A DNA stretch of 64,000 bases from Ruegeria sp. Alg231-54 (GTDB taxonomy: Bacteria; Pseudomonadota; Alphaproteobacteria; Rhodobacterales; Rhodobacteraceae): contig NZ_FREZ01000005.1 in NCBI RefSeq assembly GCF_900143525.1, positions 3-64,002 on the forward strand. Direction: 5' to 3'. This document shows positions 1 to 64,000 of this stretch, piece after piece (within the stretch, counting starts at the first letter, position 1; every line of letters starts with the position of its first letter). The notes below the pieces were generated by a model. That model was not told where the DNA came from and searched no databases. It saw nothing but the letters and a program-made list of their open reading frames with translations. A program made the position numbers and the translations under genes.

Positions 1-344
1 GCTTGGAACACACCCTGATTGGCCTGAGAGCCAGAGTTCGGCTGTACGTTGGCAAAGCCGCACCCAAACAGCTCTTTGGCGCGGTCGATGGCCAGATTCT
101 CGGCGATGTCCACGTACTGGCAACCGCCATAATAGCGACGACCGGGATAGCCTTCGGCGTATTTGTTGGTCATCACCGAGCCTTGTGCTTCCATCACGGC
201 GGCAGAGACGATGTTTTCAGATGCGATCAGCTCGATCTCGTCGCGCTGACGACCCAGCTCGGATGTGATCGAGCCGAACAGCTCGGGATCACGGTCAGAA
301 AGGGACTGGGTGAAAAATCCGGTATCACGGAGATTGGCGTTCAT
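1..344 (-). CDS. glyA: Serine hydroxymethyltransferase, N-terminal part (cut by window edge)
   Basis: The first 114 residues of a PLP enzyme that interconverts serine and glycine while charging tetrahydrofolate with a one-carbon unit, in the cytoplasm. The translation begins [13 protein letters not shown] and contains the family blocks [26 protein letters not shown] and [11 protein letters not shown], which form the N-terminal arm and the start of the PLP domain in GlyA. The start is the ATG ending at 344, with a GGAG about six bases upstream. The gene runs off the left edge, so the PLP lysine is not visible. It is divergent from nadK, with about 170 bp between the two starts. Confidence 0.96.
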
Positions 345-512
345 GGGGGCTCCACATGGCTGGGTAAGAATCTTGCGGATTTCCTATCGGAAACGGTACA
401 TGCGCAAAAGCTTTAAAGCGACGAATTGGCCCGCTGCGGCGTCAAGTCTGGCTTATCGGGGAAAGGTATGGTTGTTTCGGAACCAAATGTGCAAGACCGG
501 AAACCGCAACAA

Positions 513-1274
513 ATGATCCAGAGAATCGCTTTCCTCGCCAGCGACGTCAAAGTGGCCCAAACAGCCCGCGACGTGCTGGTGAAACGTTATGGAAACGCGG
601 CACCGCGGGATGCCGATGTGGTCGTTGCACTGGGCGGTGACGGGTTCATGCTCCATACGCTGCACAGCATGCAGCACCTGGATACGCCGGTTTATGGCAT
701 GAACCGAGGAACAATCGGCTTTCTGATGAACGAGTTCCACGAAGCCGACCTTATGGCCCGTCTGGGCGAAGCCGAGGAAGAAGTCATCAACCCACTGGCC
801 ATGCGTGCGATGGATCAGTCAGGTAAGATGCACGAAGCGCTGGCGATCAACGAGGTGTCGCTGCTGCGCGCAGGGCCACAAGCCGCGCGCCTCAGGATAA
901 GTGTCGATGGCCGTGTTCGCATGGATGAACTGGTCTGTGATGGCGCGTTGTTGTCCACGCCTGCCGGATCGACCGCCTATAACTACTCGGCTCACGGCCC
1001 GATTCTGCCAATTGGATCAGATGTTCTTGCCCTGACGGCTATTGCTGCATTCAGGCCACGTCGGTGGCGCGGTGCGCTGTTACCCAAGATCGCCAAGGTG
1101 CGTTTCGATGTGCTGGATGCGGACAAACGCCCAGTCATGGCCGATGCAGATTCGGTTTCATTCCCTGATATCGACTGGGTCGAGATCCGCTCTGAACCTG
1201 CAATCCAGCACCGCATTTTGTTCGACCCTGGGCATGGGTTGGAAGAGCGCCTGATATCCGAGCAATTCACCTAA
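513..1274 (+). CDS. nadK: NAD kinase
   Basis: A 254-residue cytoplasmic enzyme that phosphorylates NAD+ to NADP+. The GGDG diphosphate-binding motif is at residues 41-44 within VVALGGDGFML. The family NE/D motif appears as AINEVSLLR, and the nucleotide-binding block as DGALLSTPAGSTAYNYSAHGP. Length and the opening IAFLASD match alphaproteobacterial NadK. The start at 513 is chosen because the first beta strand follows at once. An in-frame ATG at 468 has a better purine-rich leader (GGGGAAAGGT) and would add 15 residues, so the start is uncertain. The gene stands alone, followed by the putative small RNA at 1355. Confidence 0.93.
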   Translation: MIQRIAFLASDVKVAQTARDVLVKRYGNAAPRDADVVVALGGDGFMLHTLHSMQHLDTPVYGMNRGTIGFLMNEFHEADLMARLGEAEEEVINPLAMRAMDQSGKMHEALAINEVSLLRAGPQAARLRISVDGRVRMDELVCDGALLSTPAGSTAYNYSAHGPILPIGSDVLALTAIAAFRPRRWRGALLPKIAKVRFDVLDADKRPVMADADSVSFPDIDWVEIRSEPAIQHRILFDPGHGLEERLISEQFT

Positions 1275-1305
1275 ATTTTGGGACTTACGAATTTTTTAGA
1301 ACTTG

Positions 1306-1321
1306 TGTGAAGCAGTTCACA
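1306..1321 (+). promoter_or_regulatory. CRP-type palindromic operator in a class II position
   Basis: The sequence reads TGTGA (1306-1310), six bases, TCACA (1317-1321). This is the exact consensus half-site pair recognised by CRP-family activators in enterobacteria. A -10-like TAATCT lies at 1343-1348. If transcription begins at G1355, the first base of a closing stem, the operator is centred at -41.5, the canonical class II activation distance. There is no obvious -35 box, as expected of an activator-dependent promoter. Which CRP/FNR family member would bind in this organism is unknown. Confidence 0.55.
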
Positions 1322-1354
1322 TGAGCTTCATTAACTTTCCGCTAATCTGATCTT

Positions 1355-1524
1355 GCCCGGAGAACACGTCTCGGTGGGAGTGAGTGGCCACCAAACGACG
1401 TTTTCGAACGATTGCGCAGTTTACGCGCTGGCGAGGGTAGGTGGTGCTACGCTCGTTAATGATATCTGGGCTTATTTTAGTAAGCTGACCCCGGGCACAA
1501 AACCCCGGGGTCTATTTTCGTTTT
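1355..1524 (+). ncRNA. Candidate structured small RNA ending in an intrinsic terminator
   Basis: About 130-170 nt downstream of nadK with no plausible coding frame but layered complementarity. GCCCGGA (1355-1361) pairs with TCTGGGC (1465-1471). Inside this, GAGTG (1378-1382) pairs with CGCTC (1450-1454), CCACC (1388-1392) with GGTGG (1440-1444), and GCGC (1414-1417) with GCGC (1425-1428). This gives one long, interrupted hairpin closed at its ends, followed by a strong terminator. An interrupted rod of this type resembles 6S RNA, but I cannot match 6S consensus blocks, so the family is open. A promoter-like TAATCT and a TGTGA-N6-TCACA palindrome lie just upstream. Confidence 0.45.
1487..1524 (+). 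terminator. Intrinsic terminator of the candidate small RNA
   Basis: GACCCCGGG (1487-1495) and CCCGGGGTC (1504-1512) form a 9-bp GC-rich stem with an eight-base loop, followed by the T-rich run TATTTTCGTTTT. It points along the plus strand and ends just before the convergent amidase stop codon at 1533. Confidence 0.8.
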
Positions 1525-1532
1525 GGGTCGCA

Positions 1533-2966
1533 CTACGTGCCCATCTTCTCCCACAACGGGAAGCACATTTGACCGACGCGCGCCTCAATTGCGGCGGCGG
1601 CATCCACGGCCATATCTTCACGCCAGCGGCGGGCAGCGATCTGGACATTGATCGGCTGCGGGCCGCTGGACAAATCCGCCAGCCGGGCCGGAACGCAAGC
1701 GGCGGGCAGGCCAAGGAAGTTCATCGCATAGGAATAAACGGCGCAGCCAAGAACCTCGTGCACCCCTTCGGCACCTTCGGTGTCCCGATCCGGCTTGAAG
1801 AATGGTTGCGGCAGGAAGGGCGACAAGACCAAAGCATAGTCTTCCATAAACAACGACCATTCACGGGCATAGTGGCTCCGCTTGGCCAACATTCGGATCA
1901 GGTCGGTTTCAACTATGGGAGGGAATTCCTGAAAATAGACGTCAAAGATCTCGCGGATGGTTTCAGATCCCGTGGCCTTGATGTCGCTTTGCATCAGGGT
2001 CAGGACTTCGCCCATCAAGGCGCGATAGCCTGACCGGCCGCACTCAAAGACATCCGGCGGGTCGATCTCTTCCACCATATAACCGGCGTCGACCAGCGCA
2101 TCGCGGGCCGTGTCCAGCGCCTTGTCGACCTCGGGGTGCAGCGCATAGCCAAAGGTGTTTTTGGTGAAGGCCACTTTGATCGGATCATGCATGGCTTCCC
2201 CGCGCCACGGCATTGAAACGTGAAACGGATCGCGCGGGTCGGCGGCGATCAGGCTGGGCATGGACAGATGCAAGTCGGCGGCCGAGCGGGTGATCAGCCC
2301 CTGGACCGACATGGATTGTGCTAGAATTCCGCGTTCGACCTGTTGGCTGGGGTTCCACGCAGGGACGCGCCCCAGCCCTGGTTTGACTGTGACCGCGCCA
2401 TTGGCCGCCGCGGGAAACCGCAGACTGCCGCCAATGTCGTTGCCATGCGCCAGCGCACCGATGCCTGCCATCACGCCCGCACCGGCCCCGCCCGAAGATC
2501 CACCAGGCGAGATATGGCGGCCCCACGGGTTATGTGTCCGGCCATGCAGCGGGTTGTCTGTATCGGCGCGGAATGAAAATTCCGGCGTGTTCGTCCGTCC
2601 AATCACGATGGCCCCGGCATTCTGCAGATTGCGCACAACAGGCGCGTCTTCGGGTGCGATCACATCTTTCAGGGCCACCACACCGTTTGAAGTCGCGTGC
2701 CCCTTTTGATCGACGTTAATCTTGATGGTGACGGGAACACCGTGCAGCGGACCGGCAGGGGCGCCGCCCGCCACAGACGCATCCAGATCACGTGCGCGTT
2801 CCAGCGCTTCGGTGCTCAGGTCCTCAACCACCGCATTCAGATTTGGATTCGCCTGGTGCATCCGGTCGATGGCATTTTGGGTGACCTCAAATGCGCTCAA
2901 CTCACCGCTGCGGGTTAAGGCAGTCAGGTCGGTGGCGTTCAGACGCCAGATATCGGTTTGTGTCAT
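1533..2966 (-). CDS. Amidase (amidase-signature family)
   Basis: A 477-residue hydrolase of the amidase-signature superfamily, which cleaves carboxylic amides with a Ser-cisSer-Lys triad. The lysine is in VTIKINVD, the cis-serine region in PGGSSGGAGAGVMAG, and the nucleophilic serine in the following GNDIGGSLRFPAAANG. Length is typical. The substrate cannot be read from sequence. The absence of gatC/gatB neighbours argues against a tRNA amidotransferase subunit, so it is probably a stand-alone catabolic or detoxifying amidase. The start at 2966 follows an AGCGAGGG leader. The gene is monocistronic and converges on the small-RNA terminator. Confidence 0.9.
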   Translation of the reverse strand: MTQTDIWRLNATDLTALTRSGELSAFEVTQNAIDRMHQANPNLNAVVEDLSTEALERARDLDASVAGGAPAGPLHGVPVTIKINVDQKGHATSNGVVALKDVIAPEDAPVVRNLQNAGAIVIGRTNTPEFSFRADTDNPLHGRTHNPWGRHISPGGSSGGAGAGVMAGIGALAHGNDIGGSLRFPAAANGAVTVKPGLGRVPAWNPSQQVERGILAQSMSVQGLITRSAADLHLSMPSLIAADPRDPFHVSMPWRGEAMHDPIKVAFTKNTFGYALHPEVDKALDTARDALVDAGYMVEEIDPPDVFECGRSGYRALMGEVLTLMQSDIKATGSETIREIFDVYFQEFPPIVETDLIRMLAKRSHYAREWSLFMEDYALVLSPFLPQPFFKPDRDTEGAEGVHEVLGCAVYSYAMNFLGLPAACVPARLADLSSGPQPINVQIAARRWREDMAVDAAAAIEARVGQMCFPLWEKMGT

Positions 2967-3021
2967 GGGCCCTCGCTGTCTTGGGATGACAGTAGGGGGC
3001 TTGTTTCAGGTTGCAAGAGAA

Positions 3022-3056
3022 AGACATGCGGGCGACGGATCGTCGCCCGCATGTCT
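3022..3056 (-). terminator. Rho-independent terminator of prpE
   Basis: A perfect inverted repeat with 15-bp arms (AGACATGCGGGCGAC at 3022-3036 and its complement at 3042-3056) and a five-base loop lies two bases beyond the prpE stop codon. On the minus strand it is followed by the pyrimidine tract TTTCTCTT. Confidence 0.8.
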
Positions 3057-3057
3057 G

Positions 3058-4947
3058 CTACTGAGCGTAGCCAAGGGTTTTCAACGCGTCGGCGATCTCG
3101 TCCAGAATAGCCGGGTCATCGATGGTGGCTGGCATCTTGTAGTCCTTGCTGTCCGCAATCGACACCATCGTTCCACGCAGGATCTTGCCCGAGCGGGTCT
3201 TAGGAAGGCGGTCTACCACCACGGCTAGTTTGAACGCAGCGACCGGCCCGATCTTTTCGCGCACCAGTTTGACGACGTCTTGAACCACCTCGCCATGGTC
3301 GCGGTCACAGCCTGCATTCAGGCAAAGGAACCCCACTGGCATTTGACCTTTCAACTGGTCCGTCACACCGATCACTGCACACTCGGCCACGTCGGGGTGG
3401 GCGGCCAGAACCTCTTCCATCCCACCGGTCGACAAGCGGTGGCCAGCGACGTTGATCACGTCATCGGTGCGCGCCATGATGTATAGGTAGCCATCCTCGT
3501 CCACCATGCCTGCATCGCCAGTCTCGTAATAACCGGGGAATTGGTTCAGGTATGAACTTTTGAACCGATCCTCGGCATTCCACAGCGTTGGCAAGGTGCC
3601 CGGGGGCAGGGGGAGTTTGATCGCAATTGCGCCCAGCTCACCAGGTTTCATCGGATGACCGCCTTCGTCCAAAATCTGCACATCATAGCCAGGCATCGGT
3701 TTCGCGGGTGAACCCAGCTTGACCGGCAGTTCCTCGATTCCCAGTGGGTTGCCGGCGATGGTCCAGCCGGTTTCGGTCTGCCACCAGTGATCGATCACCG
3801 GCACCTTCAACGCGTCTTGCGCCCATTCGATCGTATCGGGGTCTGCGCGCTCGCCCGCCAGATACAACGCGCGCAAGCAGGAGAGGTCATACTTCGCCAG
3901 CATTTCCCCCTTGGGGTCTTCACGTTTCACGGCGCGGATGGCGGTCGGGGCGGTGAAGAAGCTTTTGACCTTATGCTCGGAAATCACCCGCCAGAAAGTG
4001 CCCGCGTCGGGCGTGCCGACGGGCTTGCCTTCAAACACAATCGTCGTGTTTCCGTGTATGAGGGGGGCGTAACAAATGTAAGAGTGTCCAACAACCCAGC
4101 CCACGTCCGAGGCCGCCCAGAACACATCGCCCGGATCGACATCGTAGATGTTTTTCATTGTCCAGTTCAGCGCCACCAAATGGCCTGCGGTCGGGCGTAC
4201 AACACCTTTGGGCGCGCCGGTGGTGCCGGAAGTATACAGGATGTACGCCGGATCATTGCCATCGACTGGAACGCATTCCGCCGGTTCGACACCATATTGG
4301 AATCCATGCCAGTTGTAGTCACGCCCTTCAATTAATTGCGCCACTTCCTGCTCGCGCTGGAAGACCACGCAGAACTCGGGCTTGTGGTTGGCCATGTCGA
4401 TGGCCCCGTCCAACAGCGGTTTATAATGCACGACGCGACCCGGTTCCATCCCGCAGGATGCAGCGATGATCGCCTTGGGCTTGGCGTCGTCGATCCGGAC
4501 AGCCAGTTCATTGCTGGCAAAGCCGCCGAACACCACCGAGTGCACGGCCCCCAGACGGGCGCAGGCGAGCATGGCCTCCAGCGCTTCGGGGATCATTGGC
4601 ATATAGATGATGACACGGTCTCCCTTTTCGACGCCCTTGGCGCGCAATGCCCCGGCCAGATTGGCCACGCGGTTGCGCAGTTCGACATATGAAATCTCGC
4701 GCTTGGTGTGGGTAATCGGGCTGTCATAGATGATGGCAGTCTGCTCGCCGCGGCCATTTTCGACATGCCGGTCGACCGAGTTCCAGCAGGTGTTCACCTT
4801 GGCATCGCTGAACCACTCATACAAAGGGGCGTTGTCGTCAAACAGGGCTTTGGTCGGCGGTTGAACCCAGTCAATTGCCTTTGCGGCGTTCATCCAAAAA
4901 GCCTCTGGGTCCGATTCCCAGCCTTCGTAAATGTCCTGATATGCCAC
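3058..4947 (-). CDS. prpE: Propionate--CoA ligase
   Basis: A 629-residue AMP-forming acyl-CoA synthetase that makes propionyl-CoA from propionate, ATP and CoA. The opening YQDIYEGWESDPEAFW is typical of PrpE. The P-loop YTSGTTGAPKG is at about residues 238-248. The adenylate block GYYETGDAG precedes the hinge, and PKTRSGK near the C-terminus carries the catalytic, acetylatable lysine. Related acetyl- and acetoacetyl-CoA synthetases are the alternative, but the length and N-terminus favour PrpE. The start is GTG at 4947, behind a strong GGAGGAG. The upstream region carries multiple TTTGCAAA octamers, as expected of control by a short-chain acyl-CoA regulator, and a terminator follows the stop. 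Confidence 0.92.
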   Translation of the reverse strand: MAYQDIYEGWESDPEAFWMNAAKAIDWVQPPTKALFDDNAPLYEWFSDAKVNTCWNSVDRHVENGRGEQTAIIYDSPITHTKREISYVELRNRVANLAGALRAKGVEKGDRVIIYMPMIPEALEAMLACARLGAVHSVVFGGFASNELAVRIDDAKPKAIIAASCGMEPGRVVHYKPLLDGAIDMANHKPEFCVVFQREQEVAQLIEGRDYNWHGFQYGVEPAECVPVDGNDPAYILYTSGTTGAPKGVVRPTAGHLVALNWTMKNIYDVDPGDVFWAASDVGWVVGHSYICYAPLIHGNTTIVFEGKPVGTPDAGTFWRVISEHKVKSFFTAPTAIRAVKREDPKGEMLAKYDLSCLRALYLAGERADPDTIEWAQDALKVPVIDHWWQTETGWTIAGNPLGIEELPVKLGSPAKPMPGYDVQILDEGGHPMKPGELGAIAIKLPLPPGTLPTLWNAEDRFKSSYLNQFPGYYETGDAGMVDEDGYLYIMARTDDVINVAGHRLSTGGMEEVLAAHPDVAECAVIGVTDQLKGQMPVGFLCLNAGCDRDHGEVVQDVVKLVREKIGPVAAFKLAVVVDRLPKTRSGKILRGTMVSIADSKDYKMPATIDDPAILDEIADALKTLGYAQ

Positions 4948-5034
4948 GGTGAACTCCTCCTAAATCTCCTTGAGAAATGTGTTATGTGGCTAGGGGGCAC
5001 CGCACAAGCGAGCGCTTTGACGGAGCGTCACTTT

Positions 5035-5157
5035 ATCGCAAAAAAATTTGCAAGAGTCCGCAGATTGGTCTGCAAATTTTTGCAAACCATCGTCTTTTTG
5101 CTGACTTTTCACGATCAATTTTGCGCTTTTGCAAAGTTGAATAATTTGGTGTGCAAA
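5035..5157 (-). promoter_or_regulatory. TTTGCAAA octamer cluster upstream of prpE (putative ScfR/PccR-type operators)
   Basis: The prpE leader holds repeated octamers related to TTTGCAAA: ATCGCAAA (5035-5042) and TTTGCAAG (5047-5054) separated by exactly four bases; TCCGCAGA (5057-5064) and TCTGCAAA (5069-5076), again four bases apart; exact TTTGCAAA at 5079-5086 and 5128-5135; and TGTGCAAA at 5150-5157. From memory, two TTTGCAAA octamers spaced by four bases are the site reported for PccR, a short-chain acyl-CoA regulator of Rhodobacter propionate metabolism. The position upstream of prpE fits. The regulator gene is not in this window. Confidence 0.6.
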
Positions 5158-5179
5158 TTTTCACCTGCTTTGAATCAAA

Positions 5180-5203
5180 CAGGGCGCCTATACTGGCGCC
5201 CTG
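5180..5203 (-). terminator. Terminator-like hairpin downstream of maeB
   Basis: CAGGGCGCC (5180-5188) and GGCGCCCTG (5195-5203) form a perfect 9-bp stem with a six-base loop, 18 bp beyond the maeB stop. On the minus strand it is followed only by TTTGATTC, so the U-tract is short and termination may be partial. Confidence 0.6.
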
Positions 5204-5221
5204 AATACTGTTTCAGGTTAA

Positions 5222-7495
5222 TTAACCGTAATGCGCTACGGGTGTACCCGCGATCGCCGCCATATTCAGCAATCCGCGCGCTGTGATTGACGGCGTCACG
5301 ATATGCGCCTTGTTGCCCATGCCCATCAGGATCGGGCCGACCTCCAGGCCATCGGCCTTCATTTTCAGGATATTGCGCACTCCGCTCGCCGCATCCGCAT
5401 GGGCAAAGATCAGAACGTTTGCTGTTCCTTTCAGGCGTGAGTTCGGGAAGATCCGCGAACGCAGTTCAGGGTCGAGGGCCAGATCCAGATTCATTTCACC
5501 TTCATATGTGAAATCGCGCGGCTCGGCGTCGAGGATATCCAGTGCCGCCCGCAACCTTTTGCCCGATCCTTCAGCCTGATTGCCAAACTGCGACTGAGAA
5601 CAGAAGGCGATTTTAGGCTCGATCCCGAAACGCCGAACATGACGCGCGGCGCCAATGGTCGACTCGGCCAGCTCTTCGGGGGTTGGTAGCTGCCGAACAT
5701 GGGTATCGGCAATGAACAGCGGTCCGTCCTCGAGGATCATCAGCGACAGCGCGCCATGCGGGTGCAGATCGACATCGCCCAGAACCTGTTCGACGTAGTT
5801 GAGGTGCCAACGATACTCGCCAAAGGTGCCGCAGATCATGCTGTCTGCCTCACCACGTTGCACCATGATGGCCGCAATGGCGGTGTTGTTCGTCCGCATG
5901 ATCGCCTTTGCCAGGTCCGGCGTGACACCGCGGCGTTGCATGATCTCGTGATACGAGTTCCAGTAGTCGTAATATCGCGGGTCGTCTTGCGGGTTTACAA
6001 TCTGGAAGTCTTTGCCGGGACGGACCGTCAGCCCCAACCGTTCGCATCGTGCATTGATCACTTCGGGGCGGCCGATCAGGATTGGGGTTTCGGTTGTTTC
6101 CTCAAGAATAGCCTGAGCTGCGCGCAGAACACGCTCGTCCTCGCCCTCGGCAAATACGATCCGGCGCGAGGCCACGGCCGCGGCCTCAAAGACCGGGCGC
6201 ATCAGCAGGGCAGACTTGAAGACAGACTGATTCAACCGTTCTTTGTATGCCTCGAAGTCGTCGATCGGGCGCTTGGCCACACCGCTTTCCATCGCGGCTT
6301 TGGCAACGGCCGAGGACACGACGCCGACAAGGCGCGGGTCAAAGGGTTTGGGGATCAGATAATCGGGGCCAAATGTCAGTTGCTCACCTTTGTAGGCCGC
6401 AGCCGCCTCGGCGCTGGTCGTGGCGCGTGCCATCTCGGCGATCCCGTCCACACAGGCGATCTGCATTTCGTCGTTGATTTCGGTCGCACCCACATCCAGC
6501 GCTCCCCGGAAGATGAAGGGGAAACACAGCACGTTGTTGACCTGATTGGGAAAGTCGCTGCGGCCGGTGGCAATGATCGCGTCCGGCGCGACTTCGCGTG
6601 CGGCTTGTGGCAAAATTTCCGGGCTTGGATTGGCCAGCGCGAAGATGATCGGGCGCTTGGCCATCTTCTCAACCATCTCGGGCTTCAGGACGTTCGGCCC
6701 GCTAAGGCCAAGGAACAGGTCTGCATCGCCGATTACATCGTCCAGCGTGCGCAAATCCGTTTTTTGTGCGAATTGATCCTTGTGCGGGTTCATGTCCTCT
6801 TCACGGCCTTCATAGACAAGCCCGTGAATGTCGCACAGCCAGATATTCTCGCGTTTGACGCCCAGTTTGACCAGCATCATCAGGCAGGCAATTCCCGCCG
6901 CGCCGCCACCGGTTGAGACCACTTTGACGTCTTCAAAATTTTTGCCGGCGACGTGCAGCGCATTCTTGGCCGCGGCACCCACGACAATCGCGGTGCCGTG
7001 CTGGTCGTCGTGAAAGACCGGGATGTTCATCCGTTCCCGGCACAGCTTTTCGACAATAAAACAGTCCGGCGCCTTGATGTCTTCAAGGTTGATCGCGCCA
7101 AAGGTCGGTTCCAATGCGCAAACGATATCCGCCAGTTTCTCGGGGTCGGGTTGATCGACCTCGATGTCAAAGCAATCGATCCCGGCGAATTTCTTGAACA
7201 AGACGGCCTTGCCTTCCATCACCGGTTTGGATGCAAGTGCGCCGATGTTCCCCAGCCCCAGTACCGCCGTTCCGTTCGAGACGACCGCCACCAAGTTCCC
7301 GCGTGCGGTATACAGCTCGGCATTTGCAGGATCCGCTTTGATTTCCAGGCTGGCTTCGGCCACACCGGGCGAATAGGCGCGCGCCAGATCGCGGCCGTTC
7401 GCCATCGGTTTTGTCGCTTTGATTTCAAGCTTACCGGGCTTTGGATGGGCGTGATATTCTAGCGCGGCCTGCCGCAGGCTGGGTGTGTCCGACAT
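5222..7495 (-). CDS. maeB: NADP-dependent malic enzyme fused to a phosphotransacetylase domain
   Basis: A 757-residue two-domain enzyme that decarboxylates malate to pyruvate while making NADPH. Residues 1 to about 430 are malic enzyme: the [13 protein letters not shown]-terminal block, [11 protein letters not shown] metal/substrate site, and the nucleotide fold [12 protein letters not shown]. Residues from about 440 to the end resemble phosphate acetyltransferase ([26 protein letters not shown]), which in MaeB proteins is regarded as regulatory, responding to acetyl-CoA. Length matches the family. The start has GAGGAG ten bases upstream. The gene is monocistronic between a divergent membrane-protein gene and a hairpin, and its placement beside prpE fits anaplerotic balancing of C2/C3 carbon. 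Confidence 0.95.
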
Positions 7496-7680
7496 CGGCG
7501 ACTCAACTCCTCAGGAAATTTGATTTAGTGTTAAACTATTTCCCCGGCTTTGGCTACGCTACGTCATTTTGCAACAGTTTCGCTAAAGTTCACCGACATC
7601 CCGTTGAAAAGCGTCGCATTGCTTTTACATTCGGGCAACTTTGGAGCCAACTTAGACCTGTCGAGCACTGAAAGCCATAA

Positions 7681-8385
7681 ATGAGCTATAAAGATGAAAT
7701 TCAGGCCGGGACCGCCTTCCCGGTGGACCAGGTCGTTGTTGGCCCGGATCGCGCCGTTTACGTATCGGTTTTGCTGATCGCCATCCTTGTCCTTGCCGCC
7801 GTCAGTATCTGGCCGGTTCAAGCCCTTGCTCTGAACGAAGAGGGGGGATTGTTCGAAACGATCTCGGCCGCTGCGCTTTTTGCCGCGGGCCTAGCCGCGC
7901 TCTGGCGCTATCCCGGCATAACCCGTCTTTATATTGCGCTGGTCTGTCTGTTGCTGGCGGAAAGAGAGCTTGAGGCGGAAATCTATCCAGTCGAAAGCCT
8001 GCCATATTGGGTCCTTAACGGTTTGGACAGTGTGCTTGATATGACGTCGGTCCGGGTTGTTCTGGCCGTCATCGTTATCGGAGGTGCCCTATCGCATGGA
8101 GCCCCGACGGCATGGCGGGCGGTAAAGCGACGGGCGCCTTTTTTCGTAATTTTCGTGCTGGCGGGATTGCTGGCGGTAACCGCTCAGCTGCTCGAGGAAG
8201 TTTCCGGAATCTACCAGGCAGATCTGTCCACACTTATGACGGTGCGGTTCTTTGTGCTGGAAGAAACGCTTGAGATGTTCTTTTCGATTGGCATTTTGGC
8301 CTCTGTTCTGATCGGATGGCCAAAATCCGATGCCGAAGAGACGCTGAATGACCTCGACCAGAAACAACAGCCAGACGCGCGCTGA
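7681..8385 (+). CDS. Integral membrane protein of unknown function
   Basis: A 234-residue protein with about six hydrophobic segments: residues about 27-47 (VSVLLIAILVLAAVSIW), 58-75, 79-95, 122-138, 151-168 and 205-222. The stretch between the first two segments contains NEEGGLFETISA. I recognise no catalytic motif. Charged residues near the helices (LAERELEAEIYPVE; QLLEEVSGIYQ; EETLEMFFS) recur, as in small membrane enzymes or sensors, but I assign no function. Its last 38 bases overlap the next gene, so the two are probably co-transcribed. Confidence 0.75.
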   Translation: MSYKDEIQAGTAFPVDQVVVGPDRAVYVSVLLIAILVLAAVSIWPVQALALNEEGGLFETISAAALFAAGLAALWRYPGITRLYIALVCLLLAERELEAEIYPVESLPYWVLNGLDSVLDMTSVRVVLAVIVIGGALSHGAPTAWRAVKRRAPFFVIFVLAGLLAVTAQLLEEVSGIYQADLSTLMTVRFFVLEETLEMFFSIGILASVLIGWPKSDAEETLNDLDQKQQPDAR

Positions 8386-9451
8386 AATCCGACTGCCTAC
8401 CAGCGAACTGCGCGACGACATCCCGTTTTTCACAAAGACCCTCGGAATGAGGATGGATATGATCTATCCCGCCGACGATCCGAGTGTTGCCGTGTTTTCA
8501 GGCCACGGGTTGCGCCTTCGGGTTGAGAGGGACGCGCCTGAGGCGGCAGGCACGATCCGCATCCTGACTGACGATCCTGACGGTTTTGCGGGCGGACAGC
8601 GGACTTTGGTCGCGCCCAATGGTACACGGGTTGAGATTGATGAGCTGAATCCCCCATTGGTGATGCCAGAAACGGTGCATTCCTTTGTGGTTCGCAGGCT
8701 CAAGGATCAGGCGCCCTGGATCATCGGGCGGGCGGGGATGCATTACCGCGATTTGGTGCCAGATCGGCTGGGTGGATCGATCATCGCCAGCCATATCCGT
8801 ATCCCCGATGGCGGCCCGGTGCCGGATATGGTGCATTTCCACAAAGTCGGGTTTCAGCTGATCTTCTGCATTCATGGCTGGGTCGACGTTGTTTACGAGG
8901 ATCAGGGTGACAAACTGCGCCTGACAGCCGGGGATTGCTTTATCCAACCCCCTGAAATTCGCCACCGGGTTCTTGAAGCATCGGACAATGTTCAGGTGAT
9001 CGAAATTGGTGTTCCTGCCGAACACGTCACCGAAATCGACCACGAGATGAAGCTGCCTACGCCGAATTTCCGCCCGGGCCGCGAATGGCAAGGGCAGCGT
9101 TTTGTTTATAACAAAGCCGAGAATTCAGAGTGGGGACCATTCCGCCTGCCAGGATACATCTGTCGCGACACGACGATTGCCGAGAATACCAAGGGTGTTG
9201 CTGGCGTGCAGGTCGTACGAAAAGGGCAGGGTGAACCGGTCTGGGCGACGCATGACACGGATATCCATTTTACCTTCGTCATGACGGGCGAGGTAACTTT
9301 GGAAGGTGAAGGGCGCGACCCCTACCGTCTGGAACAAGGGGATGCGTTCGTGATCCCGCCCGGTATGCGCACCAAACTGTCCGAACCTTCTGATGATGTC
9401 GAATTGCTTGAAGTCACCCTTCCGGGGGTCTTCAATACCGATCTGGGCTAG
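8348..9451 (+). CDS. VOC-like domain fused to a double cupin
   Basis: A 367-residue protein with three parts. Residues about 10-75 resemble a glyoxalase/VOC half (EIRLPTSELRDDIPFFTKTLGMRM). Residues about 145-215 form a cupin with likely metal ligands in MVHFHKVGFQLIFCIHG and the later PPEIRHRVL. Residues about 290-360 form a second cupin (THDTDIHFTFVMTGEV, GDAFVIPPGMRTKL) that lacks a clear second-motif histidine. The reaction is unknown; an oxygenase, isomerase or ligand-binding role is possible. The ATG at 8348 lies inside the upstream membrane-protein gene with GAAGAG before it, implying translational coupling. Confidence 0.82.
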   Translation: MTSTRNNSQTRAEIRLPTSELRDDIPFFTKTLGMRMDMIYPADDPSVAVFSGHGLRLRVERDAPEAAGTIRILTDDPDGFAGGQRTLVAPNGTRVEIDELNPPLVMPETVHSFVVRRLKDQAPWIIGRAGMHYRDLVPDRLGGSIIASHIRIPDGGPVPDMVHFHKVGFQLIFCIHGWVDVVYEDQGDKLRLTAGDCFIQPPEIRHRVLEASDNVQVIEIGVPAEHVTEIDHEMKLPTPNFRPGREWQGQRFVYNKAENSEWGPFRLPGYICRDTTIAENTKGVAGVQVVRKGQGEPVWATHDTDIHFTFVMTGEVTLEGEGRDPYRLEQGDAFVIPPGMRTKLSEPSDDVELLEVTLPGVFNTDLG

Positions 9452-9461
9452 GTGAGAATTT

Positions 9462-9500
9462 GCCTGGGAATCTTGTACTCGGGGGTTCAACTCCCCGGGC
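9462..9500 (+). other. Hairpin with tRNA T-arm-like core ahead of the nucleoside salvage operon
   Basis: CGGGG (9480-9484) pairs with CCCCG (9493-9497) around a loop containing TTCAACT, which looks like the T-arm of a tRNA. GCCTGGG (9462-9468) can instead pair with CCCGGGC (9494-9500), an alternative fold. No matching acceptor or anticodon stem is seen, so this is not a tRNA gene. It may terminate the cupin transcript, or be a leader element or a relic of one. Confidence 0.3.
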
Positions 9501-9554
9501 AGTTTCCTTTAGGGTGTGATTTTCTGACCAGTTGATCAAAAATGGGGAATCGCC

Positions 9555-9947
9555 ATGACTTTGAAAGATGCAGCACTGTCTGTCCGGGAAAAAGCCTATG
9601 CGCCTTATTCCAACTTCAAGGTTGGGGCGGCGATCCGGTCCGCATCCGGCGAGGTCCACGCGGGTTGCAACGTGGAAAACGTGGCGTATCCCGAGGGCAC
9701 CTGTGCCGAGGCCGGAGCTATTGCCGCGATGGTCGCTGCGGGCGAACAGGAACTGTCCGAGGTCTATGTCGTCGCTTCAAGTCCGCAACCGGTGCCGCCG
9801 TGTGGCGGTTGCCGGCAAAAGCTAGCCGAATTTGGCAAGCGGGACGTAAAGGTGACGCTGGCGACCGTGGATGGCGCCGAGTTTGTAACCACGATTGGGC
9901 AATTGCTGCCGGGCGCTTTCGACGCCTCGCACATGGAGGACGTGTGA
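9555..9947 (+). CDS. cdd: Cytidine deaminase
   Basis: A 130-residue zinc hydrolase deaminating cytidine and deoxycytidine to uridine and deoxyuridine; this short form is the homotetrameric type. The zinc ligands are C50 (in GTCAEAGAI), C83 and C86 (in PPCGGCRQ), with catalytic E52. Substrate-binding residues lie in FKVGAA and GCNVENVAYPEG. It is the first gene of the salvage operon, with deoA four bases downstream. Confidence 0.96.
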   Translation: MTLKDAALSVREKAYAPYSNFKVGAAIRSASGEVHAGCNVENVAYPEGTCAEAGAIAAMVAAGEQELSEVYVVASSPQPVPPCGGCRQKLAEFGKRDVKVTLATVDGAEFVTTIGQLLPGAFDASHMEDV

Positions 9948-9951
9948 CCCC

Positions 9952-11259
9952 ATGGACGCCCGTTCGATCATTGCAAAACTGCGCCGGAATGAGGTGCCGA
10001 CTGGAGATGAGCTAAACTGGTTCGCGCAAGGTTTGGCCGATGGTGGTGTCAGCGACGCCCAAGCGGGCGCTTTTGCCATGGCCGTCTGCATGGGCGGATT
10101 GGGTGCCAAAGGGCGCGCCGATCTGACGATCGCAATGCGCGACAGTGGTGATGTGCTCAGCTGGGATTTCGATGGCCCGGTAATTGACAAACACTCGACC
10201 GGTGGAGTGGGAGACAGCGTAAGCCTCGTGCTCGCCCCTGCACTGGCCGAGATGGGGGCTTATGTCCCTATGATCTCGGGGCGGGGTCTGGGTCATACTG
10301 GCGGTACCCTGGACAAGCTTGAGGCCATTCCTGGTGTCAGCACCCAGATCGGTCAGGACCGCCTGACGCAGATTTTGCGCGAAACCGGCGCGGCCATTGT
10401 CGGGGCCACGGGGCAGATCGCCCCGGCAGACAAACGCCTTTATGCGATCCGTGATGTGACGGCGACCGTTGAAAGCCTGGACCTGATCACCGCGTCGATC
10501 CTGTCCAAGAAACTGGCCGCCAGCCCCGAGGCTTTGGTGCTGGACGTCAAGGTGGGTAGCGGTGCGTTCATGAAGACGATGGATGATGCGCGCAAACTGG
10601 CGCGGGCCTTGTCGGAAACTGCGAATGCAGCAGGTTGCCGGACCTCGGCGGTCATCACCGATATGCACCAACCTTTAGCGCCTGCGCTGGGCAATGCTTT
10701 GGAAGTGGCCGAGGTGATGAAGGTCATGACGCAAGACCCCTATGCCCCGCTGGCGGAAATCTCGGCCGAGTTGGGCGGGGTTCTGCTGGCGGATGCCGGG
10801 ATGTTCGCAACCGCCGAAGAAGGGCGCGACAAGATCACGGATGTCATCCGCGACGGTCGCGCGGCGGAACGCTTTGGGCGTATGATGGCAGCCGTAGGCG
10901 CGCCGCTGCAGTTTGTTGAAAACTGGTCCCGGTACTTGCCAGAGGCCAGCGTGATCCTTGAAGTTCCGGCACCGACCAACGGACACATCACTGCCATTAA
11001 CGGTGAGGTGCTGGGCCTGACAGTTGTTGCACTGGGCGGCGGACGGCAGGTTGAAGACGACGTCATCGACCCGGCCGTGGGTCTGTCTGACATCGTCCGG
11101 CTGGGCGACAAAGTCGAGAAGGGCGCGCCATTGGCGGTAATCCACGCTTCGCGGGAAGATGCCGCGCGGCGAGCCGCCCAGAGCGTTCTCAGCGCGATCA
11201 CGATAGGTGCCGATGCCCCGGCAGAGCCCACTCTTGTCCACGAAAGGATTTCGCCGTGA
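9952..11259 (+). CDS. deoA: Thymidine phosphorylase
   Basis: A 435-residue enzyme that phosphorolyses thymidine or deoxyuridine to the base and deoxyribose 1-phosphate. The family block KHSTGGVGDSVSLVLAP (phosphate binding), the signature GRGLGHTGGTLDKLE and VGSGAFMKT are all present, and length fits. The start is the ATG at 9952, four bases after cdd, with GGAGGA about 11 bases upstream inside cdd. Its product feeds phosphopentomutase, encoded next with a GTGA overlap. Pyrimidine-nucleoside phosphorylase is the close alternative. Confidence 0.95.
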   Translation: MDARSIIAKLRRNEVPTGDELNWFAQGLADGGVSDAQAGAFAMAVCMGGLGAKGRADLTIAMRDSGDVLSWDFDGPVIDKHSTGGVGDSVSLVLAPALAEMGAYVPMISGRGLGHTGGTLDKLEAIPGVSTQIGQDRLTQILRETGAAIVGATGQIAPADKRLYAIRDVTATVESLDLITASILSKKLAASPEALVLDVKVGSGAFMKTMDDARKLARALSETANAAGCRTSAVITDMHQPLAPALGNALEVAEVMKVMTQDPYAPLAEISAELGGVLLADAGMFATAEEGRDKITDVIRDGRAAERFGRMMAAVGAPLQFVENWSRYLPEASVILEVPAPTNGHITAINGEVLGLTVVALGGGRQVEDDVIDPAVGLSDIVRLGDKVEKGAPLAVIHASREDAARRAAQSVLSAITIGADAPAEPTLVHERISP

Positions 11260-12467
11260 CCCGCGCGTTTCTTGTGGTGATGGACTCGGTTGGCATCGGC
11301 GGCGCGCCGGATGCTGATCGGTTTTTTAATGGCGATGTGCCGGACACGGGTGCAAACACACTGGCCCATATTTCACAGGCCTGCGCCGAAGGGCGGGCTG
11401 AAGACGGGCGCTCAGGCCCACTGTACCTGCCAAACTTAGATGCGCTGGGACTGGGGGCCGCAACGCGGTTGGCATCGGGGTCGGAAACGCCGGGGTTAGA
11501 GGTCGATCCGTCTGGGCGCTGGGGGTGCGCGAGAGAGCATTCGCTTGGCAAGGATACGCCTTCGGGCCACTGGGAGCTGGCCGGTCTGCCGGTGCCGTGG
11601 GATTGGCATTATTTCCCGGATACCACGCCAACCTTCCCCGCCGATTTAAGCCGTGCTGCGGCACAGGCGGCTGGAACAGACGGAATTCTGGGTGATTGCC
11701 ACGCCTCGGGCACGACCATTATCGCCAAACTAGGGGCCGAGCATATGCGGACCGGTTGGCCGATCTGCTACACTTCCGCCGACAGCGTGTTCCAGATCGC
11801 GGCACATGAAGAGAGCTTTGGCCTCGACCGCCTGCTGGACATGTGCAAGGCGCTTGCCCCGCGGTTGCATGAGATGAAAGTGGGTCGGGTCATCGCGCGA
11901 CCCTTCACAGGCTCACCTGATCAGGGCTTTACCCGCACCACGAACCGAAAGGATTTTGCCATCCTGCCACCAGCGCCGGTTTTGACCAATTGGGTGCAGG
12001 ATGCCGGGCGCCGTGTCCATGCAGTGGGCAAGATCGGTGACATCTTCTCGATGCAGGGGATCGACACGCTACGCAAAGGGCCGGATGCCGAGTTGATGGG
12101 CCACTTGTCCGATTTGGTCGATCAGGCCGACGAAGGCAGCCTGACCTTTGCCAATTTTGTCGAATTCGACAGCCTCTATGGCCACCGCCGTGATATCAGC
12201 GGCTATGCCCGAGCGCTAGAATGGTTCGACCGCGAAATCGGTGTGATCCTGAACAGGCTGCGACCGGGCGATCTTATGCTTTTGACCGCCGATCACGGCA
12301 ATGATCCCAGTTGGATCGGAACCGACCACACGCGCGAACAGGTGCCCGTTCTGATCGCGGGGCAGGGCACGGGCCAAATCGGGGCAGTCGATTTTGCCGA
12401 TGTCGCTGCAAGTATCGCACACCATCTGAACATTCCGGCCCAAGGGCCGGGGAAGAGTTTTCTATGA
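11256..12467 (+). CDS. deoB: Phosphopentomutase
   Basis: A 403-residue alkaline-phosphatase-superfamily mutase that converts (deoxy)ribose 1-phosphate to the 5-phosphate with Mn2+. Metal-binding blocks are visible as VVMDSVGIGGAPDA at the N-terminus, the central CHASGTTII region containing the phosphorylated threonine, and LLTADHGNDP with TDHTREQVPV near the C-terminus. The start is GTG at 11256, overlapping the deoA stop as GTGA, so translation is coupled. Confidence 0.96.
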   Translation: MTRAFLVVMDSVGIGGAPDADRFFNGDVPDTGANTLAHISQACAEGRAEDGRSGPLYLPNLDALGLGAATRLASGSETPGLEVDPSGRWGCAREHSLGKDTPSGHWELAGLPVPWDWHYFPDTTPTFPADLSRAAAQAAGTDGILGDCHASGTTIIAKLGAEHMRTGWPICYTSADSVFQIAAHEESFGLDRLLDMCKALAPRLHEMKVGRVIARPFTGSPDQGFTRTTNRKDFAILPPAPVLTNWVQDAGRRVHAVGKIGDIFSMQGIDTLRKGPDAELMGHLSDLVDQADEGSLTFANFVEFDSLYGHRRDISGYARALEWFDREIGVILNRLRPGDLMLLTADHGNDPSWIGTDHTREQVPVLIAGQGTGQIGAVDFADVAASIAHHLNIPAQGPGKSFL

Positions 12468-13450
12468 CCGTCGCAGACCTACCCAAAATCGAATTGCACC
12501 TGCACCATGAAGGGGCAGCGCCGCCTGAATTCATCCGTCAGCTTGCGCATGAAAAGCGCATAGACCTGAGCGGTATCTTTAAATCAGACGGAAGCTATGA
12601 CTTCCGCGACTTCGCCCACTTTCTCAGTGTCTACGAGGCCGCCTGCGAAGTGCTTAAATCGCCCGAGGATTTCCGTCGCCTGACCTTGGCCATTCTGGAG
12701 GAAAGCGCTGCGAATGGGGTGGTCTATTCGGAAACCTTCCTCAGCCCTGATTTCTGCGGCGGCGGGGATGTGCACGCCTGGCGTGACTATCTGAACGCCA
12801 TTCAGGAAGCGGCAGACGAGGCCGAGCGCAAGTTCGATATCACCCTGCGCGGCGTTGTCACGTGCGTCCGGCATTTCGGACCTGAACAAGCGAAACAAAG
12901 CGCCTATTGCGCAGCGGAAACCGCCGGTGACTGGATCACCGGGTTCGGAATGGGCGGCAATGAGGGCGTCGGGACGCAGGGCGATTACAAATGGGCCTTT
13001 GAATGCGCCCGCGAAGCTGGGCTGCGCCTGACCACCCATGCCGGAGAGTTCGGCGGCCCCGAAAGCGTACGCGATGCTGTACGGGACCTCGGTGTCGAAC
13101 GGGTCGGCCACGGCGTGCGGGCTATCGAGGACGACGATCTGATCCGGGAACTTGTCGACCGCGAAGTCACGCTTGAAGTCTGCCCCGGTTCCAACGTAGT
13201 TCTGGGCCTGTTTCCCGATTTTGCGGCACATCCGATTGCCCGGTTGCGCGATCAGGGTGTGAACGTCACAGTTTCCACCGACGATCCGCCGTTTTTCCAT
13301 ACCACCATGCGGCGCGAATATGAGATGCTGCATCAGGCCTTTGGCTGGGACGCCGAGGATTTTGCAGCCCTGAACAACACAGCCCTGAACGCGGCTTTCT
13401 GCGATGATGACACCCGTGAACGGGTCAAGAAAAGACTGGAGAGAACATGA
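12464..13450 (+). CDS. add: Adenosine deaminase (adenine deaminase possible)
   Basis: A 328-residue zinc hydrolase of the adenosine/adenine deaminase family. Zinc histidines lie in [10 protein letters not shown] at residues 7-16; the catalytic glutamate is in THAGEFGGP, the histidine in RVGHGVRAI, and the metal aspartates in [10 protein letters not shown]. The first motif reads HHEG where classical adenosine deaminases have HLDG. Adenine deaminases also carry EG at this point, so the true substrate is not certain. The operon of deoA, deoB and upp favours nucleoside salvage. The start overlaps the deoB stop as ATGA. Confidence 0.88.
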
Positions 13451-14079
13451 GCGAACACCTGACCGTCGTTGACCACCCGCTGGTGCAGCACAAACTGACG
13501 CTCATGCGGGACAAGGGCACCTCGACCGCTGTTTTCCGACAGCTGCTGCGCGAAATAACGTTGCTGCTGGCCTATGAGGTCACGCGTGAACTGAAGCTGA
13601 CCACCCGGCACATCGAAACCCCAATGGAGGAAATGGACGCCCCCATTCTGGCCGGTAAAAAGCTGGCCTTGGTGTCGATCCTGCGGGCGGGAAATGGGAT
13701 GCTGGACGGGGTGCTGGAACTGGTCCCCTCGGCCCGTGTCGGGTTTGTCGGGTTGTATCGCGACGAAGAAACGCTGAAACCGGTTCAGTATTACTTCAAA
13801 GCGCCCGAAGGCTTAAAAGACCGTCTTGTCATTGCCGTTGACCCAATGCTGGCCACCGGCAACAGCTCGGCCGCAGCGATTGATTTGCTGAAAGAAGCCG
13901 GGGCGACCGATATCCGTTTCCTCTGCCTGTTGGCCGCGCCCGAAGGCGTCGCCCGCATGAAAGAGGCGCATCCTGACGTGAACATCGTCACGGCGTCGCT
14001 GGATCGCGAGTTGAACTCGAAAGGGTATATCATGCCTGGGTTGGGCGATGCTGGCGACCGGATGTTCGGCACCAAGTAA
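13447..14079 (+). CDS. upp: Uracil phosphoribosyltransferase
   Basis: A 210-residue type I phosphoribosyltransferase that converts uracil and PRPP to UMP. The N-terminal [15 protein letters not shown] and the PRPP loop [16 protein letters not shown] are diagnostic, and the uracil-binding region near the C-terminus reads [13 protein letters not shown]. The start overlaps the add stop as ATGA. This is the last gene of cdd-deoA-deoB-add-upp, reclaiming the uracil released upstream. Only five bases separate its stop from the convergent gene at 14085, and I see no terminator hairpin there. Confidence 0.97.
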
Positions 14080-14084
14080 TCGGT

Positions 14085-15098
14085 TTACTCGCCACAGATA
14101 TTCTGCAGCCGGACCCAATCGCGGTCCGGCAGCACTTGCGGCAAGGGACGCCCGGCCATCGGGTCAGCCTCGATCAGGCCCAGAGTGTCTTCCCCCGTGA
14201 CATCCACAGCATAGGCATATGGCGTTGAAGGCAGCGCCGCCTGGGCGAATACCTCTAGCAAAGCTTGATCGGACAAAGTTGGGCGCGGTTCTGACAAGAC
14301 CTGTTCGGTATAGGCGTCAACGATTTCCGGCGTCAGCTCTCCGGTTGTCAGCAGGCGGAATGCCGTGGTTGGACCGGTCCGGTCCAGTACCTCGTCCAAG
14401 GGATCCTGTGCGGCGGCCCGCGCGCGTTCGGCGATGATGTAACCGGCGGCGATGGATGGGTCCTCGTGATCTTCAACCAATGAGCGGTTCAACAGAATGA
14501 TCCCACCAGGCAGGCCGAGGCTTGTTTGCACCCCCGCAGGAAGAATAACGACCTCTCGCACTCCGGTTCGGGCTGCCAGTTGGTCCAACGCAGCCTGTGC
14601 ATCCTCTGAGGAGCACGAGACACCTGAAACCCGTTCAATTCGGTGCAGGATCGCATCCCCGATATCGTATCGCTTGATCTCGGGGACAACAGAAACGACG
14701 TGGTTTTGCAGTGCGGCCGGAACCCAAAGCAGCAATAGTGCGGCAACTGCAGCAACCACACCCGCAACACTAAGCCAACGCAACCGCCCGGGATGCGGGC
14801 GCGACCGATCAATTGCCTTTTGCAAACGGTCGATCGCCGCGATCATCGTCGTCTCGGTTTCCTCCAGTTCCAGCGTTTCGTCGGGGTCTCCGTCCGGGTT
14901 GAAGATTGCGGGATAAAGTCCTGGGTTCTGTCGTTCCAGCGCAGCCAATGACCAATGGGTCAATGCCCGATCGTTGAAATCAGAAATCGTCAGCGTTGCT
15001 TCGCCAATCGACACCACAACCTCGCGCCGCTGCACGTCGGGCGAGGGGCGCCACAGACCGGTGGCTTCGATCCGTTCGTACTGTTTCAGAGCCGTCAT
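14085..15098 (-). CDS. Single-pass membrane protein with a degenerate M48-peptidase-like domain
   Basis: A 337-residue protein: a soluble N-terminal domain of about 100 residues, one transmembrane segment (about 108-128, rich in A, V, L), then an outer domain. The segment LPGGIILLNRSLVEDHEDPSIAAGYIIAERARA follows the pattern of M48 metallopeptidases, where a beta strand and LPGG precede an HEXXH helix, but the histidines and glutamate are replaced by I, A and A. It is therefore probably inactive if homologous. Two cysteines near VSCSS and the C-terminal ICGE may pair. The start is the ATG at 15098; a TTG three bases earlier is also in frame. Function is unknown. Confidence 0.7.
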   Translation of the reverse strand: MTALKQYERIEATGLWRPSPDVQRREVVVSIGEATLTISDFNDRALTHWSLAALERQNPGLYPAIFNPDGDPDETLELEETETTMIAAIDRLQKAIDRSRPHPGRLRWLSVAGVVAAVAALLLLWVPAALQNHVVSVVPEIKRYDIGDAILHRIERVSGVSCSSEDAQAALDQLAARTGVREVVILPAGVQTSLGLPGGIILLNRSLVEDHEDPSIAAGYIIAERARAAAQDPLDEVLDRTGPTTAFRLLTTGELTPEIVDAYTEQVLSEPRPTLSDQALLEVFAQAALPSTPYAYAVDVTGEDTLGLIEADPMAGRPLPQVLPDRDWVRLQNICGE

Positions 15099-15248
15099 CA
15101 AGGTGAAGTTTGCTCGTTATTATTTTGCCCCAGCTTAACATGGTAAATTCAAAGGGCGCAAATCAGTTGCGCCGTCTGCGGTAAATGTGCTGGATACAAC
15201 GGCGCGCCAAGGATCGGCCAGTCGTGCTCCACTGTTATGCCGAGGTGA

Positions 15249-16187
15249 ATGATGCAGGCGGACACTCAGACGTCACCCATACTGGCATCAGTGCTGATGA
15301 TCAGCGCGATGGCCATCATCGGGGTGATAGACAACGTAGTGATCCTGTTGGCGGAAACGGTTGGCCTGTGGCAATTCCACCTGAGCCGCGCGTTGCTGAT
15401 GTTGCCGCTGATCTTTGGTCTGTCGCTATTGGGGCTGGGCAGTATGCGCCCGAAACGATTTGGCCCGGTGATTCTGCGCAGCGTACTGATCACCCTGGCC
15501 ATGTTGTTCTATTTCGCGTCGCTTGCGGTCATGCCGATTGCGCAGGCGCTGGCCGGGTTGTTCACATCGCCGATTTTTGTCCTGTTGATCTCGGCCCTGG
15601 CAATGAAACAACGGATTGGCCCTTGGCGTATCGTTGCGGTTTTGCTGGGGTTTGCAGGGATCCTGTGCGTGCTGCAGCTTGACCCCTACGATTTCGATAC
15701 CCGCAGCCTGTTCCCGGTCGCCGGGGGCCTGTTCTACGCGTTGAGTGCCGTTATCACGCGCAGCCACTGTTCGGATGAAAGCACCGTCGCTCTGTTGGCC
15801 GCGATGATCATCACGCTGGGGGCGGCCGGGGGGATCGGTCTTCTGGTTCTCGATTTGATTCCGGTGGCCGCGCCGGATGGCCCCGATGGTTTCGCCGCCC
15901 GGGGTTGGGTCTGGCAGATGCAACCCGCATTGCCGTGGATCGCAATACAGGCGGTTGGTTCCACGATTGCCGTCTTCATGTTGATCAAGGCCTATCAGGT
16001 GGGCGAGCCGTCCTATGTCGCGGTCTTTGAGTACTCGGTCATGATCTTTGGTCCGCTCTTTGCCTTTGCGGCTTTCGGGCAGGCGATCGGGCCGATGCAG
16101 ATTGCCGGGATTGGCTTGATTGCAATCGCAGGTGCCCTGTTGGGATGGCGTGCAGGGCGCGAGGCTGCCCGGCCAGAACCGGTTTAG
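15249..16187 (+). CDS. DMT-superfamily (EamA) transporter
   Basis: A 312-residue inner-membrane protein with ten predicted helices in two EamA repeats (first about residues 10-143, second about 155-300). Such proteins usually export amino acids, metabolites or other small molecules, but the substrate cannot be predicted. A GAGG lies three bases before the ATG at 15249 and six before the second, adjacent ATG at 15252, which may be the real start. It is monocistronic; the roughly 290 bp that follow hold no convincing gene. Confidence 0.88.
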   Translation: MMQADTQTSPILASVLMISAMAIIGVIDNVVILLAETVGLWQFHLSRALLMLPLIFGLSLLGLGSMRPKRFGPVILRSVLITLAMLFYFASLAVMPIAQALAGLFTSPIFVLLISALAMKQRIGPWRIVAVLLGFAGILCVLQLDPYDFDTRSLFPVAGGLFYALSAVITRSHCSDESTVALLAAMIITLGAAGGIGLLVLDLIPVAAPDGPDGFAARGWVWQMQPALPWIAIQAVGSTIAVFMLIKAYQVGEPSYVAVFEYSVMIFGPLFAFAAFGQAIGPMQIAGIGLIAIAGALLGWRAGREAARPEPV

Positions 16188-16479
16188 CCGTATCCTGAGG
16201 TCAGCCTAATGTTTTGGGTGGGCAAGCGGGGATCATTCAGACCTGATACCGATGCGTGTCACATGACCCGGGCGATTTCAGCCGACGGGCTCAGACAGAT
16301 TCGGCGGCACGGATGAGCGCTGGTGGTAATTATAGTTTCCAAAAACCCGCCAATATTTACCAATAGCGCAGTGTTGTTCAAAGAATTGTTATTTTTCACG
16401 GCTTTAAGAACCCAAATTGGGCGGCAATGTGTCGAAACTAAGTCGCCCATGGTTAAGTCGTGCTAGTCGTTATGAGTAG

Positions 16480-17268
16480 TTGTTTTTGTGTCAAAAATGG
16501 GTGCGACACGTGTTAAATGTACAGAGTGTTTTGAGTTATGAGGCCGTTCCGAACCAGGAAGTGCAGGACAATCCCGCGATTTCGCTAAACGCGCGCCGGG
16601 GTGGTTTTGTCCACGGAACTAAGATTGCGACGGATCGTGGATGGAAATCTGTTGAAGGATTGCAAGTAGGCGATCTGATCCGCACGATGGACAACGGGTT
16701 CAGAGAAGTCTCGCGGGTTGCGACGGATTGCATAGCAATCGCCGCCAGCGAGTCCAGGTCGGAAAACTTACCTGTCCGCGTGCCGTCGAACACTTTGTAC
16801 AACGGCGATCCGGTCTGGTTGATGCCAGAGCAGGGCGTGGCGTTGGACAACACCAAGCTGAGCCAGGGTCCGATCACGCTGCCGATCAGCATGCCCGTGG
16901 TGCCTGCGCGGGTTCTCAGTGGAACGTTTCGATTTTCGTCCAGCGCGCCATCATTGCTGTTTAAGGTTTGTTCGTTGTTCTTTGAACAAGACGAAGTGAT
17001 CTACATTGAGGGCGGCCTGCGGGCCTTTTGTCCTGCGGGCCGCTTTGGGTCGAACAGCCGGCCCGCGAACGCCTCATACAAGGTGGTCGATGCCGAGCGG
17101 ACCGAAGATCTGATCGACATGGTCGCGCATAGCAGGGATATTGCAGTGATTGCGAACTCACTGGGCGCGCTACCGGCGCCGATCATGCAGAACCCGATAT
17201 TTCCGGCGCGGCCTGTCATGGGTGCGCGACGTCCTGGGCGGCCGGGGCGGCCTGCTCCGATATTCTAA
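16480..17268 (+). CDS. Hint-domain-like protein lacking the nucleophilic cysteine
   Basis: Up to 262 residues. The segment GGFVHGTKIATDRGWKSVEGLQVGDLIRTMDNG matches the start of Hint_2 domains common in Roseobacter-group proteins, in which C-F-x-x-G-T opens the domain; here the position of the cysteine is glycine. Without it, self-cleavage should not occur. The C-terminus is a Gly/Pro/Arg-rich tail (ARRPGRPGRPAPIF). The start is uncertain: TTG at 16480, or GTG at 16501 or 16510. It has no operon partner. Secretion-associated Hint proteins usually carry calcium-binding repeats, which are absent here. A strong hairpin terminator follows. Confidence 0.75.
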   Translation: MFLCQKWVRHVLNVQSVLSYEAVPNQEVQDNPAISLNARRGGFVHGTKIATDRGWKSVEGLQVGDLIRTMDNGFREVSRVATDCIAIAASESRSENLPVRVPSNTLYNGDPVWLMPEQGVALDNTKLSQGPITLPISMPVVPARVLSGTFRFSSSAPSLLFKVCSLFFEQDEVIYIEGGLRAFCPAGRFGSNSRPANASYKVVDAERTEDLIDMVAHSRDIAVIANSLGALPAPIMQNPIFPARPVMGARRPGRPGRPAPIF

Positions 17269-17294
17269 TTTTTTTAAAGCTATTGATTAAAGTA

Positions 17295-17334
17295 TGACGC
17301 TGGCGCGGTAACCCGCACCAGCGTCAATTTTTTT
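17295..17334. terminator. Bidirectional terminator between the Hint-like gene and fadJ
   Basis: TGACGCTGG pairs with CCAGCGTCA (outer arms of 17295-17326) and GCGG with CCGC inside them, giving a near-perfect 14-bp stem. Seven T residues (17328-17334) follow on the plus strand and overlap the fadJ stop codon. The upstream AT-rich sequence could serve the minus strand. Confidence 0.85.
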
Positions 17335-19534
17335 AAGCAGCTTTTGCTTCGGGGTCAAAGCGACCATAGAAGCTCTGGCCTTTCTCAGCCATCTCACGCA
17401 GCAGCGGCGGGCAGGCGAAGCGTTCGCCATACTGTGCCGTCAACTGGTCGCAACGCTCGGCGGCGTAGGGCGTGCCGATGATGTCCAGCCAGCTGAGTGG
17501 ACCACCCGACCAAGGTGCAAAGCCCCAGCCAAGGATTGCGCCAACGTCGCCTTCGCGGATGTCCTCCAGAACGCCTTCTTCCAGCGCGCGGACCGCTTCC
17601 AGAACCTGCGCGAACATCAGTCGTTCCTGCACTTCGATCAGGTCAGGCTGGTCCTCGGCATGCGGGTATTTCTCCTGCAGACCATTCCAGTACTTGGTGC
17701 GCTTGCCCTTTTCGTCATAGTCAAAGAAGCCCGCGTTTGCCTTGCGTCCCAGGCGACCCTCTTCCTCCATCCAGAAGATCAGATCGTCGCCCGGGTTTTC
17801 CGGATAAGCATCGCCCATGGCGGCTTTGGTGGCCCGGGCAATCTTGGCACCCAGATCTATCGAGGTCTCATCGTTCAGCTGGATCGGTCCGACCGGGAAG
17901 CCCAACTGACGTGCGGCGTTATCGATCAACACGGGGCTGACGCCCTCGGTGATCATGCGCAATCCTTCGTTGATGTAGGGGATGATGCAGCGGTTGGCGT
18001 AGAAGAAGCGTGCGTCGTTGACCACGATCGGCGTCTTGCGGATTTGGCGGACATAGTCCAGCGCCTTGGCCACCGCGCGATCACCGGTTTCCTTGCCCTT
18101 GATGATCTCCACCAGGAACATCTTCTCGACTGGCGAGAAGAAGTGGATGCCGATGAACTGATCCGGACGCACCGACGCCTTGGCTAGATCGCTGATCGGT
18201 AGGGTTGAAGTGTTCGAGGCAAAAATGCAATCCTCGGGAATGATCGCCTCGACCTTCTTGGTCATCTCGGCCTTTACGCCCACATCTTCGAAGACAGCTT
18301 CGATGATCAGGTCACAGCCTTTGAGGTTGTCCAGATCTGGCGTCGCGGTGATGCGACCCAGCATGGCCTCTTTCTTCTCAGCGGTGACCTTGCCCCGCTT
18401 CATACCCTTGTCTAGGTAGCTCTCGGTGTAGGCCTTGCCTTTATCCGCCGCCTCTTGGTCACGGTCGATCAGAACCACTTCCATACCGGCCTGAGCTGAG
18501 ATCAGCGCGATACCGGCACCCATCATGCCCGCGCCCAGAACGCCGATCTTTTTGACCCGCTGATCCGGAACGCCTGCGGGGCGAACGGCACCTTTTTCCA
18601 GCGCTTCCTTGTTCAGGAACAGCGACCGGATCATCGCACCCGAGGACGGATTCATCAAAACAGACGTAAACCAGCGCGCTTCGATCTTCAGCGCGGTGTC
18701 GAAATCGACCAACGCGCCTTCGTAAACCGCGCTCAGCAGAGCCTTAGCCGCAGGGAAGGCGCCTTGGGTTTTGCCGTTCACCATCGCCGATGCGCCGACA
18801 AAGTTCATGAAACCGGCAGGGTGGTAGGGGGCACCGCCGGGCATCTTATAGCCCTTCGCATCCCAGGGTTTGACGATATCCGAGTCCTTGGCGTTCAACA
18901 CCCATTCCTTGGCTGCGGCCATCGGATCGGCTGCGATCTCGTCGATATATCCCGCGCCCTTGGCTTTCTTAACGTCCAGCATCTTGCCTTCCAGCAAAAG
19001 CGGTGCCGCCGCAATCGCGCCAACCTTGCGGACCATCCGGGTGGTGCCACCAGCGCCTGGGAAGATGCCAACCATGATCTCGGGCAGGCCGTATTTTGCC
19101 TTGGGGTTCTCGGCCGCAAAGATGCGGTGCGTGGACAGGGGCAGTTCCATGCCAATGCCCGCAGCGGTGCCAGGCAGAACGGTGGCAATCGGCTTGCCGC
19201 CCTTCTTGGTCTTGGGGTCCATGCCTGCCATCTCGATTTTACGCAGCAGGGCGTGCATCTGCATCGTGCCCTCGAACAGGCCTTTTGCCGGGTTGTCGCC
19301 CGCCTGTTCCTTCATCACTGCCAACAGGTTCAGGTCCATGCCGCCTGCAAAGGACCCGTCCTTACCGGATGTGATAACGATCCCTTTGACGTCGTCATCC
19401 GCCAGCGCCTGATCGACCAGATCGCTCAGTTGCGCCAGGCCGTCAAAGGACATCACGTTCATGGTTTTCCCGGGCACATCCCAGGTAATAATGGCGACGC
19501 CGTCTGCGTCTTTGCTCAGAGTGAAATCAGTCAT
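17333..19534 (-). CDS. fadJ: Fatty-acid oxidation multifunctional enzyme (enoyl-CoA hydratase / 3-hydroxyacyl-CoA dehydrogenase)
   Basis: A 733-residue alpha subunit of the beta-oxidation complex. Residues about 1-290 are the crotonase domain (SFAGGMDLNLL, oxyanion region GTAAGIGMELPL with PEIMVGIFPGAGGT). From about 310 a Rossmann fold follows (KIGVLGAGMMGAGIA), with NTSTLPI and the IGIHFFSPVEKM block containing the catalytic histidine, and a C-terminal dehydrogenase half. The start at 19534 has GGAG six bases upstream; an in-frame ATG at 19546 lies in the preceding cupin gene. It overlaps the cupin by eight bases and partners FadA from the same strand. Confidence 0.95.
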   Translation of the reverse strand: MTDFTLSKDADGVAIITWDVPGKTMNVMSFDGLAQLSDLVDQALADDDVKGIVITSGKDGSFAGGMDLNLLAVMKEQAGDNPAKGLFEGTMQMHALLRKIEMAGMDPKTKKGGKPIATVLPGTAAGIGMELPLSTHRIFAAENPKAKYGLPEIMVGIFPGAGGTTRMVRKVGAIAAAPLLLEGKMLDVKKAKGAGYIDEIAADPMAAAKEWVLNAKDSDIVKPWDAKGYKMPGGAPYHPAGFMNFVGASAMVNGKTQGAFPAAKALLSAVYEGALVDFDTALKIEARWFTSVLMNPSSGAMIRSLFLNKEALEKGAVRPAGVPDQRVKKIGVLGAGMMGAGIALISAQAGMEVVLIDRDQEAADKGKAYTESYLDKGMKRGKVTAEKKEAMLGRITATPDLDNLKGCDLIIEAVFEDVGVKAEMTKKVEAIIPEDCIFASNTSTLPISDLAKASVRPDQFIGIHFFSPVEKMFLVEIIKGKETGDRAVAKALDYVRQIRKTPIVVNDARFFYANRCIIPYINEGLRMITEGVSPVLIDNAARQLGFPVGPIQLNDETSIDLGAKIARATKAAMGDAYPENPGDDLIFWMEEEGRLGRKANAGFFDYDEKGKRTKYWNGLQEKYPHAEDQPDLIEVQERLMFAQVLEAVRALEEGVLEDIREGDVGAILGWGFAPWSGGPLSWLDIIGTPYAAERCDQLTAQYGERFACPPLLREMAEKGQSFYGRFDPEAKAA

Positions 19535-20015
19535 TGTCATCTCCAATCTGGTCAGCCGTCAGCGGGCTGCCATCTTTGCGGGTAAAGGAGAATCCGTTCT
19601 CATCATCCTTCACCATCATGTCTAAGTCGCTGTAATACGCGGTCTCGGTCGGGGTCCGTGTGCCCACCACCAGAAAGGTCGCGGGCGCATCGGTTTTGTT
19701 CACAAGGTGATGGCCGTTGGCCTCACCTGCTGGCCAAGCAGCGCAATCTCCGGGCTGCATCTCATGCTCGCCATCGTCATCGATCAACACGCAGGTACCG
19801 CTGAGCATGATGGCAAATTCGTCCTGCTCCATGTGGTAGTGGCGCAGTGAGGACATGCCTTGCGGCTCAAGCCGCACGATGTTGACCCCGTACTGATTCA
19901 GACCGCCCGCATCGCCCACACGCTGGACGAAGCGACCCGCGGTCGCCTCAGCCAGTTTGCCGGGATAGGACGAGCCGCCCAGAAACGGGATCTGAGAGAG
20001 ATCCAGCTTGGGCAT
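19527..20015 (-). CDS. Small cupin-domain protein
   Basis: A 162-residue single cupin. The motif RHYHMEQDEFAIMLSG (about residues 58-73) gives two histidines and a glutamate, and the second motif PGDCAAWPAGEANGHH supplies a further histidine, so a metal site is plausible. Family members of this size serve as isomerases, dioxygenases or unknown binding proteins. It is wedged between fadA and fadJ, overlapping both by one and eight bases, so it is part of the beta-oxidation transcript. What it contributes there is unknown. Confidence 0.85.
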   Translation of the reverse strand: MPKLDLSQIPFLGGSSYPGKLAEATAGRFVQRVGDAGGLNQYGVNIVRLEPQGMSSLRHYHMEQDEFAIMLSGTCVLIDDDGEHEMQPGDCAAWPAGEANGHHLVNKTDAPATFLVVGTRTPTETAYYSDLDMMVKDDENGFSFTRKDGSPLTADQIGDDND

Positions 20016-21226
20016 CAGACGCGCTCGATGATTGTTGCAGCACCCATGCCGGATGCAATGCAGAGCGTTGCCAGACCGGATTCCTTGTCCTGACGCTCAA
20101 GCTCATCCAGCAGAGTGCCGATGATCATCGCGCCGGTTGCGCCCAGTGGGTGGCCCATAGCGATCGAGCCGCCGTTGACGTTGACCAAACCGGGATCGAC
20201 ATCAAACGCCTGCTGGAACCGCAGAACGACCGAGGCAAAAGCTTCGTTCACTTCGAACAGGTCCAGATCGCTGATTTTCATTCCGTTGTCCGCCAGAATC
20301 TTCTCGGTCACCGGTACCGGGCCAGTCAGCATGATGGTCGGGTCGGTGCCAATCTTGGCAGTCGCTTTGATGCGGGCACGTGGCTTGAGGCCGTATTTCT
20401 CGCCGAATTCCTTGTTGCCGATGAGAACCGCCGCAGCACCATCCACAATACCCGAGCTGTTGCCCGCGTGGTGGATGTGGTTGATCTTTTCCAGATGCGG
20501 GTATTTCAGCATCGCCACCTTGTCGAAGCCGGGCATCTGTTCGCCCATCATCTGGAAGGCTGGGTTCAGGCCACCAAGGCTTTGCATGTCAGTGCCGGGG
20601 CGCATGTATTCGTCGCGGTCCAGAATGGTCAGGCCGTTCTGATCCTTGATTGTGATAACCGATTTATCAAAACGGTTGTCTGCCCATGCTTCCGCGGCTC
20701 GGCGCTGCGATTCCATCGCCAACGCATCAGCGTCGTCACGGCTAAAGCCATATTCGGTCGCGATGATATCGGCCGAGATACCCTGCGGCACGAAATAGGT
20801 GTCCATCGCCAGCGAGGGATCAACGGCAATCGCTGCGCCGTCGCTGCCCATGGCAACGCGTCCCATCATTTCCACGCCACCTGCGATGTAGGCTTGGCCA
20901 GCGCCGCCCTTGACCTGGTTTGCCGCCAAGTTCACAGCTTCCATGCCGGACGCACAGAAACGGTTGATCGCCAGACCGGGGATCGACTGGTCCAGGTCCG
21001 AGGCCAGAACCGCGGAACGTGCCAGACAGCCGCCTTGTTCCATCACCTGCGTGACATTTCCCCAAATCACGTCCTCAACGGCGTGGCCTTCCAGATTGTT
21101 GCGTTCTTTCATCGCATTCAGGGTCAGGGCGGACAGGCGTACCGAGGTTACCTCGTGCAGGCTGCCATCCTTGCGGCCCTTGCCGCGCGGGGTGCGCAGG
21201 GCGTCATAAATATAAGCTTCGGTCAT
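20015..21226 (-). CDS. fadA: Acetyl-CoA C-acyltransferase (3-ketoacyl-CoA thiolase)
   Basis: A 403-residue thiolase completing beta-oxidation by cleaving 3-ketoacyl-CoA with CoA. The catalytic cysteine is in INRFCASGMEAVN (about residue 91). The C-terminal blocks GGSIAMGHPLGATGA (active histidine) and TLCIASGMGAATI (second cysteine region) are present. The start is preceded by AAGGAGAG. The first base of the cupin start overlaps its stop. Biosynthetic thiolases are related, but the N-terminus YIYDALRTPRGKGRKDGSLHE and the fadJ neighbour indicate the degradative enzyme. Confidence 0.95.
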   Translation of the reverse strand: MTEAYIYDALRTPRGKGRKDGSLHEVTSVRLSALTLNAMKERNNLEGHAVEDVIWGNVTQVMEQGGCLARSAVLASDLDQSIPGLAINRFCASGMEAVNLAANQVKGGAGQAYIAGGVEMMGRVAMGSDGAAIAVDPSLAMDTYFVPQGISADIIATEYGFSRDDADALAMESQRRAAEAWADNRFDKSVITIKDQNGLTILDRDEYMRPGTDMQSLGGLNPAFQMMGEQMPGFDKVAMLKYPHLEKINHIHHAGNSSGIVDGAAAVLIGNKEFGEKYGLKPRARIKATAKIGTDPTIMLTGPVPVTEKILADNGMKISDLDLFEVNEAFASVVLRFQQAFDVDPGLVNVNGGSIAMGHPLGATGAMIIGTLLDELERQDKESGLATLCIASGMGAATIIERV

Positions 21227-21237
21227 GGGGTCTCTCC

Positions 21238-21876
21238 TTAAGCTCGATCCGACGGTTTGCCGGGCATCAGGTCATAGGGGTGTTTCCAGCCTGGCTGTTC
21301 CGACAAGCGGGTCAGCCAGGCGTCGATATGGGGCCAGTCGGCACGGTCAAAGCCGAATGGTTCAGGATAGTACAGATAGCTGCAGCAGCTGAGATCGGCA
21401 TTCGTGACGTCATCACCAACAATCCAATCGCGACCGGCGAGATGATTGTTCAGAATGTCATAAGCCGCTTTCAGGCGACCTTGATTGAAGGCAATGACAT
21501 CAGGATTTCGGTGTTGTTCCGGTAGGAAGTTGATCAAGAAACGGGTCAAGCCAGCCATTGAGCTGAGCTTGTGATTGTCCCACAGCACCCAGCGCAGAAC
21601 GTCGTACTTCTCATCCCGGTTCTTGCCGCCGAACTTGCCGGATTTCTCAGTCACATAGGCCTGAATGGCGCCCGATTGACTGGTCCGGAAATCGCCATCG
21701 ACCAGCACGGGCGCTTCGCCCATTTCATTGACCTCGGTGCGGTATTCGGGAGTACGTGTCACGCCTTTGAAGAAGTCTACAAAAACCGGTTCCCAGTCCA
21801 GCCCGGACATTTCCAGGGCCAAGGCAGCCTTGTAGCTGTTTCCGCTTTCTCCGAAGCAATGAAGTTCGATTGTCAT
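21238..21876 (-). CDS. Glutathione S-transferase family protein
   Basis: A 212-residue two-domain protein: an N-terminal thioredoxin fold with LHCFGESGNSYKAALALEMSG, where a serine near residue 11 or 13 could activate glutathione, and QSGAIQAYV as the glutathione-binding turn, followed by a helical C-terminal domain. The substrate is unknown. It is eleven bases upstream of fadA on the same strand, suggesting a role in handling toxic or oxidised acyl intermediates, which is inference. A GGAGGGG lies before the ATG. Confidence 0.88.
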   Translation of the reverse strand: MTIELHCFGESGNSYKAALALEMSGLDWEPVFVDFFKGVTRTPEYRTEVNEMGEAPVLVDGDFRTSQSGAIQAYVTEKSGKFGGKNRDEKYDVLRWVLWDNHKLSSMAGLTRFLINFLPEQHRNPDVIAFNQGRLKAAYDILNNHLAGRDWIVGDDVTNADLSCCSYLYYPEPFGFDRADWPHIDAWLTRLSEQPGWKHPYDLMPGKPSDRA

Positions 21877-21971
21877 GCGATCGCCCCTCCCAAGGCGTAC
21901 GGTGCGAAGTCGAAACTCGCGTATTTCGAGAAAGACGATCCGCTTGGCTGAGCGCCAAAGGGCATTGTCTT

Positions 21972-22002
21972 GCTGAAAACACGCCCACCTGAGTGAAGGT
22001 GG
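21972..22002 (-). terminator. Terminator-like hairpin behind the 70-residue gene
   Basis: CCACCT (21985-21990) pairs with AGGTGG (21997-22002) around a six-base loop. On the minus strand the stem is followed by GGCGTGTTTTC. The stem is short, so it may only attenuate transcription into the GST-fadA-fadJ genes. Confidence 0.45.
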
Positions 22003-22011
22003 CTGTAGTGT

Positions 22012-22224
22012 TTAACGCTTGCGGTCATCTAACTCGGAATTGAAGATTCGCAGGCGATGGGTCAGGTTGTCCTCGTTGATCACGCTGTTGAAATTCTCGA
22101 ACAGAAACGACAGCGCCTCTCCTTCGTCCAATCCAGCATCACGCGCGAACGCTTTGAGCTTGCGATACCCGTCTTCAGTCATTGCAACGGGAAAGCGGCG
22201 GGTTAGTCGAAAACGCTTTGGCAT
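22012..22224 (-). CDS. Small conserved-looking protein of the beta-oxidation locus
   Basis: A 70-residue, highly charged protein, MPKRFRLTRRFPVAMTEDGY followed by a predicted helical body (RKLKAFARDAGLDEGEALSFLFENF) and an Arg/Lys-rich end. There is no signal peptide or membrane segment. GGAGGAA lies a few bases before the ATG, better than most genes here, which supports translation. The fold may be ribbon-helix-helix-like (basic strand, two helices), but I cannot show that. It is 54 bp downstream of the acyl-CoA dehydrogenase start-to-stop unit on the same strand. Confidence 0.7.
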   Translation of the reverse strand: MPKRFRLTRRFPVAMTEDGYRKLKAFARDAGLDEGEALSFLFENFNSVINEDNLTHRLRIFNSELDDRKR

Positions 22225-22278
22225 GTGGTTCCTCCGGTAAGCTGGGCCCGGGCAATATCGCCCGGACCCAGACTGAGA

Positions 22279-24060
22279 TCAGAAGTTCGCCGCGTCCAGT
22301 GCCATAACCGTGTCCGCGCCCGTCTGGATGCGTGCCAGATGCATGCCTGTAGCAGGCAGGCGGCGCGCCATGTAGAAGCGCCCGGTGTTGATCTTGGTCT
22401 CGTAGAACTCCTTGTCCGACGCGCCGCCATCCAGCGCATCTTGCGCGGCTTTGGCCATCTGCGCCCACATCAAGCCCAGGCAAACATGTCCGAACATGTG
22501 CATGAAGTCATAAGAACCGGACAGAGCATTGTTGGGGTTCTTCATGCCTTCCTGCATGAAGTACATGCCAGCGGCCTGCAGGTCTTTGGACGCAGCCTTC
22601 AGCGGTTCGATGAAGGCCTTGTCATAGGCTTCGTCTTTACCAGCGTTGTCTTTGCAGAATGTCTTGACCATGTCGAAGAACGCCATGACGTGCTTGCCGC
22701 CGTCTTGCGCCAGCTTACGACCGACAAGGTCCAACGCCTGAACGCCGTTGGCGCCTTCGTAGATCATCGCGATGCGTGCGTCGCGGGTGTATTGCGACAT
22801 GCCCCATTCTTCGATGTAGCCATGACCGCCATAGACCTGCTGTGCCTGAACGGTCATGTCATAGCCCTGATCGGTCAAAAAGCCTTTGATGACCGGTGTC
22901 AGCAGCGAGATCAGTCCGTCCGCATCTTTGTCGTCAGACCGATGCGCCTTATCGATCATGGTCGCGCCCCACAGGATGAACGCACGCGCACCTTCGGTGA
23001 AGCTTTTCTGATCCATCAGATTGCGGCGGATGTCCGGGTGCACGATCAGCGGATCGGCGGGGCCGTCTGGGTTCTTTACACCAGTCACGTCACGGCCCTG
23101 CAGGCGGTCCTTGGCGTATTCTACCGCATTCTGGTACGCGGCCTCTGCCTGCGACAGACCCTGCATGCCCACACCCAGACGCGCTTCGTTCATCATGGTG
23201 AACATGGCACGCATGCCTTTGTGCTCTTCGCCCAGCAGCCAGCCGGTGGCTTCGTCATAATTCATGACGCAGGTCGAGTTGCCGTGGATACCCATCTTCT
23301 CTTCGATCTTGCCGACCGAGACACCGTTACGCTCGCCCGGCGTGCCATCTTCATTGACGATGAATTTAGGCACGATGAACAGGGAGACGCCCTTGATGCC
23401 TTCGGGGCCGCCGGGGATCTTGGCCAACACCAGGTGGATGATGTTGTCAGCCATGTCGTGATCGCCGGACGAGATAAATATCTTTTGGCCCGAAATCTTA
23501 TAGCTGCCATCGCTCTGCGGTTCTGCTTTGGTGCGCATCAGGCCCAGATCGGTGCCGCAATGCGGTTCCGTCAGGTTCATGGTGCCGGTCCATTCGCAGC
23601 TGACCATATTGGGCAGGTATTTGTCTTTCTGTTCGTCGGTTCCGTGCGCCAGGATCGCTGACGCCGCGCCGTGCGTCAGGCCCTGATACATCACGAATGC
23701 CTGGTTCGCAGCCGAGAACATCTCGCCAACGGCGGTGCCCAGGACGTATGGCATATTCTGACCGCCATACTCTTCCGGCATGTCGAGGCCAGTCCAGCCA
23801 CCTTCTTTCATCTGCTCAAAGGCGTCTTTGAACCCGGTGGGCGTGTATACGATACCGTTTTCCAACCGGCATCCTTCGGTGTCCCCAACCACGTTCAGCG
23901 GGTGCAGAACATTGGTGGCTACTTTGCCTGCTTCTTCCAGAACGGCGCCTGTGAATTCGGCTTCAAGCTCGTTGTACCCCGGAACGTCGGAGTCCGAGAT
24001 TTTCAGTACGTCGTGCAGAATGAACTGCGTATCTTTGGTTGGCGCGTTGTAGACGGGCAT
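22279..24060 (-). CDS. Acyl-CoA dehydrogenase, large form with extra C-terminal domain
   Basis: A 593-residue flavoprotein that oxidises acyl-CoA to enoyl-CoA and passes electrons to ETF. The core has FAD-binding [13 protein letters not shown] and [12 protein letters not shown]. The block [16 protein letters not shown] holds the likely catalytic glutamate. About 130 extra residues follow, as in the long acyl-CoA dehydrogenases that include 3-methylmercaptopropionyl-CoA dehydrogenase DmdC of roseobacters. Straight-chain, branched or methylmercaptopropionyl substrates are therefore all possible. The start follows AAAGGGAG. It is 49 bp downstream of a MerR regulator on the same strand and probably controlled by it. 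Confidence 0.92.
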
Positions 24061-24109
24061 GTGAAGCTCCCTTTAATTCATATGTCCGGGTGATAGGCAG
24101 GCGAGGGGG

Positions 24110-24511
24110 TTACTCGGCAGCCTTTTTGTCTTGTTTGACCGAGGCGATGACTTTCTCGCCCCAGCGCAACTGTTCTTTCAGATCGTCGATCGCCTGGGTC
24201 AGTTCCTCACGGCGCGCTTCCATGTCTTCCAGACGCTCGCACGCAATTTCATAGGTGCGTGATATCTGAGTCATCTGTTGGTCGCCGACATGGTAAAGGT
24301 CCAGAAGCTGGCGAATTTCTTCCAGGCTGAACCCAAAGCGCTTACCGCGCAGGATCAGTTTCAGGCGGGCACGATCACTTTTGGTGAACAGCCGTTTCTG
24401 ACCTTCACGGATCGGAAACAAAAGCTCTTTGGCCTCGTAAAACCGCAACGTGCGGGGCGTGACATCATATGTCTCGCACATTTCTCGGATGGTCATCAGA
24501 TCTTCGGTCAT
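24110..24511 (-). CDS. MerR-family transcriptional regulator
   Basis: A 133-residue regulator: MTIREMCETYDVTPRTLRFYEAKELL is the winged helix-turn-helix, followed by KLILRGKRFGFSLEEIRQLL and a long C-terminal dimerisation coiled coil (EARREELTQAIDDLKEQL). The coiled coil lacks the cysteine cluster of metal sensors. The type resembles LiuR-like MerR proteins that control acyl-CoA catabolism. The start at 24511 is chosen because the HTH follows within six residues; longer in-frame starts reach into the operator region. It lies directly before the acyl-CoA dehydrogenase, with three ACGTAA-containing elements in its own upstream region. Confidence 0.9.
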   Translation of the reverse strand: MTEDLMTIREMCETYDVTPRTLRFYEAKELLFPIREGQKRLFTKSDRARLKLILRGKRFGFSLEEIRQLLDLYHVGDQQMTQISRTYEIACERLEDMEARREELTQAIDDLKEQLRWGEKVIASVKQDKKAAE

Positions 24512-24587
24512 GGTTTCAGCACTCTCGTCACTGGCGTCAATGAAAGTCAGTTGCGCAGTCGATGCGCACGTTACAACATGTAGATGA

Positions 24588-24683
24588 CGTTCACGTAATG
24601 TGAACGCTGCGTCACAACAGAAGTTTACGTAACTTCCGCGCGCGTCAAGTCGCGGATTTCCGACTTTTTCGGAATTAACGTAA
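24588..24683 (-). promoter_or_regulatory. Inverted repeats with ACGTAA cores upstream of the MerR-dehydrogenase unit
   Basis: Three ACGTAA cores lie at 24593-24598, 24627-24632 and 24678-24683. The first is inside a perfect 7-bp inverted repeat, CGTTCAC-GTAAT-GTGAACG (24588-24606). The second is inside AAGTT-TACGT-AACTT (24621-24635). The third, TTAACGTAACGG, is imperfect. The layout suits binding by the adjacent MerR-family regulators, probably including autoregulation. No clear -35/-10 pair can be assigned. Confidence 0.55.
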
Positions 24684-24794
24684 CGGAATTTGTGGGTGCC
24701 AATTCCCGCAGAGCGACCCAACACACCTTAAGGCATGGCCGAAGTGTGCGAGAGTCGCTTCATTTTTTGAGTGCGCGATGGTGCGCCAACGGAA

Positions 24795-25163
24795 TCACTC
24801 GAGCGATTTGGCAGTCTGGTCGCGCATCTCGGTCAGGGCATCAATTGCCTCGTCCAATTGCTGTTTTTGCTGGTTCAGTTCGACGATCTGCTTATCCGCG
24901 ACGTCGACAAATGCACGCATTTGGATCTCGTTGCCTTCATTTTCATAGATCAGCAGCCACTGCCGGATATCTTCCAGCGAAAACCCATATTTGCGGCCGC
25001 GCAGGATCAAAGTCATGCGTGCGCATTCCCGCGGACCATAATATCGCGATCTGCCTTCCCGATCGGGTTGCAGCAATTCGATGTACTCATAGTAGCGCAG
25101 GGTACGTGGAGTCACATCGTACTCGGCGCACATCTCTTTGAATGACAAACGGTTGTCGGACAT
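24795..25163 (-). CDS. MerR-family transcriptional regulator (paralogue)
   Basis: A 122-residue paralogue of the regulator at 24110, sharing the N-terminal pattern SFKEMCAEYDVTPRTLRYYE and LRGRKYGFSLEDIRQWL, then a coiled coil (QIVELNQQKQQLDEAIDAL). The two presumably arose by duplication and diverged. The start at 25163 has GAGGAG eight bases upstream. It is divergent from the thioesterase genes at 25281, with a 117-bp shared upstream region, so it may regulate in both directions. The effector is unknown; an acyl-CoA is likely from context. Confidence 0.9.
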   Translation of the reverse strand: MSDNRLSFKEMCAEYDVTPRTLRYYEYIELLQPDREGRSRYYGPRECARMTLILRGRKYGFSLEDIRQWLLIYENEGNEIQMRAFVDVADKQIVELNQQKQQLDEAIDALTEMRDQTAKSLE

Positions 25164-25280
25164 TCCTGATCTCCTCTGGCGCAGCCTATGTTCTGTCAGC
25201 GGCAAGCGCAACCGGCGGGCTTGCTCTTTTGGCGGACACGGGCTCATAAAGGGATAAACCAAAAGAACGGATTCAAGTAC

Positions 25281-25700
25281 ATGGTCGACAAAGCCGCAAT
25301 TGCGCGCCAGTTCATCGAGGCGATCCCGCATGCAAGGGCGTTGGGTCTGAAGCTGACCTCAATCGGAAATGGCGAAGCGGGTATTACAATGCCGTACAGC
25401 AAAGAGCTTGTTGGCGATCCGCGCACTGGGGTGATTCATGGCGGCGCTGTTTTCGCCGCACTGGATACCTGTTGTGGTGCCGCCGTCATGAGCCATCCGT
25501 CGGCCCCAGGGGGTACGGCGACAATTGACCTGAGGATCGACTATATGCGGGCGGCAACACCGGGACAGACGATAACGACCCAGGCGACATGCTACCACAT
25601 CACACGGAATGTCGCCTTTGTGCGCGCGACGGCGATGGACGAAGACGATGGTCTTCCGGTGGCCACAGCGGCAGGGTCATTCACGGTGGAGGGTCTGTAA
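25281..25700 (+). CDS. PaaI-type hotdog thioesterase
   Basis: A 139-residue hotdog-fold acyl-CoA thioesterase. The family core is VIHGGAVFAALDTCCGAAV, with the HGG turn and an aspartate downstream near the active site, then ATIDLRIDYMRAATPG. Such enzymes hydrolyse aryl- or medium-chain acyl-CoAs and release trapped CoA. The start is the ATG at 25281, seven residues before the first helix; a longer reading from 25188 lacks homologous character. The stop overlaps the next start as TAATG. Confidence 0.9.
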   Translation: MVDKAAIARQFIEAIPHARALGLKLTSIGNGEAGITMPYSKELVGDPRTGVIHGGAVFAALDTCCGAAVMSHPSAPGGTATIDLRIDYMRAATPGQTITTQATCYHITRNVAFVRATAMDEDDGLPVATAAGSFTVEGL

Positions 25701-26218
25701 TGGCGCGTACTCGCCCGGAACCCGTCCAGGTCGTAAAACAACGCCGGGATGCGGCGCTGAACGCGATTGTCGATGGTGTGCCCTACATTCGGTTCCTCGA
25801 CATCGGCTTTGATCGCCGCGGTGATGAACTGACTGGTGTTTTGAACTTTGATCAGAAACTGATCGGTAATCCGTTACTGCCCGCATTGCATGGCGGCGTC
25901 ACGGCGGCGTTTCTAGAAGTCACGGCCGTCATCACGCTGAGTTGGGAGTTCTTGCTGCCCAAGATTGAAAGCGGGGAACTGAATGCCAGTGATATCGCCG
26001 ACTACGAAAAAGTACGTTTTCCAAAGACCGTCGATTTCACCGTCGACTATCTGCGGTCAGGCCTGCCGCGTGATGCTTACGCGCGCGCGTTTATCAGTCG
26101 GGCCGGGCGTCGCTATGCCTCTGTCAGGGTCGAGGCCTGGCAGGACAATCACGCGAAGCTTTTTGCACAGGCTTCGGGGCATTTCCTGATGCCACAGCCC
26201 ACTACTGACGGAAAATAG
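25700..26218 (+). CDS. Second PaaI/hotdog thioesterase-like protein
   Basis: A 172-residue hotdog protein, longer than its upstream neighbour. The core PALHGGVTAAFLEVTAV contains HGG, but the following acidic residue is a glutamate rather than aspartate, and an insertion (KIESGELNASDIADYEK) precedes the KTVDFTVDYLRSG strand. It may therefore act on a different acyl group, or form a heteromer with the first protein, since the genes overlap by one base. The next gene encodes a MATE exporter. Confidence 0.85.
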   Translation: MARTRPEPVQVVKQRRDAALNAIVDGVPYIRFLDIGFDRRGDELTGVLNFDQKLIGNPLLPALHGGVTAAFLEVTAVITLSWEFLLPKIESGELNASDIADYEKVRFPKTVDFTVDYLRSGLPRDAYARAFISRAGRRYASVRVEAWQDNHAKLFAQASGHFLMPQPTTDGK

Positions 26219-26224
26219 AACGCT

Positions 26225-27541
26225 ATGCAGGACGCTTCGGCACCCATTACGCATAAGCGGGTGCTCCGGATTGCAGCGCCGATCGTATTGTCCAATGCGA
26301 CGGTGCCAATTCTGGGGGCGGTGGATACTGGTGTTGTGGGGCAGTTGGGTCAGGCGGCCCCAATCGGTGCGGTCGGCATGGGAGCCGTTATTCTAGCGAC
26401 CATCTACTGGGTGTTCGGGTTCTTGCGTATGGGGACAACCGGTCTTGCTGCCCAGGCACGTGGTGCAGGGGACACGGCGGAAACCGGAGCCTTGCTGATG
26501 CGCGGGCTATTGTTGGGCGGCGCGGCAGGTTTGTTCTTTATCCTGACACAAGTCTGGTTGTTCTGGGGGGCGTTCGCCCTGTCTCCAGCCAGTCCCGAGG
26601 TCGAGTCGCTGACCCGCGCCTATCTGGAGATCCGTATCTGGGGTGCCCCGGCGACGATCGCGCTTTTTGCCGTGACAGGTTGGCTGATCGCGGTAGAGCG
26701 CACCAAGGGTGTGTTTGTTTTGCAGATCTGGATGAACGGGCTGAACATCGTTCTGGATCTCTGGTTTGTTCTTGGCCTTGGCTGGGGCGTCGAAGGTGTC
26801 GCCATCGCGACGCTGATCGCCGAATGGACCGGGTTGGCGCTTGGTCTCTGGTTGTGCCACGACGCTTTCGCTGGAAATCAGTGGCGCGACTGGCCCAGGA
26901 TCTTTGACCCAGCGCGTCTGCGCCGAATGATGCAGGTGAACGGCGACATAATGGTGCGTTCGGTGCTTTTGACCGGCGCATTTACCACTTTTTTGTTTGT
27001 TGGTTCCGATCTGGGGGACGTCAATCTGGCGGCAAATCAGGTGCTGCTGCAATTTCTTGAGATCACGGCTTTTGCCTTGGACGGTTTCGCCTTCTCTGCC
27101 GAGGCGCTGGTGGGCAGTGCGGTCGGCGCGCGTGATCGGGCCCAGGTACGGCGCGCGTCGATCATGGCCTCGCAATGGGGCGTCGGAGGTGCGTTTGCCC
27201 TGGGTCTTGTGTTTTTTCTGACCGGACCATCCCTGATTGATCTGATGTCAACCTCACCTGAAGTACGGGTTGCCGCGCGCGAGTTTCTGCTCTGGGCGGC
27301 CCTTGCACCGGTGATCGGCGTAGCCAGCTGGATGTTCGACGGTATCTATATCGGGGCGACCTGGACCTGCGCCATGCGACAGGCGATGATCCAGTCCGTC
27401 GCGATCTATGTGGTGGCCCTGTTCCTGCTGGTGCCGACGTTCGGCAACCATGGGCTTTGGGCCGCGCTGATGGTCCTGAACATCGTGCGCGGGGTCACGT
27501 TGGGTTGGCGTTACCCTAAGCTGGAAGCGCAGATCGCTTAA
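26225..27541 (+). CDS. MATE-family multidrug/organic cation exporter (DinF-like)
   Basis: A 438-residue inner-membrane antiporter with twelve helices in two bundles. The first helix carries IAAPIVLSNATVPILGAVDT, a signature of the DinF branch, and FGFLRMGTTGLAAQARGAGD follows in the first half. These exporters use Na+ or H+ gradients to extrude cationic or acidic compounds. It follows the hotdog pair by six bases, so it is likely in that operon. Its last four bases overlap the convergent arsC stop. Confidence 0.9.
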   Translation: MQDASAPITHKRVLRIAAPIVLSNATVPILGAVDTGVVGQLGQAAPIGAVGMGAVILATIYWVFGFLRMGTTGLAAQARGAGDTAETGALLMRGLLLGGAAGLFFILTQVWLFWGAFALSPASPEVESLTRAYLEIRIWGAPATIALFAVTGWLIAVERTKGVFVLQIWMNGLNIVLDLWFVLGLGWGVEGVAIATLIAEWTGLALGLWLCHDAFAGNQWRDWPRIFDPARLRRMMQVNGDIMVRSVLLTGAFTTFLFVGSDLGDVNLAANQVLLQFLEITAFALDGFAFSAEALVGSAVGARDRAQVRRASIMASQWGVGGAFALGLVFFLTGPSLIDLMSTSPEVRVAAREFLLWAALAPVIGVASWMFDGIYIGATWTCAMRQAMIQSVAIYVVALFLLVPTFGNHGLWAALMVLNIVRGVTLGWRYPKLEAQIA

Positions 27542-27879
27542 AGCAGCGACAGCAGGTTTTCGGGCGGACGACCAATCGCGGCCTTGTCACCGGCAATGGC
27601 CAGAGGACGCTCGATCAGGATGGGGTTTTCCGCCATAGACTGGATTAGGTCATCATCGGGTGTCGTTTTCGTCAAGCCTAGTTCCTTGAACCGCTTTTCG
27701 CCTGTTCGCATCATCTCGATGGCCGGAATTCCCAATTGGGACAGCACCGCGCGCAGCTCATCAGACGACGGCGCATCCTCCAGATACTTCCGAACCTTGA
27801 CGGTCGCACCTTTTTCTTCCAGCAACGCCAGACCTGTGCGGGATTTTGAACAGCGCGGGTTATGCCAATATTCAATCAC
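27538..27879 (-). CDS. arsC: Arsenate reductase (glutaredoxin-dependent)
   Basis: A 113-residue ArsC-fold protein. HNPRCSKSR places the nucleophilic cysteine at residue 10, and IERPLAI carries the arginine of the arsenate site. It reduces arsenate to arsenite with glutathione and glutaredoxin. No ars efflux pump or regulator is nearby; the gene is translationally coupled (ATGA) to pyrD, so it may be a constitutive detoxifier. Some ArsC-fold proteins have other roles, such as Spx or YffB, but the motif supports reductase activity. Confidence 0.9.
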
Positions 27880-28934
27880 AGCCAGTCCTCTCTTTTGCTG
27901 CCAACCGCCTCTGCGACCGAAGTGAACCCGTCTTGCGCCAGCAGTTCATCCAGACCTTCGGCAATTTCTGCGGCCAATGAAATGCCGCCATAGACCATGG
28001 CCGTATAGAACTGCACAGCCGAAGCCCCGGCGCAGATCTTGGCGTAAGCCTGCTTTGCCGTCCCGATCCCGCCAACGCCAATCAATGGGATTTGCCCGTC
28101 GGTCAACTGGCTAAGACGTGCCAGAACGCGGGTCGATTTCTGGAATAACGGTGCGCCGGACAGACCGCCTGCTTCACCCTTATGGGCACTGCGCAGACCT
28201 TCGCGTGACAGGGTCGTGTTGGTGGCAATCACCGCATCCACGCCGGTTTCGCGGGCCACATCGGCGATGTCTTGCAATTCGCCTTTGGTCAGATCCGGGG
28301 CAATCTTCAGGAAGATTGGCAAGGGGCGGGGCAGTGCGTTGCGCGTCTCAATCACGCCGCTGAGTAAAGCACTCAGGGCCGCCTTGCCCTGAAGATCACG
28401 TAGTTTTTCCGTATTCGGGGATGAGACGTTGACCGTGGCAAAATTGAGATGCGCGGCGCAATGGGCCAGGACCTTGGCGAAATCGCCGGGGCGGTCGTCG
28501 CTGTCTTTGTTGGCACCCAGGTTCAAGCCAATCACCGCGTCCTTTGGACGGTCAGCCAGACGGCGGGCCATGACCTCCATGCCTTCGTTGTTGAATCCGA
28601 ACCGGTTGATGGCGGCCATGTCCTGGGTCAGGCGGAACAGGCGCGGTTTCGGGTTGCCGGGCTGCGGACGTGGGGTCACGGCGCCGACCTCGATAAACCC
28701 GAACCCTGCGCGGGACAGAGGCGCAAGAACCTCACCATTCTTGTCGAATCCTGCGGCCAGGCCAACGGGATTCGGCAGGTCCAATCCCGCCACTTCGGTG
28801 CGCAATCGACTGGAGGTCACTGGACCCGGCGCAGGGGCCAATCCGGCCTTTAGCGCCTTGATCGATAATCCGTGGGCTGTCTCAGGATCCAAGCGGTGCA
28901 GGGCTGCCAGCCCCAGTTTTTCAGTCAGTTTCAT
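27876..28934 (-). CDS. pyrD: Dihydroorotate dehydrogenase (quinone), class 2
   Basis: A 352-residue membrane-associated FMN enzyme that oxidises dihydroorotate to orotate using ubiquinone, the fourth step of pyrimidine synthesis. The class 2 N-terminal extension is present, along with [11 protein letters not shown] and [14 protein letters not shown] (catalytic serine), [17 protein letters not shown] as the FMN phosphate site and [10 protein letters not shown]. The start at 28934 overlaps the DUF1330 stop as ATGA, and its stop overlaps arsC in the same way. Confidence 0.96.
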
Positions 28935-29362
28935 CCGAATGCCTCTCCGCCACCCGTAAGGGCGCATCGTATAAGGCGCGAGGTTTCGACGGCGGCTTGG
29001 CGGTGCACCACAGCTTTTTGGTAAACCGGGTCCGTCACCATTTCCAGAAACGCATTCGCACTGGGATAGCGGACGATGAACACTGCGTCCCAGTCTTCGT
29101 CCTGCGGGCCGATCAGTGTCGTCTGAAACACGCCACGCCACAAGATTGATGCGCCAAGGCGCGCTATGATCGGAGCGGTTTCCGAGCCGTACTTGCCGTA
29201 AGCCTGCGCGCCGGTCAGCCCGACATCTGCGAGTTTGTGCCCTGCGGGATACTCAGCAGCGTCGCGGAACTTCACCAAGTTCAGCATCTCGATCGGGTGG
29301 TCCCGATCAAGGTCCTTGAAGGCCTCAAACTGGGCGCGGTCCGGATCGACAAAATTGGTCAT
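28931..29362 (-). CDS. DUF1330-family protein
   Basis: A 143-residue dimeric alpha-beta barrel (ferredoxin-like) protein of the DUF1330 type. Typical elements are [15 protein letters not shown] and [36 protein letters not shown]. Such proteins resemble small monooxygenases or binding proteins, and no reaction is established. It lies in the chain DUF952-DUF1330-pyrD-arsC with ATGA overlaps on both sides. Confidence 0.85.
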
Positions 29363-29697
29363 TCCATATCCTTCGGAAACTGGTGAGCGGTTCCATCGAA
29401 GGGCAGGGCGCGCGACCAGACAATATCGGTCATTTTGATCTGCCGGTATAGATGCGGGAAAAGCGCGCCACCGCGCGAAACCTCCCATTTTAGATCGTCG
29501 CCCATCGCATCAGCGTCGCATGCCAGCAGGGTCAGCCCTTCGACACCGGCAAAGTGTTTGGCGGCTGTTTCTGCGGCCTGCTTGGCGGTCGAGAAATGAA
29601 CAAACCCGTCAGAGACATCTATCGGAGCCCCGTCTGATGCACCTTGTGCCTGTAGCGTGGCCCATTCATCGGCCCGAAAAATTTTGTAAATCAGCAT
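29359..29697 (-). CDS. DUF952-family protein
   Basis: A 112-residue DUF952 protein, recognised by IYKIFRADEW at the start, DGFVHFSTAKQA and GGALFPHLYRQIKMTDI. No biochemical role is established; the fold is ADP-ribosyltransferase-like in related structures, which I offer only as general knowledge. The start at 29697 is chosen because IYKI is the usual family beginning; a longer in-frame reading adds basic non-family residues. It is the first gene of the pyrD-arsC chain and divergent from the nucleotidase. Confidence 0.85.
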   Translation of the reverse strand: MLIYKIFRADEWATLQAQGASDGAPIDVSDGFVHFSTAKQAAETAAKHFAGVEGLTLLACDADAMGDDLKWEVSRGGALFPHLYRQIKMTDIVWSRALPFDGTAHQFPKDME

Positions 29698-29805
29698 GCG
29701 GTCGTGATGCACCGGGCCACGGGCAGAATCAAGCCGGATTTCCCCCTTTGACTCTCGGCGTTGCGCGTCGCAACATCTCCGCAATTAACAATAGGGAGTT
29801 AAACT

Positions 29806-31383
29806 ATGCTCACCCGTCTTTTGACATCTGCCGCCGCGCTCAGCCTTACCGCAGGCATGGCATTTGCCGAGTACAAGCTGACGATTCTGCACACCAACGA
29901 TTTCCACTCGCGTTTTGAGCCGATCAACAAATACGACAGCGGTTGCGGTGATGAAGACAACGCCGAGGGCAAGTGCTTTGGCGGTTCCGCGCGCTTGGTC
30001 ACTGCGGTCGAGGAGGCGCGTGGCCGTGCCGAAAACTCGATTCTGGTTGATGGCGGAGACCAGTTCCAGGGATCGCTGTTCTATACCTATTACAAGGGCA
30101 AGGTCGCGGCCGAGTTCATGAACAAGCTGGGCTACAACGCGATGACCGTGGGTAACCACGAATTCGACGACGGCCCCGAGGTTCTGCGCGGCTTTATCGA
30201 CTCGGTCGATTTCCCTGTTCTAATGTCCAATGCGGATATTGCGGACGAAGAGTTGCTGACCGACAAGATCAAGAAATCCACTGTGATCGAAGTGGGTGGC
30301 GAAAAGATCGGCCTGATTGGCCTGACACCGATCGACACTGATGAGCTTGCCTCGCCCGGTCCGAATATCTCGTTCTCGGACCCGGTGCCTGCGGTTCAGG
30401 CTGAGGTGGATAAGCTGACCGGTGAAGGCGTCAACAAGATCATCGTTCTCAGCCACTCGGGCTACGGTGTGGATCAGCGCGTTGCGCAGGAAACCACCGG
30501 AGTTGACGTGATCGTAGGTGGCCACTCGAACACATACCTGTCGAACACCTCGGACAAGGCCGCCGGCCCGTACCCGACCGTGGTAAACGGCGTGCAGATC
30601 GTTCAGGCCTATGCCTACGGCAAATTCTTGGGTGAGCTGAATGTGACCTTTGACGATGACGGCAACGTGGTCGAGGCTGCTGGCGAGCCGCTGATCATGG
30701 ACAACACGGTCACCGAGGATCAGGCCGCTCTGGATCGTATTGCCGAACTGGCCGTGCCATTGGATGAAATCCGCAACAAGGTGGTTGCAAACTCTGCCGA
30801 TGCCATCGAAGGCGACCGCGCTATTTGCCGCGTCCAGGAATGCCAGATGGGCAACCTTGTGGCCGACGCAATGTTGGCACGCGTCGCGGATCAGGGCGTT
30901 AAGATTGCGATTGCCAACTCGGGCGGTCTGCGGGCTTCGATCGATCCGGGCGACGTGACCATGGGCGAAGTGCTGACCGTGCTGCCGTTCCAGAACACGC
31001 TGTCGACCTTTGAGATCAGCGGCCAAGGCGTCATCGATGCGCTGGAAAACGGCGTCAGCCAGGTGGAAGAGGTCAAAGGCCGCTTTCCGCAGGTTGCTGG
31101 CCTGACCTTCACCTGGGACCCGGCCGTTGCGCCGAACGAAGGGCGTATCGCTGAGGTCATGGTTGCCGACGGAGACGGGTTTGTTCCCATCGATCCGGCC
31201 GCGACTTATCTGGTGGTCACCAACAACTACGTCCGCAATGGCGGTGACGGCTACAAGATGTTCTCGGGCGACGACAAGAACGCCTATGACTTCGGCCCCG
31301 ATCTGGCAGATGTAACGGCGGAATACCTGGCCGAAAACGCGCCTTACACGCCCTATCTGGATGGGCGGATCAAGCAGAAGTAA
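29806..31383 (+). CDS. ushA: Periplasmic 5'-nucleotidase (UshA-type)
   Basis: A 525-residue secreted metallophosphoesterase. A Sec signal peptide occupies about residues 1-22 (AALSLTAGMAFA, cleavage before EYKL). The metal-site motifs follow in order: ILHTNDFHSRF, DGGDQFQGS, VGNHEFDDGP, LSHSGYG and VGGHSNTY. The C-terminal 5'-nucleotidase domain includes NSGGLRASIDPGD and NNYVRNGGDG. It dephosphorylates extracellular nucleotides for phosphate and nucleoside recovery, a supply that the salvage operon at 9.5-14 kb could use. A strong terminator follows. Confidence 0.94.
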   Translation: MLTRLLTSAAALSLTAGMAFAEYKLTILHTNDFHSRFEPINKYDSGCGDEDNAEGKCFGGSARLVTAVEEARGRAENSILVDGGDQFQGSLFYTYYKGKVAAEFMNKLGYNAMTVGNHEFDDGPEVLRGFIDSVDFPVLMSNADIADEELLTDKIKKSTVIEVGGEKIGLIGLTPIDTDELASPGPNISFSDPVPAVQAEVDKLTGEGVNKIIVLSHSGYGVDQRVAQETTGVDVIVGGHSNTYLSNTSDKAAGPYPTVVNGVQIVQAYAYGKFLGELNVTFDDDGNVVEAAGEPLIMDNTVTEDQAALDRIAELAVPLDEIRNKVVANSADAIEGDRAICRVQECQMGNLVADAMLARVADQGVKIAIANSGGLRASIDPGDVTMGEVLTVLPFQNTLSTFEISGQGVIDALENGVSQVEEVKGRFPQVAGLTFTWDPAVAPNEGRIAEVMVADGDGFVPIDPAATYLVVTNNYVRNGGDGYKMFSGDDKNAYDFGPDLADVTAEYLAENAPYTPYLDGRIKQK

Positions 31384-31404
31384 ATCTGCTTCGATAAACA
31401 AACT

Positions 31405-31431
31405 AAAAGGCCGCGTTTGACGCGGCCTTTT
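31405..31431 (+). terminator. Intrinsic terminator of ushA
   Basis: GGCCGCG (31409-31415), loop TTTGA and CGCGGCC (31421-31427), flanked by AAAA before and TTTT after. The symmetry makes it potentially bidirectional. Confidence 0.88.
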
Positions 31432-31523
31432 CAGTCTTATGGACAGAAACGGCTTGATGGTGTTCCACTCGGTATCGGCGCGGGCGACATTAACCTACAA
31501 TTTCTGAAAAAGGGACAAGGCCT

Positions 31524-32189
31524 ATGTGCGGACGGTTTGCCGTAACACTTCCCAACGATGCAATGGCACAGCTTTTTTCGGCGCGCCCAGCTAACACTTT
31601 GCCAGCGGTGCCGAATTTCAACGTCTGCCCGACCAATCAGGTGCATGTGGTGCGCGCGGGCGAAAACGGGCGCACGCTTGATCCGCTGCGCTGGGGGTTT
31701 TTGCCCCATTGGTACAAGGCCGAAAACGCAGGACCTCTGTTGATCAACGCGCGGGCGGAAACGCTTGCCGAAAAGCCCGCCTTTCGCGCTGCATGCCGGG
31801 AACGCCGCTGCCTGATCGCCGCGACGGGGTTCTATGAATGGACCAAGACGAAACAAGGCGACCGGTTACCGCGGTACATTTTCCGTCAGGACAACGCACT
31901 GATTGCCTTTGCCGGTGTTTGGCAGGATTGGGGGCCTGAAGATGCGCGGCAGGGCACCTGCGCGATTGTCACGACGAAGGCCAACCGTCACCTCAGCGCA
32001 ATCCATCACCGAATGCCTTTGATCTTGGAACCTGATGACTGGCCCTTTTGGCTGGGCGAGGCCGGAAAAGGGGCCGCGCGTCTGATGCAGACAGGGGACG
32101 AAGATGTCCTCAGCTATCATCGCGTCAGCCCGGCCGTGAATTCGAACCGCGCCAGCGGGCCGGAATTGATTGAACCGATCGAAGTTTAG
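31524..32189 (+). CDS. SRAP-domain protein (YedK/HMCES family) that shields abasic sites
   Basis: A 221-residue SRAP protein. Catalytic Cys2 follows the initiator methionine in MCGRFAV and forms a thiazolidine link with abasic sites in single-stranded DNA. The other motif residues are visible: N in LINARAET, E in GFYEWTK, and H in SAIHHRMP. Family members protect replication forks from abasic-site cleavage. It is followed 42 bp downstream by mnmH. Confidence 0.92.
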   Translation: MCGRFAVTLPNDAMAQLFSARPANTLPAVPNFNVCPTNQVHVVRAGENGRTLDPLRWGFLPHWYKAENAGPLLINARAETLAEKPAFRAACRERRCLIAATGFYEWTKTKQGDRLPRYIFRQDNALIAFAGVWQDWGPEDARQGTCAIVTTKANRHLSAIHHRMPLILEPDDWPFWLGEAGKGAARLMQTGDEDVLSYHRVSPAVNSNRASGPELIEPIEV

Positions 32190-32231
32190 CCCTGCCTTTT
32201 CATTCACGGCATTGCGGGATAGATCTCTGAC

Positions 32232-33284
32232 ATGGTTCTGAAATTCGACAGCCTGCCCGATCTCTATGCGCATGAATTCGATACAGTGATCGACGTGCGC
32301 AGCCCGGCGGAATTTGACGAAGACCACCTTCCTGGCGCTATCAGCCTGCCCGTTCTCGACAACGAAGAACGCGCCCGCGTCGGCACGATCTATGTTCAGG
32401 AAAGTCCGTTTCTGGCCCGTAAACTGGGGGCTGCGCTGGTGTTTCGGAATGCGGCCAATCACATCGAGAACAACCTGTCCCATCATGAGGGCGGATGGCG
32501 GCCGTTAGTTTACTGCTGGCGCGGCGGGCAAAGATCGGGTTCGTTCACATGGATGCTGCAACAGATCGGCTGGCGGGCCGAAGTGGTCGAGGGTGGCTAT
32601 CGCAGCTATCGCCGGTTGGTGAAACGGTATCTCTATGATGACCCGCTGCCGCATCACCTGATTGCGCTGGACGGATATACCGGCACGGCGAAGACCGAAC
32701 TATTAGTGCATCTTGCGGCTCGCGGCGTTCAGATTCTGGATCTAGAGGGGCTGGCCAACCACCGTGGGTCCTTGCTGGGTGATATGCCCGGTGGACAACC
32801 CAGCCAAAAGGCGTTCGAGTCTGCCCTTTCGTCTGCGCTGTGCCGTCTGGACATGTCGCGCCCCGTGGTGGTTGAGGCGGAGTCGTCCAAAATCGGGTCT
32901 TTGATCCTGCCGCCGACGCTTTGGGCGGCCTTGCGCCAAGCCCCGCGCATCCAGGTCACAGCCTCCATTCAGGCGCGTTCGAACTACTTGGTATCCGCCT
33001 ATGATGACGTTCTGTCGGACTCTGACCGCCTGCGCGACCGCCTTTCCCCGCTGCGGTTTCACCGCGGGCATGACGTGGTGGACGGTTGGCTGGACATGAT
33101 TGAGGCTGGTAACAAACGCGCACTGACACAGGCGTTGATCGAGCAGCACTATGATCCTGCATATGCCAAATCTGCCCGAGTGCGCAGTTCAGAGGTTATC
33201 GCGAATATCCATGCGTCGGCGCTGGATCATGCTGGCGTGTCTGCAACAGCAGCGCAGATCGATGCCATCCTGGATCAGGTTTGA
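32232..33284 (+). CDS. mnmH: tRNA 2-selenouridine synthase
   Basis: A 350-residue protein with an N-terminal rhodanese domain and a C-terminal P-loop domain. The active cysteine is C95 in VYCWRGGQRSGSF, and the P-loop GYTGTAKTE is at about 148-156. It converts 2-thiouridine at the wobble position of certain tRNAs to 2-selenouridine, through a geranylated intermediate, using selenophosphate. The selenophosphate maker SelD is encoded convergently, with a ten-base 3' overlap. I see no selA or selB here, so use for selenocysteine is not supported by this window. Confidence 0.93.
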   Translation: MVLKFDSLPDLYAHEFDTVIDVRSPAEFDEDHLPGAISLPVLDNEERARVGTIYVQESPFLARKLGAALVFRNAANHIENNLSHHEGGWRPLVYCWRGGQRSGSFTWMLQQIGWRAEVVEGGYRSYRRLVKRYLYDDPLPHHLIALDGYTGTAKTELLVHLAARGVQILDLEGLANHRGSLLGDMPGGQPSQKAFESALSSALCRLDMSRPVVVEAESSKIGSLILPPTLWAALRQAPRIQVTASIQARSNYLVSAYDDVLSDSDRLRDRLSPLRFHRGHDVVDGWLDMIEAGNKRALTQALIEQHYDPAYAKSARVRSSEVIANIHASALDHAGVSATAAQIDAILDQV

Positions 33285-35434
33285 ACCCGAAGCCCCGGTG
33301 CATCGGTCATGTGCCCAATGATTACGGCAGGATATCCCACTTCGCACAAAGCTTCGCAGATCATCTGTCCTTGATCCGCTGGTACCGCGGCCAGTAAGCC
33401 TCCGGCAGTCTGAGGATCATACAGCAGGTCAGCTTTGCCGCCCGTCGGTAATTCGGGCGTAATCGCTCGATTGTCTTCGAACAAGGTTGACCGGATACCC
33501 TGCGCGGCCAGTTCCCGCGCGCCATCCATTACCGGAACTGCCGCAAGATCCAGGGCGGCACCGCAATCCGAGGCCTCGGTCATGCCCAGCAGGTGCCCCG
33601 CCAGACCAAATCCCGTTACATCGGTCATCGCATGTGCATCTGCCAATACTTCCGAAGCCCGGCCTTGTGGCTGCACCATATTTGCAAGGCCCGCCGCAAC
33701 CCATTCGCCCTTTGCTGCGCCCGCCATCTCTGCCGCCATCAGAACGCCGCTGCCTAACGGTTTTGTCAGGATCAGGGCATCACCGGGTCTGGCGCCGGTC
33801 AGTGTGATCGGGTCGGCGTCGCACAGACCGGTCAGGGTGAACCCGATCGTCATCTCGTCACCCATCGAGCTGTGCCCGCCGACAATTTCGGCCCCGGCGG
33901 TACGGATGACGTCGCTGGCCGTGGTCATAATCTCGGCCATGGTGCGACGCTGAAGGGTCGGCGACATGCGGGGCAGGATGATCGTCGTCGTGGCGGCCTG
34001 CGGGAGGGCACCCATGGCCCAGATGTCCCCAAGGGCATGAACCGCTGCAATGCGCGTCATCAAGGCGGGATCGTCCACGAAGCCGCGCAGATGGTCCGAG
34101 GTCATGACCTGCCGGGCACCCCCGGTCTGCAACAGGGCAGCATCATCGCCGGGCAGTGGTGTCACGTCCGCACGAACAGGGGTGGGCAGATCGGCAAGCG
34201 CGGATTGCAACGCGCCGCGCCCGACCTTGGCACCACAGCCCCCGCACATGGGTTTGTCGCCCAAGGCTTCGGTCAAACCGGCCGCGTGATGGCGGGGCAA
34301 GGACGGAGGCTTCATCTGCGGCAGGTTGCGAAACTTGTCCATAAAGTTTTGATCGATGTGGTTTTTCCATTTCCACATCAACGGCCCGCTGAACGAGGTC
34401 CCCAGCCGTTCTCCCAGTGCAGACTTGCTGCCTAATGAAATCAGCTTGAGGTAATCTTTTTGCGGCTCATACCGCCGCATGGCATCTGACCCTAAGGCGG
34501 CCCTTAGGTTTTGGAATAGTACGGGGGCTTCGCGCACCGCGTAAACTCCGGCTTTGGGGCGGGGGTTTTCGGTCAGATGTGCGCAATCACCCGCCGCAAA
34601 AATGGCCGGGTCGCTGGACTGCAATTGCGCGTTGACGCGGATGAAGCCATCCTGAAGATCCAGCCCTGTATTCGCTATCCAGTCATACGGTTTTGCACCG
34701 GCTGCGCCGGTCACAAAGCTGGCCGGGATTTGGCGACCATCCTCTAGCGCGACGTGATCCTGAGCGATGTGCGAAACAGATGCCCGTTCGATCACTTCGA
34801 TGCCCAGATCAGCCATCGCTTTGCGAATGGTCTGCGCGGACTTGGGATTTGTCGCCGTCAGGGCATGTGCATTGTCAATCAGGGTCAGGTGCGCGCTGCG
34901 CCCCTTGGTGCGCAAGGCAAAGGCCATAGCCATGATAAGCTCGGCCCCGGCCACCCCGCCGCCGATCACCGCGACCGTAGCATCACCTGATCCTTCCAGG
35001 TACTCTGCCCATCTGGCAGCAAACGGGCCCAACGGTTTGGCCGGAACCGCATGCTGGTCAAAGCCGGGCAGGGCGGGCATGTCCGATGTAATCCCCACAT
35101 TGACCGATGCTACATCAAACGCCACCGGGGGACGGTCTGGCACATGAACCTCGCGCCGGTCTGGGTCGATGCCGGAAACCGCGCCCAGAATGATCCGCGC
35201 GCCGGCAAAGCGGGCCAGTTTGACCAGATCTATGTTCAGGTCCTGACGTGCGTAGTGCCCGGCGACAAAGCCCGGCAGCATTCCCGAATATGGCGCGGTG
35301 GGGCCGGGGTTGATCACCGTCACCCGTGCGCCGGGCAGGGGGTTCATGCCCCACTTGCGCAGCAACAATGCATGGGTGTGACCGCCGCCGATTAGAACCA
35401 GATCGCGGGTTAGGGGCAGCGGTGGGTGGTGCAT
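33275..35434 (-). CDS. selD: Selenide, water dikinase fused to an N-terminal NAD(P)/FAD oxidoreductase domain
   Basis: A 719-residue fusion. Residues 12 to about 380 are a pyridine-nucleotide-disulfide oxidoreductase of the NDH-2 type (LVLIGGGHTH at 12-21, VAVIGGGVAGAE at 154-165, FAAGDCAHL). Residues from about 385 are SelD, with catalytic C400 and K403 in CGGCGAKVG and GGHSSMGDEMTIG as the ATP/Mg site. SelD makes selenophosphate from selenide and ATP. The oxidoreductase half may provide reduced selenium, as suggested for similar fusions in cyanobacteria and eukaryotes. The start is the ATG at 35434, five bases after mrpG, so it may be co-transcribed with mrp. Confidence 0.93.
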   Translation of the reverse strand: MHHPPLPLTRDLVLIGGGHTHALLLRKWGMNPLPGARVTVINPGPTAPYSGMLPGFVAGHYARQDLNIDLVKLARFAGARIILGAVSGIDPDRREVHVPDRPPVAFDVASVNVGITSDMPALPGFDQHAVPAKPLGPFAARWAEYLEGSGDATVAVIGGGVAGAELIMAMAFALRTKGRSAHLTLIDNAHALTATNPKSAQTIRKAMADLGIEVIERASVSHIAQDHVALEDGRQIPASFVTGAAGAKPYDWIANTGLDLQDGFIRVNAQLQSSDPAIFAAGDCAHLTENPRPKAGVYAVREAPVLFQNLRAALGSDAMRRYEPQKDYLKLISLGSKSALGERLGTSFSGPLMWKWKNHIDQNFMDKFRNLPQMKPPSLPRHHAAGLTEALGDKPMCGGCGAKVGRGALQSALADLPTPVRADVTPLPGDDAALLQTGGARQVMTSDHLRGFVDDPALMTRIAAVHALGDIWAMGALPQAATTTIILPRMSPTLQRRTMAEIMTTASDVIRTAGAEIVGGHSSMGDEMTIGFTLTGLCDADPITLTGARPGDALILTKPLGSGVLMAAEMAGAAKGEWVAAGLANMVQPQGRASEVLADAHAMTDVTGFGLAGHLLGMTEASDCGAALDLAAVPVMDGARELAAQGIRSTLFEDNRAITPELPTGGKADLLYDPQTAGGLLAAVPADQGQMICEALCEVGYPAVIIGHMTDAPGLRVQT

Positions 35435-35439
35435 CAAAC

Positions 35440-35826
35440 TCAGGACTTGCTGTGATCAGGGACGTCTTCGACTTGCTCAACCGCGTGCGTGGCCCAAAGT
35501 TCATCCTCGCCCGCATCCGGCAGATCGCTGGGCTTTTCATGACGGTGAATGTGCCATTTGGCAATGAACAGGGCCGTGATCGGCGCGGTCAGGAACAGGA
35601 ACAGAGTGATCAGAAGCTCGTGCAGCGACAAGTGCTGTTCGATCAGAACCGAGTGGCAGATCGATGCCAGCAACACGCCACCCACGCCCAGGGTCGTCGC
35701 CTTAGTGGGTGCGTGCAGGCGCGACATAGGATCTTTCAGCTTGATCATACCGTAGGACCCGACAAAGCCGAAGATGCCTGAGATGACCAGGAAGAAGGCG
35801 ATCAGAAGTTCTACGATGAATCCCAT
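35440..35826 (-). CDS. mrpG: Na+/H+ antiporter subunit G
   Basis: A 128-residue membrane subunit with three helices (about residues 5-25, 38-58, 66-86), then a charged cytosolic tail. The family block GYGMIKLKDPMSRLHAPTKATTLG in the form SYGMIKLKDPMSRLHAP is present, typical of MrpG/PhaG. It is the last mrp gene. Mrp complexes exchange Na+ (or K+) for protons and need all subunits. The gap from mrpF is seven bases; selD follows five bases after its stop. Confidence 0.92.
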   Translation of the reverse strand: MGFIVELLIAFFLVISGIFGFVGSYGMIKLKDPMSRLHAPTKATTLGVGGVLLASICHSVLIEQHLSLHELLITLFLFLTAPITALFIAKWHIHRHEKPSDLPDAGEDELWATHAVEQVEDVPDHSKS

Positions 35827-35833
35827 TCCACCC

Positions 35834-36103
35834 TCACTCGATGATATTGCCACGCAGCATGAAGCGCGCGTAGGCAACCGTTGAGACAAAGCCCAGCATG
35901 GCAATGATCATGGCAGATTCGAAGAATACCTCGGTTCCTAGGGTCAGACCATAGAGGATCAAAAGCGCGATCGTGTTGATGACCATCGTATCCAGCGCAA
36001 GAACGCGGGTGCCGACGCCGTCCGCAGTGATGATCCGCCAAAGGCACATCATAATGGCCGCGCCGAAGCAGGCGAATGCAAAAGCGATTGCAATGTCGAT
36101 CAT
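35834..36103 (-). CDS. mrpF: Na+/H+ antiporter subunit F
   Basis: An 89-residue protein of three transmembrane helices with the family block RIITADGVGTRVLALDTMVIN between helices one and two, as in MrpF/PhaF. Its start overlaps the mrpE stop as ATGA. Confidence 0.92.
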   Translation of the reverse strand: MIDIAIAFAFACFGAAIMMCLWRIITADGVGTRVLALDTMVINTIALLILYGLTLGTEVFFESAMIIAMLGFVSTVAYARFMLRGNIIE

Positions 36104-36600
36104 TCGAAAATCTCCTTCAGGCGACGTTCGTAGCGGCTTTTGATCTGGTCGCGCACGGCATCGGGGTCGGGGGCATCCAGGCAATGAACCAACAGATTGT
36201 GACCTTGCGCTGACAGGTCGCTGCTGACGGTGCCGGGGGTCATGGTGATCGTACCTGCCAACACTGTGATAGCCTCAGGTGTGCGCAATTCCAGCGGGAT
36301 CGAGATCCAGGCCGGCTGTCGATCTGCGTCGCGTTTGAACAGGATAATCCGGGCAACGGTGATGTTCGCGATCACGATGTCCCAAAGCACAACCAGGATG
36401 TATTCAACGACCATGGGCCAGTTGCGCAGCTTTGGGCGATCAGGCCAGTAGGGCTGTGTGATGAAGGGAATGATGATGCCCAGGATCAGGCCAAAGACCA
36501 GCGAATTCAGCGTCAAGTTATTGGCCAGCAGGACCCACACGATGGTCAGCAGGAATGTCAGATGCGGGTGCGGAAATATTCGGTGCAGAAGTCTGATCAT
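36100..36600 (-). CDS. mrpE: Na+/H+ antiporter subunit E
   Basis: A 166-residue subunit: two or three N-terminal helices (TFLLTIVWVLLANNLTLNSLVFGLILG), then a cytosolic domain with the conserved ITMTPGTVSSDLSAQGHNLLVH. It overlaps its neighbours by ATGA on both sides. MrpE is thought to stabilise the complex at the membrane. Confidence 0.92.
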   Translation of the reverse strand: MIRLLHRIFPHPHLTFLLTIVWVLLANNLTLNSLVFGLILGIIIPFITQPYWPDRPKLRNWPMVVEYILVVLWDIVIANITVARIILFKRDADRQPAWISIPLELRTPEAITVLAGTITMTPGTVSSDLSAQGHNLLVHCLDAPDPDAVRDQIKSRYERRLKEIFE

Positions 36601-38141
36601 GTGTCGCCTCCCAATACGGCTGCGATGTAGTTCTCAGGTGTGAACAATTGCTCGGCCGTTTTATTGGTATACTCCAGCGTAGGTCCCGCAAACAGGGTCA
36701 GCAGCACAAGGCCGATCGCCATTGCGCATACGGCGGTGAAAGCCAGCCCGGGGTTGGGCTCGGGCGCTGGCGCGGGCGGGGTTTCTTTTTCGTTTTCAGG
36801 GTCCATTTCCGTGTTGTGCTGGGCATCATGGCTTTTCCAGAAGATCAACGAGCCCGCTCGGGCAAGGCCAACAATGGTGACGAAGGAACCGATCAGGATT
36901 ACGGCCCAGATGGCGTTTGCATCTGGTGCGTCCCGTGCGGCGTCAAGCACCAGCAGTTTGCCGACAAAACCCGATAGCGGCGGCATGCCCGCCAGCGCAA
37001 TGGCCCCCACAAAAAACAGAGCCGATATCAGACCCGTTTGTGGCATTGGTGCAGTTGGGGCAATCGCGCCGCCCCGGCGTTCCATCACCAGATCGGCGAC
37101 CAGGAACATAAGCGCTGTGGCCAGGGTCGAATGATACACGTAATACAGTGCCGCTGCTGTGGCCGTCTCAGTGAATAGCGAGATCGCAATCAGCAACGTT
37201 CCCATCGAGGTGATAGCACAGAACGCTACCATGCGCGCAATATGCTGTGTTCCCAGAATGCCGATGGCACCAACGGCCAGCGTCACCAAAGCGGCGGGTT
37301 GCAACCAAGCGCCAACAAGCCCCTGCGTAGCCTCAACCTCTGGGCCGAAGCCCAGCGTGTACATCCGCAGGATCGAGTAGGCACCGACCTTGGTCATGAT
37401 CGCAAATAGGGCGGCCACAGGCATGGGCGCGCTGGCGTAGCTCGCCGGTAGCCAGAAGTGCAGCGGCAAGACAGCGGCTTTGATGCAAAACACCAGTAGC
37501 AGCAAAACCGCACCAACCCTTAGCAGGGCGGTGTCATCCGCTGGCAACTCAGCCACCCGCACCGCCAAGTCGGCCATGTTCAACGTTCCGGTCACAGCAT
37601 AAAGCGTGCCTAAAGCAAACAGGAACAGGGTGGACCCCAGCAGGTTATAGGCCACATATTGCACCCCGGCTTTCAGCCGTACTGCACCGCCCCCATGCGT
37701 CATCAGGCCATAGGACGCGATCAACAGAACTTCGAAGAACACGAACAGGTTAAAGGCATCACCGGTCAAGAATGCGCCACAGACACCCATCAGTTGAAAG
37801 TGGAACAGGGCGTGAAAATGTTTACCCCGGTCGTCCCAGCCAGAGGCGATAGCATACAGCACGATCGGCAAAGCCAACAGCGCTGTCAGAAGCACCATCA
37901 TGGCCGATAGCCGGTCCAACACCAGAACGATGCCAAAGGGCGCAGGCCAGTTACCCAGTTCATAGACCTGAATGTCGCCACCCGCAGCCTGCGCGGTGAT
38001 GGTCAGGGCAATACCAATAAGGGCCACCACCCCAGCGACCGAAAAGATGCGTTGCAGGTCCAGGTGAAAGCGCAGGACCATGATGATGAACGGGGCCAGG
38101 ATCGCGGGCAGGACGATTGGCGCAACGATCCAATGGTTCAT
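36597..38141 (-). CDS. mrpD: Na+/H+ antiporter subunit D
   Basis: A 514-residue proton-pumping type subunit related to NuoM/NuoN of complex I, with about fourteen helices. The conserved lysine/glutamate region is seen as KAAVLPLHFWLPASYASAPMPVAALFA and FEVLLIASYGLM. It is one of the two large ion-translocating subunits. The start overlaps mrpC as ATGA. Confidence 0.94.
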   Translation of the reverse strand: MNHWIVAPIVLPAILAPFIIMVLRFHLDLQRIFSVAGVVALIGIALTITAQAAGGDIQVYELGNWPAPFGIVLVLDRLSAMMVLLTALLALPIVLYAIASGWDDRGKHFHALFHFQLMGVCGAFLTGDAFNLFVFFEVLLIASYGLMTHGGGAVRLKAGVQYVAYNLLGSTLFLFALGTLYAVTGTLNMADLAVRVAELPADDTALLRVGAVLLLLVFCIKAAVLPLHFWLPASYASAPMPVAALFAIMTKVGAYSILRMYTLGFGPEVEATQGLVGAWLQPAALVTLAVGAIGILGTQHIARMVAFCAITSMGTLLIAISLFTETATAAALYYVYHSTLATALMFLVADLVMERRGGAIAPTAPMPQTGLISALFFVGAIALAGMPPLSGFVGKLLVLDAARDAPDANAIWAVILIGSFVTIVGLARAGSLIFWKSHDAQHNTEMDPENEKETPPAPAPEPNPGLAFTAVCAMAIGLVLLTLFAGPTLEYTNKTAEQLFTPENYIAAVLGGDT

Positions 38142-38497
38142 GCGTCTTCTCCCGGCGCGTCAACGCTGTCATGGGCGTTCATGTCGATATGGTCATCCTT
38201 CGAGGACAGGTAGGCGCTGAGTGCGATCATCACGATCACAGCGGTCATTCCGAACGAGATCACGATGGCCGTCAGCACCAAAGCCTGCGGCAGCGGATCG
38301 GTATAGGGCACCTCTTTGTATTTGTTCAAAACAGCAGGCGCGTCCAAAGCCAATCGGCCCGTTGCGAACAGGAACACGTTCACGGCGTAAGTCAGCAGAG
38401 ACAGGCCCAGAATGACAGGGAAGGTCCGGCGGCGCAGGATCAGGAATATCCCGGCAGCAGTCATGACGCCAACGGCAGAGGCTACGAGCGCTTCCAT
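38138..38497 (-). CDS. mrpC: Na+/H+ antiporter subunit C
   Basis: A 119-residue, three-helix NuoK-like subunit, with GLSLLTYAVNVFLFATGRL and DPLPQALVLTAIVISFGMTA as the diagnostic blocks. The start shares one base with the stop of mrpAB (TGATG), so translation is coupled. Confidence 0.93.
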   Translation of the reverse strand: MEALVASAVGVMTAAGIFLILRRRTFPVILGLSLLTYAVNVFLFATGRLALDAPAVLNKYKEVPYTDPLPQALVLTAIVISFGMTAVIVMIALSAYLSSKDDHIDMNAHDSVDAPGEDA

Positions 38498-41367
38498 CAG
38501 ACCTGCTCCTTGCTTTCTTCTTCTTGCGGCGGATTGTCTCGCAATGGGTTGATATCCATCGGGAATTCCTGCGCCATACCCGGTTGCCACGCAAATCGGG
38601 ACAGGCTGTCCAGCGCCAGCATCACGGCCCCTAGAACAGCCAGGAAAACGCCAGTGTCGAACAGGATGGCGGTGGCCCATTCGAACTCTTCCAGCGGTGG
38701 CCAGTGAATATAGCCAAAATCGCTGGTCAGGAACGGACGATCGTTAAACCACGCACCCAGACCAGTAGCGGCGGCAATCAGCACGCCCCAGCCGATGGAG
38801 CCATGGTAGTAGAACCTCTGGCGTTCGATGGCCCAAGTATAACCGCTGGCCATGTATTGCATCAGGAAGGCGATCGCGACGACAAGGCCCGCGATGAAGC
38901 CTCCGCCCGGCTGATTGTGGCCGCGGAAAAAGATATAAGCCCCGACCATCAGCGCGATGGGCATCATCATTCGGGTCACGACCACCATCATCAACGGATG
39001 CGAGTCCCCCGACTGTGGCCAATGCGGTTTCCGGTTCAGCAGGTAGCTGCGGACATTGGTGCCCAGAACGGCCTCGGTCAGGGCAAAGATGATAAGCGCG
39101 GCAATGCCCAGAACGATGATTTCGCCAAAGGTATCAAAGCCCCTGAAGTCCACGAGGATGACGTTGACCACATTGGTGCCGCCACCACCTTTGTAAGAAT
39201 TCGCCAGATGGAATTCCGAAATCGTCGGAAAGGCAAAATCCCGCAGCAGCAGCGCATAGATCAACGCGCCCGAACCAATGCCCGCCACGACTGAGATTGC
39301 AGCGTCGCGCCAGCGGCGCGCGGCGCTGCTGTCCCACGGCGTATCCGTGGGCAGGAAGTTCAGTGACAGCAGCAGCAGGATCATCGTGACCACTTCGACC
39401 GAGATCTGCGTCAGCGCCAGATCCGGGGCAGACAGATAATTGAAGGCCATCGAAACGATCAGGCCGACAACACCAATCAACACCAGCGACAACAGGCGAT
39501 TGCGGTGGAACCACATAATCGCCAGCGTTGCACCCACAAGGCAGATCCATCCGATGATCGGAATGATCTGCGGTGGCAACGGTTCTCGCGTTTCGGGACC
39601 AATCGTGCCGGTTGTATAGGCATAATAACCCAGCGCGAGGGTGAAACCGATCATAATGATCGCGTAACGGCTGAGGACGCCGTTATGCAAAGTATCGGTG
39701 ATCAACCGACTGAGTCTTGTCAGCACGCCGATCACAGTGTCAAAGATCACCTTGGCCTCGGGGCGTGGCAGGGCATTCCAGATTTTCTCTTCATGCCGAT
39801 GCAAGCTCAGCAGGAACAAACCGCCCAGTGTCGCGACCACGGACATATAGAGGGCAGGCGTAAAGCCGTGCCACAATTTCAGCGAATAATACGGCAGCTT
39901 CTCACCGCCAATGACCGCGCTGGACACAACAGCGACCAATGGGCCCACGATGGCGGCAGAGTTCAGCCCGATCAGTACCACCAGCACGACAAGGAAGGCA
40001 GGCGCCAGCCACAGACCGACGGGTGGATCATGCGGATGGGCCGGGTAATCATGACGCTCCGGACCCAGGAACACGTGGCTGACAAACCGGAAGGAATAGG
40101 CCGCTGAAAACAGCGCCGCCAACAATGCCAGACCCGGCACAAGATAATGAGAGTGCAGCCATGTGGTGTGAACGGTCTCTTCCAGCATCATTTCCTTGGA
40201 CAGAAACCCGTTCAGGGGTGGTATGCCCGCCATCGACAGGGCAGCGATTGTGCCAATCGTAAAGGTGATCGGCATCAGATGGCGTAGGCCACCCAGACGT
40301 TTGATATCCCGCGTACCGGTTTCGTGATCCACGATCCCTGCGGTCATGAACAGCGCTGCCTTGAACGTGGCGTGGTTGATGATGTGAAAGATTGCAGCCA
40401 CGGCGGCGATCTTTGTGCCAAAGCCCAGCAACATGGTGACCAGCCCCAGATGCGACACGGTTGAAAATGCCAGCAAAGCCTTCAGATCATCCTTGAAAAG
40501 CGCAATCACCGCGCCCATCAGCATGGTGATAAGTCCAGTTGTGGCAACAATGTAGAACCAAGCGTCGGTGCCGGCCAAAACGGGCCACATCCGGGCCATC
40601 AGGAACAACCCGGCCTTCACCATGGTGGCCGAGTGCAGGTAGGCAGAAACCGGTGTCGGGGCCGCCATGGCGTGGGGCAGCCAGAAATGGAATGGGAATT
40701 GCGCCGACTTGGTAAAGCAACCTAGCAGGATCAGGATCAACGCGGGCAGGTAATAGGGTGACGCCTGGATCAGCTCTTTGTTCTGCAAAATTACGCTTAG
40801 GTCATAAGACCCGACGATATTGCCCAGGATCAGCATCCCGGCGATCATCGCCAACCCGCCAGAGCCGGTCACTGCAAGCGCCATCCGCGCACCTTGACGT
40901 CCTTCGGGCAGGTGTTTCCAATATCCGATCAACAGGAAGGAGCTAAGCGATGTAAGCTCCCAAAAGATAAGCAAAAGCAGTATGTTGTCCGACAGAACAA
41001 TCCCGACCATCGCACCCTGAAACAGCAGAAGATAGGTGTAGAACTGCCCCATCGGGTCTTCGCGCGAGAGGTAAAATCGTGCGTAGAGGATGATAAGTAA
41101 CCCGATACCAAGTATCAGCAAGGCAAACAAAAACCCCAAGCCATCCAGCATGAAATTTGCGTTCAATCCAAGCGCTGGTATCCACTCGAACCGGGCGGTC
41201 ACAACATCGCCTCGCATCACAGACGGGATGTGGATCAACAGACCCATCAGCGCCAGAAATGTGGTCAACCCAGCAGCAGAAGCAGCTGCATTTCGTCCTG
41301 CCCTGATCAGAAGAGCTGGAAAAACAGCGCCGAGAAAAGGAAGGGCCGCGATGAGGAATAGGGACAA
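38497..41367 (-). CDS. mrpAB: Fused Na+/H+ antiporter subunits A and B
   Basis: A 956-residue integral membrane protein. The first 770 residues are MrpA (NuoL-like: HFWLPHAMAAPTPVSAYLHSATMVKAGLFL, GLVTMLLGFGTKIAA). The last 150 are MrpB (MMMPIALMVGAYIFFRGHNQPGGGFIAGL). The proposed start is TTG at 41367, with GGAG eight bases before and the family's typical SLFLIAALPFLGA opening; an ATG at 41448 would add 27 polar residues without a good ribosome site. First gene of mrpAB-C-D-E-F-G. Such fusions are common in alphaproteobacteria. Mrp pumps confer Na+ and alkali tolerance. Confidence 0.92.
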   Translation of the reverse strand: MSLFLIAALPFLGAVFPALLIRAGRNAAASAAGLTTFLALMGLLIHIPSVMRGDVVTARFEWIPALGLNANFMLDGLGFLFALLILGIGLLIILYARFYLSREDPMGQFYTYLLLFQGAMVGIVLSDNILLLLIFWELTSLSSFLLIGYWKHLPEGRQGARMALAVTGSGGLAMIAGMLILGNIVGSYDLSVILQNKELIQASPYYLPALILILLGCFTKSAQFPFHFWLPHAMAAPTPVSAYLHSATMVKAGLFLMARMWPVLAGTDAWFYIVATTGLITMLMGAVIALFKDDLKALLAFSTVSHLGLVTMLLGFGTKIAAVAAIFHIINHATFKAALFMTAGIVDHETGTRDIKRLGGLRHLMPITFTIGTIAALSMAGIPPLNGFLSKEMMLEETVHTTWLHSHYLVPGLALLAALFSAAYSFRFVSHVFLGPERHDYPAHPHDPPVGLWLAPAFLVVLVVLIGLNSAAIVGPLVAVVSSAVIGGEKLPYYSLKLWHGFTPALYMSVVATLGGLFLLSLHRHEEKIWNALPRPEAKVIFDTVIGVLTRLSRLITDTLHNGVLSRYAIIMIGFTLALGYYAYTTGTIGPETREPLPPQIIPIIGWICLVGATLAIMWFHRNRLLSLVLIGVVGLIVSMAFNYLSAPDLALTQISVEVVTMILLLLSLNFLPTDTPWDSSAARRWRDAAISVVAGIGSGALIYALLLRDFAFPTISEFHLANSYKGGGGTNVVNVILVDFRGFDTFGEIIVLGIAALIIFALTEAVLGTNVRSYLLNRKPHWPQSGDSHPLMMVVVTRMMMPIALMVGAYIFFRGHNQPGGGFIAGLVVAIAFLMQYMASGYTWAIERQRFYYHGSIGWGVLIAAATGLGAWFNDRPFLTSDFGYIHWPPLEEFEWATAILFDTGVFLAVLGAVMLALDSLSRFAWQPGMAQEFPMDINPLRDNPPQEEESKEQV

Positions 41368-41585
41368 GTGCGATACTCCGTTCTGGGCGGTCAAGTAGTA
41401 CTGATTTTGTAAGGATAATTTTCTTACTGTCCAGCTAATACAACTCATTTGCCGCGCGCCAACACAGCGAGGTTGCGGCTTTTGCCTGCAAAAATGACGT
41501 GAACTTGAACTGCCAGGATAAATTCGGCGCGGATTCCAAATCTGCGCTGTGATAGAAACCCGGTGTCAGGTCAGGAGGGTGCGAC

Positions 41586-42059
41586 GTGGCCCGAAACTTA
41601 AACCGATCCCGCAGGTGGATCTTGATTGGAGGCTGTGCCGCAGTGGCGGGGGGATTTGCGATACGCGAATACTGGCTTATTCCGCCTGACTATTCGGGAC
41701 GGCAACTTAGCGTGCAGGATGCACATACGCAGGCCGTGGCCGGAGATGTGTTGTTGCTGGACATTCGCACCCCGAAGGAATGGCAGTCCACCGGGATCGG
41801 AGAGGGCGCCCAATCTTTGGACATGCGCCGTGATGATTTCATTCCCGCTCTGACGCAGCTCGTCAAAGGTCACAAGGGCGCGGCAATTGCGTTGATCTGT
41901 GCGCGGGGCGTGCGTTCGGCGCGGTTGAGCAACCGGCTGACCGAGGCAGGATTTACGAATGTTATTGATGTGCCCGAAGGCATGTTGGGGTCGGCCGCTG
42001 GGCCGGGATGGGTGCGCACCGGATTGCCGGTTCGCGACTACGACAGGAGTGCAGTATGA
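41586..42059 (+). CDS. Membrane-anchored rhodanese-domain protein
   Basis: A 157-residue protein with an uncleaved membrane anchor at about residues 11-27 and a rhodanese domain (VLLLDIRTPKEWQSTGI; active cysteine in ALICARGVRSARL). The loop ICARGVRS is a normal rhodanese active site, so persulfide transfer is likely. The start is GTG at 41586 with AGGAGG eight bases before it. Its stop overlaps the esterase start as ATGA. Confidence 0.88.
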   Translation: MARNLNRSRRWILIGGCAAVAGGFAIREYWLIPPDYSGRQLSVQDAHTQAVAGDVLLLDIRTPKEWQSTGIGEGAQSLDMRRDDFIPALTQLVKGHKGAAIALICARGVRSARLSNRLTEAGFTNVIDVPEGMLGSAAGPGWVRTGLPVRDYDRSAV

Positions 42060-42871
42060 TCCGGGAATTAACACTGGCAACGGGTTTGGCGCTGGTCGGG
42101 CAGTCGGGGCTGGCCGCCTGTGCCGATCTGGAGGGTATGTGCGAAACCGCCTCGGGCGGATACCATATCGAACTGCCAAAGGATGAGAATCCACCGCTGG
42201 TGGTGTTTCTGCACGGCTATGGTGGCACCGCCACCGGTACGTTGAAAAACCGTGGAATGGTGGAACCGCTGCTGGAGCGCGGCTACGCTGTAATGGCGCC
42301 AGAAGGGTCGGAGCGCAACGGGCGGCAAAGCTGGAACTTCTTTCCGGGCTGGGAAGGGCGCGATGAAACCGCATTTTTGACCGAGGCTGTTGAGGATGCC
42401 GCGGATCGGTTTGGCGTGGATACGGACCGGGTCGTTCTGGGCGGATTCTCGGCAGGGGCGTTCATGGTCTACTACCTTGCCTGCGCCGCGCCCGATACGT
42501 TCTCGGCCTATGTGCCCGTCTCTGGAGGGTTCTGGCGTCCGGATCCTGAATCTTGCGATGGCCCGGTTCGGATGTTCCACACCCATGGCTGGACGGATAA
42601 CGTGGTGCCGCTGGAAGGGCGCTTGCTGGGCGGTGGCCGGTTTCATCAGGGCGATATCTTTGCCGGACTTGAGATTTGGCGCGTTGCAAATGGATGTGTC
42701 GATACCAAGCCCAGCGGGTTCTCGACCACCGGCCCTTTCATGCGCCGATATTGGAGCGGGTGTGACGACGGCAGCGCGCTGGAATTTGCGCTGTTTCCCG
42801 GTGGTCATACGGTTCCCAAAGGCTGGGCCGATATGATGATCGATTGGTACGAAGGTTTGCCGGGTGGGTGA
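42056..42871 (+). CDS. Secreted alpha/beta-hydrolase, LpqC/polyhydroxybutyrate-depolymerase type
   Basis: A 271-residue protein with a Sec signal peptide ending near residue 22 (GLALVGQSGLAAC; a lipobox-like AAC could make it a lipoprotein). The hydrolase core shows VVFLHGYGGT, nucleophile GGFSAGAFM, an aspartate/histidine pair near FHTHGWTDN and FPGGHTVP. Members include feruloyl esterases and short-chain polyester depolymerases; the substrate is not predictable. It abuts opgH convergently with no gap. Confidence 0.86.
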   Translation: MIRELTLATGLALVGQSGLAACADLEGMCETASGGYHIELPKDENPPLVVFLHGYGGTATGTLKNRGMVEPLLERGYAVMAPEGSERNGRQSWNFFPGWEGRDETAFLTEAVEDAADRFGVDTDRVVLGGFSAGAFMVYYLACAAPDTFSAYVPVSGGFWRPDPESCDGPVRMFHTHGWTDNVVPLEGRLLGGGRFHQGDIFAGLEIWRVANGCVDTKPSGFSTTGPFMRRYWSGCDDGSALEFALFPGGHTVPKGWADMMIDWYEGLPGG

Positions 42872-44740
42872 TCACTCGGCGGGGGTCATTACGCCCTTTC
42901 CCTCGATCACATTCTTCAGCTCATCCCTGTAGCGGCGGGCTGAACGTGTGATTGCGGGCTCGTTATAGTCCTCTTTCATACCAACCATACGGCGGGCTGC
43001 TCCGGCCGATACGCCGCTGAGCGCGGACAAAGGAATCGCAAAGGCAAGGCTGATCGCAATCGGGGCCAACCAGACTGATACAAGACCGGACAGGATGCCC
43101 ACGCTAAGGGCCGCGCCGCTGATCGTTTCGACCGTGTGGCAAAGGATCAGCGTGCGCAGACCATAGCTGCCGCCATCCCGCGCCTGAGGGGACCAGCCCT
43201 TTTGGATACCAAACGTGGTGCGAATGACGGCGATCATCTGTTGCACCATCAGAATAGGGGCGTAGAGGATCGACAGAACAACCTCGGCCAGGAATGAGGT
43301 CAGGAATTTGCGCCCGCCACCGAATTCGGCATAGCGCACTCCGCTGAGTGGCAGGGCCAGAACACCCAAGACCTTTGGCGCAAGCAGCATCGCATACATG
43401 ACCAGAATGATCAGCACATGGCGGGTTTCCGTCATCTCAGGCCATTGCGGGAACAGTGGATTGTCTGGGCTGAAATAATGCAGGACCGAGGCATCCTCAC
43501 CCTGACCAATAAGTGCCCACATCACCAGCAGCGCAAACCACAGCGGCGACATCAGATATCCGACTGCGCCGTGGAACATGTGGAACCGTGACACCGACTG
43601 GAACCCGGCTGAGCCCAACAGTTTCAGGTGCTGCAAATTGCCCTGACACCAGCGCCGATCGCGCAGGGCGTGATCAATTAGTGTCGGCGGCGTTTCTTCA
43701 TAGGACCCGCGAATGCGGGGCAGGAACCGCACACCCCAACCGGCCCGACGCAACAGACCGGCCTCGACGAAGTCATGGCTCATGATCAGTTTTTCCTGAC
43801 CGTTCAATGCCCGCAGTTTTGGCAAACCCGCGCAATTGGCGAATGCTTGGGTGCGGATAATGGCGTTATGACCCCAATAGTTGCCTTCCTGCCCGCACCA
43901 GCGTGCAAGCCCTTCGGCAAAAGCAATCCCATAGACGCCATTGGCGAATTGCTGCATCCGCGCAAAGACCGATTGTGCACCGATCAGCTGAGGATAGCTC
44001 TGAATCAATCCAGCGCCCGGGTCCCGCGCCAACGCATCGGTCAATCGGGCGATGGCGCGACCGGTCATCAGACTGTCTGCGTCCAAAACCAGCATCGCAT
44101 CCCACTCGGCACCCCAGCGGCTGACCCAGTCGGCGATGTTGCCAACCTTGCGGTCGGTGTTTTGTTCGCGACGGCGATAATATAATTCCAGCCCGGGGGC
44201 GAGGGTGGTACGCAGCGCCTCGACACTGGCTTGCTCCTGTGCCGCGATCTCGGGGTCGCGCGTGTCCGAGAGGATGAACATGGCATAGTGATGCTGCCCA
44301 CCGCGCGCCTGCAAATCTTCAAGCATGGTCCGGGCATTGCCCAGCACGTTCCAGGGAACCTCGTTATAGACCGGCATCAAAAGGGCGACACGCAACGGCT
44401 GGGCGCGACCCTGACGTACGGGACGCTCCTGCCGGGACAGGGAGACCATGCCCAGCAACACAGTGCAGACCGTGAAGGAGATCCAGAAGAAGTTGAATGA
44501 AATCAGTGCCAGAAGGATGGCCTCGATCAGGTTGATGCCTTCGGCGTCGAACCAGTCCGTCATCACCCATAACAGTCCCAGCGTCGCCGCCATTGCGGGC
44601 GAAAACGCCAGCGCACGCCAGAACCCGGCCGAGGGACGTTTGGTATCAGGAACCTGTGCATCCCGAAACCCTGCGCTGAAATCCTGCGCAGGCATGGCCA
44701 GAGGCGTTTCGGGCGGCATGATATGAAGATCTCTGGTCAT
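42872..44740 (-). CDS. opgH: Glucan biosynthesis glucosyltransferase H
   Basis: A 622-residue inner-membrane GT2 enzyme that polymerises glucose from UDP-glucose and moves it into the periplasm as osmoregulated periplasmic glucan backbone. There are two N-terminal helices (about 45-100), a catalytic domain with ALLMPVYNEVP, SDTRDPE, VLDADSLMTG and the acceptor motif RRWCQGNLQH, then about five C-terminal helices. The start at 44740 overlaps the opgG stop (ATGA); an ATG at 44749 is also possible. It is shorter than gammaproteobacterial OpgH, which carries long extra termini. Confidence 0.93.
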   Translation of the reverse strand: MTRDLHIMPPETPLAMPAQDFSAGFRDAQVPDTKRPSAGFWRALAFSPAMAATLGLLWVMTDWFDAEGINLIEAILLALISFNFFWISFTVCTVLLGMVSLSRQERPVRQGRAQPLRVALLMPVYNEVPWNVLGNARTMLEDLQARGGQHHYAMFILSDTRDPEIAAQEQASVEALRTTLAPGLELYYRRREQNTDRKVGNIADWVSRWGAEWDAMLVLDADSLMTGRAIARLTDALARDPGAGLIQSYPQLIGAQSVFARMQQFANGVYGIAFAEGLARWCGQEGNYWGHNAIIRTQAFANCAGLPKLRALNGQEKLIMSHDFVEAGLLRRAGWGVRFLPRIRGSYEETPPTLIDHALRDRRWCQGNLQHLKLLGSAGFQSVSRFHMFHGAVGYLMSPLWFALLVMWALIGQGEDASVLHYFSPDNPLFPQWPEMTETRHVLIILVMYAMLLAPKVLGVLALPLSGVRYAEFGGGRKFLTSFLAEVVLSILYAPILMVQQMIAVIRTTFGIQKGWSPQARDGGSYGLRTLILCHTVETISGAALSVGILSGLVSVWLAPIAISLAFAIPLSALSGVSAGAARRMVGMKEDYNEPAITRSARRYRDELKNVIEGKGVMTPAE

Positions 44741-46236
44741 GAGGTCCAACGGTAAAGCCAGACCTCAGAGGCTGGCTGTTTGTCTTTCAGCAACTGCGCG
44801 CGCAATTCGACATGGTCGCGGTCGCCGGGCTCGAACGAAAACGCCAGCCGCAAACCGCCTGTGTCGGGGTTGCGTTGCAGCACACCTTCGGATGTTTCGG
44901 CATGCGGCGAGTCCACGAAAACGGTCATCGCCTCGGGGTCGTCAAACAGCTCGCTTTCTTCAAAATCGATGACGGCCAGACGCCCTTCACCAAACGTGTT
45001 GTCGCCCATCGCGGTGTTGATCACGCGCGCCATCGGTGTGCGCTGGGGCTCATCCCCCCAGATCAGGCGATAGGACAGGTCGACCTGGCTGCCAGCCGTA
45101 TAGGGTTCGGCAGGGCGCCAGTAGGCAACGATGTTATCGTAGATTTCCTGATCCGCCGGAATTTCAACCAGCGTGACCGCACCTTTGCCCCAATCCGCAC
45201 CGGGTTCGACCCACAGGCTGGGGCGTTTGTGATAATTTGCCTCAAGATCTGCGTAATCCGAGAATTCACGCTTGCGCTGCAACAGGCCAAAGCCGCGCGG
45301 GTTGGTGTCGACGAACGACGAAATCTGCAGGCGGGTCGGGTTCGCCAATGGCCGCCACAGAACCTCTCCAGCACCGTTGCGCACCAACAGACCATCGCTG
45401 TCGTGTACGGCAGGGCGGAAGTCGTCGAACCGGCTGTGGTTGGTCTGATCGAACAGGAACATCGACGTGCCGGGGGCGATACCCACATGAGTCAGCTCTT
45501 CGCGTGGGAACAGCGTGGCTTCGATATCCATCACACAGTCCGCACCGGCGGTGACATTGAACCGATACGCACCAGTCACGCTGGGGCTGTCCATCAGCGC
45601 ATGGACGATCATGTCGCGCTGGCCGGGTTTTGGGCGTTCCAGCCAAAACCGGATGAATTCGGGGAATTCCTCTCCATCCGGGTCGCCGGTTTTCAGGGCC
45701 AGACCACGGGCCGAGAGGCCATAGACCTCACGCAGGCCGATAGCGCGGAAATAGCTGGCGCCTTGCCAGACGCAGAACTCGTCGGTTTGGCCGGGACGGT
45801 GCATTTCGGTGCGCAGACGCAGGCCGGAGAAACCCAGCGTGTCGTCGATTGGCAGTTCCGGGACGTCCTCGGATTTGTCGAACATCTCCAGATCAAACGC
45901 GACCGGAGTAGCCATTCCGCTTTCAACGGTTTCAACTTTAACAGTGCGCGGGAAGTATAGGCCTGGTGTGAAGAAGTCGACGTTGAAGGGCGTTTCCGTT
46001 TCATACCAAAGCGCACGGTCCTGCCGGAACCGGATCGAGCGATATTGCTGATACGTCAGATCCTGCCATTCCTGCGGCACCATCTCGCGTTCCGAATAAG
46101 GTCGGCTGGCCAGATCGCGGGCCATCTCAATGACGACATTGCGGTCAAATGGGACCTCACCGCCGGTGGCGAAGGTCGCGGGCGCAAATGCAAGCGCCGA
46201 CGTTGAGACCAGAAATGCGCGGCGTGTAAAATTCAT
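44737..46236 (-). CDS. opgG: Periplasmic glucan biosynthesis protein G (Tat-type signal)
   Basis: A 499-residue periplasmic beta-sandwich protein required for osmoregulated glucan synthesis. The N-terminus, FTRRAFLVSTSALAFAPATF, is a twin-arginine signal, resembling OpgD of enterobacteria rather than the Sec-type OpgG, so OpgD is an alternative name. Family blocks RDLASRPYSE and YQQYRSIRFR occur after the signal. It is translationally coupled to opgC and opgH by ATGA overlaps. Confidence 0.92.
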   Translation of the reverse strand: MNFTRRAFLVSTSALAFAPATFATGGEVPFDRNVVIEMARDLASRPYSEREMVPQEWQDLTYQQYRSIRFRQDRALWYETETPFNVDFFTPGLYFPRTVKVETVESGMATPVAFDLEMFDKSEDVPELPIDDTLGFSGLRLRTEMHRPGQTDEFCVWQGASYFRAIGLREVYGLSARGLALKTGDPDGEEFPEFIRFWLERPKPGQRDMIVHALMDSPSVTGAYRFNVTAGADCVMDIEATLFPREELTHVGIAPGTSMFLFDQTNHSRFDDFRPAVHDSDGLLVRNGAGEVLWRPLANPTRLQISSFVDTNPRGFGLLQRKREFSDYADLEANYHKRPSLWVEPGADWGKGAVTLVEIPADQEIYDNIVAYWRPAEPYTAGSQVDLSYRLIWGDEPQRTPMARVINTAMGDNTFGEGRLAVIDFEESELFDDPEAMTVFVDSPHAETSEGVLQRNPDTGGLRLAFSFEPGDRDHVELRAQLLKDKQPASEVWLYRWTS

Positions 46237-47450
46237 TTCTTAAACTTCCAAGGTTGTGACTTAAACCAAGCGGCCATGTATGCCACGCCGATGATCATCG
46301 CAAAGCCAATCATGTTGGCGACGAAAACACTGGCAACATCCCGCCCACTCAGGTCCAGACCGACGCCGATAAGTCGTGCTGCAGCCATCGAAAATACGAA
46401 CACTGCCAATGATTGCTGCCCAACTTTGGTGATGACGGTAAGCAGGAACTGCCAGACTTTGGCCGCTGTGCCCTGACCGGTTGCAATCAGGCGATGCCCG
46501 TGTTCCCCGGCGACAACCCAGCCCAGATACGCGAGTGACAGGAAATGCAGATAGCGGAACAGGCCAAAATCGGTTTTGTCGCGGAACTCTTTCGTGACCG
46601 GCCAGACCTTGCGGATTTCGTCAGCCAGATCGGGGGCCGCCGCGTTGATCCATGTGAACACCTTCCACGAACCAAAGGGCATCGAGAAGATCAGGAACAG
46701 TGCTGCCGCCCAGATCAAGGTTTTCGATACCGGGGGGGCAGGTATCCAGCCGCGCATGAAGGCAAAACCAGTGAAAAACAGCAGCTGCCAACCGAAAGGA
46801 TTGAAGAACCACTGACGTTCGGACCACGGTTCGGCTGGGAGGTCCAGAATGTCGGTCTGTGCGACCAGCCAGATCGCGACGGATGTCGCAGCGACGGCCC
46901 AGAAACCGAACCGGTAGAGGCCCATAAACATGGGCATCATTGCCAGAACCACCAGATACATCGGCAGGATGTCGAAATAGTTCGGAACATAGGTCAGCGT
47001 GAACAGACCCACGATCTGAGGCGCAGGATCGTTGAAGAAATGCTGTAGGTTCAAAGACGAAACGTAAGTCTTTTCAAACAACCCCGATTGATCCAACGCC
47101 GCCATCGACATGGCGACAAAAAAGAACAGGCAGATATGCGCCCAGTAGACCTGCCAGATACGGAACGACACGCGGGCCGTGCCCAGCCACCACCCTTTGC
47201 GCAGGAACGCTCCGCCGAAAGCGATCGCCGAGGCCATGCCCGAGCAGAACACGAAAATCTCGGTCGCGTCCGAGAATCCAAACCGCGCGGGAATCCACTT
47301 GGCCCATGGATCGTTCGGGATATGCGCGATCAGAATGATGAACATCGCGATACCGCGATAGAAATCCAGGCGCGGGTCGCGCGTGCGGGCAGGGGCCGCC
47401 GCAGAGGCAGACACTGGCGCAAAATCAGAAGCGGGCGAAACTGTCGCCAT
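46233..47450 (-). CDS. opgC: OpgC-type membrane acyltransferase
   Basis: A 405-residue inner-membrane protein of about ten helices. Residues 27-60, RLDFYRGIAMFIILIAHIPNDPW, give the RDxxxRG-like first helix and histidine of the acyltransferase-3/OpgC family. It probably adds succinyl groups to the glucan backbone, giving it negative charge. The start at 47450 is preceded by AAGGACAG; the longer reading from 47528 begins with a lysine-rich stretch. It heads opgC-opgG-opgH on the minus strand. Confidence 0.9.
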   Translation of the reverse strand: MATVSPASDFAPVSASAAAPARTRDPRLDFYRGIAMFIILIAHIPNDPWAKWIPARFGFSDATEIFVFCSGMASAIAFGGAFLRKGWWLGTARVSFRIWQVYWAHICLFFFVAMSMAALDQSGLFEKTYVSSLNLQHFFNDPAPQIVGLFTLTYVPNYFDILPMYLVVLAMMPMFMGLYRFGFWAVAATSVAIWLVAQTDILDLPAEPWSERQWFFNPFGWQLLFFTGFAFMRGWIPAPPVSKTLIWAAALFLIFSMPFGSWKVFTWINAAAPDLADEIRKVWPVTKEFRDKTDFGLFRYLHFLSLAYLGWVVAGEHGHRLIATGQGTAAKVWQFLLTVITKVGQQSLAVFVFSMAAARLIGVGLDLSGRDVASVFVANMIGFAMIIGVAYMAAWFKSQPWKFKK

Positions 47451-47481
47451 ACGTATTCTGTCCTTCTTGGTCTTAGTTTTT

Positions 47482-48858
47482 TTATTCAGCCGGGACGCTT
47501 TGTGCGTCTCCGTTGTCGCGTGCCGCATCGATCAATGTGCGGCGCGCAAGAGCGTAATTGTCTTCGCCCCCGGCTCTTTTGGCGCGACGGTCATCCAGGA
47601 TGCGCTCGACAGCATCCAGACGGCCGGCGCGCAGGCCGGAATCAATTGTGATGCGCTCGAATACATCACGTTGGGCGTGGCTTCCACCTGCCAGTTGCAT
47701 ACCTGCTCGGGCGTTCGATAAAAAGTCGAAGGCGTCGCCGTAAAGGCCTTCGCCAAAGGCCTCAAGCCCTTTGGCCGCTGCAATGCCCGGATCGGACATG
47801 CGGATCGGGGTGTCCCCCTGATTACGCTGCGCATCTTTTTGAATACGCTGCAACATCTTGCCGGTTGCCTCTGGGCGGTTATCGCCGGTCAGAGCCAGAA
47901 GATAGTGAAGATCGGCAAAAATCAGGCAGCCATCTTCGGTCCGCGCCGCACTAAGATCCGCCAGTTCTTCCCAGCGGTTGCCCACATTGACGCCCTCAAG
48001 CTCAAGCCGTGACAGCAGGGACGTGGCGTTCGAGATATCGCGGTAGTCGTCTGTTTTATCCTGACGGATGTAGTTGTCATACAGCTCCATCACCTGATCG
48101 ACCTGACCCAGATCCAGATGCATCAGCGCCTTGTGCCACCAGACGTGATAGCGGAAGTTGTTGCAGTGGGTCCAAGCCTCTTCGCGTCCTGCCAACCAAT
48201 CAAGGCCCAGCTGCGCGTTGCCTGTCATCTCATGCACGTGTGCAACGGCGTGCAGACCCCAGGCATCGTCCGACACCATCCACAGCGCCTGCCGACCTGC
48301 GATTTCGGCCTTTTCGTAGGCACCGGTTTCTTCCAACGCAAAGGAATGACAGCCCAGCAAATACCCACGACCTGCATGATCGGGTTCGTATGCCGGCAGA
48401 ATCCGCTCGATCGACCGGCGCATGCCTTCTGCGTCGCCAAGCACAAATCGCGTCGCGTGGCTGAGTTTCATTGCCAGCGAGTCTTGAGGGTGGTCGCGTA
48501 GAATATCTTCGAATTTTTGAATGGCTTGCGTGGGCAGGTCAGCCAGATACAGACCCAGCGCTTCGACATACAGCCGCTCGCGCGCTGAAACCGGCTGGCG
48601 TTCCATGGCGCTGTTGGCGGCTGCCATCGCTTCGACGGCGACCGGCATCATCTCGCGACGGCCCAGCAGGACCATGAACAAGCCTTTGATTGCGTGACCT
48701 AGGGCAAAATCGGGTTCAAGCTCCAGAACTTTGCCAAGATGCTGCGGCGTCACGGCGGCATGGGCCATGAACCCAAGCAGAACACCATCCCAGGCCTCGG
48801 CACTTGCCGGGTGGCTGAGGGTGTTCATCTGTCCGAAAACGTCTTGCTTCATGTTCAT
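47482..48858 (-). CDS. TTC38-like tetratricopeptide repeat protein
   Basis: A 458-residue alpha-solenoid resembling tetratricopeptide repeat protein 38. Repeats are visible as LGKVLELEPDFALGHAIKGL, AIQKFEDILRDHPQDSLAMKL and AEIAGRQALWMVSDDAWGLHAVAHVHEMTG, with WHKALMHLDLGQ near the middle. No signal peptide is present, so it is cytosolic. It may be a scaffold or an uncharacterised enzyme. It lies 31 bp before opgC on the same strand. The start is the ATG at 48858; nearby TTG 48870 and ATG 48852 are possible. Confidence 0.82.
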   Translation of the reverse strand: MNMKQDVFGQMNTLSHPASAEAWDGVLLGFMAHAAVTPQHLGKVLELEPDFALGHAIKGLFMVLLGRREMMPVAVEAMAAANSAMERQPVSARERLYVEALGLYLADLPTQAIQKFEDILRDHPQDSLAMKLSHATRFVLGDAEGMRRSIERILPAYEPDHAGRGYLLGCHSFALEETGAYEKAEIAGRQALWMVSDDAWGLHAVAHVHEMTGNAQLGLDWLAGREEAWTHCNNFRYHVWWHKALMHLDLGQVDQVMELYDNYIRQDKTDDYRDISNATSLLSRLELEGVNVGNRWEELADLSAARTEDGCLIFADLHYLLALTGDNRPEATGKMLQRIQKDAQRNQGDTPIRMSDPGIAAAKGLEAFGEGLYGDAFDFLSNARAGMQLAGGSHAQRDVFERITIDSGLRAGRLDAVERILDDRRAKRAGGEDNYALARRTLIDAARDNGDAQSVPAE

Positions 48859-49033
48859 GTTCCGATCCAATCGAGAATATCTACAGCACTTGATGTATCA
48901 GAGACTGTGGGCGGGTCGTATCAGTATCGGCCCTGCTCTCGAATTGGTGAAATGCCGTGTGGACAAAAATTGAAAAAAACCGCCGATTCAAGGGCATGTT
49001 TCAGCACCATGCCGCCGAAACGGGCACAGTGTT

Positions 49034-50218
49034 TCAATCGTCAAAGGGGTTTTCAGCGCGTAAAACGGCCTGCGTATCGGCCCCAAAGACGGGCGGAGCA
49101 GCCCGATATGTTACAGGTGTGCGCGACAGTTTCAGCGGATTCCCGATCAGTTGAACGTCGCCCGGTGCGGCCTGCATCGCGATCTGCATCTGGCGGGCTT
49201 CGACCTGATCGGTTGCAAAAACCTGATCCAAAGTCTGTACCGGGCCAACCGGAACCTTGCGGGCTTCGAGCTGCGCAATCATGGTCTCTGAAGCGTGGGT
49301 CTTCACCACCGGACGCAGCACGGCGTTTAACGCGTCACGATTTTCCAGCCTAGCTGGGTTGGTGGCGAAACGCGGGTCATCCGCCAGATCGGAGTGATCG
49401 ATGAATTCGCAGAACCGGCGGAACTGACTGTCATTTCCGACGGCCAGAATGACGTGGCCATCGGCGGTTTCATAAACGTCATAGGGCACGATGTTCGGAT
49501 GCCCGTTGCCGCGCCGTTGGGGTACGGTGCCCGAGGTCAGATAGTTCGCACCTTCGTTGATCAGCCACGCGATCTGCGCATCTACCAGCGCCAGATCAAT
49601 CTGCTGGCCTTCGCCGGTCTGATCGCGGTGGCGCAGGGCGGCCAGAATGCCGACACTTGCGTACATTCCGCACATTACATCGGCGATGCCCACGCCCACC
49701 TTCATAGGCGCGCCATCGGGTTCGCCTGTCAGCGACATGATCCCGCCGTACCCCTGTGCCATCAGGTCATAGCCCGGCTTGGACGCGTTCGGCCCGGTCT
49801 GACCGTAACCCGAGATCGAGCAATAGACGAGGCTGGGAAAGTCTTGCGACAACGTGGCGTAGTCCAGACCGTATTTCGCCAATCCGCCGGGTTTGAAGTT
49901 CTCGATCAGAATGTCCGCATGCGAGGCCAACCGTTTGATTTCAGATTGTCCCTCGGTCGTGGTGATGTCGATAGCCACGGATTTCTTGTTGCGGTTGGCC
50001 GACATGAAATAAGCGCTTAGATCGGACCGGTTGCCTTGCGCATCTTCGACGTAAGGAGGGCCCCATTGGCGGGTGTCATCCCCGCCGGTTGCGGGGTTTT
50101 CGATCTTGATCACGCTGGCCCCCAGATCGCCGAGCAACTGCGTGCAGGTCGGTCCGGCCAAAATGCGACTGAGGTCCAATACTTTGACGCCCTTCAGCGG
50201 TCCTTCAGATCCGGCCAT
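49034..50218 (-). CDS. CaiB/BaiF-family CoA-transferase
   Basis: A 394-residue class III CoA-transferase. Blocks VKVLDLSRILAGPTCTQLLGDLGA at the N-terminus, FKPGGLAKYGL, and the catalytic aspartate in QQIDLALVDAQIAW are present. These enzymes swap CoA between carboxylic acids (formyl/oxalate, succinate/malate and others), and the substrate pair cannot be read here. The start overlaps the ThDP-enzyme stop by fourteen bases, so the two genes work together. ATG 50218 has a G-rich leader; ATG 50221 is an equal choice. Confidence 0.86.
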   Translation of the reverse strand: MAGSEGPLKGVKVLDLSRILAGPTCTQLLGDLGASVIKIENPATGGDDTRQWGPPYVEDAQGNRSDLSAYFMSANRNKKSVAIDITTTEGQSEIKRLASHADILIENFKPGGLAKYGLDYATLSQDFPSLVYCSISGYGQTGPNASKPGYDLMAQGYGGIMSLTGEPDGAPMKVGVGIADVMCGMYASVGILAALRHRDQTGEGQQIDLALVDAQIAWLINEGANYLTSGTVPQRRGNGHPNIVPYDVYETADGHVILAVGNDSQFRRFCEFIDHSDLADDPRFATNPARLENRDALNAVLRPVVKTHASETMIAQLEARKVPVGPVQTLDQVFATDQVEARQMQIAMQAAPGDVQLIGNPLKLSRTPVTYRAAPPVFGADTQAVLRAENPFDD

Positions 50219-51824
50219 CATAGCCCCCACGGTCAATTTCTGCGGCAATCACGGTGAAAGAGTTGGCCTTCATCGCCTCATTCAGGGCAGTGCGCAGCTC
50301 CTCGCGGTTGCGAACGGTGTGACCGTTGCCGCCAAACGCCCGGCCCATGGCTGCAAAGTCGTGGTGGTCGAAATCCACGCCCCTGTTGCCCATCTGGCGC
50401 TGACGCTGTTTCAGCTCGATCAGCGCGAGGCTGGCATCGACAAAGACCAGAAAGATCGGGTTCCCGCCCATTTCGGCGGCAGTCGACAGCTCTCCGGCTA
50501 CCATCAGGAACCCGGCGTCGCCCGAAAAACTGATGACTGGGCGGTCCGGTTCTGCCAGTTTCAGGCCAATCGCCATTGGAACGGCGCAGCCCATGGTACA
50601 AAGCGCCGAGGACTGGATCAGCCCGCGTTCCTCAGAACATTCCCACATCTGACTCAGCAGAATGCGATGTGCGCCGCTGTCAGCCGTGGCCAGTGTTTCG
50701 GCAGGCAGGGTTGCGCGGGCTTCGGCGATGACGGCGGCGGGGCCCCATTCCTCATCGGTCGGGAATGCCTGAGCCAGCGCGGTTTTGGCCTGTGAGGGTT
50801 CGCCGCTCGGCCACGTCTTGCGGGCAGCATTGCCCTTTGCGATAGCCTCCAACGTGGCGCCGGTATCGGCCACCATATTCAGGCTGGCCTGATGCATATA
50901 GTGGTCGTTTACCACGGCCGAGATGTCGATGACACGCTTTTCTTCGGGGTCCCAGACCTCCCGCCAGCCGGGGCGCATCTCGATCGGGTCGTAACCAAGG
51001 CACAAGACCAGATCGGCCTGTTCAACCAGCGGCAAAAGGTGTTTGTCGGCCAGTGGCGATAGTCCGGCCCCGCCAAGACACAGAGGGTGATCTTCGGGCA
51101 CAACTCCCTTGGCTTTGTAGGTGGTGACAAAGGGTATGCCGAAATGTTCCAGAAACGCCTGCACGATATTGCGCGACCCGTCATACAAAACGTCCAGCCC
51201 GACAATCGCAATGGGTCGTTCCGCATCAGCCACCCAACGGCGCGCTTTCTCAAGGCAATTACCCTCTGGCGCGACGGCTGCAGCCTTGACAAGTCGCCGC
51301 TTCTTGACGCCAGACACCCGCATATCCGCAACCGAGATTGGAACGTCGATATGCACCGGGCCGGGGCGGGGCTGGTTGGCCAGCGATACGGCTTTGTCTG
51401 CCACGATATCCGCGCCCTGCGCCGTCAAGGTAAATGTCCCCTTGGTGATCGAGCGATAGACCTGTGCGTGATCCATGACCTGATGGGTATAGGTCAGCGC
51501 CTCATCCGCATCGACGCAACCGGTCAGCACGATCATCGGCACCCGGTCTTGCAAGGCGTTGGCGACCACGTTGATCCCGTTCATCGCACCGGGGCCAAGC
51601 GTCGCCACCAGAATAGCAGGTGCGCCGTCGCGGTGATGAACGGCTTCGGCCATGAATCCGGCGGCGTTTTCATGCTTGGTCAGGTGAAAGGTGATCCCCG
51701 CCTGCTCCAGCGCGTCCACCAACGTCAGAACTTCGCCACCGGGCATACCAAAGGCATGGCGGCATCCGGCCTCGTAAAGTCTTTGGGCCAAAAGGTCCGC
51801 GGCGCGGCGCGAAAGGTCCTGCAT
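50205..51824 (-). CDS. Thiamine-diphosphate-dependent enzyme of the acetolactate-synthase family
   Basis: A 539-residue ThDP enzyme in the order Pyr domain (HENAAGFMAEA, catalytic E52), central domain and PP domain (GDAGFLMVAGELSTA, with the metal/ThDP residues). Its neighbour is a CoA-transferase, which recalls oxalyl-CoA decarboxylase with formyl-CoA transferase; the pair may handle an acyl-CoA, but the Pyr-domain residues resemble acetolactate synthases more closely. No small regulatory ilvH-like subunit is present, which argues against branched-chain synthesis. Substrate unknown. Confidence 0.85.
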   Translation of the reverse strand: MQDLSRRAADLLAQRLYEAGCRHAFGMPGGEVLTLVDALEQAGITFHLTKHENAAGFMAEAVHHRDGAPAILVATLGPGAMNGINVVANALQDRVPMIVLTGCVDADEALTYTHQVMDHAQVYRSITKGTFTLTAQGADIVADKAVSLANQPRPGPVHIDVPISVADMRVSGVKKRRLVKAAAVAPEGNCLEKARRWVADAERPIAIVGLDVLYDGSRNIVQAFLEHFGIPFVTTYKAKGVVPEDHPLCLGGAGLSPLADKHLLPLVEQADLVLCLGYDPIEMRPGWREVWDPEEKRVIDISAVVNDHYMHQASLNMVADTGATLEAIAKGNAARKTWPSGEPSQAKTALAQAFPTDEEWGPAAVIAEARATLPAETLATADSGAHRILLSQMWECSEERGLIQSSALCTMGCAVPMAIGLKLAEPDRPVISFSGDAGFLMVAGELSTAAEMGGNPIFLVFVDASLALIELKQRQRQMGNRGVDFDHHDFAAMGRAFGGNGHTVRNREELRTALNEAMKANSFTVIAAEIDRGGYDGRI

Positions 51825-51902
51825 CAGTTATGCTCCGAAATAATGCGTCTTTGCAGATTGCTGAGGGCGCGTCCGGACGCAAGCAGGTTCACGGCAGTGT
51901 GA

Positions 51903-52361
51903 CTAATTGACTGCGGATTCCGCTACTGCCTGAAACTTTTCATCCAGTTCCGTCGCAATTTTATGCAGTGGCTCACCGCCTTGCTGGGCATAGGGGGCAA
52001 AGACGTGGCTTGGGGTTTTGTAGGCCAAAGTCGCCGTGCCGTCCGCATTTTCGGTCACGTAGAACCGGATGGGCGCTTCGATCATCGCGTTGATCGAGGT
52101 TTCCAGAACCCGCACCGCGTAGTCGTTGTTAAAGGCACCGATCACTAAGTTTCCGGGAATGATGATGCCACGGGCTGCCGCCGCCTTGGTGGGCCCAGCC
52201 TGCGTTACAACAATCAGACCATTTTCTTTGACAGCGGCCTTCGTATCCGCGACCAACGCATCATAGCTTTTGTCGGTGGAATGAACGGCCCAGCCCGACA
52301 GCGGTTCTTGCGCCAGCGCGGGAAGGGCCAGCAAATACAGTACGGTCGAAATAGCCTTCAT
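51903..52361 (-). CDS. Secreted DUF302-family protein
   Basis: A 152-residue protein with an N-terminal Sec signal (STVLYLLALPALAQ, cleavage after AQ) and a DUF302 domain (SYDALVADTKAAVKENGLIVV; APIRFYVTENADGTATLAYKTPSHVF). The family binds small ligands or metals in some cases, but its role is unknown. The start at 52361 removes a non-signal extension in frame upstream. It is 78 bp upstream of the ThDP gene and 100 bp behind cobF. Confidence 0.82.
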   Translation of the reverse strand: MKAISTVLYLLALPALAQEPLSGWAVHSTDKSYDALVADTKAAVKENGLIVVTQAGPTKAAAARGIIIPGNLVIGAFNNDYAVRVLETSINAMIEAPIRFYVTENADGTATLAYKTPSHVFAPYAQQGGEPLHKIATELDEKFQAVAESAVN

Positions 52362-52461
52362 CGTGCTGTCCTCATGGGTATGGGTACGAAATTGATGCCA
52401 GAAACTCGTATTTCGCGCAGTCACAATCCCGTGGGTAGCAGCCGCAGAAGTTGCCTTCGGA

Positions 52462-53205
52462 TCACTCCACGCGCCTTTTCAGGAGATAGATGTCCATGAT
52501 CCAGCCGTGATCCGCCCGCGCTTTTGCGCGCGTTTCGACTATCTGCGGCGCCATATCAGCCAAAGGACCGTGGATCAGGATTTCTTCCTTCATCCCCACA
52601 TAAGCGCCCCACCAGATATCATAGCCTGCCATCTTAAGGCTTTGGAACGAACATTCGCCGTCCAGCATAACAGCCACTTTCGAGGCGTTAGGCGGCCAGC
52701 CTTCATCCCGAATGCGCCGACCGGTGGTCACGACATACGGGGCGCCCAGATCGTTGATTGGTATCGCATGCGCCGCGGTCAGTGCCTGAAGCGCGGTGAT
52801 ACCAGGGATTACACGCGTCTCCGGTTGGGGTTGCAGCCGCGAGGCGATGCGCAGCGAACTGTCATAAAGCGACGGATCACCCCAGATCAACAGAGCAACC
52901 CGTTTAGCATCAGGATGTGCCGCGATTGCCTCCTGCCACCGCAGTGCGATTGCATCGTGCCATTCATCCACGCCACGCAGATACCCATCATCGGCGCGTC
53001 GTTTGGGAATATCAAAATATGCGATCTGTGGAGGGGTATCGCTAACCTGAGCGATAATCTCTTCCCGCAGCCCGGCAAGATCGGCCTTGTTCTCGCCCTT
53101 GCGCGGGATCAGGATCAGGTCTGCGTCCCGAATGGCACTAGCGCCTTGAAACGTCAGGTGGTCCGGATTGCCGGTGCCAATACCGATCAGAGTTAAGTCA
53201 AACAT
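52462..53205 (-). CDS. cobF: Precorrin-6A synthase (deacetylating)
   Basis: A 247-residue SAM-dependent methyltransferase of the aerobic B12 pathway that adds the C1 methyl to precorrin-5 and releases acetate. The tetrapyrrole methyltransferase fold begins LIGIGTGNPDHLTFQ and continues ALLIWGDPSLYDSS and VIPGITALQA. The start at 53205 overlaps the cobA stop by eight bases. The presence of cobF (with cobG) shows the oxygen-dependent route. Last gene of the cluster, 100 bp before the DUF302 gene. Confidence 0.94.
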   Translation of the reverse strand: MFDLTLIGIGTGNPDHLTFQGASAIRDADLILIPRKGENKADLAGLREEIIAQVSDTPPQIAYFDIPKRRADDGYLRGVDEWHDAIALRWQEAIAAHPDAKRVALLIWGDPSLYDSSLRIASRLQPQPETRVIPGITALQALTAAHAIPINDLGAPYVVTTGRRIRDEGWPPNASKVAVMLDGECSFQSLKMAGYDIWWGAYVGMKEEILIHGPLADMAPQIVETRAKARADHGWIMDIYLLKRRVE

Positions 53206-53926
53206 TGTCGGTCTCTGCCAGAGGGCCATAGAGGATCAGGGCAGGGGCCGTGCCGATCTCAGCGCCCAGCTTGTCCGCCAACTCACCAACCGTGGATCGG
53301 TGTAGCACCTGATCCGGGGTCGAAACGGATTCGGCCATCAGCGCCGGTGTCTCCAGCGGCAAGCCATGTTCATTCAGTGCCTTGACCAGTAAAGGAAATG
53401 TGCGCTTGCCCATGAATACAACGGTTGTGGCATCTGGGTCGGCAAGGGCGGTCAGATTCAGATCATCGGGCAGCTTGCCACTGACATCGTGGCCGGTGAC
53501 GAATTGTACGCGGCGCGCCGTGAGCCGCCGTGTCAGGGGAATGCCAGCCGCCGCCGCTGCGGCAACCGCCGAAGGGATGCCGGGGATAATCTCGTATTCG
53601 ATCCCTGCTTCGCGCAGCGCCACCAGTTCTTCTTCCAGACGTCCAAACAGACCGCCATCGCCTGATTTCAGTCGCACGACGCGGGCACCGTTATTGGCGT
53701 AGTCCACCAACAGGCGGCTGACGTGGTCTTGTTTCGGTGACGGGCGACCGGCGCGTTTGCCGACCCCAACAAGGTCTGCGTCCTGATGCGCATGGCTCAG
53801 GATTGGGCCACTGCTGAGGTCATCGAACAGCACCGCGTCTGCCTTTTGCATCCGATCCACGGCTTTAAGCGTCAGCAGTTCCGGATCCCCGGGACCAGAG
53901 CCAATGAACGAAACGAAACCGCTCAT
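53198..53926 (-). CDS. cobA: Uroporphyrinogen-III C-methyltransferase
   Basis: A 242-residue SAM uroporphyrinogen methyltransferase making precorrin-2, the branch point to B12 and siroheme. FIGSGPGDPELLTLKAVDRMQKADAVLFDDL and VRLKSGDGGLFGR are diagnostic, and PGIPSAVAAAAAAGIPLTRR follows. It is the single-domain CobA type, without the CysG dehydrogenase/chelatase. The ATGA overlap with cobB indicates a common transcript. Confidence 0.95.
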   Translation of the reverse strand: MSGFVSFIGSGPGDPELLTLKAVDRMQKADAVLFDDLSSGPILSHAHQDADLVGVGKRAGRPSPKQDHVSRLLVDYANNGARVVRLKSGDGGLFGRLEEELVALREAGIEYEIIPGIPSAVAAAAAAGIPLTRRLTARRVQFVTGHDVSGKLPDDLNLTALADPDATTVVFMGKRTFPLLVKALNEHGLPLETPALMAESVSTPDQVLHRSTVGELADKLGAEIGTAPALILYGPLAETDNV

Positions 53927-55251
53927 GCCTGGGCCTCAGCGATCAGATGAAAGAATGTTCCGGTCACGTTGCCGCGAATTGATCCGGTTTGTGGTCCCTC
54001 AACACCTTCAGCATCGAACACCCGTGCCAAAGGTGCGTCGGGTTGCTCGAGGATCGAAGAATAGTGAAACTCATGGCCACGCAATGTAGCTTCGGCGGCA
54101 AAACCTGCCATTGGGGCCAACAATTGCGCCTTGCGATAACCAAGATTGAACTTTCGCTTCTCATAGGAGGTCACGAGCCCAAGCAGACCCGCCATTTGAT
54201 GTCGGACCCCTTCCTTGTCAACCAGAGCTTCGCCTAAGGCCATATACCCACCGCACTCACCATGAACGGGTTTTGTCTCTGCATGTTTGCGCAGACCGCT
54301 CAGGAATGTGTCGGCAGCAGCCAAAGTGCCCGCGTGCAATTCAGGATAGCCACCGGGCAACCAGACCATATCGGCATCCGTAGCCGGGGATTCGTTGGCC
54401 AGCGGTGAAAACGGCAGAATTTCCGCCCCTGCTGCGCGCCAGCCTTCCAGCAAATGCGGGTAGGTGAACGAAAACGCCGCATCTCGTGCCAGCGCGATCC
54501 GCTGTGCCGGGGGGCGCGGCAGCGCGGCTGACGATGGCCCATTGGGGCCTGAGGAAGCCGCCGCCTTGATCGCCTCAAGATCCACATGCTCGCGCAAGAA
54601 TGTGGCGTATCCGGCAATCGCGCTTTCCAGATCCGGGTGCTCAACCGCCTGAATCAACCCAAGATGCCGCTCGGGCAGGGTCAGATCTCCACGCCGAGGC
54701 AACACGCCCAGTACCGGCAGGCCCGCGCGCTCCATTCCCAAACGGGTCAGGCGCTCGTGACGCGGGCTGGCGCAGCGGTTCAGGATCACACCGGCAAAGG
54801 GCAGGTCGGGATTGTACATCCGAAATCCCAGCGCAGTGGCCGCCGCAGATTGGGCCTGACCGCCCACATCCAGCACCAGGACCACAGGCCATCCCATACG
54901 CTGTGCGGTTTCGGCGCTAGATCCATGCCCAATCTCTCCGGGCTTGGCAACACCGTCGAAAAGGCCCATCGACCCTTCGGCCACGACGATATCCGCGCCC
55001 TCGGCTTGCGCTGAAATCGCGTTCAGCAACGGATCGGCCATCGCCCAGCTGTCCAGGTTGAACGAAGCCCGCCCCGCTGCCGCACGGTGAAAGGCTGGAT
55101 CGATATAGTCCGGTCCGCTCTTGAACGGTTGCACCGTCAGGCCATCCTCGGCAAGCGCACGCAGAAGACCTAGCATGACGGTGGTTTTGCCCGTCCCGGA
55201 AGACGGCGCAGAAATCAGTAGTCCCGGAGGGTTGGTCATCCCGTCATTCAT
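53923..55251 (-). CDS. cobB: Cobyrinate/hydrogenobyrinate a,c-diamide synthase
   Basis: A 442-residue glutamine amidotransferase-ligase that amidates the a and c side chains. The N-terminal dethiobiotin-synthetase-like domain has P-loop [13 protein letters not shown], and [13 protein letters not shown]; the C-terminal class I glutaminase domain has the nucleophile cysteine in [13 protein letters not shown]. In the aerobic route it acts on hydrogenobyrinate before the CobN chelatase. The start at 55251 has GGAG upstream; a second methionine four residues later is possible. It overlaps cobM by eight bases. Confidence 0.94.
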
Positions 55252-56038
55252 TCTCGGGGCTCCAGCTTGACCACGGGCTGTCCGCGCTTTGCGGGCGATA
55301 CCTGCGGTCGTAATCTTTTGAATAGAGACAGCTTTCGTCAAAGCCTTCGCCCGCAAGTGCTGGGCCAACCATGATCAGAGCGGTGCGAGAGATACTCTCG
55401 CCCAGCGCGTCTTTCAGGGTCGCCAACGTGGCGCGAATGATCCGTTCGTCCGGCCAGCTGGCGCGATATACCACTGCCACCGGGCAGTCAGCTCCATAGG
55501 CCGGGGTAAGGTCCGCGATCACACTGTCCAGATTTCCGATCGACAGGTGAATGGCCAGAGTTGCGCCGGTGCGGGCAAAGTTCTCAAGAGTTTCGCCTTC
55601 GGGCATTGAAGATGCGCGGCCGGGCGTCCGGGTCAGGACCACAGATTGCGCCAATCCGGGCAAGGTCAGTTCCGTTCCCAGCGAAGCAGCCGCTGCGGCG
55701 AACGACGGTACACCGGGGGTCACGCTGACCGGAATGCCCATCTCTTTCAATCGCCGGATCTGTTCGCCCATCGCCGACCAAACCGACAGGTCGCCGGAAT
55801 GCAGACGTGCAATGTCATGGCCAGCCTTATGCACTGCCTCAATCTCGGCCATGATCTGATCCAGATCCATTGGCGCGGTGTTGATGATCTTTGCGCCCTC
55901 GGGGCAGTGGACCAGAATCTCTTCGGGCACCAGCGATCCTGCATACAGGCACACCGGGCACGACGCGATGATATCACGCCCCCGCAGGGTCAGAAGGTCG
56001 GCAGCGCCGGGTCCGGCGCCGATGAAATGAACGGTCAT
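55244..56038 (-). CDS. cobM: Precorrin-4 C11-methyltransferase
   Basis: A 264-residue tetrapyrrole methyltransferase adding the C11 methyl to make precorrin-5. It opens [22 protein letters not shown] and has [12 protein letters not shown] and [18 protein letters not shown], which are typical of CobM/CbiF. Overlaps cobE by ATGA and cobB by eight bases. Confidence 0.95.
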
Positions 56039-56403
56039 GTTTGTCCTCCGATGGCGACGGCGCAGGTTGCAAGCCGGTCGTCCGAAATCTGTCTGGGTGA
56101 GGTCAGCCGCGCGCCTGTTCCGGCGGCGGCAAGGGCGGATGCTTCAGCTACGCTGCCGGTGCCATAGATGGCTCGACTGCGGTTCGAGCAGGTGAGAGTG
56201 CGCTGTCCCGCCAGATCGGCAGCAGCGATGAAATGCAAGGGCAGGGCGGTCTCTGCAGCAAACTCCGACAGCGCGGCGTGACCTTCCTTGTCGGCAACAG
56301 TGGCCAGCGCGTCGACGTTTTGCCCAACGCTGGCCCGCTCAAATACAGCGCGCAGGCTGTCCACAGTCGCAGTTGATGAAAACCCCAAACCTGCGATGAT
56401 CAT
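56035..56403 (-). CDS. cobE: CobE (CbiG C-terminal-like) cobalamin biosynthesis protein
   Basis: A 122-residue protein homologous to the C-terminal part of Cbi[17 protein letters not shown] at the start and [18 protein letters not shown] near the middle are characteristic. In aerobic organisms CobE is needed for full B12 synthesis, though its exact step is not settled; cbiG in the anaerobic path opens the delta-lactone. The start overlaps the cobL stop as ATGA. Confidence 0.9.
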
Positions 56404-57599
56404 AGGATTACGCTCCACTGCACCACCGGATATGCAGATTTCCAGCCGCGCCGAGGTCCCAGTGCCGAAGCCTGCGCCAGTTCGATGCGCAAAAGTTCTC
56501 CGCCTAGTTTTTCGTGCCATTGCGCCAGTAAGGCTTCGCTTTCCAGCGTCACAGCATTGGCGACCAACCTGGTGCCGGCGGGCAGGGCGGTGTGCAACCA
56601 ATTCAGCAATTCGGTACTCAGGCCGCCGCCGATGAATACCACATCCGGAAACCCAAGGCCGTCCAGTGCGGTTGGCGCTGTGCCATGCACAACTTGCAGC
56701 CGGTCTTGCCCTAACGTGTCGGCATTTCGGCGAATGCGGTCCGCGCGATCCTCGCGGGGTTCGATCGTGGTTGCGGTCAGAGTCGGGTCGCACATCAGCC
56801 ACTCGATGCTGATCGAGCCGGTGCCGCCGCCGATATCCCACAGATGCTCGCCGCGCTTGGGGGCCAGCGCCGACAGGGTCAGCGCCCGCACGGGGCGTTT
56901 GGTGATCTGGCCATCATTCTCGAAGATATCATCCGGCTTACCCGAGGCCTTGGGCAGCGCCTGTCCTTCACCCGCAACTTCAAGCCCAACGCAGACCGGA
57001 TGGTCGAACCCGCCCAGCAGGGCTTCGGTCAGCGACACGCTGCGCGACCGTTCGCGGGGGCCGCCAAGGGCTTCCATGACATGCAATTGCGTATCGGCAA
57101 ACCCAGTTTCGTTCAGATATGTCGCAAGCTCGGCCACCGCAGCGCCGTTGCGCAGCAGCAGGATGGCGCGCAATCCAGGCGAAAGATGCGGGCGCAGACG
57201 GGTCAGCGGGGCGGCGTGCAGACCAAATGTCTGCGTGCTTTCCAACGGCCAGCCCAGACGCGCGGCGGCGAGCGAGAACGTGGACTGACCCGGATGGGCT
57301 GTCCATTCTCCGGCGTCGAAATTGCGCGCGATTACCGAACCCGCGCCGAACCAGAACGGATCGCCCGAGGCCAGAACAACCGTTGGGCGTCCGCGAAACC
57401 CGGTCAGGATCGGCAGGCCGTTGGAAAAAGGCACGGGCCAATCTACGCGCTGTGCGCCTGTGTCGGGGATCAGTGACAAATGGCGCGGCGGGCCCATGAT
57501 GATTTCGGCACGCTCCAGCACTTGACGACTTGCGGGTGACAGGCCATCCAGTCCATCTTCGCCCAAGCCCAAAACGCTTAGCCACGGAGCTTCATGCAT
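56400..57599 (-). CDS. cobL: Precorrin-6Y C5,15-methyltransferase (decarboxylating)
   Basis: A 399-residue bifunctional enzyme: an N-terminal CbiE-like C5 methyltransferase (LSVLGLGEDGLDGLSPASRQVL, VLASGDPFWFGAG), then a CbiT-like C15 methyltransferase/decarboxylase with SAM motif LWDIGGGTGSISIEWL. It turns precorrin-6B into precorrin-8. The start is the ATG whose first base is 57599, in the sequence CATG shared with the divergent cobK start. The longer in-frame reading from 57650 would run over cobK and has no family character. Any promoter must lie within cobK or further upstream. Confidence 0.94.
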   Translation of the reverse strand: MHEAPWLSVLGLGEDGLDGLSPASRQVLERAEIIMGPPRHLSLIPDTGAQRVDWPVPFSNGLPILTGFRGRPTVVLASGDPFWFGAGSVIARNFDAGEWTAHPGQSTFSLAAARLGWPLESTQTFGLHAAPLTRLRPHLSPGLRAILLLRNGAAVAELATYLNETGFADTQLHVMEALGGPRERSRSVSLTEALLGGFDHPVCVGLEVAGEGQALPKASGKPDDIFENDGQITKRPVRALTLSALAPKRGEHLWDIGGGTGSISIEWLMCDPTLTATTIEPREDRADRIRRNADTLGQDRLQVVHGTAPTALDGLGFPDVVFIGGGLSTELLNWLHTALPAGTRLVANAVTLESEALLAQWHEKLGGELLRIELAQASALGPRRGWKSAYPVVQWSVIL

Positions 57600-58347
57600 G
57601 ACCAACCTCCTGATCCTTGGTGGCACGACCGAGGCAAATGCACTGGCCAAAACCTTGGCCGATCAGGGCATCCCGGCAACCTATTCCTATGCCGGTCGGG
57701 TAGACAATCCAAGACCGCAGCCCCTGCCGGTGCGTGTTGGAGGGTTCGGCGGCGTCGAAGGCCTGACCCGTTACCTGACGGACCACGCGATCACTCATGT
57801 AGTCGATGCCACCCATCCCTTTGCCGCGCAAATGAGCACAAACGCCATTTCTGCGTGTCGCGAGGCCGAGGTGCCCCTGGCCGCTTTGACGCGCCCGGCA
57901 TGGCGCGCGCAGGACGAAGATCGTTGGCAGCACGTTTCTGATATAGGCGCGGCGGTTACCGCCTTGAGCGGTCCAAAACGGCGCGTTTTTCTGGCCGTTG
58001 GCCGCCTGCATCTTGAAGATTTCGCGGCTCAGCCCCAACATCACTTCTTGCTGAGGCTGGTGGATGAACCGGATGCACTGCCGCTGCCCGATTGCGAGGC
58101 GATCGTGTCGCGCGGACCTTTCACCGAAGCAGGGGACCGGGCGCTGATGCTGCAGCATGGCATTGAACTGGTTGTGTCCAAGAACTCTGGCGGCACCGGT
58201 GCACGCGCCAAGCTGGATGCCGCGCGCGCTCTGGGCGTACCGGTGCTGATGATTGACAGGCCGACCCTTCCGCAAAGGACCGAATTGTCGAACGTGACGC
58301 AGGTTCTGGACTGGTTGGTTCATTCCGGGGTGAACCTCGGGGTATAG
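57598..58347 (+). CDS. cobK: Precorrin-6A reductase, on the opposite strand to the rest of the cluster
   Basis: A 249-residue NADPH-dependent reductase that converts precorrin-6A to precorrin-6B. NLLILGGTTEANALAKTL at the start and DATHPFAAQMSTNA are the family signatures. The start codon ATG (57598-57600) overlaps the cobL start codon in CATG, so it has no private leader, and its promoter must be inside cobL. Its last 28 bases overlap the cobJ 3' end. It is the only plus-strand gene of the cluster. Confidence 0.95.
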   Translation: MTNLLILGGTTEANALAKTLADQGIPATYSYAGRVDNPRPQPLPVRVGGFGGVEGLTRYLTDHAITHVVDATHPFAAQMSTNAISACREAEVPLAALTRPAWRAQDEDRWQHVSDIGAAVTALSGPKRRVFLAVGRLHLEDFAAQPQHHFLLRLVDEPDALPLPDCEAIVSRGPFTEAGDRALMLQHGIELVVSKNSGGTGARAKLDAARALGVPVLMIDRPTLPQRTELSNVTQVLDWLVHSGVNLGV

Positions 58348-59072
58348 ACGATCGGCGCGCTGTCACGGTTGATGACGCGCGTCAGGGATGACCCAACAAT
58401 GACGACGGTTTGCATGTCAGCCATGTCAGGCGTCGCCTCGGCCAGTGTTGAAATCCGGATCGCCTCATCCGCGCGGGATACGGCACGCGCGAACAGGATT
58501 AGGCGCTCGGGCTCGCATTCTTCGCGTAGGATTTCCAGTGTTTTTACAAAGCCTTCCGGGCGGGATTTTGAGCGCGGGTTGTAAAACGCCATCGCGAAAT
58601 CCGCCTGCGCTGCTAGGCGAAGACGTTTTTCAACCAGCGACCAGGGTTTCAGATTGTCGCTGAGGTTGATGGCACAGAAATCATGACCCAGCGGTGCCCC
58701 GGCCCGCGCGGATGCCGCCAGCATCGCGGTTATGCCGGGAAGGACGTCTATGTGGATGTTACGCCACTCGGCGGGACCGTTTTCCAAGGCTTCGAACACC
58801 GCAGCCGCCATGGCGAACACACCGGGATCGCCCGAGGAGACAACGACCACGCGTTTGCCCTCAGCCGCCATCTGCAACGCGTGTTGGGATCGGTCGATCT
58901 CGACCCGGTTGTCGCTGGCGTGCAACGTCAGACCAGGGCGCTCGGCCACGCGCGCGACATAGGGGATGTACCCGACCACGTCCGTGGCATCCGTCAACGC
59001 GGCTGAAACCTCGGGGGTTACGAGATCTTCGTTACCAGGCCCCAGGCCCGCAATCTTGATCCAACCACTCAT
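58320..59072 (-). CDS. cobJ: Precorrin-3B C17-methyltransferase
   Basis: A 250-residue ring-contracting methyltransferase, making precorrin-4. It opens IKIAGLGPGNEDLVTPEV and has VVVVSSGDPGVFAMAAAVFE and FAMAFYNPRSKSRPEG, typical of CobJ/CbiH. The start at 59072 overlaps the cobI stop as ATGA. Its end crosses 28 bp of cobK on the opposite strand. Confidence 0.95.
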   Translation of the reverse strand: MSGWIKIAGLGPGNEDLVTPEVSAALTDATDVVGYIPYVARVAERPGLTLHASDNRVEIDRSQHALQMAAEGKRVVVVSSGDPGVFAMAAAVFEALENGPAEWRNIHIDVLPGITAMLAASARAGAPLGHDFCAINLSDNLKPWSLVEKRLRLAAQADFAMAFYNPRSKSRPEGFVKTLEILREECEPERLILFARAVSRADEAIRISTLAEATPDMADMQTVVIVGSSLTRVINRDSAPIVYTPRFTPE

Positions 59073-59797
59073 GGCCGCCGTCCCTGACCATGCACGATGA
59101 TGATCGAGAAATAGGGCGTCACCTTTTCGCATGCCTCGGACAGTTTCGTCACCACCTGGTTCGGCATCTGAGCAAACTCGACAATCCATGCGCGGTCATA
59201 CAAACCGGCTGTTTTCAGCGCGCGCTTCACCTTGTCGATATTGCGCCCGATTTTCATGACAACCAAAGCGTCAGTCTGCGCCATGCGAATTGCCAGATCT
59301 TCTTCGGGCAAGGTGCCGACTAGTACTGTCAGCACATCATCGCCCCAAGTGATCGGATTACCCGTTGCGGTCCACGCGCCGGACATTCCGGTGATGGCTG
59401 GCACGACCTCAACATCAGCCTGATCGCGCAAGCGGCTGTAAAGGTGCATGAAAGACCCATAGAAAAACGGATCGCCCTCGCACAAAACCACCACGTCCTC
59501 GCCCTGATCCGACAGAGCCTTCAAGTGCCCGGCGCAGTCCTTGTAAAAGGCCGAGAGCAATTCGTTATAGCGCGGATCATCCAGTGGAATTTCCGTAGTG
59601 ACAGGGTATTCCATGGGAAACTCAACAGCGCCGTCCGGGATCATCCCATTGACGATCTTGCGCGCCTGACCGCTGCGACCGGGCTTGCGAAAGAACGCGA
59701 CGTGGCGCGCATTGCGGAGCAGGCGGTCGGCCCGCACGCTCATCAGGTCCGGATCACCGGGACCAAGGCCCACGCCGTATATCTTGCCGCCGCTCAT
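59069..59797 (-). CDS. cobI: Precorrin-2 C20-methyltransferase
   Basis: A 242-residue methyltransferase adding the C20 methyl to precorrin-2. IYGVGLGPGDPDLMSVRADRLL and VVLCEGDPFFYGSFMHLYSRL are diagnostic. The start at 59797 overlaps the cobH stop as ATGA; a longer in-frame reading from 59941 is antisense-like and arginine-rich. Confidence 0.95.
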   Translation of the reverse strand: MSGGKIYGVGLGPGDPDLMSVRADRLLRNARHVAFFRKPGRSGQARKIVNGMIPDGAVEFPMEYPVTTEIPLDDPRYNELLSAFYKDCAGHLKALSDQGEDVVVLCEGDPFFYGSFMHLYSRLRDQADVEVVPAITGMSGAWTATGNPITWGDDVLTVLVGTLPEEDLAIRMAQTDALVVMKIGRNIDKVKRALKTAGLYDRAWIVEFAQMPNQVVTKLSEACEKVTPYFSIIIVHGQGRRP

Positions 59798-60423
59798 TCG
59801 GTGCGGCTCGCAATGGCGTTGATTGCGGCCACGGTGATGGCGCTGCCGCCCAGACGGCCTTTGACGATGCAAGAGGGTACTGGCTGCGCCTCCCACAATG
59901 CGTCCTTGGATTCGACGGCACCGACAAAGCCCACCGGGCACCCGATGATAGCGGCCGGGCGTGGGCAGTCGGGGTCTTCCAGCATATTCAGCAAGTGGAA
60001 CAGAGCGGTGGGCGCATTCCCGATAGCAACCAAAGCGCCCTCAAGATGCGGACGCCACAGTTCCAGCGCGGCGGCAGAGCGGGTATTGCTCATCTTGGCC
60101 GCCAGCGGGCGCACACGTTCGTCGTGCAAAGTGCAGATTACCTCATTATTCGCTGGCAGGCGGAACCGGGTCACACCTTCGCTGACCATTCGCGCGTCGC
60201 ATAGGATCGGCGCGCCGTTCTCTAGTGCTGTCCGTGCGGCTGGCACGAAACCGGGCGAAAAATGTACGAATTCTTCCAGACCGACCATTCCGGCGGCGTG
60301 GATCATGCGAACCGCAACCTGCTCTTCATCAGCGTCAAAACGCGCCAGATCGGCCTCGGACCGGATTGTGGCAAAGCTTTGCTTATAGATCGCTGCGCCG
60401 TCGGTTTCGTATTCATAGGGCAT
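59794..60423 (-). CDS. cobH: Precorrin-8X methylmutase
   Basis: A 209-residue enzyme that shifts the C11 methyl to C12, producing hydrogenobyrinate. The catalytic histidine is H42 in VRMIHAAGMVGLE; the C-terminal block AAIIGCPVGFVGAVESK is conserved. Its start shares one base with the cobG stop (TGATG). Confidence 0.95.
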   Translation of the reverse strand: MPYEYETDGAAIYKQSFATIRSEADLARFDADEEQVAVRMIHAAGMVGLEEFVHFSPGFVPAARTALENGAPILCDARMVSEGVTRFRLPANNEVICTLHDERVRPLAAKMSNTRSAAALELWRPHLEGALVAIGNAPTALFHLLNMLEDPDCPRPAAIIGCPVGFVGAVESKDALWEAQPVPSCIVKGRLGGSAITVAAINAIASRTE

Positions 60424-61550
60424 CAGGTGAGGTCCATAGTCATAAGTGTTTCGGGTGTCAGCCCGCGTTGGGACGGCTCATCCCCCGCGCGACCGTTTTT
60501 GACAAGATCAAATCGTCCGTCGTTGCCGACCAGTGTGACATTTGCCGGACCCATGCGCGCGCAGCCTTTGGCGCAACCGGATACGTGCAAACTTCCAGGG
60601 ATTTGGGCGGCCAAGATGCGGGCAACTTCGCGGGTTTCCACCTGAGCTTGCGGGCAGAACGGCGCGCCGGGGCAGGCGTCGGTTGTCATCAGCGGGTCTG
60701 TGCCATCTATGACAAAGTCCGGTGCTTGTATCGCCGCCCCGCCTTCCAGCAGGATCAGCCGCCATGGGGTGACCCGCAAGGCAGACGCCCCGCTTTCTGC
60801 AATGAGGTCAGAGAGCTGTCGCGCCGGCAATTGTCCGAACGCCGCGCCATACAACACCCCCAGATCGCAGACGCCGGGCTGCGGCGGTGTGCCGATGTCA
60901 CCGGGCGCGCTGCCTTGCCACTCCGCAGGGAAATCCTGCGTCGCGGCCACCCGCGCCATGCGGCGGGTTTCCGGCGTGAAACGTTCGGAAAACCATCCGG
61001 CCAGAGCGATAAGCCGGTCAATTGCGTTGGTTTCTGTGACCCGGCAGCCAGTCTTGGCCCCGTCGGCGCGCAAGATGAGGCCATCAGTGCCTGCCTCGAC
61101 CCGGATATCGGCCGAATCCGCCGCCAACAGGCGTTTCGGGCCAGTGTCGATGGCAAAGCCGAATTTGGCGGGCAGAGTCGGCAATTCCTCCAACCGATCG
61201 ATCAGTTCCTGTGTCAGCTGTGCGGTTCGATCACCTGATCTGTATAGGGGCGACACCAGGATATTGCGGCGCACTTCAATACCGGGCTCAGCATCCAAAA
61301 GGTTCAGCGCGGCCAGCTCGGTCAGCAATGCTTGATGATCGTCTTCTTTTACCCCGCGCAGCTGTATATTGGCGCGGTTGGTCAGGTCGATTGTGCCATT
61401 GCCAAATCGCTCGGCCAACTCACAAAGACCACGTGTTTGTTCGGCGCTCAAACGGGCCAGACGCGGGCGCACCCGAACCACCAGACCATCGCCCGACATC
61501 ATCGGCCGATGCGCGCCGGGGCACCAACCCTGAACGACCGGGGCGCTCAT
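60423..61550 (-). CDS. cobG: Precorrin-3B synthase
   Basis: A 375-residue, oxygen-dependent monooxygenase with nitrite/sulfite-reductase-like halves and a 4Fe-4S centre. The likely cluster cysteines are in DACPGAPFCPQAQ and VSGCAKGCARMG. It hydroxylates C20 of precorrin-3A and forms the gamma-lactone, marking the aerobic pathway. The start at 61550 overlaps the cobN stop as ATGA; the longer reading from 61598 is inside cobN. Confidence 0.93.
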   Translation of the reverse strand: MSAPVVQGWCPGAHRPMMSGDGLVVRVRPRLARLSAEQTRGLCELAERFGNGTIDLTNRANIQLRGVKEDDHQALLTELAALNLLDAEPGIEVRRNILVSPLYRSGDRTAQLTQELIDRLEELPTLPAKFGFAIDTGPKRLLAADSADIRVEAGTDGLILRADGAKTGCRVTETNAIDRLIALAGWFSERFTPETRRMARVAATQDFPAEWQGSAPGDIGTPPQPGVCDLGVLYGAAFGQLPARQLSDLIAESGASALRVTPWRLILLEGGAAIQAPDFVIDGTDPLMTTDACPGAPFCPQAQVETREVARILAAQIPGSLHVSGCAKGCARMGPANVTLVGNDGRFDLVKNGRAGDEPSQRGLTPETLMTMDLT

Positions 61551-64000
61551 CCCAGCCCCTCCAGATCGGCCCGGATCGAGTTGCGGCGGGTGTTCCAAAG
61601 GCCCGCGTCCAACAACGCGCGGAACCTGTCCTGCATCGCCTGATACGCGCGCGGGTTGGCCTCTTGCAAAAACGCCTCGACCTCGGCGTCGCCCAAAGTG
61701 GCGTCGTGATAGAGGTCGAACAGATGCGGCGCGACCGTGCCTGACAGATGGGCGAAAGAGGCCATGTGATCCAGTGTCGCCGCAATTTCGGCAGCGCCCC
61801 GGAAGCCATGCCTTTGCATGCCTGCAATCCAGTTCGGGTTGGCGGCACGGGCATGAACCACACGGCTGATTTCTTCAGGCAGCGTTCGGGCGCGCGGGTT
61901 ATCCGGGTTGGTGTTGTCCAGATGGTATAGCTGCGCCGTACCACCGGTGACTGTCTTGGCAGCGGCGAAACCAGCCTCGTGCGTGGCATAGTCGTTGGCC
62001 AACAGCAGATCGGTTTCGGTCAGATCCTGCAGGTGCACGAAACTGTCGGCATTCGTGACCCGTTGGGTGATGCCGTCCATATCCTGTGTGATGTGTTCGC
62101 CTTCCAAAGCGAAAGAGCTGGCCTCAAGCCATGCCTCACCCGCCTGCGCGCGGGCCTCATCCGTATAGATTTCGGACAGCTGGGTCATGTTCACGCCATA
62201 GCTGCCCGGGGCCGGGCCAAAGACGCGCGCCGCCGGGGCCTGTCCGGCATAAGGGTTCCAGTCCGGGGCTTCATCGCGATCCGACAACGCGCGAACAGCT
62301 TGACCATAAAGCGCTGAAAGGGTCGGGAACACATCGCGGAACAAGCCTGAGACGCGCAAGGTCACGTCCAGACGTGGGCGACTGAGGTCAGTGATAGGTA
62401 GCACTTCGATGCCCGACACCCGCTCGGACCCTTTGTCCCAAACGGGTTTGACGCCCAGCAAGTGCAGCGCCATGGCAAACTCTTCGCCCGCTGTGCGCAT
62501 CGTGGCTGAACCCCAGAGATCAACGATCAGCCCCTTGGGATAATCACCCTCTTCCTGCAGGTGTCGCCGCACCAATTCTTCGGCCAGCTTCACGCCTTGG
62601 GTATAGGCTGCACGGGTGGGGACTGAGCGCGGATCGGTGGTATACAGATTGCGCCCGGTGGGCAGGACGTCTGACCGTCCGCGGTAGGGAGACCCGGACG
62701 GGCCTGCTTCAATCCGTTTTCCTGCTAGCGCGTCGATCAATGCCATGCGTTCGGCATGGGCAGAAGGAGCCGTGTCAAAATTGGCGGTGGCTTCGGGCAC
62801 ACGTCCAAAGATATGCAGCCCGTCTCCGAACTGGCTTTCCTTGATGTCACAGACGAAACGATCGATCCGGGTGATCGCCTCGGCGATGCAGGTGGCCTGA
62901 TCGAGACCGAGGTCGTTCTCCAGCCCGATGGCTTGCGCTTCGTCCCGAATATCTTCTTGCAGGCGATCGCGGCGCTTGGGGTCCAGCCCGTCGGCATTCG
63001 AAAACTCATCCAGCAGCGATTCCAGCCGAACCATCCGATCCGGGGTACCGCTTTCCTTCATTGGCGGTGGGATATGGCCGAGCGTGACCGCCCCGATCCG
63101 GCGCTTGGCCTGCGCGGCCTCGCCGGGGTCGTTGACGATGAAGGGGTAGATGACAGGTAGATCGCCGATCAATACCTCGGGCCAGCATTCGTTGGACAGC
63201 GCCACAGATTTGCCTGGCAGCCATTCCAGCGTACCGTGCGCGCCGATATGGATCAGTGCATCTGCACCAAGACCTTTGCGCACCCAAAGGTAGAAGGCCA
63301 CGTAGCTGTGGCGCGGGGTACGCGACAGGTCATGGTAGTCGTCATCACGCAACTCGGGCGTGCCGCGTTCAGGTTGCAACGCGACCAGCGCTTTGCCGCG
63401 GCGCAGAGCAGTGAAGTGGAACGCGCCATCTGCAAAGGCGGGATCATCTTCGGTCTTGCCCCAGACGGTTTCGAGGTCTTCGCGCAGTTGTTCCGGCAAT
63501 TCTGCCAGCGCAGTCAGATATTCGCCAAGCGACCACGTAATCCGCGCGTCCAACAACGTATCAGAAATCGGCTCTGCAGGCGCAGTGTCATACCCTTCGC
63601 CCTGCACGTCGGCCAGCATCGCCTCGGCTGATGCCAGTGCGTCGAGGCCTACCGCATGTGCCATCTGCCAATCTTTGCCGGGATAAGTGGACAGCACCAA
63701 GGCGGGTACCTGATCCTCTTTGGGTTTGTCGTTCAGGTTCAGCCAGCCGGTGACCCTGTCGATGATGGCCTCGATCCGTTCCGGTTCAGCCCGGTGAGCA
63801 AAGCGGGAATACTCCAGATGGGGGTCGCGTTTGCCCGGTTCCTTGAACGAGGCAATGCCAGCCGAGATCCGACCGTCCACTTCGGGCAATACGACATGCA
63901 TCGCTAGATCAGCGGGCGAAAGACCGCGCTCTGCCTCCGCCCAAGCCTGGCGGCGTGAGGTGGCCAGAGCAACCTGAAACACCGGCACATTGGCGGCGTC
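61547..64000 (-). CDS. cobN: Cobaltochelatase CobN subunit, C-terminal portion (cut by window edge)
   Basis: The last 817 residues of CobN, the large subunit that inserts Co2+ into hydrogenobyrinate a,c-diamide with ATP hydrolysis by CobS/CobT. The fragment opens DAANVPVFQVALA and has PEVDGRISAGIASFKEP, HIGAHGTLEWLPGKSVALS and VIYPFIVNDPGEAAQAKRR, which are core blocks of CobN. Full-length CobN is about 1,250 residues, so roughly a third is outside the window. It reads through from the right edge and is the first visible gene of the minus-strand cob operon. cobS and cobT are not in the window. Confidence 0.95.
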   Translation of the reverse strand, partial: DAANVPVFQVALATSRRQAWAEAERGLSPADLAMHVVLPEVDGRISAGIASFKEPGKRDPHLEYSRFAHRAEPERIEAIIDRVTGWLNLNDKPKEDQVPALVLSTYPGKDWQMAHAVGLDALASAEAMLADVQGEGYDTAPAEPISDTLLDARITWSLGEYLTALAELPEQLREDLETVWGKTEDDPAFADGAFHFTALRRGKALVALQPERGTPELRDDDYHDLSRTPRHSYVAFYLWVRKGLGADALIHIGAHGTLEWLPGKSVALSNECWPEVLIGDLPVIYPFIVNDPGEAAQAKRRIGAVTLGHIPPPMKESGTPDRMVRLESLLDEFSNADGLDPKRRDRLQEDIRDEAQAIGLENDLGLDQATCIAEAITRIDRFVCDIKESQFGDGLHIFGRVPEATANFDTAPSAHAERMALIDALAGKRIEAGPSGSPYRGRSDVLPTGRNLYTTDPRSVPTRAAYTQGVKLAEELVRRHLQEEGDYPKGLIVDLWGSATMRTAGEEFAMALHLLGVKPVWDKGSERVSGIEVLPITDLSRPRLDVTLRVSGLFRDVFPTLSALYGQAVRALSDRDEAPDWNPYAGQAPAARVFGPAPGSYGVNMTQLSEIYTDEARAQAGEAWLEASSFALEGEHITQDMDGITQRVTNADSFVHLQDLTETDLLLANDYATHEAGFAAAKTVTGGTAQLYHLDNTNPDNPRARTLPEEISRVVHARAANPNWIAGMQRHGFRGAAEIAATLDHMASFAHLSGTVAPHLFDLYHDATLGDAEVEAFLQEANPRAYQAMQDRFRALLDAGLWNTRRNSIRADLEGLG

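Follow-up and report, generated by a model that had tools for sequence, protein, structure and literature searches.

Small RNAs that are activated by CRP and small RNAs that feed back on their own activator are both known kinds of regulator. CyaR of Escherichia coli is activated by cAMP-CRP, OmrA and OmrB feed back on the mRNA of their own activator by acting on ompR, and GcvB aims a GU-rich unpaired segment at CA-rich mRNA leaders. The RNA described here, which is encoded beside nadK in Ruegeria, resembles CyaR in its predicted activation by cAMP-CRP, OmrA/OmrB in its predicted feedback on the mRNA of its activator, and GcvB in a GU-rich segment, predicted to be unpaired, that would be aimed at CA-rich leaders. 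It differs from CyaR, which is enterobacterial and has another structure and other targets, from OmrA/OmrB, which answer to a response regulator instead of CRP, and from GcvB, which has another regulator and another sequence. Our Rfam results contained no CyaR match, sequence comparison with OmrA/OmrB was through the Rfam search only, and by Rfam the RNA is not a member of the GcvB family.

In the literature searched, a CRP-controlled RNA beside nadK appeared in no title or abstract opening. In R. pomeroyi DSS-3, Northern blot and RT-qPCR have revealed an RNA of 160 nt named trans69 (Rivers et al. 2016, PMC4809877). In the excerpted text of that study, it is numbered between cis68 (SPO2736) and cis70, which is antisense to the serine hydroxymethyltransferase SPO2940, and its predicted targets are SPO0934 and the adenylate/guanylate cyclase SPO3650, not crp. 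Most blotted RNAs were higher in stationary phase, trans69 not being singled out by name, and neither Crp nor cAMP occurs in the main text (PMC4809877). Its length is close to the approximately 164 nt predicted for the nadK-side RNA, and its number places it beside the serine hydroxymethyltransferase RNA cis70, as the window analyzed here (the whole stretch of 64,000 nucleotides) carries a serine hydroxymethyltransferase gene beyond nadK, adjoining it. This placing is ambiguous because SPO1572 (cis50) is a second serine hydroxymethyltransferase, and the listed targets SPO0934 and SPO3650 differ from the crp target predicted below. With size and order of identifiers fitting, and two possible anchor genes, trans69 may be the nadK-side RNA. 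R. pomeroyi had no record among 44 pattern matches in the genome collection.

The locus is flanked by nadK and by an amidase gene that converges on it, and its elements are as follows.

516 to 1274, forward strand: nadK (NAD kinase; Pfam PF01513 and PF20143), upstream neighbor, start codon not settled
1306 to 1321, forward strand: putative CRP-type operator TGTGAAGCAGTTCACA, a perfect TGTGA-N6-TCACA with its center at 1313.5, that is, at -41.5 from G1355
1343 to 1348, forward strand: putative -10 element TAATCT (TAnnnT in 54/54 Ruegeria loci, operator distance fixed in 53/54)
1355 to 1518, forward strand: predicted small RNA gene of about 164 nt with presumed +1 at G1355 (fold z-score -3.59, conserved columns, paired changes)
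1355 to 1361, forward strand: 5' arm of the closing stem, GCCCGGA, pairing with 1465 to 1471 (helix 1)
1366 to 1370, forward strand: 5' arm of helix 2, ACGTC, pairing with GACGT at 1397 to 1401
1373 to 1392, forward strand: hairpin GGTGG/CCACC (helix 3), which presents the loop (100% paired, 4/5 pairs with two-sided change)
1380 to 1387, forward strand: exposed loop motif GUGAGUGG (RNA nt 26-33), putative seed (mean unpaired probability 0.97)
1414 to 1428, forward strand: GCGC hairpin (helix 4; 100% paired, changes one-sided only)
1429 to 1458, forward strand: hairpin of helix 5 with inner loop GUGGUG at 1441 to 1446 (98.1% paired, 6/11 pairs with two-sided change)
1465 to 1471, forward strand: 3' arm of the closing stem, TCTGGGC, pairing with 1355 to 1361 (from fold and alignment)
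1487 to 1518, forward strand: predicted intrinsic terminator, GACCCCGGG at 1487 to 1495 and CCCGGGGTC at 1504 to 1512, then TATTTT at 1513 to 1518
1533 to 2966, reverse strand: amidase gene (Pfam PF01425), convergent neighbor

A DNA search of 101 genomes (our own and 100 relatives) returned a match in all 54 Ruegeria genomes and in none of the 47 others bar 20 nt in one (G100), which was kept out of the alignment. In two of the 54 (G025 and G031) the match spans only about 85 nt, and our own genome holds one full copy, its eight further matches being only 15-22 nt long. In every one of the 54 loci nadK lies upstream, and the amidase gene converges on the RNA in 52 of them (not found in L061 and L062). 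Column identity in the 54-sequence alignment was 0.89 for the RNA versus 0.45 for the downstream flank. The operator was perfect in all aligned loci except L062, where it ends in TCACT, and identity was 1.00 and 0.996 for the operator halves, 0.60 for the spacer, and 0.79 for the -10 box. From the start of the operator to the end of the -10 box there are 43 nt in 53/54 loci and 44 nt in the remaining one, and the column of the presumed +1 is always a purine (G in 48, A in 6). The operator and TAATCT element of the preliminary description are both present in the sequence, and the center at -41.5 that it had calculated for a start at G1355 agrees with a spacing kept in 53/54 Ruegeria loci and a purine at this predicted start in all of them. 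With TGTGA-N6-TCACA at -41.5, a -10 box at a fixed distance, and the +1 so placed, the layout is that of a class II CRP-dependent promoter. The whole genome contains 6 perfect operators, compared with 1 occurrence of the reversed control pattern, and by our estimate for uniform random sequence of 4.9 Mb approximately 5 are expected by chance. For this reason the operator alone is weak evidence; its conservation in the aligned genomes, unlike the operator by itself, goes beyond chance.

The RNA from 1355 to 1524 folds at -68.9 kcal/mol (z = -3.59), and none of 200 shuffled sequences was as stable. In the trimmed Ruegeria alignment, 98.4% of the pair cells were standard, and two-sided changes were found in 21/41 pairs versus 5.6 in shuffles. 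The closing stem was 96.4% paired with two-sided change at 3/7 pairs, helix 2 was 96.1% paired with such change in 5/5 pairs, and the terminator stem (helix 6) was 100% paired with such change in 3/9. Control structures slid by 1-3 columns gave 38-44% paired cells and 3-8 pairs with two-sided change. This alignment had also served to derive the structure, which gives the structure an advantage over its slid versions in paired cells; the count of two-sided changes is the firmer measure. The preliminary description had pointed to the closing stem GCCCGGA/TCTGGGC, to nested arms, and to a GC-rich terminator, and had suggested looking for compensatory changes in relatives; all these elements are present, some pairs of the stem covary, and arms and operator are both kept in the 54 Ruegeria genomes, with covariation beyond that of the shuffles.

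An open frame of 226 amino acids with a TTG start (1353-2033) overlaps the RNA, and a small protein gene instead of an RNA might be considered. This is very improbable: when all six frames were examined, no reading frame was open across the 54 Ruegeria sequences, for each frame there was some sequence without an open run longer than 16-25 codons (maximum 55-59 codons), and the changes track base pairing. Small frames beginning at the GTG of the loop motif were also discarded, as by our reading their peptides differ and mostly end early. With promoter-like elements, a conserved structure, a terminator, and no conserved open reading frame, the locus has the features of an intrinsically terminated small RNA gene, as predicted from sequence.

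The length and the closing stem are superficially like those of 6S RNA, for which a check had been proposed. A search of 900-2200 against Rfam 15 found no known family near any gathering score for the nadK-side RNA, and the covariance model of 6S RNA (RF00013) gave no match in this interval up to an E-value of 10. The only 6S-like locus found in the genome is located elsewhere (G000:C27:817526-817677); its score of 32.1 bits is below the family cut-off of 46.4. The subthreshold match to STnc400 (RF02058; 16.5 bits, E = 4.2) compares with a gathering score of 80 bits, and this identity was rejected. We consider it extremely improbable that the nadK-side RNA is 6S RNA or another RNA catalogued in Rfam 15. 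The proposal of a new regulatory RNA controlled by a CRP family protein fits the conservation, the covariation, the lack of an Rfam family, and the co-occurrence with CRP described below; its novelty is qualified by trans69, which could be the same RNA.

The Crp-type helix-turn-helix family is matched 17 times in the genome, and 9 of these matches exceed the cut-off. The protein encoded at G000:C27:789533-790198 was singled out for the perfect operator that immediately follows its gene and for its combination of a cyclic-nucleotide (cNMP)-binding domain with a Crp-like helix-turn-helix. Among proteins of solved structure, CRP/FNR regulators match it best, and its helix GATREAVSK is similar to the GASRETVNK of the top-ranking one. 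An orthologue (E ≤ 1e-30) was found in 11/12 genomes with a nadK-side operator versus 1/13 without (Fisher p = 3.3e-5), in a set of 25 genomes chosen by us, in which the carriers are close relatives, so that the test is not independent of phylogeny. Within this count, G198 has an operator with one mismatch, and G184 one imperfect and one perfect site. The two exceptions are G266, with the operator and no CRP orthologue at this threshold, and G058, with the orthologue and no nadK-side operator. At least four further Crp/Fnr-type proteins are encoded in the genome (L181, L182, L184, and L185), which counts against the assignment. Judged on these sequence comparisons, the CRP orthologue is likely the regulator of the nadK-side RNA, and the co-occurrence together with the operators beside crp points indirectly to CRP as the protein that would bind and activate at the nadK-side operator. 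In R. sphaeroides, no protein analogous to CRP is predicted according to the excerpted text of PMC4344238.

The genome with the operator and no orthologue, G266, is 2.8 Mb in size, is filed in another genus, and is possibly a reduced relative that lost crp; its RNA (L111/L198) follows a perfect operator and reaches 178.9 bits against the Ruegeria model. Our own genome contains 30 matches to class III adenylate/guanylate cyclase domains (L206-L235), and therefore cyclic-nucleotide signaling should matter in it. Two further perfect operators (L175 and L180, operator at 1501-1516) have TAATGA and TACATT at the distance of a -10 box and precede frames that we read as sugar-transferase-like and small membrane-protein-like, making them candidate CRP targets.

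The operator that directly follows crp has an RNA candidate of its own:

L179 (G000:C27), 1501 to 1645: second structured RNA candidate led by a CRP-type operator, directly downstream of crp

It comprises the operator, TAATGT spaced from it like the nadK-side -10 box, a hairpin, and a terminator. The hairpin loop ATCATCCCCGATATCTGTCC (20 nt) is invariant in 19 aligned Ruegeria sequences, and two-sided change was found in 10 of the 30 predicted pairs, a total in which the operator itself accounts for 5. This RNA was matched in 19/19 Ruegeria genomes and 0/12 other genomes searched, and no Rfam family matched it at its gathering score. An operator with at most 2 mismatches was present within 450 nt downstream of crp in 12/12 genomes, 8 of them perfect, compared with a chance expectation of about 0.19 loose operators per 450-nt stretch. 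Over the 12 whole crp loci (43,902 bases) loose operators are not enriched overall (13 versus 11.9 in Markov resamplings), and 12 of these 13 lie in the 450-nt downstream stretches; the 8 perfect ones compare with an expectation of 0.05. We discarded the idea that the two RNAs pair with each other, as by eye the complementary letters are not conserved.

NadK was found in 126/129 family genomes, and from these matches we chose 60 nadK-downstream regions of other genera, mostly the most similar ones. A search of these with the full model gave three matches above 20 bits. In seven of the 60 (L115-L119, L124, and L125), an operator with no more than two mismatches precedes what we presume to be a short RNA, which ends before the next gene and has a body unlike that of Ruegeria; loose operators with two mismatches at scattered places in some regions were left uncounted. 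A pattern that makes no use of nadK (operator-N50..66-GTGAGTG) was present in 10/394 family genomes, the reversed control being absent among the matches listed, and in all 10 the match adjoins nadK. In 8 other genera, the GTGAGTG loop is retained 58-62 nt downstream of the operator. This spacing is 58 nt in our own genome, G045, G266, G124, G131, and G136, 59 nt in G481, 60 nt in G292, 61 nt in G320, and 62 nt in G165. A covariance-model search of the 394 genomes yielded 6 matches, with 7 of approximately 700-1,700 candidates per genome scored among the matches listed, and because so few candidates were scored its misses were not used as absences. One of the matches (G223, 26.8 bits) was set aside as chance, as it lies between frames that we read as superoxide dismutase-like and thymidylate synthase-like, not beside nadK.

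When the RNAs of the pattern-matching genomes were folded (all but G045), with the ends placed by eye at presumed terminators, the motif was more unpaired than the whole RNA in 9/9 (means of 0.66-0.97 versus 0.32-0.45), half of it being predicted as paired in G292. The nine RNAs differ in their stems and range from 102 to 201 nt. The short versions in G292 (L196, 102 nt) and G136 (L197, 106 nt) join the loop hairpin to a terminator through a linker. In G184 (L124, 293-690) two successive operator-led units follow nadK, the first with several GAGTG copies in possible hairpins and the second without GTGAGTG. The same loop on hairpins with unrelated stems is what one would expect of a protein site, and together with the repeated GAGTG copies of G184 this could mean that the RNA acts via a protein, the GUGAGUG loop titrating or recruiting an RNA-binding protein. 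We know of no RNA-binding protein for GUGAGUG, and the complement of the loop in crp leaders favors pairing, which makes action through a protein improbable.

This complement was found after ATG-proximal sites and cyclase genes had given nothing convincing. Within 30 nt before an ATG, CCACTCAC had 22 matches in our own genome (19 distinct sites) versus 17 for the control, without a convincing gene start, and its single occurrence in the window is the complement of the RNA gene itself. The class III cyclases were rejected as targets, as only 1/30 matched over 7 nt close to the start of its frame. Upstream of crp, CCACTCA or CACTCAC is located 27-36 nt before the start in 18/19 Ruegeria genomes (L273 has CCACTCG) versus 0.47/19 expected from dinucleotide shuffles, these genomes being relatives, so that the counts are not independent. 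The words most shared among the 19 leaders were the 6-mer CACTCA (18/19), the 7-mer ACCACTC (17/19), and the 8-mer ACCACTCA (16/19), whose first A is not complementary to the RNA. All three are shared more widely than the presumed ribosome-binding word CCGGAG, which 15/19 leaders have. On both strands of the same 19 loci, CCACTCA/CACTCAC occurs at three other places (in L262, L266, and L268). The leader of our own species has CCACTCA, a match of 7 nt and not 8.

The seed of an Hfq-dependent trans-acting small RNA would be a conserved unpaired segment with its complement in an mRNA leader; the complement of the loop, which is conserved and predicted to be unpaired, is present in 18/19 Ruegeria crp leaders and in 0/11 leaders of other genera, though 7 of these 11 carry the loop at a near-fixed distance. 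When windows were ranked by their duplex energy with a 14-nt loop segment, the best one fell in the leader in 3/19 Ruegeria loci, and the other 16 have 2-34 better windows; in our own species the best duplex window within the leader covers the start codon instead of the CCACTCA site. In several species the leader site is predicted to be partly paired. Because the site is absent from all 11 other genera and the leader ranks first by duplex energy in only 3/19 loci, we limit the link between the nadK-side RNA and crp, which the sequences make likely, to Ruegeria. From the position of the site alone, we infer repression rather than activation of crp.

These same results could also be read as those of a CRP-activated base-pairing RNA that in reality acts on other mRNAs, with a CA-rich translation element or a coincidence accounting for the word in the crp leader. 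The loop is conserved in genera without the site, the leaders are CA-rich (CACCAC in 17/19 Ruegeria), and the duplex-energy rank is unremarkable in most loci; set against this, the loop complement coincides with the 6-mer and the 8-mer that are most widely shared among the 19 leaders, and 18/19 leaders with the site contrast with the 0.47/19 of the shuffles. We regard this reading as unlikely, but one to be taken seriously. For pairing of loop B (GUGGUG) with CACCAC we make no claim, as the L268 leader lacks CACCAC while the RNA of its genome keeps loop B.

The explanation that we favor, and to which we give somewhat better than an even chance, is a free-standing small RNA gene that is activated by CRP and whose loop pairs with the crp leader in Ruegeria and represses crp. 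In this mechanism, the CRP orthologue (G000:C27:789533-790198), with cyclic nucleotide bound, would sit at -41.5 and activate RNA polymerase in the class II manner. Comparison shows the predicted product to be a folded RNA of about 164 nt with an intrinsic terminator and the hairpin loop GUGAGUGG at nt 26-33, which would serve as an antisense seed. In Ruegeria, the partner of the loop would be the CCACUCA(C) of the crp mRNA leader, which lies 27-36 nt ahead of the start codon, with the putative ribosome-binding site downstream of it. This pairing would lower crp translation, and CRP would therefore limit itself through the RNA. Since the same loop is present in genera whose crp leaders lack the site, further, older targets are implied.

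More broadly, and tentatively, as something a little short of an even proposition, Ruegeria and its relatives may use two CRP-activated RNAs in a CRP circuit, of which the first is encoded beside nadK and the second immediately downstream of crp. The first would repress crp translation via its loop in Ruegeria, and across genera nothing but the operator, the loop, and a nearly constant distance would have been kept while the rest of the RNA was rebuilt. The preliminary description had named no target, so that crp mRNA in Ruegeria is an added prediction. The two RNAs are candidate families without an Rfam match, and the nadK-side RNA would be a case of an RNA body turning over while loop and operator distance persist. 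A conserved RNA that is probably driven by CRP, together with the predicted feedback on crp, would make a circuit that can be tested directly in a genus serving as a marine model.
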